Assembly (NCBI GenBank): GCA_022827095.1
Contig: JAJDTP010000021.1
Span: 62,001-126,000 of the forward strand
DNA length: 64,000 nucleotides
DNA from: Dehalococcoidia bacterium
GTDB lineage: Bacteria > Chloroflexota > Dehalococcoidia > Lucifugimonadales > UBA3495
Direction: 5' to 3'
The notes beneath the pieces were generated by a model. The model had not been told where the DNA came from, searched no databases, and worked only from the letters and a program-made list of their open reading frames with translations. This document shows, piece after piece, positions 1 through 64,000 of the stretch (position 1 is its first letter; the number at the start of each line of letters is the position of its first letter). The position numbers and the translations under genes are program-made.

Positions 1-145
1 ACTCGGGATGCACCACGCGGAAGTCCTTGCTTTCCTCGTGGATGCCGCCTTTGCGCAGCATCATGATCTGGTCGCCGTCGGCCAGGGCCTTGACGGTGAT
101 CGCCCACTCTTTCAGGGCCAGTTGGCAGGTCGCGGGGGTGGTCAT
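1..145 (-). CDS. DUF1802 family protein (N-terminal fragment)
   Basis: The first 48 residues of a minus-strand gene that runs off the left edge. The visible stretch (ALKEWAITVKALADGDQI, then MLRKGGI and HEE) matches my memory of the start of DUF1802 proteins, whose function is unknown. The ATG at 145 is the only plausible start, because no coding continuity is seen upstream of it. The Tag-like gene lies upstream on the same strand, separated by about 65 bp containing a degenerate GGATGGACAGGAT repeat. Only the N-terminus is available, so the family call rests on this short match. Confidence 0.7.
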   Translation of the reverse strand, partial: MTTPATCQLALKEWAITVKALADGDQIMMLRKGGIHEESKDFRVVHPE

Positions 146-169
146 GGCCTCAACCTCCGGGGAAATTGC

Positions 170-195
170 ATGGATGGACAGGATATTCAGGATAG
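170..195. repeat. Degenerate GGATGGACAGGAT-type intergenic repeat
   Basis: A short stretch containing ATGGATGGACAGGAT followed by TCAGGATAGG. It resembles, on the opposite strand, the ATCCTGTCCATCC elements near 51.2, 57.2 and 63.7 kb. All four sit at gene borders, and no coding function is seen. Confidence 0.45.
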
Positions 196-209
196 GTGTG
201 GACTGCCGA

Positions 210-683
210 CTAGTGGCCCCGGCTGCAGAACTCGTCCCAGCTGGGCACGTCCTCGCCGGTGACGTACAGCCAATAGTAGGTTCCGATGTCGCCCATGTAC
301 TTGAACTGCTTGCGCACGTCCTTGATGGTGGCCGCCAGGTCGCCATGGGCGCGCAGGTAGTTGCGGATGTCGCCGCCGTACTCTTCCTCCAGCTCGATGA
401 GTTTCTGGGCGTTGTGCACGGTGGCCACGATCTTCCGACGATTCCGGATGATGGCTGGGTCGGCCGCCAGCGTGTCGATAGCCGATTCATCCATGGCCGC
501 CACTGTCGCAACGTCGAACCCCTGGAACCCGGATTGGAAGCCCGGCCACTTGGTGTTGACCACCTTCCATGACATGCCGCTCTGGAACACGGCCTTGGTC
601 ATGACCTCCAGGTAGTCGTTCAGGCTCCGGGGTTCGATCTGCTCCGGAGCCTCGGGGTGCTGCCGTTCCTCTGGGGTGGTCAT
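210..683 (-). CDS. DNA-3-methyladenine glycosylase I (Tag)-like protein
   Basis: A 157-residue protein with the core of the Tag family: FQSGMSWKVV near residue 33, a WPGF..GFQGFDVATVAAM segment, and ADPAIIRNRRKI followed by a helical region. Tag enzymes excise 3-methyladenine in base-excision repair. This protein is shorter than typical Tag (about 187 residues) and lacks the N-terminal Cys/His zinc ligands. At the position of the catalytic Glu of E. coli Tag (EGQQAGLSW), the alignment by eye gives Ala-Val-Phe. The fold assignment is therefore good, but classical 3-methyladenine excision is doubtful. The start ATG at 683 follows a GGAGCACGTT stretch that could serve as a ribosome binding site. 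It lies between tatD and the DUF1802 gene on the same strand. Confidence 0.75.
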   Translation of the reverse strand: MTTPEERQHPEAPEQIEPRSLNDYLEVMTKAVFQSGMSWKVVNTKWPGFQSGFQGFDVATVAAMDESAIDTLAADPAIIRNRRKIVATVHNAQKLIELEEEYGGDIRNYLRAHGDLAATIKDVRKQFKYMGDIGTYYWLYVTGEDVPSWDEFCSRGH

Positions 684-735
684 AACGTGCTCCTTGACGA
701 AACAGCGTAAGCCGCGTGCGGGTGGTTGGTCACCC

Positions 736-1551
736 CTACGCCGAAGCCGGCACGGAATCAGGGGCCGATGGGATGTCGATGCGGAGCAGCCGGCTCAGGT
801 TTGCGGTCGTTACCTCTGCCACCTCCTCCACCGAGATGCCCTTTACGGTTGCCAGGCACTGGGCCACGTCGGCCAGGTGGCGCGGCTCCGTCCAGTTGTG
901 ACGGTACTTCTTGAACGGCTGCGGATAGGCGTCGGTTTCGAGCACGATGTTTTCCAAAGGAATATCTCGGGCCACCTCTCGCAACTCGGCCAGCCGGGTC
1001 AACGGACGCGCCAGCGATATGAAGAAACCGCAGTCGATGGCCTCGCGCGCCGTTTCGGCGTCCCCTTGAAAGTAATGCATGGCGCCGCCCACCAGGCCGG
1101 CATTCTCCTCGCGCAATACCTTGAATACCGCCGGATGCGACTCCCGCGAGTGGAAGATGATCGGCAATCCCAGGCTCTTGGCCAGGTGGATGTGGGCGCG
1201 GAACACCTGGTCCTGTACCTCGTGGTCGGGAGACGTGGGCAGGTAGTCGAGACCCACCTCGGAGATGCAGACGACGCGAGGGTTGTCGCGGGCCAGAGAC
1301 TCCAGCCGGCTGTACGAGTTATCGTCCACCGGATCGTCGGCCTGCATGGGATGGATGCCCACGCCGGCGTAGAACATCGGGTGCTCATCGGCCAGCGCGA
1401 TGCAGCGCTCGGTTGATTCGATGGTGGTGCCGGCCAGCAGTATATAACCGACGCCGGCTTCGCTGGCCCGCTCCAGGATGCCGGGTATTTCCTCCGGCAC
1501 GTACTGGTCCAGGTGGGTGTGGGCGTCGCAGTAGATGGGTGTCGTCGGCAT
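736..1551 (-). CDS. TatD family metal-dependent hydrolase (DNase)
   Basis: A 271-residue TIM-barrel hydrolase. It has the N-terminal metal-binding CDAHTHLDQY motif, GIHPMQAD, a conserved EVGLDYLP, FHSRES near the middle, MHYFQGDAETA and the late LETDAYPQP, the expected order for TatD proteins. Family members are two-metal DNases or hydrolases of the cytoplasm. Length is normal. An extended -10 box (TGCTATACT) lies 46 bp upstream of the start, so the gene probably heads its own transcript towards the Tag-like gene. The exact substrate cannot be told from sequence. Confidence 0.93.
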   Translation of the reverse strand: MPTTPIYCDAHTHLDQYVPEEIPGILERASEAGVGYILLAGTTIESTERCIALADEHPMFYAGVGIHPMQADDPVDDNSYSRLESLARDNPRVVCISEVGLDYLPTSPDHEVQDQVFRAHIHLAKSLGLPIIFHSRESHPAVFKVLREENAGLVGGAMHYFQGDAETAREAIDCGFFISLARPLTRLAELREVARDIPLENIVLETDAYPQPFKKYRHNWTEPRHLADVAQCLATVKGISVEEVAEVTTANLSRLLRIDIPSAPDSVPASA

Positions 1552-1596
1552 AAACGAAGTTCCCGAGCGCCGGCGTTGGTGGCCGCCGCTGCGCGG

Positions 1597-1605
1597 AGTA
1601 TAGCA
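1597..1605 (-). promoter_or_regulatory. Extended -10 promoter element for the TatD-family gene
   Basis: On the minus strand this reads TGCTATACT, an extended -10 (TGN plus a TATAAT-like hexamer), 46 bp before the ATG. No clear -35 is visible, as expected for extended -10 promoters. The same TGCTAYNAT form recurs ahead of several other minus-strand genes in the window. Confidence 0.5.
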
Positions 1606-1706
1606 TTTGACGGCTAAACCGGCGCACGGCGGCTTACAATGGAAGCGGAGGCAACTCGGATTCCCTCCGTCATCACGGGAGCCTGTCGCCGCGAGGAAGT
1701 CAGGAA

Positions 1707-2282
1707 ATGGGAAGGTTCAACTGGGGCCGCGAAGGCCCGCCGGACGAAGCGTATTCCAGGGTCACCGAGCCCGAGCGGTTCCTGCCCCTGATCGACTGGA
1801 CGTTGGAACTGCTGTCCAAGTTGGAGGCAGAATACGACGTTATCCGCGAAGAGGGGTATTACCTGGATCCGCAACTGGACCGAACGCCTCCCTCCAGGCC
1901 GGCGGTGAGGTTGACTCCCAGACAGGACGCATCCGCGCCCATAGTCGCGGCATTCAACGATTTGCCCGGCATCCGCGTCCGCTTCGGACATTACCTGATT
2001 GAACCGTTTCCTGATTGCGCCTGCGATGCGTGCGACGAATGCGCGGAGGGCGAGTTCCAAAATTTCAAGGAAACGGTGGAAGCCGTCGTGGCCGGGCAGT
2101 TCCGGGAGTGGTTCCGGTTGGAGCCGGACGGCAGCGGACGAGTGGGGCGGGAGTTCTGGTCGGAAGCTCTCCACCGGAGTGGGGCGTCGCGGGTTGAGCC
2201 GGCTAGCGTAACCCGATTCGCGGGCGGCCAAGAGCACGTTCTTGAGTGGCTGCCGTGGCCCCGGAGGATGGCGGGGCCGTGA
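1707..2282 (+). CDS. Hypothetical protein, DUF6226-like
   Basis: A 191-residue soluble protein, probably of the DUF6226 type (RVTEPERFLPLIDWTLELLSKLEAEYDV near the N-terminus, then a Pro-rich segment and a GIRVRFGHYLIEPFPDCACDACDE stretch). The Cys-x-Cys-x2-Cys-x2-Cys-like cluster near residue 110 could bind a metal; I infer this. No signal peptide or membrane segment is seen. GAGGAAGTCAGGAA precedes the ATG at a workable distance. It is transcribed divergently from the TatD-family gene. The function is not known. Confidence 0.6.
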   Translation: MGRFNWGREGPPDEAYSRVTEPERFLPLIDWTLELLSKLEAEYDVIREEGYYLDPQLDRTPPSRPAVRLTPRQDASAPIVAAFNDLPGIRVRFGHYLIEPFPDCACDACDECAEGEFQNFKETVEAVVAGQFREWFRLEPDGSGRVGREFWSEALHRSGASRVEPASVTRFAGGQEHVLEWLPWPRRMAGP

Positions 2283-2332
2283 CCGCGAACGCGTTCGCGG
2301 AAGCGCACTTCATCCGGTCTGCCGTTACGCCA

Positions 2333-2590
2333 TCACTGTCGCGGAGTGATCGAGCCGGCGCTGGGCCGACGGCTTTCCCCGTCGGCGCTTGGCTGGCTGG
2401 CGGCGGTCAGCGCCAGGGCAACATCCAGCGTGAAGTCGTCGCCCAGACCCCTGCCGAACACCGGCGCCCAACCGGGCTGCGTTAACCGGGAAATCGCCCG
2501 GCCAACCACCTGCTTGGTGTGGGCCCCGATGCCGCAAGCAGCGACGCCGCAACGCGCGCCGGCCGTTATCGGATCGGTGGTGAAGCTCAT
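2333..2590 (-). CDS. Small hypothetical protein (doubtful)
   Basis: An 85-codon frame starting with ATG at 2590, preceded on its own strand by GGAGA at about 8 bp. The product (start MSFTTDPITAGARCGV) has no motif I recognise and its C-terminus is Ser/Arg/Pro-rich. A GC hairpin at 2365-2386 lies inside it. The surrounding block 2283-2693 has no other convincing gene and could be decayed sequence. I list it because it has a ribosome binding site and fills an otherwise empty stretch. Confidence 0.25.
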   Translation of the reverse strand: MSFTTDPITAGARCGVAACGIGAHTKQVVGRAISRLTQPGWAPVFGRGLGDDFTLDVALALTAASQPSADGESRRPSAGSITPRQ

Positions 2591-2693
2591 CAGGCACTCT
2601 CCAGTCCTCGTATATTTCGATGCTAAGGTCGCAATGTTTCCTGGCGATTACAGATCGGTAACGCCCGTGATGCGCGCGGAGCTTGATCGCTCA

Positions 2694-2824
2694 TGCGTAC
2701 CCGGTTGTGCTGGAACCGTCATTGCGAGCTAAGCGTGGCAATCTCCCTGGGGTAAGGAACGTTGCTACGAGAACGAGATCGCCACGTCACCGTGCTCCTC
2801 GCGATGACAAACTGGGTACGCGTG
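2694..2824. repeat. MITE-like palindromic repeat, copy A
   Basis: About 130 bp bounded by GCGTACCCGGTT and its near complement AACTGGGTACGC. Internal inverted arms read TCATTGCGAGC and CTCCTCGCGATGA. Two other copies occur in this window (12396-12532 and 28072-28211) with the same ends and arms but a diverged centre. It is non-coding, and would form a long hairpin. This copy is the most diverged. It lies just upstream of the sufB promoter. Confidence 0.85.
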
Positions 2825-2838
2825 GGGTTTGACCGCCG

Positions 2839-2867
2839 TTGACAGAAGCACCGGCCTGGTCTACGAT
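2839..2867 (+). promoter_or_regulatory. Sigma-70-type promoter of the suf operon
   Basis: TTGACA at 2839-2844, a 17-bp spacer and TACGAT at 2862-2867: close to the consensus with optimal spacing. It lies 85 bp ahead of the chosen sufB start and is the best housekeeping-type promoter in the window. Confidence 0.7.
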
Positions 2868-2874
2868 AATTGTT

Positions 2875-2887
2875 GACCTTAACGGTC
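2875..2887. promoter_or_regulatory. Small dyad downstream of the suf promoter, candidate operator
   Basis: GACCTTAACGGTC is an imperfect palindrome located at about the transcription start expected from the TTGACA/TACGAT promoter. That position suits a repressor site; Suf/Isc operons are often controlled by Rrf2-family (SufR/IscR) regulators. No such regulator gene is in the window, so the operator role is inference. Confidence 0.3.
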
Positions 2888-2951
2888 GGGAATTATCGAA
2901 ATGTCCGCCGGCAAGCCGCTTACAACGCCGGCAGGGGAGGAAGTACGCCCA

Positions 2952-4424
<1,473 letters not shown>

Positions 4425-4484
4425 ATCCGGCCCGACTTATCACGTTTATTCCCGGCTCTAGATAAAAGGACACGCAACACGAAG

Positions 4485-5273
4485 ATGACCACCGCCCAAG
4501 AAACTCTGCCGCCTATCCTCGAGGTCAAGGACCTCCAGGTCTCAATCGACGATCAGGAAATTCTACGCGGCGTAAACCTTGCGGTACGGCCGGGAGAGGT
4601 GCACGCGATCATGGGGCCCAACGGCTCCGGCAAGAGCACCTTGGCCAACACGCTGGCTGGCCGGCCGGAATACACCGTGACGGGAGGTACAGCCACCTAC
4701 AGGGGGATGGACCTGCTGAACATGGAGCCGGAGGATCGAGCGCGCGAAGGCGTATTCCTGGCCTTCCAATATCCGGTCGAGCTTCCCGGCGTTCGCGCTT
4801 GGCAGTTCCTCAAGGCCGCGGTGGATGCCAAACGGGTCCACCTGGGCGAGGAAGAGATGGGCGCCCGCGAGTTCGACCGCCTTTTGCGCAGCAAGGTCGC
4901 CGAGGTGGAAATAGATCCGGAACTCGTCCGGCGATCCGTCAACGAAGGCTTCTCCGGCGGCGAGAAAAAGCGCAACGAAGTGCTGCAGATGGCTCTGCTG
5001 GAACCCACGCTTTCCCTGCTTGACGAAACCGACTCTGGGCTGGACATCGACGCCCTGCGCATCGTAGCAGACGGTGTGAATCGTCTCCGTCGCCCGGACA
5101 ACGCGGCGGTCGTGGTGACTCACTACCAGCGCATCTTGAATTACATAACCCCGGATCAGGTACACGTGCTGGTGGACGGTCGCATCGTCCTCAGCGGCGG
5201 CCCCGAGCTGGCCGAGCAACTTGAGGCCCGGGGCTACGATTGGGTACGCGAGGAAGTGGACGCTGCCGTCTGA
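4485..5273 (+). CDS. sufC: Fe-S cluster assembly ATPase SufC
   Basis: The ABC-type ATPase that drives the SufBCD complex. The 262-residue product has Walker A (GPNGSGKST), the SufC-type signature region NEGFSGGEKKRNEVLQ, and Walker B followed by the D-loop (LSLLDETDSGLDIDAL). An H-loop (VVVTHYQRIL) completes the set. The ATG follows a 60-bp gap after sufB with AAAAGGACACG upstream. A PaREP1/HEPN-like gene follows 49 bp downstream, separating sufC from sufD. Confidence 0.97.
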   Translation: MTTAQETLPPILEVKDLQVSIDDQEILRGVNLAVRPGEVHAIMGPNGSGKSTLANTLAGRPEYTVTGGTATYRGMDLLNMEPEDRAREGVFLAFQYPVELPGVRAWQFLKAAVDAKRVHLGEEEMGAREFDRLLRSKVAEVEIDPELVRRSVNEGFSGGEKKRNEVLQMALLEPTLSLLDETDSGLDIDALRIVADGVNRLRRPDNAAVVVTHYQRILNYITPDQVHVLVDGRIVLSGGPELAEQLEARGYDWVREEVDAAV

Positions 5274-5322
5274 TGCGGCTTCGGCCTCACGCGGAGTCCC
5301 GACGGGAACTCAGGACCGCCTT

Positions 5323-5784
5323 ATGACCTCCCGGAACAACCCCACAGGCGCTGCGCTGGCCGATACGGACTGGAGCCGGCTGTCCTCTCAGACCCAGGTG
5401 TACGTGGCCGCGAGCTACGAGTTGATGGGCAAAGCCCACGACTACCTGCGCCAGGGCGATTTGCGGCAGGCCTCCGAAAAGGGCTGGGGCTCCGCCGCGC
5501 AGATGGTGAAAGCAGTGGCAGAGCACTGGAAAGATGCCGACGTCGTCCACGGGCGGCATCAGGATTTGCGAGCACTTGTGGCAGGGCTAGCCACCGCAGA
5601 GCGGGAGCCGGACTTGGATATGTCGTTCCACGCTGCCCAAGACTTGCACGAAAACTTTTACGAGAACAACTTGCCGGCGTACATCGTGGACCTGGACCTG
5701 AGACAAGTCGACGAGTTCAGATCCAAATTAGTGCCCCATTTCCGAAAAGCCCATCCGCCGCGTGGGTTCCGTCAAGGACACTAG
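5323..5784 (+). CDS. PaREP1/HEPN-like helical protein inside the suf operon
   Basis: A 153-residue, mostly helical protein placed between sufC and sufD, all on one strand. The segment YELMGKAHDYLRQGDLRQASEKGWGSAAQMVKAVAEH near residues 32-68 resembles the PaREP1/HEPN-type fold seen mainly in archaea and some bacteria, where function is unknown. No clear HEPN RNase motif (R-x4-6-H) is seen. The start at 5323 follows GGGAACTCAGGACC. Because it is embedded in the operon it is co-transcribed with Suf genes, but whether it acts in Fe-S assembly is open. The family call is from pattern memory. Confidence 0.65.
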   Translation: MTSRNNPTGAALADTDWSRLSSQTQVYVAASYELMGKAHDYLRQGDLRQASEKGWGSAAQMVKAVAEHWKDADVVHGRHQDLRALVAGLATAEREPDLDMSFHAAQDLHENFYENNLPAYIVDLDLRQVDEFRSKLVPHFRKAHPPRGFRQGH

Positions 5785-5821
5785 CCACTCTACTGAATAC
5801 GGCCTGTGCCGAGCGAATTAG

Positions 5822-7183
5822 ATGACAACAATCGCACCAACACCAGCTTCGGAAGCCTACCCCAAATACGCGGCCGCGTATACCGCGCAGCCGGCCAGCA
5901 GTTCTCCGGTTATCCAGGAACTCCGGGAGCGCGGTTGGGAAGCATTCAATCGCCTGGGATTACCCACCGCCAGGCGGGGCAACGAACCCTGGAAGTACAC
6001 GAATGCCGGCCCAATCGCCCGTGAAAACTTCGGGTATCCCAACCTCGCCACCCTCCCGGGCGCCGAGCCAACCCAGGCTGAGTTGCGGGCCGTTGCTCCC
6101 TGGCAAACGGCCTGGCGCACGCTGGTGGTTGTGGACGGCGTATTCGCCCCCGGTCTGTCAACCGGAGACGGCGCCGGACCGGGGATCGCGACGGCCCTGG
6201 CCGACGCGATGCTGGCCGATCCCGAACTTGGCGCAACCGTGCTGGGTTGCCTCGCGACCCCCGAGGAAGACGGGTTCGCCTCCCTGAACACCGCTTTTGC
6301 GGGCGACGGTGTGGGAATATCCGTGCCGGCGGGGACGAACGCGGGCGTGATCAACGTCATATACGTCACCACCGTGCGCGAGCAGCCTCGGGCAACGCAT
6401 CCTCGTCTCGTGATATCCGCCGCTCCGAATTCTCGAGCCACGGTGATCGAGACCTTCGTTGGCCCTGACGTTCGCTACCTGACCAACACCGTCATGGAGG
6501 CCTCGATGGGCGAGGGAGCCAGCGTCGAACACTACCGTCTGCTGCTCGAGGGTCAGGAAGCCTACCATGTCGGCGTGAGCCGAGTCCTGCAGCAAAAGGA
6601 CACGACCTTCTCGTCGGTGGCAATCGCCCATGGAGCCGCGCTGGGACGCAACGATTTCGGCGTCACGCTGGCCGGAACCGGAGCAGAGTGCACCCTCAAC
6701 GGCCTATACCTCACCAACAGGGACCAGCACATCGACAACTACATCAACATCGACCACGCGGAACCCTACGGGACCAGCCGGCTCTTCTACAAGGGGATCC
6801 TTGACGGACGCTCCCGCGCGGTCTTCGGTGGGAACGTCACCGTGCGCAAGGACGCGCAGAAGACCAACGCCCAGCAGACCGACAAGAACCTGCTCCTGTC
6901 CGAGGAAGCCGAAGTCGACAGCAAACCCAGCCTGCTCATTTACGCCGACGACGTGAAGTGCGGACACGGTGCGACGGCGGGTCATATCGACGAGGACACG
7001 GTGTTCTACATGCGCAGTCGTGGCCTCGACCTGGCCACCGCCAGCCGGATCCTGATCCACGCCTTCGCCAGCGAAATCATCGACACAGTGGCGCTGGAAC
7101 CGTTGCGGGAATATCTCGACGAGCGGTTCCGGAATGCCATCCCTTCTGCCAACATCGCCCTGCCCATCGGAGGCCGCTCGTGA
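5822..7183 (+). CDS. sufD: Fe-S cluster assembly protein SufD
   Basis: The partner of SufB in the SufBC2D scaffold. The 453-residue product has a variable N-terminal part containing GNEPWKYTN, typical of SufD. The beta-helix core follows, then C-terminal NAQQTDKNLLLSEEAEVDSKPSLLIYADDVKCGHGATAGHIDEDTVFYMRSRGL (given here only as family context: the conserved Cys-Gly-His-Gly and MRSRG elements). The stop overlaps the GTG start of sufS by four bases, so the two are translationally coupled. Confidence 0.96.
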   Translation: MTTIAPTPASEAYPKYAAAYTAQPASSSPVIQELRERGWEAFNRLGLPTARRGNEPWKYTNAGPIARENFGYPNLATLPGAEPTQAELRAVAPWQTAWRTLVVVDGVFAPGLSTGDGAGPGIATALADAMLADPELGATVLGCLATPEEDGFASLNTAFAGDGVGISVPAGTNAGVINVIYVTTVREQPRATHPRLVISAAPNSRATVIETFVGPDVRYLTNTVMEASMGEGASVEHYRLLLEGQEAYHVGVSRVLQQKDTTFSSVAIAHGAALGRNDFGVTLAGTGAECTLNGLYLTNRDQHIDNYINIDHAEPYGTSRLFYKGILDGRSRAVFGGNVTVRKDAQKTNAQQTDKNLLLSEEAEVDSKPSLLIYADDVKCGHGATAGHIDEDTVFYMRSRGLDLATASRILIHAFASEIIDTVALEPLREYLDERFRNAIPSANIALPIGGRS

Positions 7184-8448
7184 CCGCTGCCACTGGGAAT
7201 GTTCACGCATCCCCTTCCGGACCGCTGACCGGTGACGACGTCGCCCGCATCCGACAGGACTTCCCGGTCCTGGATCAGCTCATCAACGGCAAGCCCCTGG
7301 TCTACCTGGACAACGCGGCGACAACGCAGAAGCCCCGGCCGGTTATCGACGCCATCAGCAACTACTACCTGCACAACAATTCCAACGTTCACCGGGGCGT
7401 TCACACCCTGAGCCAGCGCGCCACCGACGACTATGAGGCCGGCCGCGAGGCCGTGCGCCGGTTCATCAACGCCCCGAGCGCCGACGAGATAATCTACGTG
7501 CGGGGCACGACCGAAGGACTGAACCTGGTCGCCAGCAGCTACGGACGCAAGTTTTTCAGCGCCGGCGATGAGGTGATCATCACCGGCATGGAGCACCACT
7601 CCAACATCGTGCCGTGGCAGATCCTGGGCAAGGAAATCGGAATCCGCCTGCGGGTCATACCCTTCAGCAACCAGGGCGAACTGCTGATGGACGAGTACGA
7701 GAGCATGCTCAACGAGCACACTCGCCTGGTGTCAGTGGTCCACCAGTCCAACGCGTTGGGGACCATCAACCCGGTGACTTCCATCGTTGAGTTGGCCCAC
7801 GCCCGGGGCATCCCGGTCATGATCGACGCTGCGCAATCGATCCCGCACCTGCCCGTCGACGTGCAGGCTATGGGCGCCGATTTCCTGACTTTCTCAGGGC
7901 ACAAGATGTACGGGCCCACCGGCATCGGGGTGCTGTGGGGACGGGCTGATCTGCTGAACGAGATGCCTCCATACCAGTCCGGCGGCGAGATGATCCGCTC
8001 GGTGACCTACGATGAAACCATCTACAACGTGATCCCGCACAAATTCGAGGCCGGCACCCCTGACATCGCCGGGGCTATCGGACTCGGCGCGGCCGTAGAG
8101 TACCTGGAAGCCATCGGGATGGACCGCATTGCCGCATACGAGCAGGCGCTGATGCGTTACGGCGCCGAGCGTCTCGCCGAGATCGAGGGAGTAAGGCTCA
8201 TCGGCACCGCCGAAAACCGGGGCGGCATACTGTCTTTCTACATGGAATGTGCCCATGCCCACGACATCGGAACCATTCTGGACGCGCAAGGCATCGCGGT
8301 GCGCACTGGCCACCACTGCGCTCAGCCCGTTATGGCTCGCTACGAAGTGCCGGCGACGGTGCGGGCGTCTCTTTCGTTTTACAATACCACCGAGGAAATT
8401 GATGCCCTGATCGAGGGTATTGATCGGGTGATTGAGGTTTTCGGCTGA
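7180..8448 (+). CDS. sufS: Cysteine desulfurase SufS
   Basis: A PLP enzyme that takes sulfur from cysteine for Fe-S assembly. The 422-residue product has YLDNAATTQKP at the N-terminus, the PLP-lysine segment FLTFSGHKMYGPTG and the catalytic-cysteine loop VRTGHHCAQP, characteristic of group II desulfurases. The open frame extends further upstream, but residues before the GTG at 7180 read through sufD out of frame and have no homology. GTG 7180 gives a four-base GTGA overlap with the sufD stop. The sulfur acceptor is the adjacent SufU. Confidence 0.96.
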   Translation: MTAATGNVHASPSGPLTGDDVARIRQDFPVLDQLINGKPLVYLDNAATTQKPRPVIDAISNYYLHNNSNVHRGVHTLSQRATDDYEAGREAVRRFINAPSADEIIYVRGTTEGLNLVASSYGRKFFSAGDEVIITGMEHHSNIVPWQILGKEIGIRLRVIPFSNQGELLMDEYESMLNEHTRLVSVVHQSNALGTINPVTSIVELAHARGIPVMIDAAQSIPHLPVDVQAMGADFLTFSGHKMYGPTGIGVLWGRADLLNEMPPYQSGGEMIRSVTYDETIYNVIPHKFEAGTPDIAGAIGLGAAVEYLEAIGMDRIAAYEQALMRYGAERLAEIEGVRLIGTAENRGGILSFYMECAHAHDIGTILDAQGIAVRTGHHCAQPVMARYEVPATVRASLSFYNTTEEIDALIEGIDRVIEVFG

Positions 8449-8897
8449 TGGCATCCGACCTGAGCGATCTCTACCAGGAAATTCTTCTCGAACACAACCG
8501 GCGGCCCCGCAATTTCCGCACCTTGGAGGACGCCACCCACCACGCGGACGGGTTCAATCCACTATGCGGCGATGAAATCTCGCTGCAACTACGCGTGGAT
8601 GAAGAGACCGTCGGCGACGTCGGTTTCCAGGGACACGGCTGTGCCATCAGCCGCGCTTCCGCATCCCTGTTGACCCAGGCAGTGAAAGGCGGATCAACGT
8701 CTGATGCCATGGCAATGTTCGACGAATTCCACCGCATGCTCACCGAGCCCGACGCCGAGCTTGACTACGACCTGCTGGGCGACTTGGAAATGCTCGCCGG
8801 GGTGATCGCGTATCCCACGCGCATCAAGTGCGCCATCCTGGCCTGGCACACCTTGAAAGCGGCAATGGACGGCGAGGGCGTCGCCACAACCGAGTAG
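8448..8897 (+). CDS. sufU: SufU-type sulfur acceptor/scaffold
   Basis: A 149-residue zinc-containing sulfurtransferase that receives persulfide sulfur from SufS. The three conserved cysteines are visible: NPLCGDE, GCAISRASASLL and RIKCAILAW, with the Asp following the first cysteine. The ATG shares one base with the sufS stop. A second, diverged SufU-like gene follows after 19 bp. Confidence 0.95.
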   Translation: MASDLSDLYQEILLEHNRRPRNFRTLEDATHHADGFNPLCGDEISLQLRVDEETVGDVGFQGHGCAISRASASLLTQAVKGGSTSDAMAMFDEFHRMLTEPDAELDYDLLGDLEMLAGVIAYPTRIKCAILAWHTLKAAMDGEGVATTE

Positions 8898-8916
8898 TTA
8901 TCCGCTGGGCGCCCCG

Positions 8917-9399
8917 ATGGCTTCCCTGCCCGACAATCCCGACGCGCTGTACGGCGACGTCATCATGGATCACTATCGCAGCCCGCGGCATCGCGCGCCT
9001 TTGGTCAACGCAGACATCGAAGCTGAGGAGTTCAATCCCTTCTGCGGAGACCGGGCCACGCTGCAACTGCGCCTCGGTCACGCGGACGGCACCTCGGCCT
9101 CAATCCAGGACGTGAGCGCTCTGGCGGAGGGCTGCAGCATCATTCAGGCTTCGGCATCGCTATTAGCCGACAACCTCCAAGGCCGCACCCTAGAGCAAGC
9201 CGCTGATCTATCCCAACTGTTTCGGGACTTGATGCAGGGCAAACCGCTGCCGGCGGTAGCCCTGTCTGAGCTCGGCGACCTCGAGGCCCTGGAAGTTGTG
9301 CGTCAATACCCGGTGCGCATCAAGTGCGCGCTGCTTCCGTGGGTCGCCCTGGAAGAGGGTCTGCGCCGGCTGAATCGAAGGGGCACTCCGGGCGGTTAG
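8917..9399 (+). CDS. Second SufU-like protein
   Basis: A 160-residue paralog of the preceding SufU. It keeps all ligand positions (NPFCGDR, GCSIIQASASLL, RIKCALLPW) but diverges elsewhere, so it is a tandem duplication with likely sub-functionalisation. It closes the suf operon. It ends four bases inside the 3' end of the convergent lipoprotein gene. Whether it is a second sulfur acceptor for SufS or serves a different partner cannot be told from sequence. Confidence 0.88.
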   Translation: MASLPDNPDALYGDVIMDHYRSPRHRAPLVNADIEAEEFNPFCGDRATLQLRLGHADGTSASIQDVSALAEGCSIIQASASLLADNLQGRTLEQAADLSQLFRDLMQGKPLPAVALSELGDLEALEVVRQYPVRIKCALLPWVALEEGLRRLNRRGTPGG

Positions 9400-10322
9400 T
9401 TGCTCGACGGCGGGCTGGAAGCCGGCATTTCGGACAGCACCTTCAGCAATCGATAACCATACCGGGGCAATTCGGGTGGCGGCTCATCGTCATCTGGGAA
9501 CAAGTCGTACTTTTCCACCCGGAGGCGGTATTCGAAGCCATGCCCCCGTGGGAATTCCTCGATCACCCCGTAGTACGGCGCGTCGTCGACCACGATACAC
9601 GCGGCCGTAATGGGAGCGTCCTCGTAGCAGCCCACCCTCCATGGCCCTACGGTGATTTCCACCTCCATGCCGCTCGCCGGGGCTCGGTCGACGATCTCGA
9701 CCAAACGACTGGTCCCGCTATCGAATCTCTCAATTCGAATCTGATACTCAAAACCCGGCGTGTACTGAAAGCCATCTATGGAATTTCGCTGGGGCCGGCC
9801 GTCAACCAACAGGCATCGCTCGTCAGATTTCGGGCATTGCACGCGTGCCGGCCCAACCGTGGCGTCCTGAACCGAGCCGGCGACAGGGGTCTTTGAAAGC
9901 ACTTCCAACAGGCGGTAGGCGTACCTGCCCGCGTCCTGGGGCGGCTCCTTTTGGCCGGGGAACGCATCGTATCGTTCTATGCGCAGACGGTACTCGTACC
10001 CCGGCTCGTGGGCGAACCCATTTATCTCATCGTAGAAGAACCCGCCGTCCACGGTCAGGCACATCCGGCGGAACGGGCCGTAGCATTCCTGTCGGGCCGG
10101 GCCCACGGTCACTTCTTGAATCTGGGACGTCGTGTCCTTCGATTCATCGACAGCCCCGGTGCCGATGACGGTAGGTTCGATAGCCCCAGGGCTGGTAACC
10201 GTCTTATCTACGCCAGTTTCCGGCGACCGCACAGCGCAGCCGGCCAGTACCAACCCAAGCGCCAAAAGGATCGCGATGGCAGCCTCGGCCGCGAAAGCGT
10301 GGCGACGGCCGGCCGGCGTCAC
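9396..10322 (-). CDS. Lipoprotein with repeated DUF4377-like domains
   Basis: A 308-residue secreted lipoprotein. The N-terminus has a hydrophobic segment ending in a lipobox (LVLAGC, Cys about residue 29). Three repeats follow, each starting with a VTVGPxRxxC-type strand, a C-L/I-V-V/D-D segment and ending GFEYRLRVEKYD or a close variant. This pattern matches DUF4377, small domains of unknown function often in lipoproteins. Two to four cysteines per repeat suggest disulfides outside the cytoplasm. The start overlaps the DinB gene end by four bases, so the two are probably co-transcribed. Confidence 0.8.
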   Translation of the reverse strand: MTPAGRRHAFAAEAAIAILLALGLVLAGCAVRSPETGVDKTVTSPGAIEPTVIGTGAVDESKDTTSQIQEVTVGPARQECYGPFRRMCLTVDGGFFYDEINGFAHEPGYEYRLRIERYDAFPGQKEPPQDAGRYAYRLLEVLSKTPVAGSVQDATVGPARVQCPKSDERCLLVDGRPQRNSIDGFQYTPGFEYQIRIERFDSGTSRLVEIVDRAPASGMEVEITVGPWRVGCYEDAPITAACIVVDDAPYYGVIEEFPRGHGFEYRLRVEKYDLFPDDDEPPPELPRYGYRLLKVLSEMPASSPPSSN

Positions 10323-10819
10323 TTACCCTGCAATCCTCGCAGGTAGGCGATGTGTCCGACGTGCTGGTACATCTCGCCGATAATTTGGCGGAACATGGCG
10401 CCCAGCGACATCTCCGGCCGCCGCTCTCGGGGAACCCGTTCCATGTCCTCCGGGGTCAGCGTGTCCAGATAAGCCAGCGTGGCCTGCCGAACCGACCCGC
10501 GATAGCGGAGAAATTCGGTCAGATCCAATGCTGGGAAGTTGTTCACCTGCTCAGCGGTATGACCAAAGCCATTGTCCCGGGTGGGCAGGCCAAACTTCTC
10601 GTGCCAACCCTCGGTCTCCCACAATTCCGTTTGGAACTGGGCGAAGAACTGGATCCACATGTCCTCGACCCGGACCATGTGCCAGAGGATCCAACCGATT
10701 GAATTGGCGTCGGCGGCCGGCTGCCAAACGAGTTCCTCCGGACCCAACCCATCCAGGGCGTCCACCAAGAAGCCATTTTCCTTGTCGAGCGCGTCAACGA
10801 TGAATTCGTTGAGAGTCAT
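10319..10819 (-). CDS. DinB family protein
   Basis: A 166-residue four-helix-bundle protein of the DinB/YfiT group. These bind a metal through three histidines; here candidates are HMVRVEDMW near residue 46 and QHVGHIAYLRGL at the C-terminus. Members act as thiol-dependent transferases or are uncharacterised. I chose ATG 10819 because GGAGG stands 8 bp upstream and the family begins at this point; the longer frame reads back into the ferritin gene. Confidence 0.88.
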   Translation of the reverse strand: MTLNEFIVDALDKENGFLVDALDGLGPEELVWQPAADANSIGWILWHMVRVEDMWIQFFAQFQTELWETEGWHEKFGLPTRDNGFGHTAEQVNNFPALDLTEFLRYRGSVRQATLAYLDTLTPEDMERVPRERRPEMSLGAMFRQIIGEMYQHVGHIAYLRGLQGK

Positions 10820-10838
10820 GCGGTGACCTCCGAAGTTT

Positions 10839-11348
10839 TCAGACCGGGGCAGGTGTCGGGACGCGGGCTGCCATCTCTCGGTCCAGCAGCAGCAGCGCGT
10901 CGCTGCGGCCGGACACCTTGTCCAGGGAGGCAATCACGTCGCGGGCCGTTTTCTCTTCCTCAACCTGCTCGTTGACGAACCACTGCAGCATGACCTGGCT
11001 GGCGAAATCGCCCGAGTTTGCAGCCACGGCGTAGAGCTCGTTGATCAACTGCGACACATGCTGCTCATGTTGCAGAGTCTGCCGCATCACGCCCTCGACG
11101 GAATCAAACTCTATCGGGGGTTGCTCGATGGGCAGGAGGGTAACCCGCCCGTCCCGGTCCTCCAGGTAAGTCAGCAGGCGCATGGCGTGGTCGTACTCTT
11201 CCTGGCTTTGGATCCGCATCCAGTGAGCGAACCCGGGCAGGTCGATGGAATCGCAATACGTGGACATCGACAGGTAAAGGTACGACGAGTAGAACTCGGC
11301 GTTGATGTGGTGGTTGAACGCCTCCTGCAAGGCGGTACTGACGGCCAT
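10839..11348 (-). CDS. Ferritin (non-heme iron storage)
   Basis: A 169-residue bacterial ferritin-like protein, normal length for the FtnA type. Ferroxidase-site residues are visible: NAEFYSSYLYLSM with the first Glu, QEEYDHAMRL with Glu and His, and EQHVSQLINELY and NEQVEEEKTA with later Glu residues. It stores and oxidises iron in the cytoplasm. Location close to the suf operon fits an iron/Fe-S theme, but it is transcribed on the opposite strand. Confidence 0.94.
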   Translation of the reverse strand: MAVSTALQEAFNHHINAEFYSSYLYLSMSTYCDSIDLPGFAHWMRIQSQEEYDHAMRLLTYLEDRDGRVTLLPIEQPPIEFDSVEGVMRQTLQHEQHVSQLINELYAVAANSGDFASQVMLQWFVNEQVEEEKTARDVIASLDKVSGRSDALLLLDREMAARVPTPAPV

Positions 11349-11408
11349 TTTGGTTCTCCGCGTGCGTATCCCTATGAAAACGAAACCCTGGTCGCTGTGC
11401 GCGACCGA

Positions 11409-12203
11409 TCAGTCGTGGAGGAAACTGAGGACGGTGTCAAAGAACGCGTCCGGTCGCTCCAACTGCGGAATGTGCCCGCATTCCGGGATCACGGTCAAGG
11501 TGGCGTTGGGCAGCAGGTCGCGGAAGGCCTCCCCGTACTCCGGAGGTATCACCTGGTCGGAGTCCCCCCAGACGATCAGGGTCGGCATCACGATGCGATG
11601 GACCCGCTTGGTAAGCCCGCGTTCGGGTATAGGCCAAGTGAACTTGGCGACCGATTGCAGGGTCTGGATGCGGTCCAGCGTGTGCTCCAGCCGGGCCTCG
11701 GGCTCTGTGGGTTGGGCGACATAGGCGTGAGCCAGTTCACCCTCCGAGTCGTGCCATAACATCTCGCGACGTTCGTCGGGGGTCAGGACGAAAAAGTCCG
11801 CCACCGGTTTGTCCTCCAGCCACAATCCCAGCGAGTTCACCAGTACCAGCCGGGAGATCCGGTCGGGGCGATGGGCGGCCAACTCCGCAGCGCAAAAGCC
11901 TCCATACGAATGCCCGACCAGGTGGCAGCGCTCGATCCCCAGGGCGTCCAAAAACTCTTCGAAGAACTGCACCAGGTCCCAGAGATCGTCCAGGTGGTTG
12001 AGGCCCGTAGACTGGGCAACGCCGGGATGCGCCGGCGCGTAAACGTGGTAGTCCTGCGCCAAACGGTCCAAGTAATCGGGCCATCCGACGTACCCACCGG
12101 CTCCGTGCAGATAGATCAGCGCGTCGCCGGAACCGCCTTCCGCGACCTGGACGTTGAACATCCCACCGCGGACGGACACCATACGCTCGGTGTGAGCAAC
12201 CAT
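11409..12203 (-). CDS. Alpha/beta hydrolase
   Basis: A 264-residue alpha/beta hydrolase. The nucleophile elbow GHSYGGF (Ser) lies near residue 102, an oxyanion-type HGAG near 30, the acid in WGDSDQVIPPEYG and the His in ECGHIPQLERPDAF at the C-terminus. This complete triad is typical of small-molecule esterases or C-C bond hydrolases. ATG 12203 is chosen over the longer frame because GAGGTG stands 9 bp upstream. The substrate is unknown. Confidence 0.9.
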   Translation of the reverse strand: MVAHTERMVSVRGGMFNVQVAEGGSGDALIYLHGAGGYVGWPDYLDRLAQDYHVYAPAHPGVAQSTGLNHLDDLWDLVQFFEEFLDALGIERCHLVGHSYGGFCAAELAAHRPDRISRLVLVNSLGLWLEDKPVADFFVLTPDERREMLWHDSEGELAHAYVAQPTEPEARLEHTLDRIQTLQSVAKFTWPIPERGLTKRVHRIVMPTLIVWGDSDQVIPPEYGEAFRDLLPNATLTVIPECGHIPQLERPDAFFDTVLSFLHD

Positions 12204-12395
12204 TGGTGAAACACCTCGACCACTAATATGCTTCGTAGACGTTCGGCAGTCGGGTTCCAGACCGCCCGCATTCGCCGGACTGGCGGATTGCAATGGATCC
12301 CGTATACCGTGCGGCTAATACCATACCATACCGGCCGGGCCGCCTATTCGTAGCCGGGGACGCCGACCGCGCTCGCGAGGTTCGCCGGACGCCGC

Positions 12396-12532
12396 CTCAC
12401 GCGTACCCAGTTTCAGATGAACTGTCATTGCGAGCGAAGCGCGGCGATCTCGTGATGGCAACGGGACGTCTTTCAGCAACGAGATCGCCACGTCGCTGCA
12501 CTCCTCGCGATAACAAACTGGGCACGCGTGAG
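12396..12532. repeat. MITE-like palindromic repeat, copy B
   Basis: Bounded by CTCACGCGTACCC and GGGCACGCGTGAG. Inner arms are GTCATTGCGAGCG and CACTCCTCGCGATAAC. It matches copies A and C. The right end is shared with the 9-bp target duplication of the ISAs1-type element, so the IS inserted at the edge of a repeat that was already present. The stretch 12204-12395 holds nothing else I recognise. Confidence 0.88.
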
Positions 12533-12535
12533 CGC
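12527..12535. repeat. Target site duplication, left (CGTGAGCGC)
   Basis: Nine bases directly left of the left inverted repeat, identical to 13777-13785 directly right of the right inverted repeat. A 9-bp duplication fits the 8-10 bp typical of ISAs1-family insertion. Confidence 0.9.
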
Positions 12536-13776
12536 CAGGACGATTGCAAAGTCGTCTGACCATAGATAAAACGGGGGAAGTTGGATTGGGAGGATGCGGT
12601 CATGGATAGGGATACGCAGTCGCTTTTCCGCTGCCTGGAGCAGATACCAGACCCACGTAAGGCACGGGGTATCCGGCATCCCTTTCAGGCTATTTTGCGT
12701 TTGACCATGTTGGGGTTGATTGGCGGTCAACCACCATGGCCCACATTGCCTGGTATGGGAAGCTGCACTGGCCCGCGCTGAAGGAACCGCTGGGTTTTGT
12801 GCGGGACGACGCGCCCCACGCCACCACTATTTCCCGAACCCTGGCTGGGGTGTCCTACGGGCAATTGCAACAGGCGTTACACTGCTGGATGGCGGATGTG
12901 ACGCAAGGTTCCGGAGTGAATGCCGCGGTGGACGGGAAATGGGCCAAACAGTCCCAGGACGCGGCGGGGAACCCGCTGGCCATGGTCAATGTGCTGGCCC
13001 ATGATCTGAAACTGTGTCTGGCCCAATGGCCCCTGGCGGAACGACGGTACGAACCCCAGACGTTGCGGGAGCGGTTGGCCCAGTTGTTTGAGCGCTATCC
13101 GGGTCTGGAAGTGCTGACTATGGATGCCCTGTACGCGGAAAAGGATCTTTGCCAGGCCATAGTCAGCCTGGGACGGGACTATCTGATACGGGTCAAAGGA
13201 AACCGTCCCACTATTCTGAATGCCTTGCGCGACGGGTTTCCGTGCGACGGGTTTCCGGGGGAAGCCCTGGGAGAACCGGCTGCGGAAACCGTGGAGAAAA
13301 AGGGGCTGGCATTGAGTTCCGCCGGCTGTGGGCCAGCGCGGAATTGGCTGACTATATCCGAGAGGAATTGGGGTTTCCCGGCGCCCGCCAGGCGGCCCTG
13401 GTAGAGAAATCGCGGGTCGCAATCGCCACCGGCGTAGTGGACCGGGAAAGCTGGTATCTGCTGACCAGCCTACCGCCCGAAAGGTGCGGCGCGGACCGGT
13501 TGCTGGGGCTGTTTCGCGGTCACTGGAGTATCGAGAATAGCTTGCATCACGTCAAAGATCGCAGTTGGGACGAAGACCGTCATACGTTGCGTCGTCCTGG
13601 GCTGGGAGAAGTCTTCGCCACCCTGGTCAACGCCAGCCTGAACTTTCTGCGTCGGGACGGATGGTTTCCGGAAAGAATGTCCATGCCCTTGCGAGCCAAG
13701 ACCTGCGCCTTCCGGCCCCAACTGACCATCGCCCGCCTGTTCGGACGACCTTCACCCTGACTTTGCAATCGTCCTG
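12536..13776 (+). mobile_element. ISAs1-family insertion sequence (decayed)
   Basis: A 1241-bp element with perfect 18-bp terminal inverted repeats CAGGACGATTGCAAAGTC at 12536-12553 and, as its complement, 13759-13776. It is flanked by a 9-bp direct duplication CGTGAGCGC. Length, CAGG-starting ends and the encoded transposase all fit ISAs1. The transposase reading frame is broken twice, so it is probably inactive on its own. Intact ends and duplication mean the insertion itself is recent enough to read exactly. It sits 58 bp before sucC. Confidence 0.93.
12602..13760 (+). pseudogene. ISAs1-family DDE transposase, frameshifted
   Basis: The transposase is spread over three frames. Frame one (from ATG 12602) gives MDRDTQSLFRCLEQIPDPRKARG. 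Frame two, from about 12736, gives MAHIAWYGKLHW, the first catalytic region VDGKWAKQS and VLTMDALYAEKDL with the second Asp region. Frame three, from about 13310, gives IEFRRLWASAEL, the HWSIENSLHHVKD segment with the catalytic Glu, and the C-terminus. The two shifts, near 12730 and 13305, each look like single-base losses. ISAs1 transposases are normally one open frame, so this is a pseudogene rather than programmed frameshifting. Confidence 0.9.
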
Positions 13777-13785
13777 CGTGAGCGC
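13777..13785. repeat. Target site duplication, right (CGTGAGCGC)
   Basis: Right-hand copy of the 9-bp duplication flanking the ISAs1-type element. Confidence 0.9.
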
Positions 13786-13795
13786 CCGCTGCGCG

Positions 13796-13824
13796 TTGAC
13801 GCCCATCAATACTTGCGGCACAAT
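13796..13824 (+). promoter_or_regulatory. Candidate sucC promoter between the IS and the gene
   Basis: TTGACG at 13796-13801, a 17-bp spacer and CACAAT at 13819-13824, 10 bp ahead of the sucC start. It lies entirely downstream of the insertion sequence, so the insertion may have spared basal expression while displacing anything further upstream. Confidence 0.4.
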
Positions 13825-13834
13825 AATTCGCGCC

Positions 13835-14998
13835 ATGAAACTCCATGAGTATCAAGCCAAGGCAATATTCGCCCGCTATGGTATTGCGGTGCCCGATGGC
13901 AGTTTGGCACACACTGCGGACGAAGCGGCCACCGCCACCGCGAATTTCGGCGGCCGGGCCGCCGTCAAAGCTCAGGTTCACGCCGGTGGCCGTGGCTTGG
14001 CCGGCGGCGTGAAGGTCGTTGGCAGCCCCGATGAAGCCGGCAGCTTTGCCGGCGGCCTGCTGGGTTCTCGATTGGTCACCAATCAGACGGATGCCGGCGG
14101 CGTGCCGGTAGAGTCCGTACTGGTCGAGGCGTTGGCGGACATCGGCAGCGAGATGTACGTGGCAGTGACCATGGACCGGGACCACCGGGGTCCCGTGGTG
14201 ATAGCCAGCGCCGGCGGCGGAACGTCCATCGAACAGCTGGCGGCGGAGAACCCGGACGCCATCATCACCGAACCGGTCGACCCCGTCCTCGAGTTGATGC
14301 CGTACCAGTGTCGACGGATGGCAACGCGCCTCGGTTTGAGCGGTTCCGCGCTGCGCGACGCCGCCGGCGTGCTCGCCACTCTCTACCGCATCTTCGTGGA
14401 ACATGATTGCTCGCTGGTCGAAGTGAACCCGCTCATCGTCACTAGTGACGGCGCGATCATGGCCCTGGACGCCAAGATGGACGTGGAGGACGACGCGTTG
14501 TTTCGCCATGCGGATCTGCAGCAGTTGCGCGACCGCAACCAGGAAGACGCCCTGGAAGCCGAAGCCGCTGATGGCGACATCGCCTACGTAAGTCTCGATG
14601 GCTCCGTGGGCTGCCTGGTCAACGGCGCCGGCCTGGCCATGGCCACGCTGGACGTTGCCAACGCCGCGGGCGCAGCCCCCGCCAACTTCCTTGACGTCGG
14701 CGGCGGCGCCACCGACGAAAAGGTGGCCAAAGCGGTGGGCATCATCCTCTCCGACCCCAAGGTTGATCGTGTGCTGGTCAACGTATTCGGCGGCATCCTG
14801 CGCTGCGACGTGGCAGCCCGTGGCATCACAATGGCCTACGAGGAACATCAGGCGCAACAACCGCTGATCGTGCGCATGCTGGGCACCAACCTGGAAGAAG
14901 GCAAATCCATCCTCGCCGGCTCGGGCCTCAACGTCACTTTCGCCGATACGCTGACGGAAGTTACCGCGGCGCTTTCCGCCACCCAACCCGGCGCGTAG
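13835..14998 (+). CDS. sucC: Succinate-CoA ligase, ADP-forming, beta subunit
   Basis: The ATP-grasp subunit of succinyl-CoA synthetase in the citric acid cycle. The 387-residue product begins [17 protein letters not shown] as usual for SucC, has the [17 protein letters not shown] nucleotide segment, EVNPLIV with metal ligands, and the C-terminal [14 protein letters not shown] and [10 protein letters not shown] CoA-ligase motifs. The open frame extends upstream into the IS, but ATG 13835 matches the family N-terminus. sucD follows four bases later. Length is normal. Confidence 0.97.
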
Positions 14999-15002
14999 GC
15001 TC

Positions 15003-15899
15003 ATGGGTATTCTGCTCAACGAACAGTCCCGCGTGTTGGTGCAGGGCATCACCGGCCGCGAGGGCAGTTTCCACGCGCGAGCCTGCAAGGATTACGGAAC
15101 CCAGCTCGTGGCCGGCGTGACGCCCGGCCGGGGCGGGCAACTGTTCGACGATGTGGTGCCCGTATTCGACTCGGTGGAGGAAGCCGTCGATGCGACCCAG
15201 GCCAACGTGTCGCTCATCTTCGTGCCCCCGCCCTTCGCGCCGGATGCAATCGCCGAGTCGGTAGACGCTGGCATACCGCTGATCGCCTGCATCACGGAGG
15301 GTATCCCGGTGCACGACATGGTCGGCCTGTACCGGTACGTGCAGGCGAACCCGGTCCGCCTGATCGGTCCCAATTGCCCGGGGATGATCAACCCGGGAGC
15401 CCATTGCAAGGTTGGTATCATGCCGGGCAACATCCACATGCCAGGGCGTGTCGGCGTGGTATCTCGCAGCGGCACCCTGACCTACGAAGCCGTGGGCCAA
15501 CTCACCGGGCAGGGAATTGGCCAGTCGTCGTGCGTCGGCATCGGCGGCGACCCGATAATTGGCAGCAGTTTCATCGACATCCTCCGCCTCTACAACGATG
15601 ATCCGGACACCGACCTCGTGGTGTTTATCGGCGAAATAGGCGGCAACATGGAGCAGCAGGCAGCCGAGTTCATCGGATCCGCCGAGTTCACGAAGCCGGT
15701 GTGTTCACTGATCGTGGGCGCCACCGCGCCGTCGGGCAAACGTATGGGCCATGCCGGAGCGATCATCACCGGCGAGTCGGCTACCGCGGAGTCGAAAATC
15801 CGTTCCTTGGAACGGGCTGGCGCGCGCATAATTCCCACTCCGGCCGATATCGGCGAAACGGTCGCCGCGGCTCTCGTCGAAAGTGGCCTTGGCGCCTAG
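15003..15899 (+). CDS. sucD: Succinate-CoA ligase alpha subunit
   Basis: The CoA-binding, phospho-histidine subunit. The 298-residue product has the N-terminal Rossmann part ([15 protein letters not shown]), [20 protein letters not shown], and the active-site histidine in [11 protein letters not shown]. It partners SucC, four bases upstream, in one transcript. Confidence 0.97.
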
Positions 15900-15903
15900 C
15901 ACC

Positions 15904-15932
15904 GGCGGTGTCTCAATTCAGAGAATACCGCC
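15904..15932 (+). terminator. Hairpin after sucD (no U-tract)
   Basis: GGCGGT and ACCGCC enclose TCTC/GAGA with a short AATTCA loop, a few bases after the sucD stop. There is no run of T after it, so it is at best a weak terminator, or an mRNA 3' stabiliser. Confidence 0.35.
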
Positions 15933-16032
15933 AGGTACCCATGACAACGACACGGGTCCGTTCTCGGAGGCCAGGGTACGTCAAACCGGCTGTCAATCTT
16001 TCGAACCGACGATTTCGCGTCGGCCGGTGCGC

Positions 16033-16061
16033 TTGACGCTCGTCAACTCGCCGTGTAGGAT
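16033..16061 (+). promoter_or_regulatory. Candidate pyrG promoter
   Basis: TTGACG at 16033-16038, 17 bp, TAGGAT at 16056-16061. It lies about 208 bp before pyrG, implying a long untranslated leader. In 15900-16268 I see this promoter, the sucD hairpin and no gene; the leader itself shows no riboswitch I recognise. Confidence 0.45.
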
Positions 16062-16268
16062 ACAGGTGCCAAAGGTATCATTTCCTGTCCATTATTGACG
16101 TCCCGATGCGGACTTACTTTGGCAAGCCGGCACCCGATTTGCGATAACGGCCGGCATAGCTCCCAATCAGGCAAGACCGCAAGGTTCCGGTAAGGGGACC
16201 GCGATTGTTCGACAGGACCCGCAAAGTGATCCTGATAGCCGTGTGGCGTGGGATGGGCAGCGATACGT

Positions 16269-17924
16269 ATGCCCACTAAGTACATCTTCGTGACCGGGGG
16301 AGTGGTCAGCTCCATCGGTAAAGGAATCTGCGTCGCTTCGATCGGGCGCATCTTGAAAAGCCAGGGGCTCTCGGTAACCGTCATCAAACTTGACCCCTAC
16401 CTCAACGTCGACCCGGGGACCATGTCACCGTACCAGCACGGCGAGGTCTTCGTAACCAAGGACGGCGGCGAGACAGACCTGGACCTCGGACATTACGAGA
16501 GGTTTATCGACGTCGAGTTGACCCGGGACAGCAACGTTACGGCGGGTCAGACCTACCTCGAACTGATCACCCGGGAGCGGCGCGGCGACTTTCTCGGCGG
16601 CACCATCCAGACCGTGCCGCATCTGACCAACGAAATCAAGGACCGGCTCATCAGCCTCGCTGAAAAATCGAACGCCGACGTCGTTGTGGTCGAGGTCGGC
16701 GGAACGGTGGGAGACATCGAGGGTCTGCCCTTCCTCGAGGCCATCCGGCAAATGCGTAACACTGTGGGGCGCAACAACGTCTTCTACATGCACCTGACCC
16801 TGCTCCCCTACATATCTGCCTCCGAAGAGTTGAAAACCAAGCCGACCCAGCACAGCGTAAAGGAATTGCGGAGCATTGGAATACAGCCGGACGCATTGGT
16901 ATGCCGCTCCGATGCCGATGTCACGCCCGGCATCAGGGAGAAACTTTCCCTGTTTTGCGACGTGGCCACCGAGGCCGTGTTCCCCATGCCCACGGTGAAC
17001 AACGTCTACGAAGTGCCACTGGTCATGGACCATTTTGGCGTGGGGCGGTGCCTGTCGGAATCCCTCGGTTTGAACGGTGAAACTCACCTCGATGCGTGGA
17101 GCACGCTCGTCGACCGGATGAATGGAGCCACCGGCGCGGTTCCCATCGCGGTGGTGGGGAAATACGTGGAATACCCCGACTCCTACATGTCAGTTCGCGA
17201 AGCATTGCGCCACGCCGCCGCGTCATGCGGGTTGCGGGCCGACGTACGCTGGGTCCACTCGGAAGCCGTCGAGCGAGACGGGCCGGATGCCCACTTGAGC
17301 GACGTCTCCGCCATCGTGGTGCCGGGCGGATTCGGCCCCCGGGGGGTCGAGGGGATGATCGACACCAGCCGCTACGCCAGGAACAAGCAGGTGCCGTACC
17401 TGGGTCTGTGCCTGGGTATGCAGGTCATGGTCATCGACTGGGCGCGCGACGTCACCGGCCTCAAGCACGCTAACTCGTCGGAACTCGACCCCGACTGCGA
17501 ACATCCGGTAATCGACATAATGCACGGACAGCGCGGCATCACCGACCTCGGCGGCACCATGCGCCTGGGTCACTACCCCTGCCAACCTCAAACTAACACG
17601 AGGACGGCCCAGGCCTACAACCGTCCCGAAATCAGGGAGCGTCATCGGCACCGATACGAGGTGAACAACACCTACCGGGAGCACCTCGAATCATCGGGAA
17701 TGGTTATGAGCGGCCTGTCGCCCGACGGCGAATTGGTCGAAGCCACCGAAGTGCCGGACCATCCTTTCATGGTGGGCGTGCAGTTCCATCCCGAGTTCCA
17801 GTCGCGGCCCAACCGGCCCCATCCCCTGTTCAGCGCGCTCATCGAACAGGCACACCAGACGGTACGAGAAGGAAGACAATTGCCTTTCCGGCGATCCGGC
17901 GGATGGTCATTCTCCGCGCACTAA
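16269..17924 (+). CDS. pyrG: CTP synthase
   Basis: Makes CTP from UTP, ATP and glutamine. The 551-residue protein starts MPTKYIFVTGGVVSSIGKG, the usual PyrG N-terminus, which is why I chose ATG 16269 over the in-frame ATG at 16248. The synthetase half has KLDPYLNVDPGTMSP and GGTVGDIEGLPF. The C-terminal glutaminase has GLCLGMQV with the nucleophile Cys and GVQFHPEFQSRP with the His/Glu pair. Length is normal. It stands alone, with a 193-bp gap to the transaldolase. Confidence 0.97.
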   Translation: MPTKYIFVTGGVVSSIGKGICVASIGRILKSQGLSVTVIKLDPYLNVDPGTMSPYQHGEVFVTKDGGETDLDLGHYERFIDVELTRDSNVTAGQTYLELITRERRGDFLGGTIQTVPHLTNEIKDRLISLAEKSNADVVVVEVGGTVGDIEGLPFLEAIRQMRNTVGRNNVFYMHLTLLPYISASEELKTKPTQHSVKELRSIGIQPDALVCRSDADVTPGIREKLSLFCDVATEAVFPMPTVNNVYEVPLVMDHFGVGRCLSESLGLNGETHLDAWSTLVDRMNGATGAVPIAVVGKYVEYPDSYMSVREALRHAAASCGLRADVRWVHSEAVERDGPDAHLSDVSAIVVPGGFGPRGVEGMIDTSRYARNKQVPYLGLCLGMQVMVIDWARDVTGLKHANSSELDPDCEHPVIDIMHGQRGITDLGGTMRLGHYPCQPQTNTRTAQAYNRPEIRERHRHRYEVNNTYREHLESSGMVMSGLSPDGELVEATEVPDHPFMVGVQFHPEFQSRPNRPHPLFSALIEQAHQTVREGRQLPFRRSGGWSFSAH

Positions 17925-18117
17925 CTGCGCAACCAGACCGAAAAGCCGGCAAATTTGAAACGCAATCCACGTTCCGGCGCGGGCCGGTTCTTTGACCCCG
18001 AACTCTAAAACGCGGCGCGGCGCCGAACGCTCTGGCGGCCGTTCACCCGCGACAGCGGTCAGCCGCCGGGCCCGAATCGGCAGAATGACTTTCTCCCGGG
18101 CACGAGGAGGATGCAAC

Positions 18118-18777
18118 ATGAAACTGTTTTTGGACACCGCCAACATCGACGAGATTCGCATGGGCGCCGAACTTGGCGTTATTTCCGGGGTCACCACTAA
18201 CCCGTCCCTGGCCGCCAAGGAAGGCATCGGCGGCGCCGCTGGATACCGCGCCGCGGTCCAGGAGATCGCGGACATTATCGACGGCCCGATCTCGGTCGAA
18301 GTGGTCAGCACCGACGCCCCGGGCATGATCGCCGAAGGGCGGGACATAGCGGAATGGATCCCAAATCCCTGGGTCAAAATCCCCAGCACCGAGGAAGGCT
18401 TCAAAGCCATCAGCGTGCTGGCCCGGGATGGCATACAAATCAATCAGACCCTGGTTTTCACCGTCAATCAGGCGCTGCTCGGGGCCAACGCCGGGAGCAC
18501 AGTGGTCAGCCCCTTCGTGGGGCGACTCGATGACATCGGCCAGGACGGCATGGCCCTGATCGAGGACATCGTCGGCGTGTACCGCCAGCAGGCTGTGGAA
18601 ACCAAGGTCATGGCCGCCAGCATACGAGGCGCCCGACATTGCGTAACCGCGGCCGCCGCCGGCGCCGATATCGCCACCATACCCTACAACGTACTGACGC
18701 AAATGATAAAACACCCCCTCACCGACGCCGGCCTGTCGCGATTCCTGCAGGACTGGCAGCAAGCTTCCGGAGGCTGA
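18118..18777 (+). CDS. Fructose-6-phosphate aldolase/transaldolase-like protein
   Basis: A 219-residue member of the short TIM-barrel transaldolase (FSA/TalC) group: MKLFLDTANIDEIR, GVTTNPSLAAKEG, the Schiff-base Lys in NPWVKIPST, NQTLVFTVNQALLGANAG and SPFVGRLDDIG. It acts in sugar-phosphate interconversion in the cytoplasm. ATG 18118 has GAGGAGG 7 bp upstream, an excellent site. rho follows after four bases. Aldolase versus transaldolase activity is not decidable by eye. Confidence 0.92.
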   Translation: MKLFLDTANIDEIRMGAELGVISGVTTNPSLAAKEGIGGAAGYRAAVQEIADIIDGPISVEVVSTDAPGMIAEGRDIAEWIPNPWVKIPSTEEGFKAISVLARDGIQINQTLVFTVNQALLGANAGSTVVSPFVGRLDDIGQDGMALIEDIVGVYRQQAVETKVMAASIRGARHCVTAAAAGADIATIPYNVLTQMIKHPLTDAGLSRFLQDWQQASGG

Positions 18778-18781
18778 CAAG

Positions 18782-20218
18782 ATGGTCCGCGCCCGCACTG
18801 GCACCCCGACCGCACACCGACGACGCCGGCGCCCCCCGGCTAACGATGACGCCGGCGTCGCGCTGGCGGATCCTGTTCCGGCTGACGACGACGCCGACGG
18901 AGGGCAGCCGCATTCCAACGGTTCTCAACCCGGACGCTACGTCGACGTCGCCGAACTCAGCACGATGTCCCACGAGGAGCTCCTCGAACTGGCCCCGGAC
19001 GTGGGGCTCAGGGACGACGGGTCCCTGGCCGATCTGGGCCGGGACGCCCTGCTGAACCGCGTCCGACATTCCGCCGCCAACCGCAACCTGCTGACCGCCT
19101 CCGGCATCCTCGAAGTGATGGACGCCGGGCACGGGCTGTTGCGCTCGTTGCAGTACCCGCCGGTGTCGGGCGACGTGTTCGTGGGGCAGTCGCAGATTCG
19201 CCGGTTCAACCTCAAGACCGGCGACACGGTCACCGGGTTGGTGCGGCCCCCGAAAGAAGGGGAGCGCCGCTACGGCCTCACCCGCGCCACCAGCATCAAC
19301 CTGCTGGACCCGGAGGACCAGAAGCCGGCGTCGCGCCGGATCTTCGAATCGCTAACGCCTATTTTCCCTGACGACCACATCGTCCTCGAACACCCGCAGG
19401 GCGGCCTGTCCTCGCGCATGATCGACCTGTTCGCGCCCATCGGGTTGGGCCAGCGCGGCCTGGTGGTGTCTCCGCCCAAGGCGGGCAAGACGACGGTTTT
19501 GCGCCAAATCGCGGCGGCCATCACCGAGAACCGGCCCGAGGTGACACTGATGGTGGTGCTCATCGGCGAGCGCCCCGAAGAAGTCACCGAGATGCGCCGC
19601 GCGGTCAAGGGCGACGTATTCGCCTCGACCTTCGACGAGTCGGTGGAAGAACAGTGCCGCGTAGCGGAGCTCGCCGTGGAACGCGCCAAGCGCATGACCG
19701 AGACCGGACGCGACGTGGTGATCCTGCTGGACAGCATCACCCGGCTCACCCGCGCCTACAACCTGGCGCTGCCCACCTCCGGGCGCACGCTGTCCGGCGG
19801 TATCGACCCGGCCGCCCTGTATCCGGCCAAGCGGTTCATCGGCGCCGCGCGCAACCTCGAAGAGGGTGGCTCGCTTACCATAATCGCCACTTGCCTCCTC
19901 GACACCGGCAGCCGCATGGACGAGGTGATCTACGAGGAGTTCAAGGGCACCGGCAACATGGAGTTGCACCTGGACCGACGCCTCGCCGATCAGCGCTACT
20001 TCCCGGCCATCGACGTCGTGCGCAGCGGCACCCGGCGGGAAGAACTGCTCTACGACCAGGAAGCCATGCCCCAAATCTGGCTGCTGCGTCGCATGGTGAC
20101 ACTGGCCTCGGGCGGCGACCAGGCCAACATGGGCGACGCCACCAAGCGTGTCCTCGAACGCCTGGCCCGGACTCGCTCCAACGCCGAGTTCCTCACCAAT
20201 TTGACCAAGGACTCGTAG
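18782..20218 (+). CDS. rho: Transcription termination factor Rho
   Basis: An RNA-dependent hexameric ATPase. The 478-residue product has a basic, Asp/Pro-rich N-terminal extension of about 55 residues. The Rho-N domain (ELLELAPDVGL), the RNA-binding cold-shock part (GILEVMDAGHGLLRS) and the P-loop SPPKAGKTT near residue 230 follow. DSITRLTRAYN, SGGIDP and a conserved C-terminus complete it. A strong intrinsic terminator follows. Confidence 0.97.
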   Translation: MVRARTGTPTAHRRRRRPPANDDAGVALADPVPADDDADGGQPHSNGSQPGRYVDVAELSTMSHEELLELAPDVGLRDDGSLADLGRDALLNRVRHSAANRNLLTASGILEVMDAGHGLLRSLQYPPVSGDVFVGQSQIRRFNLKTGDTVTGLVRPPKEGERRYGLTRATSINLLDPEDQKPASRRIFESLTPIFPDDHIVLEHPQGGLSSRMIDLFAPIGLGQRGLVVSPPKAGKTTVLRQIAAAITENRPEVTLMVVLIGERPEEVTEMRRAVKGDVFASTFDESVEEQCRVAELAVERAKRMTETGRDVVILLDSITRLTRAYNLALPTSGRTLSGGIDPAALYPAKRFIGAARNLEEGGSLTIIATCLLDTGSRMDEVIYEEFKGTGNMELHLDRRLADQRYFPAIDVVRSGTRREELLYDQEAMPQIWLLRRMVTLASGGDQANMGDATKRVLERLARTRSNAEFLTNLTKDS

Positions 20219-20246
20219 CTGCGCCGGCCAACAACCGAAAATCCAG

Positions 20247-20276
20247 GAGGCGGGTTTGAAGCCCGCCTCATTTTTG
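20247..20276 (+). terminator. Rho-independent terminator after rho
   Basis: GAGGCGGG and CCCGCCTC form an 8-bp stem around TTTGAAG, followed by CATTTTTG. The 3' end of the convergent surface-protein gene is four bases further. The T-run is only on the plus-strand side. Confidence 0.8.
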
Positions 20277-20279
20277 TTG

Positions 20280-23200
20280 CTACGCGTCAGGGCCCGGATC
20301 GTCTCCGCCGTTTCCGCCTCCGCCTCGGCGCCGCATCACCAGGGCAACCACTGCTCCGGCCACGGCCAGGACGACCACCACCACGACCGCTATCAGCGCG
20401 ATGGCCAGTCCGCTAAGGCCCCCGCCGCTCGATTCCTCTTCAGCCACCGGCCGGTCCCGGGTCTCGCTGTCCCCGGTTGCCACCGCCGCCACAATGGTGG
20501 CGGTCAGGGCACCCTGGTCAACGGTCGGAGGCGGAGGGACCAGCGTGGCAGTGGGCTCCGGGGTCGCCGTGGGTTCCGGCGTCGGTGTCGGCGTCGGTGG
20601 AACCGGCGTCGGAGTGGGCGCCGGGTTCTGTATGATGACCCGTGCGGACGACGTCCCGACGGCGTACTCCAGCGCGGGTGAGATTTTCACGGTCAGCGAA
20701 CCGGAATCACTATCCTGGCTCTCCAATGTCGCTACGGAGTATTCGCACGTGGTGCCGGCGGTTATCACGCACTCGCCGCCGCCGTCGGGTGCGAAGCCTC
20801 CGGCAGTCTCATGGGTCAGTTTGACGGTGACGGTTGCGATATGGGAGAGGATAACGCGGAACGCGGCCGGTTCGCCGGCCATGACGGACACGGTGTCCAG
20901 CGCCGTTTCAATGCGGGCGACCAGTTGCTCGGTGGACCCGGTTGCCGGCCTTGACCATGCGCTCCTCCCCGCGTCATTGATGGCGCGCACCCGCACCTGG
21001 TACTCGGCGCCCTGGGTCAGGTCGGTGATGGTATGACTGGTGCCGGCGCCGGCGTAACCGGCATCGGCGTAAGATCCGCCGCCGGCGACCCGGTACTCAA
21101 CGTCGTATTTGGTAATGGGACTGCCGCCGTCGTCGAACGGTTCTGCCCAGGTTACGGTGAGACCGAAAGGCCCGTCAGCGACAACCGCGGGGGCAGCCGG
21201 AGCCTCGGGGGCGAACGTGGGCGGCACGTAGAGTTCGGGCAGCAGCGTTACGGTTGCCACCACGCCGGGCAACCGGTCGCGGCCCTGGTACACCTGCAGC
21301 GTGGCCGGATAGTCTCGCCGCTCGGCAAAATCCCGGTGGTAGTTCACGGGTATCACAGCGTCGCCTCTGAATTCGCCCGACCCGTCAGAATCGAAGCTGG
21401 ACCTGCCGCCGAACGCCAGGTTGGGCCCGTTGCTGAGCCGCACCGAGTAGCCACCAATGAACCGGTCCAGTCCGGACAACCTTACAGTGATGGGCTGGCC
21501 GATTTTGATCCGGGTCGGGTCGATAGCCAGCTTGCCCGGCGTCACCACAAGGTCCAGGTCCAGCGTCAGGTCGTGCAGGGGATAGTCGTTGATTTTAACC
21601 AGTGGGCGGATACTCTCGCCGCCCTCGGCCCGCGAGGGCACGCGATACTCATAATCCCAGGTTCCGCTGGACGTGTAGATGGTCGTTGCAATGCGCCCGT
21701 TGACCTCCACCGTAATGGATGGGGGGTCATAATAACTCCGTTCCGCCGGGAAGTTCGTGCCCCGGAAAACGATGTAATCGCCGGGGGACACCTCGCCGTC
21801 GTCGGGGTCAACGGTCAACGTGGGCTTGGTGACCTTGACGGTGGCTGAGGCCGTGACGCCAGCGCTGTCCGTAATCTCCAGCTTTTCCTCGCCGTCGGAA
21901 TCCAGCAGCTTGCTGATGAGGTCGCTGTTGATGTCGCCGTTTTCGTTGACCAGGACCACCGCCGACAGGAAACGGCCGCCCCGGATCACTTCAGGGCAGT
22001 CGTTGCGAGAACGGACATCGTCCTGTCCTTCATCCAGGAAGGCCAGCCGGATACCGCCCAGCGTCACCTCGCAGACTTCATTGCCAGCCAGATCGTTGGA
22101 GCGGACGGTGAACCGTTCGCCCAGGCCAAGGCCGCTGTCGGGAGTAACCGACAGATCGGCGTCCCTGATGGTGATGTTGACGGTAACCAGTTCGGAATTA
22201 CCGGACAGCCGCACCGCGATGGTGACCCGGCCGCTGTGCCGGGGCGGCAGGGTGACGCGCAGGGTATCGCCTGATTGGTTCCATTGACTGGTGGATTGAC
22301 CGGCGACCAGAACGTCCTGCACGCGGGAACCGCTCCCGCCCACGAGGCGGAGCGTGACCTCGCCGCCGGGGGATACTTCGGAACTGCCCGCCACCTCCAG
22401 GCCGGCCGTTATTATGACCGGCAGAGAAGTGATGTTGAAGACGCCGCCGCCATCCCGCGCACAAATCTGATGCCTGCCAGCGGATCGAAACAGACTCGAA
22501 CCGACCTCCACCTCAGCCCGGAAGCGGTGGTTGGAACCCACGTCGGCGGAACCGATGCGCGTCCAACTGCCCCCGCCGGCAGTTGGACAGTCCGCGGAGC
22601 CGTCGTTGCGCACAGCGTAAAGGTCAACGGTAAGACCGTCGCTGAAACCCAACCCGTCAAGCCGTATGGTTTCGCCGTATCCGACCTCATCGTCGCCGTC
22701 CACTTCCAGGGTCGCATTCACGCCAATCACATCATCGAATGGCTCTCCGTCCTCCCATTGAATAGTCACTTCATAGGGATCGTCGGAATCAGCAGGCACG
22801 TTGGGCAGCCTCAAATTGTTGAGCTCGATGGTCACCGGAAAGCCGGTTTCGTCGCAAACGTCATCGTCCGAGCCGGCTTCCCAACCGCCACAGCCCGGCA
22901 GGACGATTTCATGGGGTTCGTCGTCGTTCCGGTTGACTTCGGCCCAACGCAGTTCGTATCTCCGCGCCGCACGCAGTGAGATATCATCCTCATCGTACCC
23001 GGAAGGGATAGTAACCTCCTCCGAGAGGGTGATGGTGATTTCGTCGCGCAAGTGGCCGACGCTAGTGGGGTCGCAGTCCCTCGTCGGCCCGAACCGCAGG
23101 GTAAGGTCAACGGTCGACCCCGGAGTTTTATCGTCTTCGTCCTGGTCAATTTCAAGGGTTGAGCAGGGAGTAGTGTCGCTCTCGGTCTGGGCCGTGACGG

Positions 23201-23954
23201 ATTCGGACCAATCGCCAACCCCTTCGTCGTTTCGAGCGCGCACTTGCACCTGGTAGCCAGTATCGGGCTGGAGGTTGGAGATGGTGATCGAAGTGCTGGA
23301 GACATTGGAGGCCCCGCTAATGATGCCGGCGCGATATTGCACGTCGTAACCACTGATGGCAGGTCGGCCGGTGTTTTCGGGGGCAGTCCAGCGTACTTCC
23401 AGCGTAGTATCGCCGTCGGTACTCGCAGTGCTGACGGTTGGGGCGTCCGGCTTGCCCGGCGGCTCGTCCACGTCGGTTACTTCAATCGTAACTTCAGCAG
23501 TGTCATCAATATGGCTGTCCGAGTTGCCATCTGCGTCTTTGAAGTCTATGACTTGAACTTGCACTCGGTATGTTGGTTTGGTTTCGTGGTCCAAGACCGT
23601 GTCTGTGCCGACGGAAATTTGACCTGTTGTTTGGTTGATCTCAAAACTTTCTTTGTCAGCCCCGTCGAGTTGATAAGTGGCGTCGTCTTCAGCATGGTTA
23701 GCCGTTATCGGCGCTCCCACGTTGGTATTGGGAAGGCTGTTCTCCGGCACTATCCGAGTTGCGGTTTGATCGGAGAACATTGGGTTTTGATTGGCTTGAC
23801 CCGCCGGCGCCGCTCTCGCCGGTTCGGCGCCAATGGCCAAGATCGCCAGTGCCAGCAGCGCGCAAATGCCCAGGGCCAACGCCGGCCAGCGCCGCCCGAG
23901 GGCCGCGGCCACAGTTCCGGCGCTGTAGATAGTGGGGTGCGTGGTGCTCCGCAT
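20280..23954 (-). CDS. Large secreted/surface protein with cadherin-like and fibronectin III domains
   Basis: A 1224-residue exported protein. An N-terminal hydrophobic segment (about residues 28-48, ending AEPARA) looks like a signal sequence. A cadherin-like repeat follows (MFSDQTATRIVPENSLPNT with VLDHE, about 60-150), then a fibronectin III domain (about 155-250). Long beta-rich regions make up the middle. A second fibronectin III domain is near 990-1080 and a Pro/Thr-rich stalk near 1130-1160. A C-terminal transmembrane helix with an RRRGGGG tail ends the protein, so it is anchored with the bulk outside. ATG 23954 is chosen because AAGGAG lies five bases upstream; the frame opens 57 bp earlier without a site. 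It probably mediates adhesion; the ligand is unknown. Confidence 0.85.
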   Translation of the reverse strand: MRSTTHPTIYSAGTVAAALGRRWPALALGICALLALAILAIGAEPARAAPAGQANQNPMFSDQTATRIVPENSLPNTNVGAPITANHAEDDATYQLDGADKESFEINQTTGQISVGTDTVLDHETKPTYRVQVQVIDFKDADGNSDSHIDDTAEVTIEVTDVDEPPGKPDAPTVSTASTDGDTTLEVRWTAPENTGRPAISGYDVQYRAGIISGASNVSSTSITISNLQPDTGYQVQVRARNDEGVGDWSESVTAQTESDTTPCSTLEIDQDEDDKTPGSTVDLTLRFGPTRDCDPTSVGHLRDEITITLSEEVTIPSGYDEDDISLRAARRYELRWAEVNRNDDEPHEIVLPGCGGWEAGSDDDVCDETGFPVTIELNNLRLPNVPADSDDPYEVTIQWEDGEPFDDVIGVNATLEVDGDDEVGYGETIRLDGLGFSDGLTVDLYAVRNDGSADCPTAGGGSWTRIGSADVGSNHRFRAEVEVGSSLFRSAGRHQICARDGGGVFNITSLPVIITAGLEVAGSSEVSPGGEVTLRLVGGSGSRVQDVLVAGQSTSQWNQSGDTLRVTLPPRHSGRVTIAVRLSGNSELVTVNITIRDADLSVTPDSGLGLGERFTVRSNDLAGNEVCEVTLGGIRLAFLDEGQDDVRSRNDCPEVIRGGRFLSAVVLVNENGDINSDLISKLLDSDGEEKLEITDSAGVTASATVKVTKPTLTVDPDDGEVSPGDYIVFRGTNFPAERSYYDPPSITVEVNGRIATTIYTSSGTWDYEYRVPSRAEGGESIRPLVKINDYPLHDLTLDLDLVVTPGKLAIDPTRIKIGQPITVRLSGLDRFIGGYSVRLSNGPNLAFGGRSSFDSDGSGEFRGDAVIPVNYHRDFAERRDYPATLQVYQGRDRLPGVVATVTLLPELYVPPTFAPEAPAAPAVVADGPFGLTVTWAEPFDDGGSPITKYDVEYRVAGGGSYADAGYAGAGTSHTITDLTQGAEYQVRVRAINDAGRSAWSRPATGSTEQLVARIETALDTVSVMAGEPAAFRVILSHIATVTVKLTHETAGGFAPDGGGECVITAGTTCEYSVATLESQDSDSGSLTVKISPALEYAVGTSSARVIIQNPAPTPTPVPPTPTPTPEPTATPEPTATLVPPPPTVDQGALTATIVAAVATGDSETRDRPVAEEESSGGGLSGLAIALIAVVVVVVLAVAGAVVALVMRRRGGGGNGGDDPGPDA

Positions 23955-24054
23955 ACCGCTCCTTGCCATTTTCCAGAGGTGAGTTCTCAGTCGCTCGTCA
24001 TCGCGGGTCAATCGTCGTACGTCAAATATATGATATACCGTGCTGACTCAGGTA

Positions 24055-24083
24055 TGACGACGGCCGGAAATCGGCTTTATAAT
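24055..24083 (+). promoter_or_regulatory. Candidate promoter of the Uma2-two-component cluster
   Basis: ATGACG at 24055-24060, 17 bp, TATAAT at 24078-24083, 26 bp ahead of the first Uma2 start. Confidence 0.5.
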
Positions 24084-24109
24084 AGTTTACATACGAGGAA
24101 CGAGCGTTT

Positions 24110-24718
24110 ATGACCACGCCAACGAAACCGCACACCGGGATGCGGGTATCCGTCGCCGAGTTCCTGGAGCTGGAGCTCCCCGAACCGGACCACAAGCTCA
24201 AGATGGAGCTGGACGACGGAGTGCTCTACATCATGCCCAGACCCAGGCTAAGACACCAGTCGGCCCAAAATGAGCTGATTTATTTTTTTAGAAGCCATTT
24301 CCGCGCTTTTGCAGAACCGCCCGGCGAGGTGTACGCGGACTTCGTCCTAGCCCTGCCCGCGGAATTACCTCGGCTTTTCGTACCTGACCTGTCCATCGTG
24401 CTGCGCGACAGCGAGGCAGTCGTAAGTGACCGGATGATAGAAGGCGCGCCGGACATCGTGATGGAAATTCTCTCCACCGACCGTAACCGTGACCTGGTAC
24501 GCAAGCGTCAGGTGTACGCCGAGGCCGGCATCCCGGAATACTGGATCTTTGACTGGCTCAACGACACGGCGTTGCAAGTGGAATTGCGCGACGGCCAGTA
24601 TGTGGAGCGGGCCGTGCTGACCGCCGACGATATGCTGACCACGCCCCTGCTGCCCGGCCTAGCCATCCCTTTGGCCGACGTGTTCCGACGCCCCGGGCAG
24701 CCGGCGCAGAGCCCTTGA
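24110..24718 (+). CDS. Uma2 family endonuclease-like protein, copy 1
   Basis: A 202-residue Uma2 (DUF820) protein, a PD-(D/E)xK-fold group predicted to be nucleases but mostly uncharacterised. Typical elements: LELELPEPDHKLKMELDDGVLY, FVPDLSIVL, PDIVMEILSTDRNRDLVRKRQVYAEAG with the acidic and Lys residues, and IPEYWIFD. The next gene is a near-identical tandem copy. GAGGAACG precedes the ATG. Confidence 0.88.
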   Translation: MTTPTKPHTGMRVSVAEFLELELPEPDHKLKMELDDGVLYIMPRPRLRHQSAQNELIYFFRSHFRAFAEPPGEVYADFVLALPAELPRLFVPDLSIVLRDSEAVVSDRMIEGAPDIVMEILSTDRNRDLVRKRQVYAEAGIPEYWIFDWLNDTALQVELRDGQYVERAVLTADDMLTTPLLPGLAIPLADVFRRPGQPAQSP

Positions 24719-24740
24719 CCGGACACTGACCCGTGGATGG

Positions 24741-25349
24741 ATGACCATGACCACGCCAACGAAACCGCACACCGGGATGCGCGTATCCGTCGCCGAGTTC
24801 CTGGAGCTGGAGCTCCCTGAACCGGATGACAAGCTCAAGATGGAGCTGGACGACGGAGTGCTCTACATCATGCCCAGACCCCGTTTGAGACATCAGTCGG
24901 CCCTGGTTGTGCTGACATACTATTTTGAAAGCCACTTCAGGGGCTTTGCCGAGCCTCCAGGGCAACTTTTTCTCGACTTTGTCGTAGCGTTGCCAGCGGA
25001 ATTGCCCCGGCTTTTCGTGCCTGACCTGTCCATCGTGCTACGCGGCAGCGAGGCGGTCGCGGGTGACCGGATGATAGAAGGCGCGCCGGACATCGTGATC
25101 GAGATCCTCTCCACCGACCGGAACCGCGACCTAGTGCGGAAGCGCCAAGTGTACGAGGAAGCCGGCATCCCGGAATATTGGATAATGGACGATCTCAACC
25201 AAACCGCATTACAACTGGAATTGCGGGCCGGGCTGTACGTGGAACGAGCAGTCTTGACGGCTGACGATACGCTGACCACGCCCTTCTTGCCCGGACTGGC
25301 CATCCCTCTGGCCGGCGTGTTCCGACGCCCCGGGCAGCCGGCACGGTAA
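24741..25349 (+). CDS. Uma2 family endonuclease-like protein, copy 2
   Basis: A tandem duplicate of the previous gene, 22 bp downstream. It is nearly identical over the N-terminal 60 residues and shares most of the core (PDIVIEILSTDRNRDLVRKRQVYEEAG and IPEYWIMD). It starts MTMTTPTKPHTG; the third codon (ATG 24747) aligns with the start of copy 1 and could be the true initiator. It keeps all presumed active-site residues, so nothing suggests it is dead. A response regulator follows after 12 bp. Confidence 0.87.
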   Translation: MTMTTPTKPHTGMRVSVAEFLELELPEPDDKLKMELDDGVLYIMPRPRLRHQSALVVLTYYFESHFRGFAEPPGQLFLDFVVALPAELPRLFVPDLSIVLRGSEAVAGDRMIEGAPDIVIEILSTDRNRDLVRKRQVYEEAGIPEYWIMDDLNQTALQLELRAGLYVERAVLTADDTLTTPFLPGLAIPLAGVFRRPGQPAR

Positions 25350-25361
25350 CCCGAGGGTGCC

Positions 25362-26144
25362 ATGTCCCCGCGCGCCGGCAACATACTCATCGTCGACGAC
25401 GAAGCCGCATCCGCTATCGTCCGGGCCGTGTGCCGCCGCTTGGAGGACGAGGGCTGGAGCACGACGGTCGTCGGCAAGGACGAGCACGGCTCAACCGACG
25501 ATATGATGTGGGCCGCGTTGGACGCCATCGAACGACAACTGCCGGACGGCGTGATCCTGGATGTCCGGCTCGGCGAGTACCGCGACGACCAGTTCAAGGG
25601 CCTGGACATCCTGAAGCGCATCGTTGGGCAACACCCCCGACTGCCCATGCTCATGTTCACCCAGTACAGCCAGGGCGTCGAGCGCGACACCGTGGCCCGC
25701 AGCGCACTCCAGGTCGAGGCGCCCGTGGAGTTCATCGACAAGCTCGCCTCCCCGGAGGAGGTGGCGCTGCGCATCCGCCGCCTGGTAGGAGCCGAGCCCC
25801 GATCAATCGCTGTGGGTAGCCGCATCATCATCGATGGGGACGCACGTTCCGTGTTGGTGCGCGATGAAAACGGCCAGGCTGCGCCGGTGACGGACGTCTC
25901 CGGACGCCGGTTCGATATCCTGCGGGAACTGGCCGAAGCCTGGTATCGCAGCCCCGGGAATATGGTCCCCTTCGACCGGTTGGAGCGCTACCTGGAAGGC
26001 GACGACACGCGCGCCTCATTGCGGGTTCGCGTGCGTGAGATCAAGGTGTCCCTGGGGCGGGCCTTGGGCGTGTCGTTGGGCGCAAACGATTTCATCGTCA
26101 GCGTGCGTGACCGCGGCTACCGGCTCCTGCCCCCGCGCGAGTAG
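25362..26144 (+). CDS. Response regulator with winged-helix DNA-binding domain
   Basis: A 260-residue OmpR-type regulator. The receiver (about residues 1-125) has the acidic pair in ILIVDDEAAS, the phospho-Asp in DGVILDVRLGE and the Lys in EFIDKLAS. The C-terminal half (about 150-260) reads like a winged helix: GRRFDILRELAEAW, LERYLEGDD, RVRVREIKVSLGRALG, and NDFIVSVRDRGYRLLPP. It differs from standard OmpR in length and linker. A histidine kinase follows after 9 bp, so they form a two-component pair. Confidence 0.87.
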   Translation: MSPRAGNILIVDDEAASAIVRAVCRRLEDEGWSTTVVGKDEHGSTDDMMWAALDAIERQLPDGVILDVRLGEYRDDQFKGLDILKRIVGQHPRLPMLMFTQYSQGVERDTVARSALQVEAPVEFIDKLASPEEVALRIRRLVGAEPRSIAVGSRIIIDGDARSVLVRDENGQAAPVTDVSGRRFDILRELAEAWYRSPGNMVPFDRLERYLEGDDTRASLRVRVREIKVSLGRALGVSLGANDFIVSVRDRGYRLLPPRE

Positions 26145-26153
26145 AGTGACCCC

Positions 26154-27137
26154 ATGGCGGTTCTGACGCGACGACGGCTCTCCTTCCACCCGTGGCCCGC
26201 CCTGGTCGGCATTTCGTTGGCCGTTTTGGGGTTGGGGCTGATGATCGCTTCGGTGTTCCTCCCGCCGGCCAGGATGTTCCCGCAGCTCTGGGCCATAGAA
26301 CCGCTCTCCTACATCGGCATCGCCGGTGTTGTGTTCGGCTTGGCCGTCGCTGTGAGCGTCTATGTGGTTTCCAGCATGCGGCACCGTCACGCCAACGGTC
26401 TCAACGGCGCGGATGACTGGAGCAAGCTGACCGAGCAGCACTTCGAGACCTTCCAGCACGACCTGGGCCGGCCCATGCGCCGCATCCTGGGCAAGTGCCG
26501 CGAGGTCCGCGGCGTGCTGGCCGCCACCGGAGAGGACGTATCGGCCGTGATCCACGAACTGCTGGACGAGATCGAGGAGCAGGCGCCGTCCTTCCGACTC
26601 ATGATGGGAAACATCCAGGTCATGATCAACCTGGAAACCCCGGAGGCGCCCATAGAACGCTATCCCGTGGAACCCTCCGCCGTGGTCAGCCGCATCGTGG
26701 AGCGCTACACCGGTCAGGCCGCCGAGCAGGGCAAGGATATCGCCTGGTGGTCGGAACCTGAGGATTTTGGCCTCGTCTATTCCGACGCAGCCGCCCTGGA
26801 GCACATCATCGCCAACCTGGTGGATAACGCGCTCCGTTACGGCGGTGACTATATCGAAATCACGGTCACCCGCGATTCCTACAACTTTCAGGTGCGCGTG
26901 GCCGATGACGGGCTCGGTATTCCGGTTCATTATCGAGCGCACCTCTTCGACCGTGGATGGACGCCGCAATTGGGCCGCAGCGAAGAAAAGACCTCGTCCG
27001 GCCTCGGCTTGTACATCAGCCGAACCTTGGCCCTCCGGTACGGTGGGGACCTCACCGTGGAGTCGACGCCGGCGACGGCAGACGGACCGCACACGGTGTT
27101 CACGTTGACGCTTCCCGTCGGCGCTCCCGACGCCTGA
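26154..27137 (+). CDS. Membrane sensor histidine kinase
   Basis: A 327-residue kinase with two N-terminal transmembrane helices (about residues 17-40 and 48-70) and almost no periplasmic domain. The H-box is atypical: FQHDLGRPMRRI near residue 100. The catalytic domain is standard: NLVDNALRYGG (N box), VADDGLGIP (G1), SGLGLYISR (G2) and a C-terminal TLTLPVG. It should phosphorylate the upstream regulator. The small sensor region suggests it senses the membrane or a partner protein; the Pro/Thr-stalk protein encoded next is a candidate partner, by inference. Confidence 0.88.
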   Translation: MAVLTRRRLSFHPWPALVGISLAVLGLGLMIASVFLPPARMFPQLWAIEPLSYIGIAGVVFGLAVAVSVYVVSSMRHRHANGLNGADDWSKLTEQHFETFQHDLGRPMRRILGKCREVRGVLAATGEDVSAVIHELLDEIEEQAPSFRLMMGNIQVMINLETPEAPIERYPVEPSAVVSRIVERYTGQAAEQGKDIAWWSEPEDFGLVYSDAAALEHIIANLVDNALRYGGDYIEITVTRDSYNFQVRVADDGLGIPVHYRAHLFDRGWTPQLGRSEEKTSSGLGLYISRTLALRYGGDLTVESTPATADGPHTVFTLTLPVGAPDA

Positions 27138-27168
27138 CGGCGCCCTTTCCGGTTCGGAACGTCGTACG

Positions 27169-28014
27169 TTGCGGCAGCAGATCGTAGCCGTCACCGCCGC
27201 AGTCCTGCTGGTGGCCTTGTTCCTTGCGCTTTGGCTATCGAATTTGCCGGGTCTGCCTGCCGTTCCGTACCGCTCGGAGCGGCCTCAGCCCACCATTGCT
27301 CCGACCCAGGTCCCGCCCACGGCCGTGGTCGTGATCGCGACGCCCACCCCGTCACCCACTCCGTCCCCTACTCCCACTGTCCCGCCGACGCCTACTACGG
27401 CTCCCACGCCGGTCCCCACGGCTACGCCGAGGCCCACCGCGACCCGGCCCCCACCCACGCCCACGCCGCGACCACATTTCCTGCAGGTACACGAACCAGC
27501 GGATATGGCGATCATCTACGGCCCACCGGTGACGGTCGTTTCGGGATCCACGCTGCCCTGGTCAATCGTTGAGCTCATCTATTCCAGCAGCGCATTTCCC
27601 GAGCGAGACGTCCGGGTTCAAGCGGACGCCGCCGGAAACTATGCCGGCACGGTGCCGTTGTACGAAGGGATAAACGTGATCGAGGTGATCGGGTACCACG
27701 GCTCATCCTCACAGCAGCAACGCCAGTTCCTCCAGGTCAACTACGAGGGCTCCCAGGCAGAACTGACCTTGACCATTACGGATCCACCTGACGGGTCTAC
27801 GGTAACCAACCGCCTCCTGACCGTGACCGGGTTTACGGCGCCGGACGCCGAGGTCGTGGTCAGCGGCCTGATACCAGCGCCGCCCGATCCTACCGGTCAA
27901 TGGATGGCCAGCCTGCTGCTTCAGCCTGGCGTGAACGCCATCCGGGTGGTGGCGTCCCGGGGTGAAGAAGCAACTGAAGCGGCCATCACTGTCACGTACC
28001 AACCCGATCCGTGA
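27169..28014 (+). CDS. Membrane-anchored Pro/Thr-stalk protein with Ig-like domains
   Basis: A 281-residue protein with one N-terminal transmembrane helix, a Pro/Thr-rich stalk of about 60 residues (TPTPSPTPSPTP type) and two beta-sandwich repeats after residue 105. Each repeat has a VTVxGxTxPxAxVxV strand pattern and an N-x-I-x-V-x-A end, as in bacterial Ig-like or glucodextranase-B modules. It starts with TTG at 27169, the only start that keeps the hydrophobic helix. The stalk resembles that of the giant surface protein. It lies directly after the kinase gene, so it may be part of the same operon. Role unknown. Confidence 0.7.
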   Translation: MRQQIVAVTAAVLLVALFLALWLSNLPGLPAVPYRSERPQPTIAPTQVPPTAVVVIATPTPSPTPSPTPTVPPTPTTAPTPVPTATPRPTATRPPPTPTPRPHFLQVHEPADMAIIYGPPVTVVSGSTLPWSIVELIYSSSAFPERDVRVQADAAGNYAGTVPLYEGINVIEVIGYHGSSSQQQRQFLQVNYEGSQAELTLTITDPPDGSTVTNRLLTVTGFTAPDAEVVVSGLIPAPPDPTGQWMASLLLQPGVNAIRVVASRGEEATEAAITVTYQPDP

Positions 28015-28071
28015 CCCGGCCTCCGGCAAGTCGGCTGTCCCGGTCCGTCGCGCCCGCCCGAGCGCAAACCG

Positions 28072-28211
28072 GCTCACACGTACCCAGTTTCGCAGGAACT
28101 GTCATTGCGAGCGCAGCGCGACAATCTCGCCAGGGCAACGGACGCCGCCGCGGGAACGAGATCGCCACGTCGCTGCGCTCCTCGCGATGACAGACCGGGT
28201 ACGCGTGAGCG
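28072..28211. repeat. MITE-like palindromic repeat, copy C
   Basis: Bounded by GCTCACACGTACCC and GGGTACGCGTGAGC; inner arms GTCATTGCGAGCG and GCTCCTCGCGATGAC. It is the best-preserved copy with copy B. It stands between the stalk-protein gene and dnaG, with its right end about 30 bp before the dnaG promoter. Confidence 0.9.
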
Positions 28212-28242
28212 CAATCCGGAGGTGCGCCAATCGAAGGTTTTG

Positions 28243-28251
28243 TGGTAAAAT
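28243..28251 (+). promoter_or_regulatory. Extended -10 promoter for dnaG-rpoD
   Basis: TGGTAAAAT, an extended -10, 39 bp ahead of the dnaG ATG. A second TGTGGTAAT lies closer to the start. No -35 is evident. Confidence 0.4.
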
Positions 28252-28289
28252 AGGTTTGGCGAATTGTCTTTGTGGTAATTTGCTTTCCT

Positions 28290-30131
28290 ATGACGCAACT
28301 TGATGACGTAAAAAGCCGGCTGGACATCGTCGAATTGGTCGGCGGTTACGTTCAGTTGCAGAGGGCCGGTAGCTCCTTCAAGGCGAACTGCCCTTTCCAC
28401 CAGGAAAGGACGCCTTCATTTTTCGTGTTCCCTGACCGCCAGTCCTGGCGCTGCTTCGGCGCGTGCGCCGAGGGCGGGGATGCCTTCTCTTTCCTCATGA
28501 AGGCCGACCGGGTGGATTTCCGGGAAGCCTTGGTTCGTTTGGGCGCCCGCGTTGGCATCACGGTCACCGACCAGGCGGAAACCGGCGGCCGTTCTCGGGT
28601 GCTGTTCGAGATCAACGACGCGGCGCGCCAATTCTTCCAGCGCGTTCTGGCGGAACCGGAAGCGGCCTTCGTGCGCGAATACCTGCGCGGACGTGGTCTC
28701 AACGAAAGATCGTTGCAGACCTTCGAGTTCGGTTACAGCCCGGCGCGTGACAATCGGCTCCTGGCCCACCTGACCAACGCCGGATATGACGCGGAAACAG
28801 TCGCTGAAGCCGGCCTGGCGCGGCAAACCGATGACGGACGCTTCTACGATTTGTTCCGTGGTCGATTGATGATCCCCATCCGCGACTGGTCGGCGCGGGT
28901 TGCCGGATTCGGCAGCCGGGCTCTGGACGACAACGCCACTCCGAAATATCTCAACACGCCCCGTACTCCTGTGTTTGATAAATCCCGAATCCTCTACGCC
29001 ATGCACGTGGCCAAGGAACCGGTCCGCCAGCACGGCGCGGTCATCGTCGAAGGTTACATGGACGCCGTGATGGCCCACCAGCACGGTTTTGACAACGTGG
29101 TCGCGTCCATGGGAACCGCCCTCACGGAACACCAGGTTGCCCTGGTGCGGAGACTGACCCACCGCGTCACCATGGCCCTCGACGGCGACCCCGCCGGGCG
29201 CAACGCCACGCTGCGCAGCCTGGAATCATCCTGGGGCGTCTTCCAACAGCGTGACCAGAGGTCTGCCGGTCAACCCGGTGCATCCGTCCTGCAGCAGCCG
29301 GAAGCGTTGGACCTGCGGGTGGCGGAGCTGCCGGCCGGTAAAGACCCGGATGACTACATTCGCCAGTCACCCCACGAATGGATCGCGTTTGTCGAAGCCG
29401 CGGCCCCGCTGTTCGACTACCTGCTGGCCGCGCTGACCGAACGTGTCGACGTAACGACCGCCGACGGACGGTCCTGGGCCGCGCAGGCGATGTTGCGCTT
29501 TGTAGCTTACATCCCTGATCCGATCAAACGGGATTTTTACCTCGACACGCTATCTGCGCATTTCAAAGTGGACGTGACTACCCTGAGGGCAGCCATGCCT
29601 ACGGCCGTGCAGACCGGTCGAACGGGAAGACGGACCGAACGCGCCGCCAGCACCGCCGACGAAGCGACGCTGCTGCCGATGCGGGATGAAAAACGGTCGG
29701 AAGAATGGCTATTGGCAATGCTGTTGCAACACATAGAGCAACTAGGATCTGACGCTATCTTTACCGTCCAACCGGAATGGTTTAGCCGTTCCGAGAACCG
29801 CGAAATCTACCAAAGCGTAATGACTTCTGTGGACCCGCATTTGCCAGATGACCCACAAGTGGCCGCTGAACTTGGCTCCCATTTGGACGAACTGCGCGAC
29901 CGAGATCTTATGCTGTCAACGCAGGCAAAAATCGACCAGGCGTGGCAGGATGTTTGTCTGAATATCGAGACAGAATACCTGAACTTGGAAATCGAACAAC
30001 TGACACGCGCGATGTCGGATGAGGACGGGTTGACCCATGACCCAAACGTCGAATCGAGATTGCGCGCCTGTACGCAACGCCGACGCGAGATCGACCTGCT
30101 GCGGCAGCCGGCCTCGCCACACCACAAATAG
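28290..30131 (+). CDS. dnaG: DNA primase
   Basis: Makes RNA primers at the replication fork. The 613-residue product has the N-terminal CHC2-type zinc finger ([14 protein letters not shown] then CFGACAEGG), the RNA polymerase core, and a Toprim domain with [16 protein letters not shown] and the DGDPAG metal motif. A C-terminal DnaB-interaction region follows. ATG 28290 fits the family N-terminus ([17 protein letters not shown]). The zinc knuckle has Cys-x3-Cys rather than the usual Cys-x2-Cys. rpoD follows after 11 bp. Confidence 0.96.
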
Positions 30132-30142
30132 AGGAGAGGTTT

Positions 30143-32002
30143 ATGACCATTATCAACAACCGCCGCAACGTAATCGTTCCCGACGAAGACGGGGACTATG
30201 ACGCGGGTGAAGCGGTCGCCATCTCCGACGACTCAGGTAACTACGGCCGGGCCCGGACCAATGCGGCCGTCGCCGACGAGGCGGACTACGAAGACGAACG
30301 CGCCGAAGAGGACGACGTAAACGTTGCCGTGGTGATTGTCGACGATCCCGACTCGACCGAAGACGAGTGGCAAATCCGCCGCGCCGCCGCCGTCCGCACG
30401 GTCCTCCCGGAGTTGGACGGCCCGTCCGCCCGGGACATGGAGCGTGAAGAGCGCGATTGGGCCGACGTCGATACTTCCGACGGCAACGATGCCCTGGATG
30501 ATCCGGTACGGATGTACCTGCGCGAAATCGGCCGGGTCGACCTCCTCACCTCCGCCGACGAGCGCCGGTTGGCCCGTGAGTTGGAGGGGTTGAACCACCT
30601 GCGCAAGTTCGAGGGCATGAGCTACCTGTCCAAGCTGGACAACCCTGAAGAGATCGAAAAAGCTCTGGATGGCCAGCCGCTGCTCGAGTCCAAGGACACG
30701 TGCCGCAAGGTGGCCGCCCGACTGGCCAACGGCTTCAGCGTTGACTACCTGCCGGTTATCGGCGAAGTCGAGCTGGACAACGCCGTCTGGGAAGCCACCA
30801 TGCTCCTGCTGGCCCGCATCGCCAACGCGGCGCCGCTGGTTCGCTCCCTCGCCCGTTATCTCGAACTCAACGAGGCCATGCCGCTGGGCGAGGTGAAGGA
30901 CTCCCCGACCCTTCGCAAAGCCATCGACGCTGAAGTGTCCCAGGAGATGATCGATCAGGTAGCAAACGATCTGAGCATCAGCCCGGAGGTAGCCTACCAG
31001 CGCATCGTCCAACTCTCGTTGGACACCTGGGTCTTGCCCCAGAACATCGTCGACGTGGTGACCGGCTACGTGCCGATTTGGGCGGAGCTGCATCCCGACG
31101 GCGTGGAAGGCTGCTACAGCCCAGAACAGGGATTGGACGTGCCATCGGTTTACGTCCACGATGACGAATGCTCGTTGTTGCTGCTCTCCCAGTTGCTCCG
31201 CGACCAGGGCCTGATCGATAGCGTCGAGACAAACAAATTCGAAGCCGCCGGCTATTACTACATCACGATGAAGAACGGCGAGCGCGCCCAGACCCATCTC
31301 ACCGAAGCCAACCTTCGCCTCGTGGTCAGCGTGGCCAAGAAATATATTGGCCGCGGCATGGCTCTCCTGGACATGATCCAGGAGGGTAACATCGGCTTGA
31401 TCCGCGCGGTGGAAAAGTTTGACTACCGCAAGGGTTACAAGTTCAGCACTTACGCCACCTGGTGGATCCGCCAGGCCATCACCCGCGCCATCGCGGACCA
31501 GGCCCGTACCATCCGCATCCCCGTCCACATGGTCGAGACCATCAACAAGCTGATGCGACACCACCGCCGGCTGTTGCAAGAAAAGGGCCGTGAGCCTTCC
31601 ACCGAGGAATTGGCGGAGGCCATGGAGATGACCCCCGAGAAGGTCGAGGAGATCCAGAAGATCTCCCAGGAGCCGGTCTCGCTGGAAACGCCCATTGGAG
31701 AGGAGGAAGACTCCTTCCTCGGGGACTTCATCGAAGACCGCACCACCCTCGCGCCGGCTGACGCTGCCTCGGCGCAGCTACTCCGCGAGCAGGTGCAAGA
31801 GGTGCTGGACACGCTGACCGATCGGGAGAGCCGCGTTCTCAAACTCCGCTTCGGTCTGGAAGATGGACGCACGCGAACCCTCGAGGAAGTCGGCCGCGAA
31901 TTCGGGGTAACCCGCGAACGAATTCGGCAGATCGAAGCCAAGGCTATCCGGAAGCTCCGTCACCCCACCCGCTCCAAGAAACTGCGGGACTATCTGGAAT
32001 AA
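30143..32002 (+). CDS. rpoD: RNA polymerase primary sigma factor
   Basis: The housekeeping sigma-70. The 619-residue product has an acidic N-terminal extension of about 110 residues and region 1.2 ([17 protein letters not shown]). A long non-conserved insert of about 200 residues comes before region 2. Region 2 reads [29 protein letters not shown] and [20 protein letters not shown], with regions 3 and 4 ending [27 protein letters not shown] precedes the ATG. It forms the common dnaG-rpoD pair and has a strong terminator. Confidence 0.97.
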
Positions 32003-32029
32003 TCCGCTCAACCGGGAGCGTTTCGCATC

Positions 32030-32064
32030 GCGGGGCAGTGTTCGGCACTGCCCCGCAAATTTTC
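32030..32064 (+). terminator. Rho-independent terminator after rpoD
   Basis: GCGGGGCAGTG and CACTGCCCCGC form an 11-bp stem with a TTCGG loop, followed by AAATTTTC. It is the strongest terminator seen in the window. Confidence 0.88.
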
Positions 32065-32207
32065 AGATCGACATGTTATCGATTCCTCGTAGCATTTTTT
32101 GTAAAACCGCCAAACCCTGCTGCTGAATATGAAGGCAAATCATCGGAATCAACCCTATACTCCGGGCCGCATACCCAGTCTGGAACGGGTAAGGGAGGTA
32201 ATGTCCG

Positions 32208-32402
32208 GTGGAAGCGATGGAGTTCCCGATTTGTCAACAGTGCAACATTGGGTCGTTGGTGCCGCTCTCAGACTATGGCGCCCATGGTGCGCCGGTCCAC
32301 TATAAAGCTTGGACTTGCACCAACCCTGGTTGCGGATACAACATCAAAATCCGTAACGGTGACATTTTCGTCAATGAACCTATACGGGCGGGAAGGCACT
32401 GA
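32208..32402 (+). CDS. Small zinc-ribbon protein
   Basis: A 64-residue protein with two knuckles, CQQCN near residue 9 and CTNPGCGYN near residue 39, giving a four-cysteine zinc ribbon. The GTG at 32208 is preferred: GGGAGGT lies 8 bp upstream. An in-frame ATG at 32217 lies too far from the site. It is short and monocistronic. Function unknown; it might be a nucleic-acid or protein-binding accessory. Confidence 0.65.
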   Translation: MEAMEFPICQQCNIGSLVPLSDYGAHGAPVHYKAWTCTNPGCGYNIKIRNGDIFVNEPIRAGRH

Positions 32403-32508
32403 TCTCGGTGCCATTCCCGCTTCGGTTTAATGGGAACTCCGCCAGACACTCGGCGGATCTGGATCGCGCACGCGTGGAAAGTGGCGCGAGCAATACACAG
32501 GAACGGAC

Positions 32509-33273
32509 ATGCAAATTGGACTTGACTACATGCAGATGCGCACCCGGGCGCAATACTACGGGTTGCGCTGGGCCGGGATCTCACTCCTGGCAGTCGGCGG
32601 GATCCTCGCCGCGGCCGGCATCGCGTACTACGGGTATCTCTATTTCCTGCGGGCCGGACTGGACGACTACGAAGCGCTGCGTCAGGACGCCACGTTGATC
32701 GCAGCCGCCGTCCCATCCGGCACGGACGGCGGAACCGGGGCGTCCATCGTTTCGCTGCCCGCCGGAGCACACTCCCAGCGCCTGGCGGAATTGGACTACA
32801 TGGAGATGCCCAGCTCCGCAGCCTGGCCGGTCGGAACCCAGCCCACGGCCTCTCGATTGATCGTCCCCGCGCTGGGGATCGATGCCAAACTGGATGAGGT
32901 CAGCGTGTCCGGAAGTTCCATCGCTCGTTACGGCTCCGCGGACAATCCCGCCGCAGGATACGCCTCGGTGACCGCCAATCCTGGTGAACGCGGCGCCATG
33001 TGGCTTTTTGGACCCGCCGGCCCCGGAGTGCGCAGCTTTGGAGGCCTCACCCGCGCACCAGGTTTGATCACCGAGGGCGAGGAGTTGTTGATGTTCGTCA
33101 ACACCTCGGAGCGCAACTACTTGTATGCGGCTACCCACAGCGAAGTGGTCCCGGCCGCGGACCTGCGCCTGAACAGCAGTGATCGGGCCACGATACACCT
33201 GGTTGTGCCCGTCCCCAACGGCTGGTACGATCACTTCCTGATCCTGAGCGGAGAACTGATCGGAGTCCGCTGA
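32509..33273 (+). CDS. Sortase-fold membrane protein lacking the catalytic cysteine
   Basis: A 254-residue protein with one N-terminal transmembrane helix (about residues 20-45), a linker and a beta-rich domain that begins ASRLIVPALGIDAKLDEVSV near residue 115. It continues ANPGERGAMWLFGP and later GLITEGEELLMFV, SERNYLYAATHSEVV and HLVVPVP. These are the landmarks of class D/E sortases. However, the Gly-His segment reads FGPAG, and no cysteine exists anywhere in the protein. So the fold is kept while the His/Cys pair for transpeptidation is gone. It may bind rather than cleave sorting signals. Class identity is by eye. Confidence 0.65.
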   Translation: MQIGLDYMQMRTRAQYYGLRWAGISLLAVGGILAAAGIAYYGYLYFLRAGLDDYEALRQDATLIAAAVPSGTDGGTGASIVSLPAGAHSQRLAELDYMEMPSSAAWPVGTQPTASRLIVPALGIDAKLDEVSVSGSSIARYGSADNPAAGYASVTANPGERGAMWLFGPAGPGVRSFGGLTRAPGLITEGEELLMFVNTSERNYLYAATHSEVVPAADLRLNSSDRATIHLVVPVPNGWYDHFLILSGELIGVR

Positions 33274-33296
33274 ACCCTCTCCTCACCGATCGGAGA

Positions 33297-34553
33297 TTAT
33301 CCGGTCTTGCTTCGTTTCGCTGCGGCTGCGGGTACCAGCCGCAGTTCGTATATGCGGCGTCCCCGCACCTGCGTAACCTCGATCGACGTCTCGTCAGACA
33401 CCACCACGTCCCCTACCGAAGGCATCCGTCCCAGCCGCGTGTAGACGTACCCCCCGATGGTGTTGACGTCTTCGCAATCAAATTCAAGGCCCAGCACGCG
33501 CGACACGTCTTCCACCGGTGCCGACGCTTTGACCAGCCAGGATCCATCGGCCATCGGTTCCAGTTCTTCGGCGCCGGCGTCATCGAACTCGTCGTCGATT
33601 TCGCCAACGATTTCTTCCAGCACGTCTTCCAGGGTGACAATTCCTTCCACGCCGCCGTACTCGTCCACCACTATGGCCATCTGCAGCGACTTGGACCGCA
33701 TGAGGTGCAGCAGGTCGTCAACCGCCATGTTTTCTGCCACGAATTCCGGCTCCCGCATGATGGCATCCACGCTGGCTCCGGTCTTGCCTTCGGCCACCAC
33801 CTGCAGAACGTCGCTGATGTGGATGATCCCAACCACGTTGTCCATCGTATCCCGGTACACCGGCACCCGCGTATGCCTGGTGCTGACCAGCATTGGGACG
33901 AGCTCGTCCATCGGGATGGCGACCTCAACGGCTTGCACGTCCAGACGCGGCACCATGATGTCCTTGACGTCGAGATCATCCATGTGGCTGATGGAACGCA
34001 CCATGTCGATGTCGTTACGGTCTAGGTTCATCAGTTCCGCGGGCGTCAACGTCGACCCGTCCGCATGGCCATTTTCCGGGTCACCGTCCGCGCTTCCTTC
34101 CATGGCAATCGGCAAACTTGGGCCGCTTTCGGATCCGGCCCGGTTTCCGTCGCCAGCCCAGCGCCTCGGGTCCGCCACTCGGCGCGCGACCCGTGGGAAC
34201 CGCCGCGCCCAAAGTCGGGTGCCGAGGTAAATGCACGCCAGGACTGCCGAAGTGGCCAGCACCGTGATCGCCAGCGCGAAGATGGCCGGCGAGCCGTCAG
34301 CAAGTTGATACGCGATGGACAATGCAGAGCCGCCGGCTGCGGCAGCAGCGGCGGCTAGAAGAATCGCAATTGCGGGGGACGACGGCCGCGTCAAAAAGAC
34401 CGCGCTGGCTTGGCTTTGTCGTCTGGACGCCACAGCGACACTGGCCCAAGCGAAGATCAGCAGCGAGACTGCCAGGAACAATAACGGAGGTAAACTATCA
34501 GTATCCAAGCCAGTGGCCCTCAACCGACGCTCGCGGCGTCGAGAGCGGGTCAA
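33297..34553 (-). CDS. CorC/HlyC-family protein with CBS pair
   Basis: A 418-residue protein of the hemolysin-C/CorC (CNNM-like) type. Two or three N-terminal hydrophobic helices (about residues 22-110) form a shortened membrane part. A CBS-domain pair follows (DIMVPRLDVQAV, TRVPVYRDTMDNVVGIIHISDVL, MAIVVDEYGGVEGIVTLEDVLEEIVGEI), then the C-terminal CorC/HlyC domain (NTIGGYVYTRLGRMPSVGD). Family members are linked to Mg/Co efflux. The start overlaps the glmU stop by four bases, indicating coupling. Confidence 0.87.
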   Translation of the reverse strand: MTRSRRRERRLRATGLDTDSLPPLLFLAVSLLIFAWASVAVASRRQSQASAVFLTRPSSPAIAILLAAAAAAAGGSALSIAYQLADGSPAIFALAITVLATSAVLACIYLGTRLWARRFPRVARRVADPRRWAGDGNRAGSESGPSLPIAMEGSADGDPENGHADGSTLTPAELMNLDRNDIDMVRSISHMDDLDVKDIMVPRLDVQAVEVAIPMDELVPMLVSTRHTRVPVYRDTMDNVVGIIHISDVLQVVAEGKTGASVDAIMREPEFVAENMAVDDLLHLMRSKSLQMAIVVDEYGGVEGIVTLEDVLEEIVGEIDDEFDDAGAEELEPMADGSWLVKASAPVEDVSRVLGLEFDCEDVNTIGGYVYTRLGRMPSVGDVVVSDETSIEVTQVRGRRIYELRLVPAAAAKRSKTG

Positions 34554-35950
34554 TCGCTCCCGCTTTGCTGTTGTGGAAGGAGTCTAGCAGGAACGCCAAC
34601 GGCCCGTCTACCCTCCGGGATGTCGCGCGTGACCACCGCTCCCGCTCCGGTGGCCGCGCCCTCTCCCACGGTGACGGGAGCGATCAGCATGGTGTCACTG
34701 CCGATGAACGCACTACGTCCGATCACCGTCTGGTGCTTGTCCACTCCGTCGTAGTTACAGGTGATGGTACCCGCGCCGACATTTACGCCATCTCCGATGT
34801 CGGCGTCGCCTAGGTAGCAGAAGTGACCCGCGGCGGTACCCGAACCGACCCGGCTGTTCTTCACCTCCACGTAATTCCCCAGATGCACACCGGATTCGAT
34901 GCGCGCTCCCGGTCGCAGGTGACTGTAAGGCCCGATTTCCACGTCATCATCGACGCGCGACTCCTCAAGTGTGGATGCAACGATGCGACAACGATTGCCG
35001 ACCGAAGAATCCCGGATGCACGCGTTGGGCCCGATTTCGCACTCTTCGCCAATGGTCGTGCCGCCGGTTAGCATCGTGTTCGGTTGGATCAACGAATCCT
35101 GCCCAATCTGCACGTCGAGGTCGATGTACGTCGTCGCCGGATCCACCAGCGTCACGCCGGCTGACATCCAGTAGCGGTTGATCCGGTCCCGCATGACTGC
35201 GCCGACCGCAGCGAGTTGCTCGCGGTCATTTACCCCCATCGCCTCGTCTGGGAGCGCGATTGGAGCCGCCTCAACTCGCTCGCTCGCGTCCACCGCCATA
35301 CCCGCCAGCGCGGTCAGATAGCGCTCCCCCGTCGCGGATTTCGGCACGGCACCGATGCGCTGGCTCAGCCAGGGCCCGTCGAAGCAGTAGACACCGGTGT
35401 TGACCTCAACGAGGCCGTAATCCGGTTCATCCCGTTCTGCGGCTTCTTCAATTGCCAGCAAATCGCCCCGTTCATCCTGCGAATCACACTTCGTCCTCTT
35501 GATGTGCCCCAGGTCCGGGCCGTATGCGCCTGCAGAGGAGAGGATGGTCATCCGACGCTTGGGATCGACCCTATGGCTTTCGACCAACCCAAGTATCGAC
35601 TCGGGTCTCACTAAGGGCGTATCACCGGCCAGGACGATTACGAGGCCCGGGGGTTCCGGCAGGGCCCGCAGGCCGCAGGCGACGGCGTCGGCCGTCCCGT
35701 CGGGCGAGTCCTGCACCGCGTAGCTGACCCGGTCTCCCAGTACGCCGACGATGGCATCGCCGTTATCCGGGGAGGTGACCACCATCAGCCGCGACACACC
35801 CCACTGCTCCAGTACGTCAATCGGATACCGTATGAGTTCGCGTCCGGCCAAGGAGTGCAGCGGCTTCGGTATCCGCGAGCGCATCCTGGATCCTTGCCCC
35901 GCGGCGAGCACGATGCCTACGGCTTCGGTGTCGGATATGATTGCGTTCAT
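34550..35950 (-). CDS. glmU: Bifunctional GlcNAc-1-P uridyltransferase/glucosamine-1-P acetyltransferase
   Basis: Makes UDP-GlcNAc for cell-envelope synthesis. The 466-residue product has the nucleotidyl-transferase motif VLAAGQGSRMRSRIPKPLH at the N-terminus and PDGTADAVACGL. A left-handed beta-helix with hexapeptide repeats follows (GNYVEVKNSRVGSGT, GAGTITCNYDGVDKH, GSDTMLIAPVTVG), the acetyltransferase half. An extended -10 box lies 47 bp upstream. It overlaps the CorC-like gene downstream. Confidence 0.95.
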   Translation of the reverse strand: MNAIISDTEAVGIVLAAGQGSRMRSRIPKPLHSLAGRELIRYPIDVLEQWGVSRLMVVTSPDNGDAIVGVLGDRVSYAVQDSPDGTADAVACGLRALPEPPGLVIVLAGDTPLVRPESILGLVESHRVDPKRRMTILSSAGAYGPDLGHIKRTKCDSQDERGDLLAIEEAAERDEPDYGLVEVNTGVYCFDGPWLSQRIGAVPKSATGERYLTALAGMAVDASERVEAAPIALPDEAMGVNDREQLAAVGAVMRDRINRYWMSAGVTLVDPATTYIDLDVQIGQDSLIQPNTMLTGGTTIGEECEIGPNACIRDSSVGNRCRIVASTLEESRVDDDVEIGPYSHLRPGARIESGVHLGNYVEVKNSRVGSGTAAGHFCYLGDADIGDGVNVGAGTITCNYDGVDKHQTVIGRSAFIGSDTMLIAPVTVGEGAATGAGAVVTRDIPEGRRAVGVPARLLPQQQSGSD

Positions 35951-35996
35951 ACGCCTGCCTCGCCCTGGTTCACTGGGTCCACCATCATTGACCCGG

Positions 35997-36005
35997 ATTA
36001 TAGCA
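35997..36005 (-). promoter_or_regulatory. Extended -10 promoter of glmU
   Basis: On the minus strand TGCTATAAT, a perfect extended -10, 47 bp before the glmU ATG. No -35 match at the usual distance. Confidence 0.55.
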
Positions 36006-36075
36006 GCGCGAAAAATACGCCCCGACGCTGACCGCCGGTCATGCGGCTCCGCCTACAACCCCCCGGCCGCGAGCC

Positions 36076-36423
36076 TCACAGCACGAACAGCCAAACCGCC
36101 GCGCCGATGAGCAACCCCAGCAACAATCCGCCGGCATGATTTACCCGCACCGCCGTAGATCCGTATCCCAGCCGTTGTTCCAGCCCCCTGCCGAAAATGC
36201 CGACGCTGATCACGCAGATGACGCCAACGAAAACCAATGGCCCGTATACCAGCGCCGGCGTTTCAGCGTCCTTGAACAGCCACGCCAGGGCAACCAGCAA
36301 ACCCAAAGCGGCCAGCGAGAGAGCCATTCGCAGCAGGCCAATTCGAAAGCCCCAACCCATCAGGAAACACCAACCGGCGAGGCCCAGCAGATGCCACGGC
36401 GAATCGAACAATCCGAAAATCAC
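36076..36423 (-). CDS. Small four-helix membrane protein, CvpA-like
   Basis: A 115-residue protein made almost entirely of hydrophobic helices (four predicted), with VNHAGGLLLGLLIGAAVWLFVL at the C-terminus reminiscent of CvpA proteins. I chose GTG 36423 because the family-like start (VIFGLFDSPWHLLGLAG) begins there and the longer frame overlaps the divergent rph gene. It lies between glmU and rph. Function unknown. Confidence 0.5.
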   Translation of the reverse strand: MIFGLFDSPWHLLGLAGWCFLMGWGFRIGLLRMALSLAALGLLVALAWLFKDAETPALVYGPLVFVGVICVISVGIFGRGLEQRLGYGSTAVRVNHAGGLLLGLLIGAAVWLFVL

Positions 36424-36541
36424 GCGCCGATTGTGCGCCTTCCCCAACGGCGATGCAACCGCCGCCCGGCGACCTGCGGCCCAGCATCTTGCCAGGGACC
36501 TTGTGGCACAATGATCGAAACCTTTCCAGGGCGTTGACACC

Positions 36542-37270
36542 ATGAACGACAGCCTCATTCGGGCCGACGGACGACGATGGGACCAGGCGCGCCGCGTCCG
36601 CATCACTCCGGGTTGCCAACCCTACGCCGAAGGTTCCGCCATTATCGAAATGGGCAACACCTCGGTCCTGTGCGCCGCCTCCGTTGAAGAACAGGTGCCC
36701 CGGTGGATGCGGGGTCGCGGCACCGGCTGGGTGACGGCGGAATACGACATGCTCCCCCGTGCCACGTCCACCCGGCGGCCCCGGGACCGCGACTCCGGCA
36801 GAACCGCCAGCCGGTCCCAGGAGATCCAACGCTTGATCGGCCGGTCGCTGCGGGCCGCCACCGATCTTGGAGCCCTGGGCGAGCGCGCCATCTACCTCGA
36901 TTGCGATGTGCTCCAAGCCGACGGCGGCACCCGCACTGCCGCGGTTACCGGCGCCTTCGTCGCCCTTAGCTTAGCGTTAGGCTCGTTGGTCGAAGCGCAA
37001 AAGCTGGATCGGGTTCCTCTACTCTGCTCGGTGGCTGCAGTCAGCGTCGGGCTGACTGGCGATAAATTGCTGCTCGACCTCGATTACTCCGAAGACTCCA
37101 CCGCCGACGCTGACTTCAACATCGTCATGACCGACGCCGGCTCAGTCGTCGAAATCCAGGGAACCGCAGAGGGCAACCCCTTCCCGAGCCACCGGGTCGG
37201 AGAAGCCCTAGCCCTGGCCGCCCGCGGCATGGAACCGCTATTCGCGGCCCAGCGGGCTGTTCTCCGCTGA
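36542..37270 (+). CDS. rph: Ribonuclease PH
   Basis: A phosphorolytic 3'-5' exoribonuclease trimming tRNA 3' ends. The 242-residue product has [18 protein letters not shown], the substrate loop [48 protein letters not shown] and the C-terminal [13 protein letters not shown]. Length is normal. Its last 33 bases overlap the brnA 3' end on the opposite strand. Confidence 0.95.
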
Positions 37271-37576
37271 CTCTTTTACAGCCTGTCGCAGGGCATCGTT
37301 GATCCGACCCTGCCAACCTGGACCGCCTTCCAAAAAATGAGCCAGCAATTCAATATCGAGCTCAATGCTCACCTCCCATTTGTTCAGCCCTTCCTGCTGA
37401 CACCGGCGGCGGAGACTCTGTGCCACTAGGTGGGGATGAACTTCAATCGCCGGCCGCGCCCGCGCAAACATCTCGGCAGTCCATTCTTCGGTGTCAGGGT
37501 CAGCAGCGATGGCCGCATTAATAGCGGCGTCTTCTTCCGGCGTGGGCCAGATCGTGCCAGGCTTAAGCTTCGGCAT
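37238..37576 (-). CDS. brnA: BrnA antitoxin
   Basis: A 112-residue antitoxin with the BrnA landmarks ([22 protein letters not shown] near residue 12, then ARPAIEV and the C-terminal [31 protein letters not shown]). It pairs with BrnT, whose gene overlaps its start by 14 bases. Such complexes repress their own transcription. The gene also overlaps the 3' end of rph on the other strand, an unusually tight arrangement. Confidence 0.87.
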
Positions 37577-37823
37577 AGTCCCTAATCTCCTGACGGCTTG
37601 CTTTGCGTAAGCTGATGACACGTGAGTTGTCGCCGCGCTCAGTATAGACAATGGCGTACAGGCGCAGGCCGATATAACCAATGGCCAACCACCGCATTTC
37701 GCCGTGGCGAGGGCTGGGAATTTTTACAGAGGTATCCCGCTCGAAAAGTTCTACGGCGGAAAAGCCAATTTCGTGCTTTTCGAGATTATCCCGGCATTTC
37801 TGACCATCCCATTCGTAAGGCAT
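37563..37823 (-). CDS. brnT: BrnT ribonuclease toxin
   Basis: An 86-residue toxin: [47 protein letters not shown], and [19 protein letters not shown] match BrnT in order and length. BrnT is an RNase of the RelE superfamily controlled by BrnA. A TATACT box about 40 bp upstream on the same strand could be its -10. The toxin is first in the operon. Confidence 0.9.
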
Positions 37824-37876
37824 ATTTCGTTCATTTCATGGTCCTCAGCGACGGGAGTGGCAGTATAACGTCCATT

Positions 37877-40534
37877 TTATCCCACCACCGCCCCTTCGGC
37901 GTCCAGCACCGTCAACCCGTAGCCCAAGTCCCGCAGCGGCCCTTCGACCGTCGCCCGGTCGCCTACGACCAACACCCGCAAGCGGTCCGCCGACAGGTAT
38001 TCGGACCCCACCCGGTGGGTGTCGGCCAGGGTGACACCACTTAGTCGTTGCTCGAATGTCTGGAAGTAGTCCGTTGGGAGATCGAACTGAACCAGCGGTA
38101 TCAGCTGGCCCAACAGTTGCGCGGGCCTTTCGAACCCGGACGGGTAACCCAGTCGCAACCCGTTCTGCGCGTTTTCCAACTCTTCGGCGGTGAGCGGTCG
38201 TCCGCCGCTGATATTCTCGAATTCGCGCAGCGTCTCGACCACCGCTTCGCGAGTCACTTCCGTCTGCACACTCCCGCCAGCCGAGAGAAGCGAAGGAGCG
38301 TTGTACCAAGAGATACCCGAGTTGTAGCCGTAGGAATAGCCCTTGTCCTGGCGGAGGTTCTGGTTGAGGCGAGCGGAGAACTGCCCGCCGAAGGCGTAAT
38401 TCAAAACGGACAGCGCCATGTGATCCGGATCCCGGCGCGCCACCAGCGGCATGCCCGCCCGGATCACCGATTGTGCGGCGCCCGGCTTGTCGATAAGGAA
38501 CAGGCGCGGTCCCGACATGGCGGCGACGTCAGCGATACTGACCTCGTCGGCCCCTCCCGTCCCCGGCGACCAATCACCGAAACACTCCTCGGCCGCGGCC
38601 ACCGCCTCCGGCAGGCTCACGTCGCCTGCCACCAACAGGCACAGCCGGTCCGGTCGGAGCGCCTCGCCATACCGGGCGACCAGATCGTCCCTGCTGGCCG
38701 CCGACACCGTAGCCTCGTTGCCCAGGTTCGAGTGCGCGTAGGGTGATTGCGCCCCGAACACCAGGGCGCCAAAATTCATTTCCGCCACAAACCCGGCGTC
38801 GTCCCGCGCCCGCCGCAGATCGGTGAGCCGTTCGCGGCGCACCCGTTCCAACTCGTGATCGGGAAAACTGGCGTTGCGCGCCACATCGGCGGCCAGTCCT
38901 AGGGCGTGAGCCCAGTGCCGGTTCAGGGTCTCCGCGGTCAATAGCGTAACTTCCTTGCGCGCCTCTACCGAAAGCCTCGAACCGATATGCTCGAAAGCTG
39001 CGGCTATTTCCTGACTGCTTCGGTTCGCCGTGCCTTCATCCATCAGCGCCGCCATGAACGACGTCAGCCCGGGCAGACCCGTCGGGTCTCCGATCGCGCC
39101 GTCTCGCGCCAGCAGCGCAAAGGTCACCAGCGGCGTTCCCGGCCTCGTGACTATCGCCACCTCCATGCCGTTGGCGAGCCGGGCCCGCTCCGGCGTTGGC
39201 GGTGCGAACGACGGCGTCGGTCCACCGGCCGGCTGTTGATTCCGGTCCAGCGCCACCGTGGCCGTACTGAGCGAGCGCTCCGGGTAAACTCGCATCCGCA
39301 CCTGTCCGGCCTCCATGATCTGGCCGTGCGCCTTCAGCACGTCTTCCAGCGTGACCCGGCGATATTGGTCCATCACCCGGTTCAGACCGTCCGGGTCGCC
39401 GGTGAACACGTTGAAGTAGTTCAGGGCGTCGGCCCGTCCGCCGAAGCCGCCAACACGTGAGAGCATCCGTTGATGCTGCATCTCAATCCGGTTGACGGCC
39501 CGTTCGAACTCCTCGTCCGTGGGTGGATTCTCGGCGATGCCAGCCAGCACGGCTTCCGCCGCTGCTTCCACTTCGTCCAGCGTATGACCCTCAGCGGGCG
39601 TCAGCTCCATGCGAAATTGCCCGGCGATTTCCGCCGCGTGGTACCCAACCGACGCCGATTGGGCGATCTGCTTTTCATACACCAGCGTGCGGTACATCCG
39701 GCTGCTCTGTCCGTCGGACAGTATGGCGCGCAGGATGTCGCCCGCGTCGTCCTCCCCCGAAAAATTGGCCGGAGCCAGCCACGCCGCGTAGATGCGGGGC
39801 AGCGTGACCCGGTCGGTCATTTCCAGATCCACGCGGCCTGAAAGCAGCGAATCGGCCCGCTCGATGCGACGCACGCTTGGCCCCGGGTTCAGGTCGGCGA
39901 AGTAACGGTGCGCCAGATCCAGCGCCTCGTCGGTGTCAATGTCGCCGGCTATGGCCAGGCTGGCATTGGACGGAGAATAGTACTGACGGAAGAAGTCTTT
40001 CACGTCTTCCAAACTGGCAGCGTCCAGATCCTCCTGCGAACCGATGGTCATCCAGTGGTAGGGATGGGGAAGCGGGAACAGGGATTGCTGGATATGCCAC
40101 TGTGCCATGCCGTAGGGCCGGTTTTCATAACTCTGGCGCCGCTCGTTTTTCACGACGTCGCGTTCAGTATCGAACCCCTCCTGGTCCAGCGCGTCCAGCA
40201 GGAACCCCATCCGGTCCGCCTCCAGCCACAGCGCCAACTCCAGGTAGTTGGATGGCACGTCCTCCCAGTAATTTGTCCGGTCTCCGGTCGTCGACCCGTT
40301 CAGCGTCGCCCCGATCTTCTGCAGCGGCTCGAAATGGCTGGCCTTGTGGTGTCGCGTCCCACGGAACATGATATGCTCGAAGAGATGAGCGAAGCCGGTT
40401 CGCCCGATCTCCTCATCCTTGGAACCCACGTGGTACCACACGTTGACCGCCGCCACGGGGATTGACCGGTCCTGATGCAGGATCACATCCAAACCGTTGG
40501 GCAGAGTGTGTTTTTCGAAAAAGATGCCAGCCAT
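37877..40534 (-). CDS. Double-domain M16 family metallopeptidase
   Basis: An 885-residue protein made of two M16 halves. The first has the inverted zinc motif HLFEH (residues 50-54, in GFAHLFEHIMFRGT) and the distal Glu in a EEIGR-type helix, so is active. The second (from about residue 450, RLANGMEVAIVTRPGTPLVTF) lacks HxxEH, as usual for inactive partner domains. ATG 40534 is preferred; the frame can be extended two codons to a TTG. GAGG lies 8 bp ahead. No signal peptide is seen. Substrate unknown. Confidence 0.92.
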   Translation of the reverse strand: MAGIFFEKHTLPNGLDVILHQDRSIPVAAVNVWYHVGSKDEEIGRTGFAHLFEHIMFRGTRHHKASHFEPLQKIGATLNGSTTGDRTNYWEDVPSNYLELALWLEADRMGFLLDALDQEGFDTERDVVKNERRQSYENRPYGMAQWHIQQSLFPLPHPYHWMTIGSQEDLDAASLEDVKDFFRQYYSPSNASLAIAGDIDTDEALDLAHRYFADLNPGPSVRRIERADSLLSGRVDLEMTDRVTLPRIYAAWLAPANFSGEDDAGDILRAILSDGQSSRMYRTLVYEKQIAQSASVGYHAAEIAGQFRMELTPAEGHTLDEVEAAAEAVLAGIAENPPTDEEFERAVNRIEMQHQRMLSRVGGFGGRADALNYFNVFTGDPDGLNRVMDQYRRVTLEDVLKAHGQIMEAGQVRMRVYPERSLSTATVALDRNQQPAGGPTPSFAPPTPERARLANGMEVAIVTRPGTPLVTFALLARDGAIGDPTGLPGLTSFMAALMDEGTANRSSQEIAAAFEHIGSRLSVEARKEVTLLTAETLNRHWAHALGLAADVARNASFPDHELERVRRERLTDLRRARDDAGFVAEMNFGALVFGAQSPYAHSNLGNEATVSAASRDDLVARYGEALRPDRLCLLVAGDVSLPEAVAAAEECFGDWSPGTGGADEVSIADVAAMSGPRLFLIDKPGAAQSVIRAGMPLVARRDPDHMALSVLNYAFGGQFSARLNQNLRQDKGYSYGYNSGISWYNAPSLLSAGGSVQTEVTREAVVETLREFENISGGRPLTAEELENAQNGLRLGYPSGFERPAQLLGQLIPLVQFDLPTDYFQTFEQRLSGVTLADTHRVGSEYLSADRLRVLVVGDRATVEGPLRDLGYGLTVLDAEGAVVG

Positions 40535-40581
40535 AACCAATTCCTCTTGCTACGTTTCGCCTAGATGGGGAGGGCGCGGAC

Positions 40582-40590
40582 ATTGTAGCA
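40582..40590 (-). promoter_or_regulatory. Extended -10 promoter of the M16 peptidase gene
   Basis: TGCTACAAT on the minus strand, 48 bp ahead of the start. Confidence 0.45.
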
Positions 40591-40657
40591 CCGGGGCCTG
40601 TCTTTAACGGTCGCGGTCGCTCGCCATATCGCTCGCCCGCTAGGCCCAGGTATCGAA

Positions 40658-41041
40658 ATGCTCTACGAAGTAGAAGTAGTCGCCGACGGCAACAGCCCCA
40701 TGGACCTCAACCGGGTCTTTGATCTGCTGACCGACCCCCGTCCCATCATCCGCGTCCTCGCTCCGGACCCCATGGGTGAGGATGTCTGGTGCGACGTGGT
40801 CGGATGGGAGAACGGCGAGCCGTGCTCCGCCATGGCCGCGCTGTCCGAGGACTCGGGTGAAGGCGTCATCATGCTGGTCTACGGCGGCGAGGACGGCATC
40901 CGACTGCGCCCTGCCGACCAAGCAGACGACTGGGATGTCGGTTCCGGCTCCCAATGGGGCGAACCCTGCCTCATGCTGGGCAGCGAAGTTCGTATCGAGT
41001 ACGTCCCGGCGGAGTGGGACTACTCCCAGCACCCCCACTGA
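40658..41041 (+). CDS. Hypothetical acidic protein
   Basis: A 127-residue acidic protein with no membrane segment or known motif. It has segments such as MLYEVEVVADGNSPMDLNRVFDLLTDP and GVIMLVYGGEDGIRL that look like mixed alpha/beta structure. It lies between the divergent M16 gene and the convergent pentapeptide-TIR gene. The start has no strong ribosome binding site. Confidence 0.6.
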   Translation: MLYEVEVVADGNSPMDLNRVFDLLTDPRPIIRVLAPDPMGEDVWCDVVGWENGEPCSAMAALSEDSGEGVIMLVYGGEDGIRLRPADQADDWDVGSGSQWGEPCLMLGSEVRIEYVPAEWDYSQHPH

Positions 41042-41053
41042 CGCCATGCCGTT

Positions 41054-42337
41054 TTACACAGCCGCAGCGTCAGACTCGTCGTCCTGCGGTTCGTCGTCCC
41101 AGGTATCCGGCTGCGCCTTGATTTCTGCGGTCAGAGTGGCCAACACGCCCGGCAGGTCGCGCCGGTAGCCACCCGCGCGGTCCTTGCGTGGCCTCAACCG
41201 GGCCGTCGGGCCGCCATTTAGCTGGCGATACAGTTCGTCGGTGTCATTTTCCAGGCATTCGTCCATCGCCAAGGCCACCACGTAAGAGCGGCGAGCTGCC
41301 GAAGTCGCTTGGCGCTGCATGATCTCCTGGTACAGCCTCCAGCAGGCGGGGCTTTCCAGGGCGTCCCGAGAGCAGAGCAATGCCACCCGGTCGAAGTCCC
41401 GGAAACGGCTCATCGGCGGGATCACCGAGGTGTTGTACGCCGCCTCCTCATCGTCTGCCAGCAGGCTCCAGCACTGCAATCCCATCGATCTCAGTTCGGT
41501 TTCCAGCCATCTGACGATGGTGTCGTCCGCCACGGAGCCGATCAGCAGCACCCGACGGTGCGGCGTCGCCTGATTGCCCAATCTGGCCTGGCCTTCAATG
41601 AACTCCGGAGGCACTCCGGCCGGCCGCAGAAAGGACTCCGGAATGCCACCGTTGGAGCGCGCCAGCGTGTCTGCTCCGACGATGCTGGGGCCATCGTGGC
41701 GCAGCGTTTCCAGTCCCAACGCGCCGCTCAGGTCGCAGTCGGCGAACAGCGTCATGTCAAGCACGACCTCTTCCAGCAAGGTGCGGTCAAGACGGGTACG
41801 CACCAGGATCGCCCGGCGCAGATCGCAGCGAGTGAGATTCGCCACATCCAGACACGCCGCGCTCAGCTTGGCGCCGCTCAGGTTGGCGTCCGTGAGGTCC
41901 GCCATGGTCAGATCGGCTTCGGTCAGGTCCGCCCCGGCCAGGTTCGCGCCGACCAGCGTCGCAAACGCAATGTCGCAGTTTGAGAGGTCGGCGCCCCTCA
42001 GGTCCGCGTTCTCGAGATTACTGCCCCGCAGGTCCGAACGGAGAAACGAAGCTTCGGCCGCCTGGCACTCCGCGAAATTCGCCCGGTTCAGGTTGCAGCG
42101 GGTCAAGAAAGCCCCGCGCAGACGAGCGCCGCCGAAGTTGGCATGCCGCAGGTCGGCCGAAGTCAGGTCAATCTGCGTCAGGTCGTCGAACCCCAGGTCC
42201 ACCCCGGGCATCTTGATCCCGCTGAGGTAAGCGCCTGACAGATCGAGACGCGGGCGGCTTTGAAACTCACGCGCCCGCCAGCGCGCTATGGCAAAGGTTC
42301 GCCTTTTGGCAACAGCAACGTGCTCAGGGTTCGCCAA
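41054..42337 (-). CDS. Pentapeptide-repeat/TIR-like fusion protein
   Basis: A 427-residue protein. Residues about 30-225 are a run of A(D/N)LxxADL-type pentapeptide repeats, which fold as a right-handed quadrilateral beta-helix. After a short linker, residues about 265-400 resemble a TIR domain: RRVLLIGSVADDTIVRWLETELRSMGLQCW, then DRVALLCSRDALESPACWRLYQE, where TIR NADases usually have their catalytic Glu. The Trp-to-Glu spacing is one residue longer than in classic TIRs, so catalytic activity is uncertain. Pentapeptide-TIR fusions are known mainly in cyanobacteria; the function is open, but TIR points to NAD cleavage, signalling or defence. Confidence 0.75.
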   Translation of the reverse strand: MANPEHVAVAKRRTFAIARWRAREFQSRPRLDLSGAYLSGIKMPGVDLGFDDLTQIDLTSADLRHANFGGARLRGAFLTRCNLNRANFAECQAAEASFLRSDLRGSNLENADLRGADLSNCDIAFATLVGANLAGADLTEADLTMADLTDANLSGAKLSAACLDVANLTRCDLRRAILVRTRLDRTLLEEVVLDMTLFADCDLSGALGLETLRHDGPSIVGADTLARSNGGIPESFLRPAGVPPEFIEGQARLGNQATPHRRVLLIGSVADDTIVRWLETELRSMGLQCWSLLADDEEAAYNTSVIPPMSRFRDFDRVALLCSRDALESPACWRLYQEIMQRQATSAARRSYVVALAMDECLENDTDELYRQLNGGPTARLRPRKDRAGGYRRDLPGVLATLTAEIKAQPDTWDDEPQDDESDAAAV

Positions 42338-42367
42338 GCAATCGCTCCGGCGGCTGCGTGTGTGACA

Positions 42368-43537
42368 TCAGTCGTCGCCGACCGGTAGGGCGGCCTCCCT
42401 CCCCGTGAAGGCCGGCATCACTTCGTCAGCAAAGATGGACAACTGATTTCTGAACTCGTCCCACGGCATGCCTTCCGGCCACTGCAGCACAATGTCCTCC
42501 AACCCCGGGTACTTCTCCTCGATTTCCCGCAGGAACGCGATGAAGTCGTCCGGGTTGCCGCAGAACCAGGCTTTCTGGTCGACGCCGTCTTCGATGCGGG
42601 GCGTTCGCGCCGGCGCTCCCGGCGTGCCCCACGGCCGTCCCTGTTCGTCCGTGTATCTGACGAACCCGAAGGGTGCGAACCACTTGTAGCGCTCGTCGTG
42701 GAAGGGCCGAACCTTTTCGATGGCCTCTTCGCGGCTGCCGGCGATGTAGAACCCGAATCCCAGCGCCATGTCGCCGCCCAGCGGAATGTCGCGGCCCGCC
42801 TCCGTCGCCGCGTCATGGTATTGGGTGATCATCTGCTCAGCGTACCGCTCGCCGGTCAGCGCCACCATCGCCTTGATGCCCCGCTCGGCGATGTAGTTCA
42901 GCGTCCGTCCGCTGGCGATGGGTTGCCAGATTTCCACGGGCTTGCTGACCGGCCGGGGCACCATGGTGATCTCTTTCAGGTCGTACCCGCGGTAGGGCAC
43001 CTGCGGCGGGATGGTGTAGTACTTGCCCGAGTGGCTCCACGAGTCTTCGTTGAACGCCTTCAGGATGACTTCCATCTGTTCGAGGAACAGCTCACGGTTC
43101 GCGTCGTTGTCGATCACCGGAGCGCCAAAGGTCTCGACCTCGCGCGCGTGGTAGCCGCGCCCGACTCCGAATATCATCCGGCCGCCCGTGAGAATGTCAG
43201 CCATGGCGAAGTCTTCGGCCACGCGCAGCGGATGCCACATGGGGATGATGTTGAACGCCTGCCCGAATTTGAGGTTCTTGGTCTGTCCCGCCAAGTGCAC
43301 TCCCATGAGGATCAGGTTCGGAATACACTCGTAGCCCTCGTGCTGGAAGTGGTGCTCCGCCATCCACATGCAGTAGAACCCGCGCTCGTCCATGTGCCGG
43401 GCCAGCGCTTCGGCGTGATCGTACGCCTGGACCAACTGTTCGTTGCTGTAACGGCGCTCGTCGGCCGGCGTGCCGTCTGCGCCCACGTTGTCCAGATCGA
43501 TCTGCCCCACGTACAGAACCGAAAACCGCTTAATCAT
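42368..43537 (-). CDS. Luciferase-like flavin-dependent monooxygenase
   Basis: A 389-residue TIM-barrel protein of the bacterial luciferase/LLM class. Signs are the N-terminal KRFSVLYVGQIDLDN, ALARHMDERGFYCMWMAEHHF, FNIIPMWHPLRVAEDFAMADILTGGRMIFGVGRGYHAREVETFG and the C-terminal LRE...YPGLEDIVLQWPEG. F420- or FMN-dependent members share these signals; the cofactor cannot be decided here. ATG 43537 is preferred over the longer frame; an extended -10 lies 37 bp upstream. Large numbers of these enzymes are typical of SAR202-like bacteria, from general knowledge. Confidence 0.9.
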   Translation of the reverse strand: MIKRFSVLYVGQIDLDNVGADGTPADERRYSNEQLVQAYDHAEALARHMDERGFYCMWMAEHHFQHEGYECIPNLILMGVHLAGQTKNLKFGQAFNIIPMWHPLRVAEDFAMADILTGGRMIFGVGRGYHAREVETFGAPVIDNDANRELFLEQMEVILKAFNEDSWSHSGKYYTIPPQVPYRGYDLKEITMVPRPVSKPVEIWQPIASGRTLNYIAERGIKAMVALTGERYAEQMITQYHDAATEAGRDIPLGGDMALGFGFYIAGSREEAIEKVRPFHDERYKWFAPFGFVRYTDEQGRPWGTPGAPARTPRIEDGVDQKAWFCGNPDDFIAFLREIEEKYPGLEDIVLQWPEGMPWDEFRNQLSIFADEVMPAFTGREAALPVGDD

Positions 43538-43573
43538 CCAATCAGTGCTCCGCTCGAATAAGTATCGCGCCGC

Positions 43574-43582
43574 ATTATAGCA
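43574..43582 (-). promoter_or_regulatory. Extended -10 promoter of the LLM monooxygenase gene
   Basis: TGCTATAAT on the minus strand, perfect extended -10, 37 bp ahead of the chosen start. Confidence 0.55.
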
Positions 43583-43644
43583 TGGGGCCTTGGGAGCGGA
43601 CGGCCGCAAAATGCTGCTTCCCGCGCTGGCAGGAAATCCGGTGT

Positions 43645-44334
43645 TCAGCCGTTGCGCAGCCGGCGATTTTCCTCTTCTAGCTCACGCACCCGCGTCTCGG
43701 CCTGGAGCCGGCCTTCGCGCTCCGTATCAAAGGTAGCGATGTGCTGTCCCGTGGCGGGATCATGCCACCCCAACCTGCCATTCTCCCAGCGCAAGTAAAG
43801 GTTCAAAACCGCGCTATATCCCTGCACCACGTTTTCCGCTGGCTCGTCCAGTTCAATCGCCACGTACCGACCGTTCTCCAGTCGGTCGCCGGCCAGCCGC
43901 GCCCCGTGATGCTGCCCCGTCTCGTCAAAGCGCCAGTACTCCATGATTCCCAACGCGGCGTAGGCTTCACGTTTTTCGCCCACGTCAATACGACCGGTGC
44001 GCGGCGAGGCAATCTCCAGCACGAAGTCCGGCGGCTTGCCCTGCTCGGCGATGACGTAGCCGTTGCTGGCCTCGTAGGCCGCCGGGTCCACGTCAAATGC
44101 CACCAACAGATCGGGATAGTGGCTGCCGGCCATGCTTTGGGTGGGTCGAACTACTACGTAACGCTCCCCGGTGACCAAGGTGGTATCGAAGTTGCCCAGG
44201 TGCATGGCAAGGTGATGGGCGTGGCCGGTGGCAGCTAGCTGCTTGAAACTGGTCATCTTATCGTCGGGATGCTCCGGTGGGTCGGGCAGCCGGAAGCGGT
44301 TTGGCGATTCGGGCGTTTTGGCGGTGGTGGTCAT
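43645..44334 (-). CDS. Uma2 family endonuclease-like protein, third copy
   Basis: A 229-residue Uma2 protein more distant from the pair at 24-25 kb. Core: YPDLLVAFDVDP, PPDFVLEIASPRTGRIDVGEKREAYAALG with Asp, Glu and Lys, and IMEYWRFD. The C-terminus adds a Glu/Arg-rich coiled-coil tail (REGRLQAETRVRELEEENRRLRNG) that the other two lack. ATG 44334 is preferred because GGAGG lies about 7 bp ahead. Confidence 0.87.
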   Translation of the reverse strand: MTTTAKTPESPNRFRLPDPPEHPDDKMTSFKQLAATGHAHHLAMHLGNFDTTLVTGERYVVVRPTQSMAGSHYPDLLVAFDVDPAAYEASNGYVIAEQGKPPDFVLEIASPRTGRIDVGEKREAYAALGIMEYWRFDETGQHHGARLAGDRLENGRYVAIELDEPAENVVQGYSAVLNLYLRWENGRLGWHDPATGQHIATFDTEREGRLQAETRVRELEEENRRLRNG

Positions 44335-44404
44335 GGCGAGCCTCCGAGCCGTCATCTTACATGAGTATGCAGGATAGGGGCTATACGTGCACCGACGCGA
44401 GCAA

Positions 44405-44413
44405 TGGTATAAT
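44405..44413 (+). promoter_or_regulatory. Extended -10 promoter of the CAP12-type TIR gene
   Basis: TGGTATAAT: TG and a perfect TATAAT, 58 bp ahead of the TIR-protein ATG. No -35 is apparent. Confidence 0.5.
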
Positions 44414-44470
44414 CAGAACGTATTTTTGGGTTGAAGTAGGGCATAGATTTAGCCTCGGAGATAACGCGCG

Positions 44471-45286
44471 ATGATGAAGCCAACCAAGGCGCAGACGATA
44501 GATCGCATCCAGCGAGCGGTGGACGCGATACCAGCATTGATGTCAATGCCCCGATTTTCCCAAGAATTCACAAAATGGCACAGAAACACGAGGATAGCTA
44601 TAGCGCACACTTTCGGCGAAGACTCTCAACATATCAGAACATTCGACAGCATTGAGTATCGCCCAGGCATCGTCATAAATGGCATCCCTAACCAGCCATT
44701 CCAAGAAGCTTACCTTGGTGGTCTAGGGTATGCCAATGCTATCCTCGAATCGATGATTGAAGAAATCGAGGAGTATTGTCAGGACGATGTTCAGCCGCAA
44801 ACTGTGAACGGACAAGCGAGCGTGGACAAACCGATTGCCTCAAACGGAGTTTTCGTAGTTCACGGGCGGGATGAAGCAGCTAAGCACACACTTGCAAGGT
44901 ATCTTGGGGATCTGGGGTTGGAGCCCGTGATATTGCAGGAGCGGCCCAGCCAGGGCCGCACGATAATTGAGAAGTTTGAGGAATACGCCGAAACGGTCGG
45001 CTTCGCGGTGGTTCTGGGCACGCCGGATGACCTCGGCGGCCTTGCTGAAGAACCGGATAACCGACAACATCGAATGAGGCAGAACGTGGTCTTTGAGCTG
45101 GGATATTTTACCCGCGCACTTGGCCGTAACAAAGTATGCGTGTTGCTCAAAGACGTCGGCATTGAGAGACCGTCGGATTATGACGGCGTTATCTATATCC
45201 CCATGGATGACGGTGACGGTTGGAAATTGGCGCTGGGCAGGGAGTTGCGGGCCGCCGGTTTTACCATCGACCTGAACAGACTTTAG
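44471..45286 (+). CDS. CAP12/Pycsar-type TIR-domain protein
   Basis: A 271-residue protein. The N-terminal 125 residues are helical with no recognised domain. The C-terminal half is the nucleotide-binding TIR-like domain of CBASS/Pycsar effectors (Cap12 type): VFVVHGRDEAAKHTLARYLGDLGLEPVILQERPSQGRTIIEKFE, then FAVVLGTPDD and RQNVVFELGYFTRALGRNKVCVLL with a conserved Glu. Such domains hydrolyse NAD when activated. No cyclase gene is next to it, so it would be an orphan or work with an unrecognised partner. It ends three bases from the convergent R-M gene. Confidence 0.83.
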   Translation: MMKPTKAQTIDRIQRAVDAIPALMSMPRFSQEFTKWHRNTRIAIAHTFGEDSQHIRTFDSIEYRPGIVINGIPNQPFQEAYLGGLGYANAILESMIEEIEEYCQDDVQPQTVNGQASVDKPIASNGVFVVHGRDEAAKHTLARYLGDLGLEPVILQERPSQGRTIIEKFEEYAETVGFAVVLGTPDDLGGLAEEPDNRQHRMRQNVVFELGYFTRALGRNKVCVLLKDVGIERPSDYDGVIYIPMDDGDGWKLALGRELRAAGFTIDLNRL

Positions 45287-45289
45287 CAC

Positions 45290-48199
45290 CTACAACCGCC
45301 GGTTGCTCACCACCGGCTCCGAGGCCAGCAGGCGGCGCAGTCCGTCCAGGTTAGGCAGGCCCAGGATTTCCGACAGCCCGTCGTCCAGGCGGCGGCGAGC
45401 GGCGCATTCGGCCATCGCCGGCAAACGCTCGAATTCCTTCCCGGCAACGTCGTCAAACAACCGCGACAGCGCCTGCAAATGCTCAGGGTCGATGGCCCGC
45501 ACGTCCAGAACCGGCAGCTGTTCCAGATCGGCCTTTTTCATGCCAACCCAACTGCCTTCCGTGCTGGTGCGCTGCGCAAGCAGGGTCAACAAGCCGAGGC
45601 TAGAGTTCATCCACACGGCCAGTGCCTTTTCGTGAATAACCTCTTCAACCTTGACGGGCCACCAGACGTTGGACAACACTCTGGCATCAGTTCGGGTTGC
45701 GATTACTCTCGCAGTATTCAGCCGTAACCTTTCGGCGACAAGCAACCGGCCAGCTTGCAGCCATAGGTGTTCGCCATATCCCGGGCGCTGCCCTCCCCGG
45801 GGTGTGACCAATGGCGACAGATAGGTGTCCGGGGCGCACACTAAAGTCTTGCGCTGTTCGGTATCGTGCCCTTCCACCATTGGATAGGCGGTTTGAGCGG
45901 TAGTCCGCTCGAACCCATCGACCAGCCGCCGCCGGTCGGGGCCGACGTCACCGAGTTTGGCCAAGGGGCAGAGGAGAATGCGACCCACGGCTGACTCGCC
46001 GGGAACCCACACTTCGCCGTCGTCCAGAAGACGCAGGGCGCTGCGAGTCAGGTCGGCGCGCGCGAACTGCACGCCAGCCCACTTTTTGCCGATGAGTTTG
46101 GATTCGGGAATGGACACCAGTTCGCCAACGTGCCGGCCGTCAACTTCCACCAGCGCGGCGCCGGCCGCTTCCAGGTTGGCCGGTATGGTGTCGGCGATGG
46201 CCTGAGCGGTGCGGTGGGCGTCCAGCACGCCGTCGGGGTTTTGCCACAGGCTGACGAAAGTAGTGCGGTGTTCGCCTTCGCTGCCGTTTCCTGACGGCCG
46301 CCGCGTTGCGATGAGCAGAGCTTCGGACAGGTCAGTGCTGTCGGAGAAGTTCCAGCGGGCGGGATCGTGAGAAACCATCACTATGTCCAACTTGAAATCG
46401 CGCTCGATCAACGAGCGGGTCTGCTGCCAGGAGGGGCCGGTACAGACGGTGGCCGGCAGAACCAGGGCCAAACGGCCTTCACCGGGGCGCAGTTTGGGAG
46501 AAGCTGCGGCCACGAAGGCCGCGCCCAGGCCGGCGGTTGCTGTTGCTTGACGCGACCTGAGGCGGCGGGAAAGTTCATTTTGCAACTTGCGGCGGTCGGG
46601 GGCGGGCAGACTGCCGAACAGCAAATTGCCGCCCACGGAGCGGGTAAAGGGCGGGTTCATTATAGCCAGATCCAGGTCCGGCAGCGTGGCGAGTTCTTCG
46701 TGCTGGGCGCCTCTGGAACCGCCGCCATACACCCGCTCGGCATCGCGAACCGTCCGTCCGCTGACGCCCATGCCCGCGGGAGACAAAGCGAACTGGACTG
46801 CCGCTTGCGTTTCCCCCAGGAAGTCCAGGGAACCCAGAGATACGTCATCGCCATCGGCTCCCAGCGGCATGACGTAGAGGTTGATGCGGTCAAACTGGAT
46901 ATCAGGGTTCAGCATCGCCAGACTGGTGGCGGCGAAATGCACGGCGGAGAGCTGAACATCGTAGCCGTGCAGGGCCTGCTCCACCATCGCTTTGTGCAGG
47001 GCGTCGACGTTTCGGCCGCCGGACTCGGTATGGCGGCGTTCCGCTTCGCCGGCCACGGCCATCAGCAGTGTGCCGGTGCCGCAGGCAATGTCAGCCACGT
47101 TCAGAGAAGCCGGAAATTCATGGTCGCTCCAGTCAACGCCGGCCGGCCAGTCGTGGAACACCAGCCGGGTGAGCAGCGTTGCCGCCGGAACCGAGGTGTA
47201 ATAGGCTCCAGTGAATTTGGCGTCGGTGAGGAGAGTATGGAAAAGCCGGCCGGACAGGTCATGCCCTTCCAAGTGGCTGGTATCTTCCACCGCCTTGAGG
47301 AGCGGCTCCATTACCGGGCCATGCCATAGGTGCGGCCGGTCGGCATAGTCCAGGATGGTCAGCAGTCTCTTGGCCAGGTCAAACACCGGCACGTAGTCGA
47401 TGGTTTCGCAGATGTCATCCCAAACCTTCAGAAGCCCAGGGACTCCTCCGTCTCGCCACGTTTCGGCAACAGTGGGTACGACATCGTTGGTGGATGCGAG
47501 GCGCAAATGGAAGGCCAGCGCATTGAAGATGACGAGGCAGCCGATGCGTAGAGCCTTGGCGCGATCAGTTTCCCGGTCGGTCTGGGCGATGGCCTCTCTG
47601 ACCAGGCGAGCCAGCCGAGCATAAGTGGCAAGTTTTGTCGCCGATTGTTCGATGGCGTGCTCGATTACGGCGGCGGCGGCCACAACGCGGTCGGTGCCCT
47701 CCAGTTCCAACGGCAACACGCGCAACTGGTCGGCAATGTGCGCGGGAGAGCCGAAGCGGGAACGACGTTCTGCGGTCGGTTCGCCTCTGGAGCCGTGGAG
47801 CCACCATTCGAGGTCGCCGGCATTCTCCAGCCCTTCACGGGTATCGTCCAGGTATTTCAGCCCTTCGGGGTAAAGGACACCGATAACCCCCAGTGCGTCG
47901 GGGAACTGCTGCAGGCGAGTGTCCAGCTGACTTTCCAACTGGCTGACGGAATCTTCCCACTTGCATTCCAGCAGCACCGTGTCGCCGGTCTTCAGGTCAA
48001 CACGGACGTCAGGGGTTGAATTGCGGTTGCGCCGTTCGGCCCGGGCCGATATGCCCTGGTCGCGGAGCAGTTGGGCAAGCAGCGTATTGACCGCTTCCTC
48101 ACGGATAGTGTCCCGGCGCGCCGGGCCGGGTGAGGCGGTATTCTCATTTCGTCGTGGTCTTGGCAAAGCTAGTCTTCCTCGCGGGGTCGGGGCAATCAT
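45290..48199 (-). CDS. Single-chain restriction-modification enzyme (type IIG-like N6-adenine MTase)
   Basis: A 969-residue enzyme. At the N-terminus a PD-(D/E)xK nuclease is visible: PD at residues 63-64 and ECK at 78-80. In the middle, MTase motif I (VADIACGTGTLLM, 368-380) and motif IV NPPF (515-518) mark an amino-methyltransferase; the catalytic core spans about 320-620. The C-terminal 300 residues probably form the target-recognition domain. Together it would cut and methylate at the same site. No separate specificity, restriction or translocase gene is adjacent. The start is uncertain: residues 1-30 have no homology and the ATG lies in a region that also resembles a -10 box. Confidence 0.85.
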   Translation of the reverse strand: MIAPTPRGRLALPRPRRNENTASPGPARRDTIREEAVNTLLAQLLRDQGISARAERRNRNSTPDVRVDLKTGDTVLLECKWEDSVSQLESQLDTRLQQFPDALGVIGVLYPEGLKYLDDTREGLENAGDLEWWLHGSRGEPTAERRSRFGSPAHIADQLRVLPLELEGTDRVVAAAAVIEHAIEQSATKLATYARLARLVREAIAQTDRETDRAKALRIGCLVIFNALAFHLRLASTNDVVPTVAETWRDGGVPGLLKVWDDICETIDYVPVFDLAKRLLTILDYADRPHLWHGPVMEPLLKAVEDTSHLEGHDLSGRLFHTLLTDAKFTGAYYTSVPAATLLTRLVFHDWPAGVDWSDHEFPASLNVADIACGTGTLLMAVAGEAERRHTESGGRNVDALHKAMVEQALHGYDVQLSAVHFAATSLAMLNPDIQFDRINLYVMPLGADGDDVSLGSLDFLGETQAAVQFALSPAGMGVSGRTVRDAERVYGGGSRGAQHEELATLPDLDLAIMNPPFTRSVGGNLLFGSLPAPDRRKLQNELSRRLRSRQATATAGLGAAFVAAASPKLRPGEGRLALVLPATVCTGPSWQQTRSLIERDFKLDIVMVSHDPARWNFSDSTDLSEALLIATRRPSGNGSEGEHRTTFVSLWQNPDGVLDAHRTAQAIADTIPANLEAAGAALVEVDGRHVGELVSIPESKLIGKKWAGVQFARADLTRSALRLLDDGEVWVPGESAVGRILLCPLAKLGDVGPDRRRLVDGFERTTAQTAYPMVEGHDTEQRKTLVCAPDTYLSPLVTPRGGQRPGYGEHLWLQAGRLLVAERLRLNTARVIATRTDARVLSNVWWPVKVEEVIHEKALAVWMNSSLGLLTLLAQRTSTEGSWVGMKKADLEQLPVLDVRAIDPEHLQALSRLFDDVAGKEFERLPAMAECAARRRLDDGLSEILGLPNLDGLRRLLASEPVVSNRRL

Positions 48200-48252
48200 A
48201 GCCGCCCCGCGGCTGCCCTTTCAATCGCGCGCCGTCACAACTGCCCACCCGC

Positions 48253-48258
48253 TATAAT
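48253..48258 (+). promoter_or_regulatory. -10 element of the SDR gene
   Basis: TATAAT, 41 bp ahead of the ATG at 48300; no convincing -35. Confidence 0.4.
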
Positions 48259-48299
48259 TCACCTGTCCCCAATCCAAATGACATACGGGAGGTCATCCC

Positions 48300-49076
48300 A
48301 TGGATTTGACCCTGAACGGTAAGGTAGCGATGATCACCGGCGGCAGCCGCGGTCTCGGTCGCCAGTGCGCCCTGGCCCTGGGCCAGGAGGGCTGCGCGGT
48401 GGCCATCTGCGGGCGCGATCTCGAAACGGTCGAAAAGACCGTATCCGAGCTGGCCGGTCTCGGCGTTAAGGCCAACGGCAGCCAGGCCGACGTCACCAAC
48501 TCCGAGGACGCCGAGCGGTTCCTGCAGGAAACCACCTCCGCTCTCGGCGCGCCCGACATCCTCGTGAACAACGTGGGCGGCCGCCGCGGTTCCGTCCTCT
48601 TCGACGAGACCTCCATGGAACAGTTCCTTGAGGGCCTGGAGGTCAACCTGATCTCCGCCGTGCGGATGACCAAGCTGGCTCTCCCGCACATGCAGGCCCA
48701 GGGCTGGGGCCGCGTCATCAACATCTCGTCCATCTACGGACGGGAGCATGGCGGCTCCGTGGACTACATGACGGGCAAGGCAGGAATGATCGCGTTCTCC
48801 AAGCACCTCGCCCTGCAGCTGGCACAAACCGGCGTGCTGGTTAACTGTGTGGCCCCCGGCAGCATCGACTTTCCCGGCAGCACCTGGGACCGCTTCCAGC
48901 AGAACAACACCCCCGAGGTCGTGGCCGAGTTCATCGACCGCAACCTGCCCATGGGCAAGTTCGGCTGGCCGGAGCCCATCGGCGAAACCGTGGCGTTCCT
49001 CGCGTCAGACCGTGCCGGCCTGATTACTGGCGCCTGCATCAACGTGGACGGCGGCCAGTCCAAGTCCCTGTTCTAG
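48300..49076 (+). CDS. Short-chain dehydrogenase/reductase
   Basis: A 258-residue SDR. It has the NAD(P)-binding TGGSRGLG near residue 15, NNVGG and the Ser-Tyr-Lys active site (NISSIYG, with VDYMTGK at about 158-164). C-terminal DGGQSK is typical of 3-oxoacyl-ACP reductase-like SDRs. The ATG has GGGAGGTC upstream. Substrate unknown; neighbours suggest general fatty-acid or aromatic catabolism. Confidence 0.93.
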   Translation: MDLTLNGKVAMITGGSRGLGRQCALALGQEGCAVAICGRDLETVEKTVSELAGLGVKANGSQADVTNSEDAERFLQETTSALGAPDILVNNVGGRRGSVLFDETSMEQFLEGLEVNLISAVRMTKLALPHMQAQGWGRVINISSIYGREHGGSVDYMTGKAGMIAFSKHLALQLAQTGVLVNCVAPGSIDFPGSTWDRFQQNNTPEVVAEFIDRNLPMGKFGWPEPIGETVAFLASDRAGLITGACINVDGGQSKSLF

Positions 49077-49111
49077 GAAAGCTGTCAGAAGCGGTATCTT
49101 CAGTAAGGGAC

Positions 49112-49166
49112 GGATCGGCGGGATCGAGACGGTGCGAACCGCTGGCGTCGCCGATCCTGCCGATCC
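49112..49166. terminator. Convergent intergenic hairpin
   Basis: Two 15-base arms, GGATCGGCGGGATCG and CGATCCTGCCGATCC, are complementary at 14 positions and enclose a 25-base loop. It sits between the convergent SDR and hydrolase genes and could stop transcription from both sides. No T-run is seen, so it might also be a repeat. Confidence 0.4.
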
Positions 49167-49195
49167 GATAATCCCGACACTCCTGCTTCAGACAA

Positions 49196-50014
49196 TCATT
49201 CCGGTTGGTGCGCCGCCCCCACGAACTCGAGCCAGGCCTGCACGCACTTCTCCGGCGCGGAGTGCTGGACATAACCTCCCGCGCCGGGGATCCTCGCGAG
49301 CGTGCAATTGGGCATCAAATCAGCCTGACCCTGTGCCCGGTCCGGTATGTCGCCCTCGCTCAGCGCGCCCACCATCGCCAGAGCCGGCGTTTGGATCGTC
49401 GGCAACTTATCGGAGAGGTTCTGAGTGCCCAGATAGGCCAGCGTCTCCAGTACGACGTGGCGCGACGTTGACCCCATCTGCTGGATGTACCACTCGTGGT
49501 GCTCGGGTGCTTCGTCAGCGTTCACCCGGCGGCCTCCGGTGGCCCGTGCCCACCCCTCGGTGCCCTCTTCCGCCACCAAGCGATAATAGTTCTGATAGGT
49601 GTCGACGCCGGTGAAATTGTACGGCGACGTGCACGTCGTGACCGTGTGCAACCGCTCCGGGAACTGGTAGGCGAATTGCAGCGCAATGGTTCCGCCAATC
49701 GTTTCCCCGATGAAGTGAACCTTGTCGAGTTCCAGGTGGTCGAGCAAGTTGCGCACGTCTTCAGCGAATCCCTCCAGCGACCAATCGTACCCGGGCTCGG
49801 GCACGGTCGAGCGACCGAAGCCTCTCGCGTCAACCCGAATCACCCGGTACTGCCGGGCCAGCATCGGCGGCCACGCGTACCACAGCCGGCCGCTCTTGGC
49901 GTTGCCGTGGTGCAGGACGATGGTCTCGATGCTCTCCGGAGCCCGCCACGGATCGGTGAAATTGTCATCGTCGTAGTACATATCAAGGTCGCCGGCTAGC
50001 GAGGCAATGGCCAT
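49196..50014 (-). CDS. Alpha/beta hydrolase
   Basis: A 272-residue alpha/beta hydrolase, unlike the one at 11.4 kb in sequence. It has VLHHGNAKSGRLW near residue 32, the nucleophile segment VHFIGETIGGTIAL where the usual Ser is Glu-Thr (G-E-T-I-G), ARGFGRS, and C-terminal GAGGYVQHSAPE. The nucleophile position reads Thr rather than Ser by eye, and the His lies in VQHSAP. So the catalytic state is less certain than for a classical hydrolase. Confidence 0.8.
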   Translation of the reverse strand: MAIASLAGDLDMYYDDDNFTDPWRAPESIETIVLHHGNAKSGRLWYAWPPMLARQYRVIRVDARGFGRSTVPEPGYDWSLEGFAEDVRNLLDHLELDKVHFIGETIGGTIALQFAYQFPERLHTVTTCTSPYNFTGVDTYQNYYRLVAEEGTEGWARATGGRRVNADEAPEHHEWYIQQMGSTSRHVVLETLAYLGTQNLSDKLPTIQTPALAMVGALSEGDIPDRAQGQADLMPNCTLARIPGAGGYVQHSAPEKCVQAWLEFVGAAHQPE

Positions 50015-50065
50015 GGTCCTCTCCTGAAGTGATGAGTTTCGTTGGCAAGGTTCCGTATACCGCGG

Positions 50066-50443
50066 CTACACGCCGAACCCGCCGCCCGGCGTCTGGTCCG
50101 CCAGCGGGATCTGCACGCTGATCCGATCCACGTCGCCCACGCTGCGCGTCGTGTGGCCTCGCCCGGTCAGGTCTTCGCACAGCTCGATGTCGCCCACGTT
50201 GAAGATCCGCTTGGTGCCGTCGCCCAGCCCAATCTCCACCTGGCCCTGCAGCGTGATGACGTACTGGCGACGTGGCGCGGTGTGAAAGTCCACCAACTGC
50301 GTCGGCTTCAGCAGGCTGAACTGTACGCCCGTGGCGCTCTGCGTCGCCGTCCGCAGCGCGTGACCCACCTGCTCGAAGGGCAGTTCCAGGTCCTCAATGT
50401 GGGATTCTCCATCCTCGCCGGTATAGAGCCGTACCACCTGCAT
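50066..50443 (-). CDS. Small cupin-domain protein
   Basis: A 125-residue single-domain cupin. The VDFHTAPRRQYVITLQGQVEIGLGDGTKRIFNVGDIELCED stretch (about residues 50-90) has the strand order of motif 1 and 2; the His ligands are reduced to one clear His followed by Gln/Glu. I chose ATG 50443 because GGAGG lies 7 bp upstream; a nearer ATG (50449) is too close to it. Function unknown. Confidence 0.75.
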   Translation of the reverse strand: MQVVRLYTGEDGESHIEDLELPFEQVGHALRTATQSATGVQFSLLKPTQLVDFHTAPRRQYVITLQGQVEIGLGDGTKRIFNVGDIELCEDLTGRGHTTRSVGDVDRISVQIPLADQTPGGGFGV

Positions 50444-50476
50444 ATCCATTCCTCCAGTATTGATTCGGATGGCGCC

Positions 50477-50485
50477 ATCATAGCA
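50477..50485 (-). promoter_or_regulatory. Extended -10 promoter of the cupin gene
   Basis: TGCTATGAT on the minus strand, 34 bp ahead of the cupin start. It lies inside the last codons of the upstream HhH gene. Confidence 0.45.
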
Positions 50486-51194
50486 CCGGTGATGATACAA
50501 CGGCGGCCGTTCCGGTCGCGCAGATATCCATCAGGCAACAGTCATGGCAACGTGGGGCGTTCTTGGCGCAGGCCACCTTGTGGTGCCGGTCCAGCAGGGC
50601 GTGAAACTCATTGTACACTTGGGCATCCGCTGGGATGCCGGCGTGGAACAACCGCTGCCAACCGTCGTAGTTGTCCCGCTCAACGGGCGCCAGCCCCACC
50701 CGCTTGAGAATGCGGATAGTGTAGGCGTCGATCACGAACGACGGCTTTCCCGCGGCGTACACCAGGATGTCGTCGGCGGTTTCCGGCCCGATACCGTAAA
50801 TGCCCAGCAGCTCGCGGCGGAGCGTCTCCGTATCCGACGCGAACATGCGATCCAGATCGCCACCGTAGCCTTCGCAAACGTGGGCGGCAAAGGCCTTCAG
50901 CTTCCGAGCCTTGGCGTTGTAATACCCCGACGGTCGCACCAGTTCAGCCAACGTGCCCGTAGGAAGCGCGTCCACGGCGGGCCACGTGTTTATGCCGGCT
51001 GAGCGCAGGTTATCCAGAGCAAGTTCCACGTTGCGCCAGGCGGCCGCCTGCGTGAGGATCGCCCCGGCAATCATCTCGAACCGGCTCTCCGCCGGCCACC
51101 ATCCCTGCGGTCCGTAGGTATCCAGTAGGCGCTGGAACATCTCTGACAACGGTCCGGCATTACCCCCTTTATTCACATCCTGACCATCCTGCAT
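50478..51194 (-). CDS. HhH-GPD DNA glycosylase (MagIII-like), 4Fe-4S
   Basis: A 238-residue endonuclease III-superfamily protein. The helix-hairpin-helix is LLGIYGIGPETADDILVYA; at the position of EndoIII's catalytic Lys (GRKTA) there is Glu. The conserved Asp is in FVIDAYTIRIL, and the C-terminal cluster has the C-x6-C-x2-C-x5-C spacing of a 4Fe-4S site. A missing lysine with kept Asp is typical of monofunctional glycosylases such as MagIII. The start could be as late as ATG 51140; the upstream ATG 51194 lies near a degenerate ATCCTGxCCATCC repeat. SfsA follows upstream on the same strand. Confidence 0.87.
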   Translation of the reverse strand: MQDGQDVNKGGNAGPLSEMFQRLLDTYGPQGWWPAESRFEMIAGAILTQAAAWRNVELALDNLRSAGINTWPAVDALPTGTLAELVRPSGYYNAKARKLKAFAAHVCEGYGGDLDRMFASDTETLRRELLGIYGIGPETADDILVYAAGKPSFVIDAYTIRILKRVGLAPVERDNYDGWQRLFHAGIPADAQVYNEFHALLDRHHKVACAKNAPRCHDCCLMDICATGTAAVVSSPVL

Positions 51195-51207
51195 ATCTGT
51201 GTAAAAC
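51175..51207. repeat. Degenerate ATCCTGTCCATCC repeat at a gene border
   Basis: Contains ACATCCTGACCATCCTGC and TGTGTAAAAC. It resembles the elements near 57.2 and 63.7 kb. It lies between SfsA and the HhH gene and overlaps the latter's N-terminal codons, which makes that start less certain. Confidence 0.4.
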
Positions 51208-51896
51208 TAAATCCGCACCGGAACCTCATCAGCCAGGACAATGCACTGCTCGCTCACCCGGCATCGGTAGGCCCAGGCATCCACGCCGGCGGCTACCGCC
51301 TCTCGTAGCGTCGCCCCCAGCAGCGGGTCCGCAACGTCATGAGGCGCAAATGCCTCGGCATCGGCCCGCTGGATCACGAATACCACCGCGGCCTCATGAC
51401 CCTCTTCCCGCGCCGCCATCAGGCTCCTCAGGTGTTTCACGCCCCTGATGGTGGGCGCGTCCGGAAAGAGGCCGACGCCGTCCTCCACCAGCGTCACCGA
51501 TTTTGTCTCGACATAACACTTGCCTCCAGGACCCTCCAGCAGAAAATCGAGACGGCTATCGCCGAAAACCTGTTCCGAGCGCGCTACCGGGTAGGATGCG
51601 AATTGTGGCATGCGCTTGCGATTCAGCGCTTCCGCGACCGGCTTGTTCGGTAAACGCGCGTCGGCGGAAGATAGCGCGCTCCCCGTGTCAACCAACACCA
51701 GGTCAAAGCTGGTCTTCCGGTTGGCCCCCGGTGGAGCCGGCAACAGCAGAACGCGAAATCCCGGCACCAGCAGTTCGCCCATCCGGCCCGAATTGGGCAC
51801 ATGCGCCAGGTATTCCCGGCGCTCCACGTCCACCAGGGCCGCAAACCGGTTCAGTCGCTTGATGAAGCGCCCTTCAATCAGGGGAGGAAATCGCAC
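51207..51896 (-). CDS. sfsA: SfsA, sugar fermentation stimulation protein
   Basis: A 229-residue protein with the SfsA order: FPPLIEGRFIKRLNRFAALV, AHVPNSGRMGELLVPG, SRLDFLLEGPGGKCYVETKSVTLVEDGVGLFPDAPT, and a C-terminal Val-rich region. The DFLL...ExK part is a PD-(D/E)xK-like nuclease fold; SfsA is an uncharacterised DNA-binding or nuclease protein. It is divergent from the OmpR-type regulator, with four tandem 11-bp units in the gap between them. Confidence 0.9.
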   Translation of the reverse strand: MRFPPLIEGRFIKRLNRFAALVDVERREYLAHVPNSGRMGELLVPGFRVLLLPAPPGANRKTSFDLVLVDTGSALSSADARLPNKPVAEALNRKRMPQFASYPVARSEQVFGDSRLDFLLEGPGGKCYVETKSVTLVEDGVGLFPDAPTIRGVKHLRSLMAAREEGHEAAVVFVIQRADAEAFAPHDVADPLLGATLREAVAAGVDAWAYRCRVSEQCIVLADEVPVRI

Positions 51897-51982
51897 CTGT
51901 GGTCTCCAGAATCTGCAGTTGACCTTGCATTTGGCATGCGCTGAATGATGTCGAGCCGCCGCAAATTGGATGTTGGACGCCC

Positions 51983-52026
51983 TGTAACAAAAGCGTAATC
52001 AGTTCGTAATTGCCTGTTAACCCGTT
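51983..52026. promoter_or_regulatory. Four tandem 11-bp direct repeats, likely operator of an OmpR-family regulator
   Basis: TGTAACAAAAG, CGTAATCAGTT, CGTAATTGCCT and GTTAACCCGTT follow one another without gaps, each 11 bp with a GTAAY-like core at the same phase. OmpR/PhoB-family regulators bind such 11-bp direct repeats on one helical face; GlnR sites share GTnAC cores. The last unit overlaps the -35 of the regulator's own promoter (-10 TATAAG at 52035-52040), which fits activation or autoregulation. It also lies upstream of sfsA on the other side. Confidence 0.6.
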
Positions 52027-52034
52027 GTGCGCAA

Positions 52035-52040
52035 TATAAG
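52035..52040 (+). promoter_or_regulatory. -10 element of the regulator gene
   Basis: TATAAG, 54 bp before the ATG, immediately behind the fourth 11-bp unit; no separate -35 is seen, so it may need an activator. Confidence 0.4.
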
Positions 52041-52093
52041 GGCATCGGCACCAACCTGCCAAACAATCCTCAAGCTGCTGATGAGGTTCGGCG

Positions 52094-52786
52094 ATGACAA
52101 CGTACGCAGGTTTCCAACCCACCAACGACGTCGCTCCTCGCGTTCTCCTGCTGGGACAGGGTTGGGAAATGATCCGGAGCGCATTGGCCGCCGCATCCGA
52201 CACCGGCGCAATTGAGTTGATCGGCCCGGAAACCTCCTACGACATCGAAACCGATTCCGGTGCAAACTCCCCGGCGGTATTGCTGTTGTCCCCAGACGCG
52301 GATCATCCTGCGCAACCGGACGACGACAATGGTCCCCTGGTGCTCCGTTGCGTACCCGACGACGAATTGGACCATCCCGACCTGTACGGCGATTCCGACG
52401 ACTTCGTGGCCGTGCCTTGTTCCCCCGCGGAACTCATCAAACGGATCCTGCGCCTGGCCCACCGGCACGCCTCCGCGACTGTTGCGTCCGGTTCCATCCG
52501 CGTCGGCGGCATAGCGCTCAACCCCGCCACCTACCAGGTTACCGCCAACGGCCGACCGGTGGACCTGGCCTGGCTGGAGTTTCAGCTTCTCCAGTTCCTG
52601 ATGGACAACGTGGGCAAGGTGTTCACCCGTGACCAGTTGCTGGCCAACGTCTGGGGCGTCGAAAACATCGGCGGCACGCGCACGGTCGACGTGCACATCC
52701 GCCGCCTGCGCTACAAGCTGGAGAACGGACCCGAAACCTACTTCCGCACCGTCAAGAACGTAGGCTACGGAATGATCGAACCTTAA
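52094..52786 (+). CDS. Atypical OmpR/GlnR-like response regulator
   Basis: A 230-residue regulator with an OmpR-type winged helix at the C-terminus (LAWLEFQLLQFLMDNVGKVFTRDQLLANVWG and TRTVDVHIRRLRYKLENGP, then FRTVKNVGYGM). The N-terminal receiver is degenerate: the acidic pair is missing (VLLLGQG) and the phospho-acceptor region reads AVLLLSPDAD. That is the GlnR situation, where activity does not depend on phosphorylation. No kinase gene is nearby. Candidate operator units stand just upstream. Target genes unknown. Confidence 0.83.
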   Translation: MTTYAGFQPTNDVAPRVLLLGQGWEMIRSALAAASDTGAIELIGPETSYDIETDSGANSPAVLLLSPDADHPAQPDDDNGPLVLRCVPDDELDHPDLYGDSDDFVAVPCSPAELIKRILRLAHRHASATVASGSIRVGGIALNPATYQVTANGRPVDLAWLEFQLLQFLMDNVGKVFTRDQLLANVWGVENIGGTRTVDVHIRRLRYKLENGPETYFRTVKNVGYGMIEP

Positions 52787-52811
52787 CCCGTCGCCATAGG
52801 TGACAGAAGTA

Positions 52812-52838
52812 AGGGGCGAGTGCATACCCGCCCCTTTC
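52812..52838. terminator. Bidirectional-type hairpin between convergent genes
   Basis: AGGGGCG and CGCCCCT form a 7-bp stem around a 10-base loop, followed by TTT, between the regulator gene and the convergent P450 gene. Confidence 0.5.
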
Positions 52839-52865
52839 GCATCGCCCTTTGGGCGGCAACGTCCG

Positions 52866-54095
52866 TTACCACTCCGCCGGCAGGCTCACCACGCCGCGGA
52901 TATTCAGCAGGTTGTGGTATTCCAGTTCGTCGGGATCACTGGCAAACTTGAAAGGCGGGAACTTCCGGGTCAACGCCCGGAACGCCTCCTGTCCCTCCAG
53001 ACGCGCCAGGTTTGCCCCCAGGCAGTGGTGGATGCCGCCGCCGAAAGCCACGTGCGGGTTCGGGTAGCGGGTGATGTCCAGGTCTTCGGGATTCTCGAAC
53101 GCCATCGGGTCCCGATTGGCGGAGTTGATAATCGCCATCACCTTTTCGCCTTCCCGGATCTTCTGGCCACCCAGCTCAATATCCTCCAGCGCGATGCGCG
53201 GCGCGCGCTTCACCGGCGAGTCGTACCGTAACAACTCCTCCGTAGCCCGAACCAGCAGGCTGTCGTCCTCCTTGAGCATGTTCCATTGCTCGGGGTTCTT
53301 CATCAGCGCCATGGTGCCGTTGCCCACGAGGTTGATGGTGGTCTGGTGACCGGCGATCAGCAGCAGCAGGGTGTTGCCCAGCACCTCCTCCCGGCTCAAC
53401 GCCCCCTCGCGCTCGCCGATGGCAAGCACGGACAGCAGGTCGTCAGAGGGTTCGCCGACGCGGGCCTCCACCAGGGGGTTCACATAATCGTTCAGCGTGG
53501 TGATGGCTTCGTGCACCCGGGTGTGTCGGTCTGGAGATTCCTGATCCAACGACAATAGCTGCCGCGACAGCGTCCTGATGAACTCGCGGTCCTCGGCGGG
53601 CATGCCCAGCCAGTTGGCGATCACCAGTACCGGCATGGCGTTGGCGAAGTCCTTGAGGACGTCCATGTCCCCGCTTTCAGGATCGAAATCTTTCAGCAGG
53701 TCCTGGATGATCCCCTGCACCATCGCCCGGAACCGGTTGTCGATGTACTTCGGGTTGAACACCGGGTGAACGGTGCGGCGCATCCGCAGGTGATCAGGCC
53801 GGTCGCGCCGGATGAACCAGTTGTTCATGTAGTCCAGGTTGTACTTGTACTTCGAAAAGTCCTCTTCCGAAATCGGCGGGCTGGGCGGTTTCTCGTCCCG
53901 CAGAAACACCTCGGACGAGAAATACTCCGGATGCCGCAGCGCCCACACCACCGCCTGGTAGGAAGTGAGCACCCAGGTGTCGAACTTGGCGTTCCAGTAC
54001 ACCGGCGCCTCTTCCCGCAACATCGCGTAGTAGGGATAAGGGTTCCGCAGGTTCTCCGGCGAAAGCAATTCATCGTGGACTCGGTCTTTGAGCAT
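52866..54095 (-). CDS. Cytochrome P450
   Basis: A 409-residue soluble bacterial P450. The I-helix has LLLIAGHQTTINLVGNG, the ExxR motif is EELLRYDSPV, and the heme loop is FGGGIHHCLGANLAR with the axial Cys. ATG 54095 is preferred over the longer frame: GAGG lies about 9 bp upstream. No ferredoxin or reductase gene is adjacent, so electron partners are elsewhere. Substrate unknown. Confidence 0.94.
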   Translation of the reverse strand: MLKDRVHDELLSPENLRNPYPYYAMLREEAPVYWNAKFDTWVLTSYQAVVWALRHPEYFSSEVFLRDEKPPSPPISEEDFSKYKYNLDYMNNWFIRRDRPDHLRMRRTVHPVFNPKYIDNRFRAMVQGIIQDLLKDFDPESGDMDVLKDFANAMPVLVIANWLGMPAEDREFIRTLSRQLLSLDQESPDRHTRVHEAITTLNDYVNPLVEARVGEPSDDLLSVLAIGEREGALSREEVLGNTLLLLIAGHQTTINLVGNGTMALMKNPEQWNMLKEDDSLLVRATEELLRYDSPVKRAPRIALEDIELGGQKIREGEKVMAIINSANRDPMAFENPEDLDITRYPNPHVAFGGGIHHCLGANLARLEGQEAFRALTRKFPPFKFASDPDELEYHNLLNIRGVVSLPAEW

Positions 54096-54165
54096 GGGTA
54101 GCGCCTCGCAACTGAGTGTCAAACGGCTAGGTGTCCGTCAATTTAGCCACTGGGCGATTGGGATG

Positions 54166-54807
54166 TCAACTTGAACGCGAACGCCGCAGGACGCGCACGT
54201 TCCACCACGCAATCAGCGGCGTGATCACCACCGTGGGCAGTATCCAGGGCACCCACACCGGCTCCATGTTGACGTTAACCACGGTCACCGCCGTGATGGT
54301 CGCGATGGTTCCGGCCATCATGTTGGTGAGGTGCCGCGAAACCCGCCGCGCTCCACCAGGCTGGGTGCGGTGAAACCGAGCGTCGGCCAAACCCAGCGCG
54401 ATGGCGATACCGCCAAAAACCATCAGGGTTACCCATTGCGAACTTCCGCCCAGCGCGACCACCACCGCGTAACCCCACATCGTCAAACCGGTGATCCCGA
54501 TGGCCGCGACCGCGAGCCAGTCCACCGGATGCGGGCGTCTGTGCCGGTTGCGCGCGAACCGCCAACCAGCGAAAACCAGGTAGAAGCTGAACAACGCGAT
54601 CAGAAAAAGGAACGTGCTGCCGCCCCAAAAGGCCAGCGGCACCGCCGTCAGAAACACCACGGTCATCCCGATCGCGTACACCCGCCCGGCCAGCACGTGC
54701 CAACGTCCGCCCTTGGCTGTCACCAGGGCGAGCGCGGCGGTCGCTAACGAAATCGTCCCGGCGCCGATGTGGACGACGAGGAGCGCCGGGGCGATTATGT
54801 CGGACAT
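54166..54807 (-). CDS. DUF2306-like membrane protein
   Basis: A 213-residue protein with six or so hydrophobic helices; the N-terminal VVHIGAGTISLATAALALVTAKGGRWHVLAGRVYAIGM matches the DUF2306 start (HIGxGTIALxxG, KGGxxHxxxGRVY). Function unknown. Its start lies 13 bases inside the end of the nuclease-HEPN gene, so it may share a transcript with the RusA module. Confidence 0.8.
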   Translation of the reverse strand: MSDIIAPALLVVHIGAGTISLATAALALVTAKGGRWHVLAGRVYAIGMTVVFLTAVPLAFWGGSTFLFLIALFSFYLVFAGWRFARNRHRRPHPVDWLAVAAIGITGLTMWGYAVVVALGGSSQWVTLMVFGGIAIALGLADARFHRTQPGGARRVSRHLTNMMAGTIATITAVTVVNVNMEPVWVPWILPTVVITPLIAWWNVRVLRRSRSS

Positions 54808-55484
54808 TCAACGACGCCGGCGCACTCGATCCATTCATGATATTCGCGCAGCAAGGATCTAACTTTTGCAGTCAGTTCGGCAACTAACTCGCCAGTGAAA
54901 TCTCTTACGTCAAAGCCGTGGGCGATCGCGTTCCGGTATTCCATTATTTTGAATAGGTGGCGGTAATCACTCCGGTCGATGGCACCATGGGCAACAGCCA
55001 TGCCGAGGGTATAGGCCGGATTGGTGGCTCGTTCGACGGCAATACCCTCTGCTTTCACCATCATTCTGACGGTAGCTTCGGCGGCGGTCCAAGCTAGCAG
55101 AAAAGCCGCCTCGTTTAGCCCGGCGTCAAGAGCCGTTTCGGCTTGGGACAACCTGTCCAGGATGCCTACCTCATCAAGGGACGGGGCTTTTTCCACCGCG
55201 TCCAGCCTTTCCGGTTCACCTACTAGCTGGAGAACGAATCTCCAACCGGGTCGGGAATTGATGATGCGCTCGAATTCCTGGAGGCCCGGGTTGGCCGCCA
55301 GCGACGGCCGCGTTTTCACCTCCACAACCTTGATTTCGTAGCCGTCTTTGACCACCATATCGGCACAAAAACCGGGCAGGAAATCAAGCGGCACCTGGCG
55401 TAAAACCTGACAACCCTTGGCAAGATACTCAGCCGCTATGAAATCCGCATGCTGCTTTTCGATGACAGCCAATTCGCCATTCAT
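54795..55484 (-). CDS. PD-(D/E)xK nuclease-HEPN fusion (AHJR-like)
   Basis: A 229-residue protein with two parts. Residues 1-100 look like an archaeal-Holliday-junction-resolvase-like restriction fold: D42, and E55-V-K57 in VVEVKTRPSL, preceded by IAAEYLAKGCQVLRQVPLDFLPGFCADMVV. Residues about 110-215 are helical and HEPN-like with the RNase signature RNAIAH (R184, N185, H189). Fusions of a nuclease-like domain to HEPN recall toxin or defence proteins. The start overlaps the RusA stop by four bases, so the two are coupled. Domain names are from memory and need profile searches. Confidence 0.7.
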   Translation of the reverse strand: MNGELAVIEKQHADFIAAEYLAKGCQVLRQVPLDFLPGFCADMVVKDGYEIKVVEVKTRPSLAANPGLQEFERIINSRPGWRFVLQLVGEPERLDAVEKAPSLDEVGILDRLSQAETALDAGLNEAAFLLAWTAAEATVRMMVKAEGIAVERATNPAYTLGMAVAHGAIDRSDYRHLFKIMEYRNAIAHGFDVRDFTGELVAELTAKVRSLLREYHEWIECAGVVECPT

Positions 55485-55885
55485 AACGGGTCTCCCAAGG
55501 TTGGAGCGTCAACTATACGAACGTAAGTAAACTGGTTGTAGATACGAAGAAATTTGTCAAAAGTCGGCGACGGCCTTGTGGCGCGCAGAGAACCGTTCCA
55601 GTTCCGCACACGACAAAGCAGGTCAGTCACCTGGCTGTCGTCACAATAAACCAGTCCTTTCAGAGCGTCCAGAATGGGCTTAGGAATATTATCAACGTCT
55701 AAGGGTGTAGTGTCAAAAACATAAACAACGCTGATCATTACCGGGCCAGCGACGGGCGGCGAGCCGTCCCAACGGCGTTCGGCCGTGCTCCGTACGTCAC
55801 TGCTCCACTGTCGTAATCGCGCGCGGCGGCGTGTTTGCTGCGACACTGGTGACCCTTCCAGTGCGAATTCAAAAGGCAATACCAT
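55481..55885 (-). CDS. RusA-family Holliday junction resolvase
   Basis: A 134-residue nuclease of the RusA family: EFALEGSPVSQQTRRRARLRQWSSDV at the N-terminus and the Asp cluster DVDNIPKPILDALKGLVYCDDSQV (D63, D65, N66, K69, D73, D82-D83). RusA resolves Holliday junctions and is usually phage-encoded. Here it sits alone with the nuclease-HEPN gene and no phage genes are near. Start ATG 55885 fits the family N-terminus. Confidence 0.85.
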   Translation of the reverse strand: MVLPFEFALEGSPVSQQTRRRARLRQWSSDVRSTAERRWDGSPPVAGPVMISVVYVFDTTPLDVDNIPKPILDALKGLVYCDDSQVTDLLCRVRNWNGSLRATRPSPTFDKFLRIYNQFTYVRIVDAPTLGDPL

Positions 55886-55894
55886 TCCGTAGCG

Positions 55895-57130
55895 TCACAC
55901 CAGCGCTCCGGCGTCGTGTAGTTCCCGGTACTCCTCCGCGCTGAGTCCCACGATCTCCCGCAGCGCGTGCTCCGTATCCTGCCCCAGCAGCGGCGCGGGG
56001 CGATCCAGTCTTCCCGGCGTCAGCGAAAGCTGCGTCTCAGTGTAGTCCGTCGCGTACGGGCCCATCTCCGGGTGGTCCAGCCAGGTGAAATGCTCACGAT
56101 GGCGTAACTGAGGATCCTCGAACAGGTCGCGCGTATCGTTGACCACGCCGGCAGGGACTCCAACCGCCTGCAGGCGACGCATCAACTCGTGGCGGTCGTA
56201 GCTAATCGTCCAATTCGCGATTATCCCGTCCAGCTTGTCCTCGTGTGCTTTGCGTACCCGGAACGTGCGAAACTCGCCCGACGTGATATCGGTTATCCCA
56301 TCCGACGCAATTTCGTCGCGCAACGCCTCCCATTGAGCATCATCAAACGCGGCAATGGCAATCCAGCGGTCGGCCTCGCCGTTGCCATCGGGCACGCACG
56401 GGTAAGCGCCGTGGGGAGATGCCGACGGATGCCGGTTCCCAACCAACTCCGGTTCGCGGCCGTTAACTCCGGCGTCCAGCAGCATCGGCCCGCCGAAGTG
56501 AAGGCTGGTCTCCAGTTGGGACATATCCAGATGCGTCCCCCGGCCGGTGGCCCGCTGCCGGTCCACTGCGGCCAGTATCGCCGACACCGCGAATTTGGGG
56601 CACACGAAATCGGTGTAGGCGCCATATGGATTAACCGGCCCGCGGTCCGGCCAGCCGATTATGTTGGTGTAACCGGCCAGCGACGACAGCACCGCGCCGA
56701 ACCCGGGCTGCGTTTGCATCGGGCCGCCGCGCCCCAGCATCGACGCGCTGAACAACACGATGCGCGGGTTCACCCGGCTCAGTTCGTCGTAGCCCAGCCC
56801 CCAACGCTCCAGCGTGCCGGGCGTGAAATTCTCGGTAACGACGTCGGCCCATTCGGCGATGCGCAGGATGAGTTCCGGCGCTTGCGGGTGGCTCATGTCG
56901 ATGGACAGGCCGTACTTGTTGGCGTTGTAGTTGGCGAAATAACCGGAACGGTTGACCCCTGACTCACCGCCGGCGAAGGGCCCGGCACGCCGCAGCGTCT
57001 CCGGCCGCTTGGCCGACTCCACCCGCAACACCGTCGCGCCATACTCCGAAAGGTACTTGGTGGTCATTGGTCCCACCGCCACCCAGCAGAAATCCAGGAC
57101 CTTCAACCCTTCCAGCGGCAAACCGGCCAT
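55895..57130 (-). CDS. Class III CoA-transferase
   Basis: A 411-residue family III (CaiB/Frc-like) CoA-transferase: LPLEGLKVLDFCWVAVGPMTTKYL, ADVVTENFTPGTLERWG, and the catalytic Asp in PYGAYTDFV. The C-terminus has HREHFTWLDHPEMGP. It transfers CoA between organic acids. The next gene upstream, on the same strand, is another member, separated by a palindromic element. Confidence 0.9.
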   Translation of the reverse strand: MAGLPLEGLKVLDFCWVAVGPMTTKYLSEYGATVLRVESAKRPETLRRAGPFAGGESGVNRSGYFANYNANKYGLSIDMSHPQAPELILRIAEWADVVTENFTPGTLERWGLGYDELSRVNPRIVLFSASMLGRGGPMQTQPGFGAVLSSLAGYTNIIGWPDRGPVNPYGAYTDFVCPKFAVSAILAAVDRQRATGRGTHLDMSQLETSLHFGGPMLLDAGVNGREPELVGNRHPSASPHGAYPCVPDGNGEADRWIAIAAFDDAQWEALRDEIASDGITDITSGEFRTFRVRKAHEDKLDGIIANWTISYDRHELMRRLQAVGVPAGVVNDTRDLFEDPQLRHREHFTWLDHPEMGPYATDYTETQLSLTPGRLDRPAPLLGQDTEHALREIVGLSAEEYRELHDAGALV

Positions 57131-57154
57131 TGACTCAACTCCGCAACTACATTC

Positions 57155-57224
57155 TTTACCGGGATATACAGGACGGGAATGTCTATCCTGTCCATCCTAT
57201 GTATCCTGTGCATCCCGGTAAAAC
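57155..57224. repeat. Palindromic ATCCTGTCCATCC element between two CoA-transferase genes
   Basis: TTTACCGGGATATACAGGA at the left pairs with the complement of ATCCTGTGCATCCCGGTAAA at the right. The centre holds ATCCTGTCCATCC. It could fold into a hairpin. Related, less complete copies lie at 170, 51175 and 63698. Confidence 0.6.
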
Positions 57225-57225
57225 G

Positions 57226-58497
57226 TTAGATAACCCCAAGTTCGGTGAGCCGCGCCAAGTCCCGTCCATTCAGACCTAATTCCCCGCCAAGAACCTCTCG
57301 GTTGTGCTCACCTATTCGAGGCGCTCGTTGGCGTATCCCCACCCGCGACGGATCCTGAAGGTCCTTCACGAAATGGCCCGGATACGTCACGGTCTCACCG
57401 ATGTCCTCGTGCTCGACCCGGTCGTAGTAGTCCCGCGCCGCCAACTGTCGGTGCGCCAGGATGTCACTGGGCGTCGCCACCGGGAACAGCAGGATGCGCC
57501 GTTCCAGCGCGCCCTCCGCCAGCTCGTTGCGTGTGTGGGTCATGAAGAATGGCGCCACCGCGGCCACCGTCTGCTCCATGATCTCGGCGCGAGCCGTCCC
57601 GTAGCCCAGCTCCTCCCAGTTGACCGCCTCCAACTCGGGGCTGCCCATTCCTTCTTCGGCCATCCAGGCCAGCATGGAGCGCACGCTGCGGGCCGCGCCG
57701 GCAGTCCCGCCGCCCGGCTGGAAGTTCACGTAACCGTCCTTGCACGGCCAGTTGATCCGCGTGAACGTGCCTCCTGCAGATTCCCGGTAAGCCCCCATGC
57801 GGCGCAATATAGTCTGCTCCAGGTCCCAGTACTGCGGCGCGTGGGCCAGCGTCCGCGCCACCGCCTGCTGACAGGACACGTCCACGTGCTGACCCTCACC
57901 CGTGAGTTGTCGGTGCGTGTGGGCGATCATCGCTCCCGCCGCTCCGGCCGCGCTCCCGTGCTGGTAGAACTGGGGCATGCTGACCCGCAACGGCGGCCGG
58001 TCCCCGTCCCCGGTCAGGTGCATGAACCCGCCCAGCGCCATACCGACGATGTCGGACGCCGCGTAGTCCGCGTACGGCCCGTCCTGTCCGAAGGCCGTAA
58101 TGGACACCATCACCAGTCGCGGGTTTAGCTCGCTCAAATCCGAGTAACCAAACCCCAAAGACGCCATGTGCCCCGGATCTGCCGACTCGATTAGAAAGTC
58201 GGCCTGGCCCACCAGCCGCCGGAACAGCGCCGCGCCGTCCGTCTTGCTGAAATCCAGCGTGACGCCCCGCTTGTTGGCGCAATACGCCCACCAGAAAAGG
58301 CTGCGTTCCGCCCCCGGTTCATCCTTGTAGAACGGACCAATCCTGCGGGCGGGGCTGCCACCCGGCGGTTCCACCTGGACGACATCAGCGCCCAGGTCGG
58401 CCAGCATCTTGCCACAAAGCAACCCGCGCCCGTCGGTAAGGTCGAGGACGCGGTAAGGAGCGAGGAGACCGGGGCCGTATTCGGAGTCAGGGATCAT
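57226..58497 (-). CDS. Class III CoA-transferase, second
   Basis: A 423-residue family III CoA-transferase: GLLAPYRVLDLTDGRGLLCGKMLADLGADVVQVEPPGG, RLVMVSITAFGQDGPYADYAASD with the catalytic Asp region, and a C-terminal QRAPRIGEHNREVL. It shares only the fold with its neighbour. The start overlaps the stop of the small membrane protein gene by four bases. Confidence 0.9.
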   Translation of the reverse strand: MIPDSEYGPGLLAPYRVLDLTDGRGLLCGKMLADLGADVVQVEPPGGSPARRIGPFYKDEPGAERSLFWWAYCANKRGVTLDFSKTDGAALFRRLVGQADFLIESADPGHMASLGFGYSDLSELNPRLVMVSITAFGQDGPYADYAASDIVGMALGGFMHLTGDGDRPPLRVSMPQFYQHGSAAGAAGAMIAHTHRQLTGEGQHVDVSCQQAVARTLAHAPQYWDLEQTILRRMGAYRESAGGTFTRINWPCKDGYVNFQPGGGTAGAARSVRSMLAWMAEEGMGSPELEAVNWEELGYGTARAEIMEQTVAAVAPFFMTHTRNELAEGALERRILLFPVATPSDILAHRQLAARDYYDRVEHEDIGETVTYPGHFVKDLQDPSRVGIRQRAPRIGEHNREVLGGELGLNGRDLARLTELGVI

Positions 58498-58775
58498 TGC
58501 GCCGGCAACGGTTGGTTGGGATTGGCCCCGGTGGGTTCCATTCCGGGCGGTATGGTAAACACGGCATTTCCATCGGCGTCGTGGGTGTGGTTGGCCAAAG
58601 AGTACAGGAGCTGCTGATTGCCTCGGTGCATTTCTTCGCGCAACTCTTCTATCTGCACGGACAAATTCTCTACCTGGTTGGACAGTTTGCCCAACTGGTA
58701 AATGCCAGTGGCCGCAGCGATTAGCATCATCACCACGGCCACGGCAGCCGTGACATTTCCGGCGTTCACTTTCAT
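58494..58775 (-). CDS. Small membrane protein with coiled coil
   Basis: A 93-residue protein with one N-terminal transmembrane helix (AAVAVVMMLIAAATGIYQL, about residues 10-28), a heptad-like coiled coil (LSNQVENLSVQIEELREEMHRGNQQLL) and a polar tail. It overlaps the CoA-transferase gene by four bases. Function unknown. Confidence 0.6.
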   Translation of the reverse strand: MKVNAGNVTAAVAVVMMLIAAATGIYQLGKLSNQVENLSVQIEELREEMHRGNQQLLYSLANHTHDADGNAVFTIPPGMEPTGANPNQPLPAQ

Positions 58776-58861
58776 AGTCGCTACTCTAACGCGGCGCAGC
58801 TGAGGCCAGACCCAACCGCGGACCGTACATCAATCTTATCAGATTGACCCAACGCAGCTAC

Positions 58862-59425
58862 CTAATCCTCCGGCGCCAGCAGGGACGGCGGCGCGGCGTC
58901 CAGAATATCGGCGATCAGGCGCGCGATGTCCGGCGGGCTGAAAACGGTTCCCGCCATGGGAGAAGGATCGTCCCGCCACATGTCGTCCAGGCAATTCGCC
59001 AATGCAAACAGATGCCATTCCGGTTCTTCGGGCAGGTCCGCAATGGTGTTGTGGGCGAGGAGCGCGGCCATTCTTTCCGGATTGCGCGAAGCGCTCTTGG
59101 CCGCCTGCGCGGCGACCAGTATCCGGCCGCGGATGCGCTCGGCCAGATCATCGCGATCGAAGGATCCCGCTCCGTCCCGCAGTCCATAGCACGCCATCAT
59201 CACCGCCGGCTCAATGTCAGCTTCGTATTCGGCAGCCTGCGCCACCAAGTCGCTGAGCGGCCAATGGTCCGTCGCCAGCATATGCCCCACCTCCCAGGCA
59301 TCCTGGCATTCGTGAACGCCGCCCTGTGGCTTCGGCACTCGGAAGCAGTCCGGGCCGCGCAGCCATTCCGACCAGACGCGCCGGTTGTGCGCCCGGTCGG
59401 TTTCGCTGAGCGCCGGCGTCGACAT
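58862..59425 (-). CDS. Hypothetical protein upstream-coupled to the cyclase gene
   Basis: A 187-residue soluble protein with helical segments (LSDLVAQAAEYEADIEPAVMMACYGL, MAALLAHNTIADLPEEPEW). No motif I recognise. The cyclase-family gene ends four bases ahead of its start on the same strand, so they are likely one operon and may work in the same pathway. Confidence 0.6.
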   Translation of the reverse strand: MSTPALSETDRAHNRRVWSEWLRGPDCFRVPKPQGGVHECQDAWEVGHMLATDHWPLSDLVAQAAEYEADIEPAVMMACYGLRDGAGSFDRDDLAERIRGRILVAAQAAKSASRNPERMAALLAHNTIADLPEEPEWHLFALANCLDDMWRDDPSPMAGTVFSPPDIARLIADILDAAPPSLLAPED

Positions 59426-59428
59426 CGC

Positions 59429-60364
59429 CTAGAAAGTTGCCAGCGGGTTCACCGGCGACCCGGTGGCGTTGTGCCAGCGCAGCGGCGCGACGGTGAACAT
59501 AAAGTCCCAGCGGTTGAGCCGCCGGCACACCGGCGCGACTTCGTCGAAATTCGCCGCGTCGATCAGCCACAGACCCATTCCGACGATGCCAACCTTGTGG
59601 ATCGGCAGCCCGATATACGGATACTCACCGGGCGCAACGTCCCAGGATGCGTCGCACGCTGCGATGGACACGCCGCGCTCGCGCAGCCAGGGCAACGTCT
59701 CCGCGTGCAGACCCGGACGTCCTTCCGCCGCCGTCGGTGGGCCCACCTCCTGGCGACGCTTGTACCAGCCCAGCCGTATGCACAGCGCGTCCCCTTCGGT
59801 TACCCGAACCCCCTGCGCCTCCTCGGCGGCCTCCAGGTCGGCGGTGAACACCGGCTCGTTGGCGTCAAGCCAATCCCTGCCCTTCACGCCGGCGATATCC
59901 AGCAGCACTCCACGCGTCACGACCCCGTTCTTTACGGCATCAACGGCCCCTGCTCCCGCCTTGTTGGCGTTGTTGATCAGGCCCGCGTCCTTGCCGTTGT
60001 ACATCTTGCCGTTCCAGAACTGGTGGCACAGGCTGTCCAGGTGCGTGACCGTGAGCCCGTGGAACGACACGCCCAGGAAGTCGCTGGCGCCGCCGCCCCC
60101 CTCCGATGGCGCCGACTCGCCGGTGGACACCATGTAGTGCAGGGGCGGGATGCTGGTTACGTCCGGCGCCATCTCCGGCACCAGCAGGCGCGAGCACGTG
60201 ACGCTGATGCCCTCCCGCACCAGTCCGGCCGCCTCCTTCCGCTTGGCATCCGTGATCAGGTTCAGCGTGCCCAGTTCGTCGTCATCGCCCCAGCGCCCCC
60301 AGTTGCTCAGCGAATCAAACCAGCCCAGTATTTGTTCCTCCGTGGGAATCGTCGGTGTGGTCAT
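59429..60364 (-). CDS. Cyclase-family (kynurenine formamidase-like) hydrolase
   Basis: A 311-residue member of the PF04199 cyclase/formamidase family. The metal-binding motif, normally HxGTHxDxPxHF, is reduced: HGLTVTHLDSLCHQFWNGKMYN, which still holds the His/Asp/His ligands. Also GVLLDIAGVKGRDWL and ALCIRLGW fit. Starts with ATG 60364; the MTase-HNH gene starts divergently a short distance away. Substrate unknown. Confidence 0.87.
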   Translation of the reverse strand: MTTPTIPTEEQILGWFDSLSNWGRWGDDDELGTLNLITDAKRKEAAGLVREGISVTCSRLLVPEMAPDVTSIPPLHYMVSTGESAPSEGGGGASDFLGVSFHGLTVTHLDSLCHQFWNGKMYNGKDAGLINNANKAGAGAVDAVKNGVVTRGVLLDIAGVKGRDWLDANEPVFTADLEAAEEAQGVRVTEGDALCIRLGWYKRRQEVGPPTAAEGRPGLHAETLPWLRERGVSIAACDASWDVAPGEYPYIGLPIHKVGIVGMGLWLIDAANFDEVAPVCRRLNRWDFMFTVAPLRWHNATGSPVNPLATF

Positions 60365-60386
60365 GGTGGTCCCTCCGATGCGGTCA

Positions 60387-61952
60387 ATGTCTCCGTATCA
60401 CCTACCAGTTGGGGCGATTGTAGAGACCGCCACCGGGCGGGTCAACGCCGGACGCGGTGATAAAATCCGTTCCATAACCACCGCCACCGCTCCCAACTTC
60501 GCCGACCGCACCATCTGGACCGGGGACAACCTCGATATCCTGCGCGGCCTCAACTCCGCGTCGGTTGACCTGATCTACCTGGACCCGCCCTTCAACTCCA
60601 ACCGCAACTACGCCGCCCCGGTGGGCAGCGCGGCCGCCGGCGCCGCCTTCAAGGACACCTGGACCCTCTCCGATCTGGACGTGGCCTGGATGGGCCTCAT
60701 CGCCGACGAGCAGCCGGCCATGTACCAGGTTCTCCAAACCGCCGGCCTCACCCACGGCAAGGGGATGCAGTCCTACCTCTGCATGATGGCCGTGCGCCTG
60801 CTGGAAATGCGCCGAGTCCTCAAGGACACCGGCTCCATCTACCTGCACTGCGACCCCACCGCCAGCCACTATCTCAAGCTGCTGATGGACAGCATTTACG
60901 GTCAGGTCAATTTCCACAACGAGATAGTGTGGAAGCGAACATCCGGCAGGTCGGGCGCCCATGGTTTTGGCCGAGTGCACGACACAATCCTGTTCTATCG
61001 CAAGACAGACACGTTCACTTGGAACCCGCAATGGCTTCCTCTCTCGGAAGAACACATTAACCGCGCCTATCGCAATGAGGACGAACGAGGACGCTGGCAA
61101 TCGGACCAGTTGACGGCCAGCGGCTTGCGAGATGGAGAATCAGGCGAACCTTGGCGCGGCGTGGATCCCAGCAATGTCGGTCGCCACTGGGCCACGCCAA
61201 CCCAGGGGGCGATGCACTACTACATCATTGAACATGAACTGATCCCCGCTTGGCCTGACAATTACCCCGGCGTCCATGATCGTCTCGACGCATTGGACAG
61301 CGTGGGTTTGGTCCACTGGCCCAATGATGGGAACGGAATGCCCCGCCTTAAACGGTATCTTGACGCGGCGAAAGGCACAGCGGTTGAGGACATCATTGCC
61401 GACATCGCCCCGGTGGGCGCCCATGCTCGTGAACGCATCGGCTACCCCACGCAGAAACCCCTCGCCCTGCTGGAGCGCATCATCCGTGCGTCGTCCAACG
61501 AGGACGACGTGGCGCTGGACCCCTTCTGCGGCTGCGCCACCGCCTGCGTCGCCGCCGAGAACCTGGGCCGCCGCTGGATTGGCATCGACATCTCTCCCAA
61601 AGCCGTCGAACTGGTCAACATGCGCCTCCAGCAGACCATGGGCGAGCTGTTCCACAACCGACTGGTCACCGCTCGCACCGACATCCCCCGCCGCACCGAC
61701 ATCGACGCGCCCATCCCCTACCGACAGAACAAGCACGTCCTCTTCGGCCAGCAGGAAGGCCGCTGCAACGGCTGCCGCAGCGAGTTCCCCTTCCGCATCC
61801 TGGAGGTCGACCACGTCATCCCCCGCTCCCACGGCGGCGGCGACCACCTCGAAAACCTCCAACTCCTCTGCGCCCACTGCAACCGCGTCAAGGGCGATCG
61901 CCCCCAGGAATACCTGGTAGCCCGCCTCCGCGAAATGGGCATGGCCGCGTAA
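60387..61952 (+). CDS. DNA methyltransferase-HNH nuclease fusion
   Basis: A roughly 521-residue fusion (start uncertain; the frame opens at 60150 through the cyclase gene). Motif IV DPPF lies at 66-69 in DLIYLDPPFNSN, and motif I DPFCGCATACVAAENLGRRWIGIDIS at about 378-403. Motif order IV then I marks a beta-class N6-adenine or N4-cytosine MTase. The C-terminus is an HNH endonuclease: Cys460-x2-Cys463, VDHVIPRSHGG (Asp-His 475-476), and CAHC at 495-498. One polypeptide with both activities would be a compact restriction-modification enzyme, or nuclease and MTase acting separately. Confidence 0.85.
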   Translation: MSPYHLPVGAIVETATGRVNAGRGDKIRSITTATAPNFADRTIWTGDNLDILRGLNSASVDLIYLDPPFNSNRNYAAPVGSAAAGAAFKDTWTLSDLDVAWMGLIADEQPAMYQVLQTAGLTHGKGMQSYLCMMAVRLLEMRRVLKDTGSIYLHCDPTASHYLKLLMDSIYGQVNFHNEIVWKRTSGRSGAHGFGRVHDTILFYRKTDTFTWNPQWLPLSEEHINRAYRNEDERGRWQSDQLTASGLRDGESGEPWRGVDPSNVGRHWATPTQGAMHYYIIEHELIPAWPDNYPGVHDRLDALDSVGLVHWPNDGNGMPRLKRYLDAAKGTAVEDIIADIAPVGAHARERIGYPTQKPLALLERIIRASSNEDDVALDPFCGCATACVAAENLGRRWIGIDISPKAVELVNMRLQQTMGELFHNRLVTARTDIPRRTDIDAPIPYRQNKHVLFGQQEGRCNGCRSEFPFRILEVDHVIPRSHGGGDHLENLQLLCAHCNRVKGDRPQEYLVARLREMGMAA

Positions 61953-62028
61953 GTACATCCCAATCACCGTGTGATCTTCAAGGGGGACAGGGTACCGGAT
62001 ACCAACTACGGACGGGGGAAATATCACC

Positions 62029-62574
62029 ATGGACAAGAGCACGATCTTTGGAGACGCAGTAGTATTGATGCACCGGGCGAGGGATTACATCTTGCTGTCT
62101 GCATTTTTCAGCACGGTCAATTCTACATTTCGATATGAGGTGCCTGTTCCAGAGCATCTTCAACAAGTTTTGGATAGCTATGGCAGTGGGCTCGGAAGAG
62201 AGATAGCCGACGCGTTCGCGTGCATGAGCCTCGTCACGTTCGCTTCCCTGTTCCTCAGTGAACGGGATGCCTCACCGCTGCTAGTAGAAGATTTCACTGG
62301 TCAACTGCGTCAACGCGTCGAATACTTCCGAGAAAAACGGAACCGGTACATCGCTCACAGGCGCGAATTCGAAGCCGAAGAAATTGCTTTTGACCAACTC
62401 AGCACGCCAACCGGGGAATTCGGGCGAGGGCGAGCTATTAAATCTTCTCTGCCCGCTTCCTGCTTCGCTGGCGATGATAGGGAAAAGTTTCTGCAAGTCA
62501 TAGAAGCCACCATCGAGATCCTAAACCGCAAGTGGGATGAGGCTTTTGACCAAAAAGCCCAAACGGAGGTATGA
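62029..62574 (+). CDS. HEPN-like protein
   Basis: A 181-residue helical protein. The segment QRVEYFREKRNRYIAHRREF near residue 95-114 looks like a HEPN RNase motif: R104, N105 then H110. The rest is helical and hydrophobic in patches (FACMSLVTFASLFL). HEPN proteins often act in toxin-antitoxin or abortive defence. It follows the MTase-HNH gene by 76 bp. GGGGGA precedes the ATG. The family is assigned by motif only. Confidence 0.55.
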   Translation: MDKSTIFGDAVVLMHRARDYILLSAFFSTVNSTFRYEVPVPEHLQQVLDSYGSGLGREIADAFACMSLVTFASLFLSERDASPLLVEDFTGQLRQRVEYFREKRNRYIAHRREFEAEEIAFDQLSTPTGEFGRGRAIKSSLPASCFAGDDREKFLQVIEATIEILNRKWDEAFDQKAQTEV

Positions 62575-62719
62575 AATGTCGTTCAGGCCCCAACACGATA
62601 AGCCCTTGCCAAAGGGACTTGTCCACGGGTTAACCTCAATCGTGTTCGAAAGCGCATTGGAGCCGGCGAAACCGCCAAAGCCGTCTAGTGCCCGACCCGT
62701 TAACCTAGGAGAACCCAAC

Positions 62720-62920
62720 ATGAAAGCCGTAGCCGAAATTCAGCAGGCCATTTTGGAACTCTCAAAGGCCGACTATGCTCAATTGAGCCTCTGGTTTCAT
62801 GAGCTGGATTGGGAACGCCGGGACGCGGAAACCGAGCAAGATTCCACTGATGGCAATCTGGATTTCCTGGCTGCCTAGACCGCCCAAGCCAAAGCCGACG
62901 GCACATTGCAAGAACTCTGA
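62720..62920 (+). pseudogene. Small antitoxin gene with an internal stop
   Basis: A 66-codon frame (MKAVAEIQQAILELSKADYAQL, then WFHELDWERRDAE) like the small antitoxins of plant-type or RelE/ParE addiction modules. AGGAGA lies 8 bp before the ATG. A TAG at 62876-62878 breaks the frame; the sequence reads on after it to AQAKADGTLQEL and TGA at 62918-62920, as the family C-terminus would. So codon 53, probably a Glu codon GAG, became TAG. An upstream in-frame ATG at 62576 with its own site could add 48 residues of unrelated sequence. Confidence 0.55.
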
Positions 62921-62976
62921 TGCACCGGACAACGATGGAGTTCCGGCAACGGTCACCAGTGCTAGTGGTAAGATAA
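62920..62976 (+). pseudogene. Toxin remnant overlapping the antitoxin stop
   Basis: An ATG sharing one base with the antitoxin's TGA begins MHRTTMEFRQR, like the N-terminus of small RelE/ParE-type toxins, and stops at TAA after 18 codons. The 1-base overlap is the usual toxin-antitoxin arrangement. The rest of the toxin is lost. The evidence is short and by memory, so confidence is limited. Confidence 0.35.
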
Positions 62977-63035
62977 TCGACACTGGCGACCCCTCTCCCA
63001 AACATGCGCCACGTTCCCGAGCCCATGGAGGTCCC

Positions 63036-63389
63036 ATGGCTGAGCTGTCCAGCATTTATTCTGACCTGCCGAAAGGCTCCTCTTCCGACAAGGAGCTACT
63101 CGTCATTCCGTCCGATTGCTCGTGGGACTGTGATTGGGAGTTGGCCGGCGACCTTGCGGTAGAAATTCAGACTTCCGAGCAAGAGGTGCTGGCCATCGCT
63201 CACCAGCTGACCGTTGAGGAGTACGGAGCGGGGGCATCGCTCGAGGAAGCGGTGTGGGACCTGTTGACCTCGCTGTCTGAGTATCGGGAATCTTTGGAGG
63301 AACGGGAGGAGAGACTTGGCGCCCCTGCCGTCGCCGACTTGGCGAGGCTGCGTAAGATCCTTCGCCGTCGCTGTCATCGGCAAGGGTGA
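63036..63389 (+). CDS. Putative antitoxin-like acidic protein
   Basis: A 117-residue acidic protein (MAELSSIYSDLPKGS, then a beta-rich part, then helix-rich LTSLSEYRESLEEREERLGAPAVADL). GGAGGTCCC lies directly ahead of the ATG. The frame overlaps the start region of the following small gene. The pairing with a small HicA-like gene suggests a toxin-antitoxin unit with this as antitoxin. No DNA-binding motif is seen. Confidence 0.5.
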   Translation: MAELSSIYSDLPKGSSSDKELLVIPSDCSWDCDWELAGDLAVEIQTSEQEVLAIAHQLTVEEYGAGASLEEAVWDLLTSLSEYRESLEEREERLGAPAVADLARLRKILRRRCHRQG

Positions 63390-63391
63390 AT

Positions 63392-63658
63392 ATGGACGCC
63401 AGGGAACTGGAACGCGCCTTGCGGCGGAAGCTGGGAGCGGTTGAGGATAGGCGTCGGCACCACGTTTTCTGGTGGTTGGAAATCAACGAGCGGGAATATC
63501 GCGTAGCAAAGTTTTCGCATTCCAGCCGTGGCCAATTGCCTCAATACATCCTTGCAGATACCGCTAAACGGCTGAAACTTACCAACTCTGAACTCGACGA
63601 CTTGGTAAGTTGTCCGCTGACAGGAGACGAATTCCGGCGCTTGTGGGCAATCCGCTAA
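63392..63658 (+). CDS. Putative HicA-like toxin
   Basis: An 88-residue basic protein. ELERALRRKLGAVEDRRRHHVFWWLEINEREYRVAKFSHSSRG resembles HicA-type mRNA interferase folds (a helix, then beta strands with a His near a Ser/His-Gly), followed by a C-terminal helical part. The start is ATG 63392 with AAGGG ahead; a GTG at 63386 overlaps the upstream stop. The His residues could be catalytic. The assignment is moderate. Confidence 0.5.
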   Translation: MDARELERALRRKLGAVEDRRRHHVFWWLEINEREYRVAKFSHSSRGQLPQYILADTAKRLKLTNSELDDLVSCPLTGDEFRRLWAIR

Positions 63659-63697
63659 TGCGCGCTACGGACATACCCTGCGCATCCAACTTCTCCA

Positions 63698-63729
63698 CAT
63701 CCCGTTCATCCTGTCCATCCCTGTAAAAC
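63698..63729. repeat. ATCCTGTCCATCC element next to the MFS gene end
   Basis: CATCCCGTTCATCCTGTCC and ATCCCTGTAAAAC, close to the right arm of the palindrome at 57155-57224. It sits directly at the 3' end of the MFS gene. Confidence 0.45.
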
Positions 63730-63730
63730 C

Positions 63731-64000
63731 TCACGCCTCCCGCAGCCGCCGCGACAGCAGGCATAGGAACACCGCCACCGAGCCGGCGATTCCCAGGTAC
63801 AACGCCGTCAACGGCGCTCCGATTTGCGTCACCATCCACCCGTTGAGCGCGCTGGCCGGGAAGTGGGCCTGGATGGCCAGCACACGCATTCCGCCCATGC
63901 GTCCGCGAAACTCCGGGTCGGAGTTGCCCATCAACACCGTCATCACCAGCACCAGTGACACGGATCGGCCGATGCCGGTGAGCACCTTGATCGCCAGGGC
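63731..64000 (-). CDS. MFS transporter, C-terminal part
   Basis: The last 89 residues of a minus-strand gene running off the right edge: two to three hydrophobic helices (VSLVLVMTVLM, GAPLTALYLGIAGSVAVFLCLL) with NSDPEFRGRMGGMR between them, a loop typical of MFS efflux permeases. Substrate cannot be told. Confidence 0.75.
   Translation of the reverse strand, partial: ALAIKVLTGIGRSVSLVLVMTVLMGNSDPEFRGRMGGMRVLAIQAHFPASALNGWMVTQIGAPLTALYLGIAGSVAVFLCLLSRRLREA

What the first reader, a model, noticed from the sequence alone, without database searches (positions are those of the whole stretch)
41054..42337. Pentapeptide-repeat beta-helix fused to a TIR-like domain
About 195 residues of A(D/N)LxxADL repeats join a TIR-like domain. 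In TIR effectors another domain senses the threat; a DNA-mimicking pentapeptide helix as sensor is unusual. The Trp-to-Glu spacing at the presumed catalytic site is one residue longer than in classic NADases.
Basis: partly seen in the sequence, partly recalled or inferred. Interest (0 to 1): 0.7.

Follow-up and report, generated by a model that had tools for sequence, protein, structure and literature searches.

The report
Core pentapeptide protein with inactive TIR

Summary
The fusion is real. ORF 41054-42337 (-) encodes 427 aa: an N-terminal helix pair, a pentapeptide beta-helix (about 31-205), a conserved linker and a C-terminal TIR domain (about 259-405). Structure prediction (pLDDT 87; TIR alone 80), structure comparison (best hits TIR, Z 13.7) and profiles (TIR_2 in 33/37 relatives) agree on TIR.

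The functional reading fails. In 37 orthologues across the family no acidic residue stands at the Glu position; a DDE motif after strand B is conserved instead. A second paralogue carries Asp there (31/31) and has lost the Trp. Most same-architecture proteins read elsewhere in Chloroflexota keep both residues and are patchy.

It is not a mobile defence gene: 49 of 50 genomes of this SAR202 (Chloroflexota) family have it, usually as two ancient paralogues, syntenic between genera and under purifying selection; an accessory TIR family with a member 2 kb away occurs in 13 of 50. Most likely a domesticated pseudo-enzyme TIR acting as scaffold or adaptor; the partner is unknown. New variant of a known kind.

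The parts
41054..42337 (-). Paralogue A: pentapeptide-TIR pseudo-enzyme gene, 427 aa, TTG start (TTG in 17 of 18 A proteins checked, this one included)
42269..42337 (-). N-terminal helix pair (residues 1-23), signature 'ANxEH...ARWR', shared with relatives of this architecture (MANxEHLxxxKQGVxxWNxWR)
41723..42247 (-). Pentapeptide-repeat beta-helix (residues 31-205), about 35 pentads, nearly 9 coils
41564..41722 (-). Conserved capping linker (residues 206-258): GLExxRHxGPSxxGxDTLxRSxGxxPxxFLRxAGVP
41123..41563 (-). TIR-fold domain (residues 259-405)
41447..41455 (-). Asp295-Asp296-Glu297 (DDE) after strand B, start of the BB loop: DDE in 36 and GDE in 1 of 37 A orthologues, absent from B and from canonical relatives
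41324..41347 (-).
42368..43609 (-). LLM-class (luciferase-like) flavin oxidoreductase, ends 30 bp upstream of the gene; an orthologue (70-97% identical) lies directly upstream in the other loci, 15 of 17 loci in all
40658..41041 (+). Small conserved protein of unknown function (127 aa), convergent with the gene; recurrent neighbour in several genera

Best explanation
This is a domesticated, catalytically inactive TIR protein. An ancestral pentapeptide-linker-TIR protein, of a kind that elsewhere in Chloroflexota mostly keeps the canonical NADase residues and is scattered like an accessory gene, became fixed in this SAR202 family and exists there as two paralogues: A (this gene; catalytic Glu lost, DDE motif gained) and B (catalytic Glu replaced by Asp, BB-loop insertion). 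Proposed working: the stiff pentapeptide rod, the part with the lowest dN/dS, binds a specific partner protein; the conserved linker caps it and holds the TIR domain; the TIR domain works by TIR-TIR assembly (homotypic, or A with B) as a scaffold or regulator and not as an enzyme. Shown here: architecture, fold, loss of catalytic residues, near-universality, synteny, purifying selection. Inferred: lack of enzymatic activity, TIR-TIR assembly, and the existence of a partner.
For: TIR fold: TIR-only model pLDDT 80, top rows are TIR domains (Cat1 Z 13.7, SPARTA 13.6, RPS4/RRS1 13.5, RUN1 13.5); Foldseek best match TIR-STING 8.8e-05; TIR_2 in 33/37 members. Loss of active site: at the catalytic-Glu column A has no Glu or Asp in 37 (16 Tyr, 13 Leu), B has Asp in 31/31, the five canonical relatives have Glu; at the catalytic-Trp column 0/37, 0/31 and 5/5 Trp. 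The profile aligns the same columns, without gaps, to the Trp and Glu of AbTir and TIR-STING. New conserved site: DDE 36/37. Near-core: 49/50 family genomes, 18/18 of the good ones, 17/17 genera, usually two copies, against 13/50 for the CAP12 TIR family and scattered presence in the rest of the phylum. Synteny of A across genera, and of B even with another family (G038). A, B and canonical proteins each form one supported group. dN/dS 0.03 in the pentapeptide part and 0.08 in the TIR part among close orthologues.
Against: Absence of the Glu makes NADase activity unlikely but nothing was assayed. A scaffold role and a partner are not shown by any data here. An acidic helix residue one turn further on (338) is present in 16 of 37 orthologues. 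Near-universality within one family does not by itself exclude a fixed defence role. Loss of the residues is also seen in some scattered relatives outside the family (L075, L076).
Confidence: 0.55

Rival explanations
1. The altered TIR pocket still binds a nucleotide (NAD or an ADP-ribose-type signal) without cutting it, so the protein is a ligand sensor; the DDE motif in A and the Asp and loop insertion in B shape the new pocket.
For: Residues at the start of the BB loop are among the best conserved of the A domain (DDE 36/37) and of the B domain (ARGxxLVxRxSxS), beside the old active site; the general TIR residues D271, W290, D316 and D359 are kept.
Against: No ligand evidence; the active-site Trp is gone in all 37 A and 31 B proteins.
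Confidence: 0.2
2. Partner and regulator of the flavin-dependent (LLM) oxidoreductase encoded 30 bp upstream: the two are co-expressed and the pentapeptide rod binds the enzyme.
For: Same strand, 30-bp gap, orthologous LLM gene directly upstream in 15 of 17 loci from five genera. SAR202 genomes are reported to carry expanded paralogous families of oxidative enzymes (PMC5395668, PMC6946804; abstracts).
Against: The whole block is syntenic, so adjacency may only reflect slow rearrangement; in two genera (L106, L118) A lies elsewhere without it; paralogue B has quite other neighbours (carbamoyltransferase, Der, PlsY, GpsA).
Confidence: 0.12
3. One reading: an anti-phage TIR NADase effector with the pentapeptide helix as sensor.
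For: TIR fold; a CAP12-type TIR gene and a methyltransferase-like gene lie within 6 kb; relatives with intact residues exist.
Against: Catalytic Glu missing in all orthologues; near-core, syntenic, vertical inheritance; no PADLOC model matches; the defence-like neighbours are variable and do not travel with A.
Confidence: 0.06
4. Topoisomerase-binding DNA mimic of the MfpA/Qnr type with an accessory TIR domain.
For: The beta-helix matches MfpA, Qnr, AlbG and HetL structures.
Against: Such matches are expected of any pentapeptide protein; Qnr/MfpA NCBIfam models score far under cut-off; the charge of the rod is not conserved (-10 to -2).
Confidence: 0.05

Closest known systems
Canonical pentapeptide-linker-TIR proteins of other Chloroflexota (L068, L071, L072, L073, L074; also L157 in the same family; the linker-TIR half also on a Skermanella plasmid, L098)
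   Same: Whole architecture: MANxEHL N-terminus, pentapeptide helix, the same linker, TIR domain
   Different: They keep Trp and Glu of the active site and are patchy; A and B have lost them and are near-universal in the family
Bacterial TIR NADases (AbTir, PDB 7uxu and 8g83; TIR protein 3h16)
   Same: TIR fold; the profile aligns over the domain
   Different: The catalytic Glu (E208 in AbTir, PMC10022894) aligns with Leu335; the Trp with Ala331
Thoeris ThsB TIR
   Same: TIR fold; PF08937 matched by 5 of 37 members
   Different: The window protein itself does not match PF08937; the catalytic Glu needed by ThsB (E85, PMC10022894) is absent; neighbours are unrelated
MAL, MyD88 and TRIF adaptor TIRs
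   Same: TIR domains that act by assembly (own knowledge); they appear among the structure matches
   Different: Animal adaptors without a pentapeptide helix; an analogy of working only
MfpA, Qnr and HetL pentapeptide proteins
   Same: Beta-helix fold of the N-terminal part
   Different: No TIR domain; family models far under cut-off

Membership tests
TIR domain (fold superfamily) | Five-strand flavodoxin-like beta-alpha TIR fold | tested here: met
   TIR-only model, Z 13.7 to about 12 against TIR structures; receiver domains from 11.5 down
TIR domain (fold superfamily) | Profile match to TIR models | tested here: met
   TIR_2 29.8 bits over cut-off 28 for the domain alone; 33/37 members
TIR NADase | Catalytic Glu on the helix after strand C | tested here: not met
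   Leu335 at that column; 0/37 Glu or Asp among A orthologues; column aligned to the AbTir Glu
TIR NADase | Conserved Trp four residues before the Glu | tested here: not met
   Ala331; 0/37 Trp
TIR NADase | NAD(+) cleavage | not testable with these tools
   needs an enzyme assay
Pentapeptide repeat protein | Tandem A(D/N)LXX repeats forming a quadrilateral beta-helix | tested here: met
   PF00805 4.1e-36; beta-helix at pLDDT 97; HetL and MfpA matches
Qnr/MfpA gyrase-protection proteins | Match to family models at cut-off | tested here: not met
   QnrC 54 of 500 bits, MfpA 32 of 360 bits
Known anti-phage defence system | Match to PADLOC models | tested here: not met
   no model at E 0.1
Known anti-phage defence system | Patchy distribution and horizontal spread | tested here: not met
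   49/50 genomes, syntenic, A monophyletic 100/100; control CAP12 TIR 13/50
Thoeris ThsB | ThsA-type effector gene next to it | tested here: not met
   direct neighbours are an LLM oxidoreductase and a 127-aa protein without Pfam match

The most novel reading that the evidence does not exclude
A bacterial family has taken an immune-type pentapeptide-TIR protein, kept it in two copies, lost the active site in both and made them near-core cellular components, with a new conserved acidic (DDE) site in one and an Asp-plus-loop site in the other; the TIR pair forms a non-enzymatic signalling or structural assembly (or a new ligand-binding site) that serves ordinary physiology.
Probability: 0.3. Interest if true: 0.7.

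Novelty: new variant of a known kind. Interest (0 to 1): 0.45.

Why it matters
Bacterial TIR domains are mostly discussed as NADases of defence systems, whereas animal adaptor TIRs act by assembly. A conserved pair of TIR proteins without the active site, core to a large marine and sponge-associated lineage, would be a bacterial case of TIR function without catalysis, with canonical pentapeptide-TIR proteins in the same phylum as a natural comparison. It also warns against reading every TIR gene near restriction-type genes as a defence effector.

Tried and rejected
Plasmid search with the full protein returned only pentapeptide matches among the rows listed, so later searches used linker plus TIR. 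phmmer of the window TIR alone against the PDB found nothing relevant; the family profile was needed. The full-length fold search was filled by pentapeptide structures, so the TIR domain was predicted alone. The first alignment script mis-oriented minus-strand loci and was redone. Literature searches in the held library found no paper on this architecture; most subscription papers are not covered. The idea of a decayed pseudogene was rejected by dN/dS. The idea of a receiver-like domain was rejected because TIR rows stand above receiver rows and profiles hit TIR.

Full report
Observation. The ORF at 41054-42337 (minus) encodes 427 aa from a TTG start. Pfam finds Pentapeptide repeats (4.1e-36) and TIR_2 at 27.1 bits against a cut-off of 28; the domain on its own scores 29.8, over the cut-off. 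The pentad register is clean over residues 31-205. AlphaFold2 with 37 sequences gives mean pLDDT 86.6: a helix pair, a beta-helix at pLDDT about 97, a helical cap and a C-terminal beta-alpha domain. The window lies in a Chloroflexota genome; its near relatives are titled SAR202 cluster, Dehalococcoidia or Chloroflexota MAGs.

Is it a TIR? Yes. The TIR-only model (pLDDT 80) finds TIR-STING, MAL, SPARTA and Cat1 with Foldseek, and TIR domains head the structural realignment (Z 13.7 to about 12, receiver domains from 11.5 down). The family profile finds TIR-STING, AbTir, another bacterial TIR protein and Toll-related TIRs in the PDB.

Active site. The alignment of A with canonical relatives of identical architecture is gap-free from the conserved Asp316 through strand C into the helix. 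In canonical proteins the Trp stands two, and the Glu six, residues after the conserved Ser (SAWVQKE in L068). Across 37 A orthologues the Glu column holds Tyr (16), Leu (13), Phe (3), Ser (2), Ile, Asn and one unread residue, never Glu or Asp; Trp is never at the Trp column. Trp333 is present in 14 and Glu338 in 15 of 37, so neither is a family feature. The PDB profile alignment independently places Trp and Glu of AbTir and TIR-STING on the same two columns. The catalytic role of that Glu is established for AbTir, ThsB and others (PMC10022894; see also PMC7075850). Paralogue B has Asp at the Glu column in 31/31 and no Trp. A has DDE (295-297) right after strand B (36/37, one GDE); B has a conserved ARGxxLVxRxSxS loop. 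Loss of activity is an inference from these residues, not an assay.

Distribution. In the family, 49 of 50 genomes have a match, 18/18 of the good ones and 17/17 genera, most with exactly two copies. As a control, the CAP12/PCTIR TIR family, of which one member sits 2 kb away in the window, is found in 13 of 50. Outside the family the architecture is rare and scattered in the phylum. Of the eight such proteins read, five keep both residues (L068, L071, L072, L073, L074), L069 keeps the Glu without the Trp, and L075 and L076 have lost both, so loss is not unique to this family, but fixation is. Single proteins of other families in the same order (G038, G055) keep the Glu but not the Trp, which looks like an intermediate state. 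One family genome (G031) holds a canonical extra copy (L157).

Inheritance. A, B and canonical proteins are separate supported groups (long branches are present, so the branching order between groups is not claimed). A sits directly downstream of an orthologous LLM flavin oxidoreductase in 15 of 17 loci from five genera, and next to a small protein in several. B is syntenic with housekeeping genes (a carbamoyltransferase, Der, PlsY, GpsA; named here from their sequences, not searched) in several genera and in G038 of another family. dN/dS is 0.03 (pentapeptide) and 0.08 (TIR) among close, 0.12 and 0.17 among more distant genus members; dS is high, so these ratios are approximate.

Mechanism. 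Shown: a rigid rod, a conserved cap, a TIR without its active site but with new conserved sites, strong retention. Inferred: the rod binds a partner, the TIR acts by assembly, perhaps A with B. The alternatives of a ligand sensor and of a regulator of the neighbouring oxidoreductase remain open; the NADase-effector reading is unlikely. The DNA-mimic idea is weak because the charge of the rod is not conserved and Qnr/MfpA models score far under cut-off.

Novelty. No paper in the held library describes this architecture; related surveys mention pentapeptide repeats and TIRs as separate parts of conflict systems (PMC7159879, PMC8195603, PMC10853773). TIR folds without NADase activity are known from animal adaptors (own knowledge). 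I rate it a new variant of a known kind, of moderate interest.

Noticed in passing
window 44471-45286 (+): CAP12/Pycsar-type TIR gene (PF10137 6.5e-36; PADLOC candidate PDC-S35 7e-80); the family is present in 13 of 50 genomes: a likely true accessory defence TIR, independent of the finding.
   Followed up: partly
window 45290-48199 (-): 969-aa protein with weak type II / IIG restriction-methyltransferase matches (PADLOC 1e-7), next to the CAP12 TIR gene.
   Followed up: no
L002 (G000:C24:91632-92897): Paralogue B of the same genome: pentapeptide-TIR with Asp in place of the catalytic Glu and an ARGxxLVxRxSxS loop insertion.
   Followed up: yes
window 42335-42337 and orthologues: A genes start with TTG in 17 of 18 checked (one GTG), across genera, while B starts with ATG in 6 of 6: a conserved weak start codon.
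   Followed up: partly
L098 1835-5591 (Skermanella plasmid pSR-5): A linker-TIR gene 45% identical to L068 lies behind two IS256 transposase genes and a pentapeptide gene, as if a canonical fusion gene was split by insertion.
   Followed up: no
L157 (G031:C37): A canonical (Trp and Glu intact) pentapeptide-TIR third copy in a genome of the same family.
   Followed up: partly

Follow-up and report, generated by a model that had tools for sequence, protein, structure and literature searches.

A gapless run of four 11-bp repeats, which stands upstream of the gene for an atypical GlnR-like regulator (P0001), reads as a GlnR-type four-box operator that forms part of a nitrogen-assimilation regulon in an order of Dehalococcoidia. 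From sequence comparison we consider it probable that the array is the operator of an activator-dependent promoter, that its main activator is a GlnR-type protein encoded elsewhere in the genome, and that P0001 is a second, nitrogen-induced regulator. The earlier note on this DNA had predicted phosphorylation-independent autoregulation; that prediction was not established, and arrays stand ahead of nitrogen genes even where P0001 is absent.

The array and promoter upstream of P0001

The window is the whole stretch of DNA that was analysed, 64,000 nucleotides in length. Its features that bear on the array are the following:

51983-52026, + strand: four phased 11-bp units, TGTAACAAAAG, CGTAATCAGTT, CGTAATTGCCT and GTTAACCCGTT, gapless, read from the sequence
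51984-51988, 51995-51999, 52006-52010 and 52017-52021, + strand: GlnR-type boxes GTAAC, GTAAT, GTAAT and TTAAC, respectively, in 11-bp steps
52022-52031, + strand: 10-nt spacer from the last box to the -10, overlapping the variable part of the fourth unit
52032-52037, + strand: -10-like hexamer CAATAT, with CANNNT at the same offset in 20/20 P0001-type promoters
52094-52786, + strand: P0001, an orphan transcription regulator of 230 aa that is GlnR-like and has a pseudo-receiver (Pfam Trans_reg_C, 3.6e-22)
52139-52465, + strand: pseudo-receiver, residues 16-124, with the acidic pair, phospho-Asp and Lys all substituted
52349-52351, + strand: codon of the invariant Cys86, where beta-4 of the receiver-like fold ends (by alignment)
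52418-52420, + strand: codon of the invariant Cys109, at the end of beta-5, replacing the Phe of the Lys-Pro-Phe motif (by alignment)
52550-52768, + strand: winged-helix DNA-binding domain with the recognition helix GGTRTVDVHIRRLR, a helix also present in a GlnR-type protein encoded elsewhere

The four repeats are perfectly phased and follow one another without gaps, as the earlier note had stated, and its description of an operator of the OmpR-family type also holds: the boxes are of the GlnR type, at an 11-bp phase. The common GTAAY core that it gave to all four units applies to the first three boxes and not to the fourth, TTAAC. Nor does the last unit abut the -10 as had been claimed; 10 nt separate the fourth box from CAATAT, and this spacing is conserved. 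The P0001 start codon, at 52094, lies downstream of both elements. No -35 hexamer was seen in the array promoters; the last boxes sit in its place, and at the P0001 promoter we infer that the array substitutes for it.

The exact triple GTAAY at the 11-bp phase occurs at one site in the window, where matches with up to three mismatches number five against 1.25 expected. A genome-wide motif search of the kind that the earlier note had suggested returned a single exact triple in 3.79 Mb, and none in the control.

The array is also conserved upstream of orthologous regulators, the outcome on which the earlier note had staked its reading. A search of 60 genomes gave close P0001 orthologues in 17 (own genome included), to which an order-wide search of 197 genomes added four; the array precedes the gene in all 21, which span three families within a single Dehalococcoidia (SAR202-type) order. 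At 20 of these promoters the relaxed four-box pattern fits with no mismatch (19 promoters) or with one (a single promoter), the array of the 21st genome (G005) having been read separately via a boxes-plus-10 search. Across 12 P0001 promoters from the genus, column identity averages 0.88 over the array and 0.89 over the -10, versus 0.45 upstream and 0.53 downstream. In G010 (locus L011, 2501-3201) the P0001 gene is frameshifted, with in-frame stops and a split match, and its array is intact; this locus was excluded from the protein alignments.

Beyond the genus, box 2 of the P0001 promoter changes to TTAAC, TTTAC or GTTAC, and box 4 to GAAAC or GAAAT. The resulting order of boxes is the published GlnR order, gTnAc-n6-GaAAc-n6-GtnAC-n6-GAAAc, as it appears in an excerpt of PMC10704036; for GlnR of S. 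venezuelae, an excerpt of PMC3087709 gives the form GTnAC-n6-GTnAC. The P0001 array thus has the tandem a-b boxes GTnAC-n6-GnAAC at the 11-bp phase.

Spacing between the array and the -10

Each array was followed out as far as its last phased box, from which we scored the position of [TC]ANNNT over 31 offsets. Of the 58 arrays, 50 have this motif exactly 10 nt past that box; the next best offset reaches 8/58. By promoter family, the 10-nt spacing is found for P0001 in 20/20, AmtA in 12/12, AmtB in 7/7, other Amt in 5/8, nasA in 5/10 and urtA in 1/1, where the seven AmtB and the one urtA are retrieved loci only, and where the 58 arrays omit both G005 and the 6 of 29 amt loci that had no usable array. 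The eight arrays that depart from the spacing include five of the ten nasA arrays as scored. Arrays of 4, 5, 6, 7 and 8 boxes all show it, the nasA array of the own genome being one of 8. Bearing in mind that the 58 arrays are not independent, the spacing is still common to at least five unrelated promoter families.

Boxes, 10 nt and a -10, with no -35, read as activator-dependent (class II) promoters, a layout known from PhoB. In pho box class II promoters, tandem 11-bp repeats replace the -35 and the last repeat stands some 10 nt from the -10; our arrays match this arrangement, with tandem 11-bp repeats at the -35 and about 10 nt to the -10. They differ from PhoB promoters in their boxes (GTAAC/GAAAC), in their nitrogen targets and in the degenerate receiver of the regulator. 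The first base of the -10 is C in P0001 promoters (CANNNT, 20/20) and T in those of AmtA (TANNNT, 12/12); the P0001 promoter may have a conserved weak -10 and be weak by design.

Nitrogen-assimilation genes downstream of the array

In 36 genomes the relaxed four-box pattern gave 26 sites versus none for a reversed control. With one mismatch allowed, 14 genomes of the genus yielded 123 sites versus 26 for the control (8 versus 1 in the own genome), and a search for four boxes, 10 nt and YANNNT in the same 14 yielded 62 versus 1. A model (R1) built only from P0001 arrays recovered the promoters of P0001 and little else; better results came from the box patterns.

The same boxes stand ahead of nitrogen-assimilation genes. 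Phased arrays precede amt, behind which the glutamine synthetase gene (glnA) then comes (L281, L282), and phased boxes also precede a second amt gene. Allowing up to two mismatches, an array is found in 23 of 29 Amt upstream regions versus 2/29 for the reversed control, a count in which two loci that end at contig ends (L104, L122) were scored at the wrong offset and stand as misses; the G014 amt array was detected in separate pattern searches, despite the 29-locus scoring. Another target, nasA, encodes an assimilatory-nitrate-reductase-like protein and is followed by a gene for a NirB-like protein; the top NCBIfam model for the nasA product is NasC, at 827 and 853 bits, which do not reach the cut-off of 1100. 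A full nasA (at least 69% identity) is present in 10 genomes; its upstream array has at most one mismatch in eight of them and two mismatches in the other two. Further targets are urtAB (UrtA and UrtB both score above the model cut-off), nirA (nitrite/sulfite reductase, NIR_SIR), a P-II gene in G012 accompanied by genes for a molybdopterin-binding protein and an MFS transporter, and a cluster of circularly permuted ATP-grasp (CP_ATPgrasp), transglutaminase and Alpha-E. Since this uncultured, marine-type bacterium appears to place the array also at its genes for uptake of ammonium, urea, nitrate and nitrite, P0001 itself looks like a member of the nitrogen-starvation response.

Some sites were set aside. 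The one at G000:C15:50088, ahead of a phasin-like gene, overlaps the end of the upstream PadR-like gene and was not counted as a target, because coding conservation may account for it; 'phasin-like' and 'PadR-like' are our own reading, and Pfam is blank for the phasin-like protein. The site at G000:C14:153524 recurs in G013, but its gene encodes DUF7700, which has no known function, and the site at G000:C21:58562 has no other support. Rfam searches of three loci gave only sub-threshold matches to animal microRNAs, which we took as chance.

Several other loci were recorded alongside these. The ATP-grasp/transglutaminase/Alpha-E cluster occurs with an array at G000:C5:359050 (L312) and again at L009, L011, L023 and L025; P0001 is divergent from it in four genomes (G002, G006, G008, G010). 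An array also stands before a 49-aa open reading frame with one hydrophobic stretch (MIAIAAGAAFVGLFALWVIVPRFILRRHEKS...), at about G000:C8 136742 (L193, 3329-3478, - strand), L192 (3697) and L194 (3642). This frame was read in three genomes, and 12 of the 16 base differences between L192 and L193 fall at third codon positions; a nitrogen-regulated small membrane protein is one possible product. Locus L194, which comes from a genome without P0001 (G003), has three array places within 0.8 kb (3535-4340), one of them on both strands. A similar array lies upstream of a hybrid of GAF/PAS-histidine kinase, receiver and winged helix, some 800 aa long (G000:C15:166055, L197; G013:C33, L196), which may belong to the regulon. 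Within the window, at 54795-55885, an AHJR-like nuclease/HEPN-like protein adjoins a RusA-type resolvase.

P0001 and its two invariant cysteines

The regulator next to the array had been described in the earlier note as GlnR-like, atypical and devoid of the phospho-Asp, and the alignments bear this out: the position is Ser66 in P0001 and Ser, Gly, Ala or Cys in 19/19 family members (Asp, 0/19). The receiver Lys is replaced by Val, Ile, Leu or Ala in all 19, and the Asp of GlnR (Asp50, of the unphosphorylated homodimer) is absent from 19/19. When 15 members were searched at E <= 5, Pfam returned no receiver domain, and the GlnR N-terminal domain (PF21695) was found in 0/15. Features of a canonical two-component system are missing, P0001 being without the Asp and the Lys and having SfsA, a DNA glycosylase and a P450 as neighbours. 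Its best relatives of solved structure are 8hig and 8hih, which we take to be GlnR (their names in the table are 'DNA-binding response OmpR family regulator' and 'Transcriptional regulatory protein'); the alignment covers residues 101-230 only (101 bits for 8hig), that is, the DNA-binding half together with the last receiver strand and helix. P0001 has an OmpR/PhoB-type winged helix with a GlnR-like recognition helix, and its family, in 19 rows, forms a clade of its own (support 100/100).

This family also has a pair of invariant cysteines. Cys86 is present in 19/19 members versus 0/25 other aligned rows, and Cys109 in 19/19 versus 1/25; they are the sole cysteines in 10 of the 19. By alignment, both adjoin the former phosphorylation pocket, where strands 4 and 5 end, and Cys86 takes the position of the canonical Thr when counted from the strand's Pro, or one earlier according to MAFFT. 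An AlphaFold2 model of P0001, computed with nine orthologues, has a mean pLDDT of 47, too poor to describe the Cys86-Cys109 geometry. The pair could possibly act as a thiol, metal or ligand switch. A bolder proposal, which we put forward tentatively and think rather improbable, is that P0001 founds a GlnR-like family whose phosphorylation pocket has turned into a switch made of two cysteines, working by disulfide, metal or ligand; it would be induced by starvation via the array, and a redox signal or ligand would then tune the same nitrogen promoters. An excerpt of PMC12632262 lists RitR, HP1021 and Cj1608 as orphan pseudo-receiver regulators with functional cysteines; their cysteines lie in the linker or the alpha1-beta2 loop, whereas the two invariant ones of P0001 fall where beta-4 and beta-5 end.

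A GlnR-type protein encoded elsewhere

A second GlnR-like protein is encoded at G000:C5, at about 465.3 kb, and in relatives. Its alignment with 8hig, at 125 bits, spans residues 50-221 and so reaches far into the receiver half, and it scores 20.7 bits with the Pfam model GlnR_1st, under the curated cut-off of 27 bits; 10 of 14 GlnR-type relatives of the order match that model at E <= 5. The Asp is retained in 13/14 of this family, the acidic pair is gone, and so, with one exception, is the Lys. No array was found in any of 31 regions upstream of the GlnR-type gene, the best matches having three to six mismatches, as in controls. The P0001 and GlnR-type families are separate clades (100/100 and 97/92) with a common recognition helix, GGTRTVDVHxRxLR, so that sequence does not tell one from the other as the binder.

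Arrays at amt are kept in six genomes that have no P0001 orthologue (G003, G014, G018, G037, G041, G042); the arrays are therefore independent of P0001, and in those genomes another protein reads them. A GlnR-type protein was read in five of the six (G003, G014, G018, G041, G042). Given such arrays and the presence of a second GlnR-type protein, the array upstream of P0001 is better taken as a sign that the gene belongs to a nitrogen regulon than as an autoregulatory site of its own, and the most parsimonious candidate for the activator is the GlnR-type protein.

A proposed mechanism and its rivals

We hypothesize that, when nitrogen is limiting, a GlnR-type protein would occupy the array in tandem dimers along a single helix face and would recruit RNA polymerase to the -10. 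Most likely the G000:C5 protein, whose own gene has no array, is this main activator. It would activate P0001 under nitrogen limitation, with or without help from P0001, which, having the same recognition helix, probably shares or modulates the same sites. Positive autoregulation by P0001 could be added to this scheme and is not required by it.

P0001 might instead be the principal binder, in which case it would regulate itself positively and independently of phosphorylation, and would also drive the nitrogen genes wherever it is present. Its recognition helix suits GlnR boxes, and the array stands at the P0001 gene in 21/21 genomes as opposed to 0/31 at the GlnR-type gene. Furthermore, nasA (at least 66% identity) accompanies P0001 in 10 of its 17 genomes, versus 1 (partial) of the 43 that lack P0001, but this co-occurrence is confounded by kinship and is suggestive only (outside the genus, 2/4 versus 1/42). 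Against these points, amt arrays persist where P0001 is absent, and we judge P0001 unlikely to be the principal binder.

MtrA-, PhoB- and WalR-type regulators also bind 11-bp direct repeats of similar words, which leaves room for a third regulator, and the DNA-binding domain of P0001 scores well against PhoB and MtrA models. A canonical two-component regulator of one of these types would make phosphate or envelope stress the signal; however, in one family after another the targets identified serve nitrogen assimilation, and no phosphate gene is among the annotated sites, so we hold this to be very improbable. The least probable account, to our mind, is that the array is a repressor operator that overlaps the promoter and silences it. 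Some GlnR sites of actinomycetes do repress, according to the title of PMC4140684, but an array in the place of the -35 and 10 nt from the -10, as in 50 of the 58, has the geometry expected for activation. We thus favour an operator for activation by the GlnR-type protein, with P0001 as second regulator.

Comparison with known systems and implications

The system resembles that of actinobacterial GlnR in its tandem a-b-a-b boxes (GTnAC-n6-GnAAC) at an 11-bp phase and in its targets (amt, glnA, nasA/nirB and urea genes); P0001, like GlnR, is an orphan with a degenerate receiver. It differs in its Chloroflexota host, in arrays of up to 8 phased boxes (our own count), and in that P0001 and the local GlnR-type protein are two different genes. 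GlnR keeps the Asp for dimerisation, whereas P0001 lacks it and is missed by the GlnR N-terminal model. As a second winged-helix nitrogen regulator beside GlnR, P0001 can also be likened to NnaR/GlnRII of actinomycetes: the title of a reference in PMC12632262 gives nnaR as a GlnR target, and excerpts describe NnaR as having no receiver domain (PMC12632262) and GlnRII as having targets in common with GlnR (PMC10704036). P0001, unlike NnaR, carries an invariant Cys pair in a receiver-like domain and belongs to a clade of its own.

Literature searches, judged by counts and titles, found nothing on GlnR in Chloroflexi or Chloroflexota, the two words co-occurring in passing only; by titles, nothing was found on such a regulon among work on regulators or nitrogen in SAR202/Dehalococcoidia. 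A search of PMC5826061 for promoter terms gave no match.

These comparisons suggest that the GlnR box code reaches beyond Actinobacteria. They provide a base-level promoter grammar for nitrogen control (four to eight phased boxes, 10 nt and a -10, with no -35) that, with its list of targets, concerns an abundant and essentially uncultured lineage of Chloroflexota. The P0001 family, with its invariant Cys pair, offers a concrete case for signal sensing by a receiver that is unphosphorylatable; if P0001 does work as a cysteine switch, it would couple nitrogen and redox control in SAR202-type Chloroflexota.
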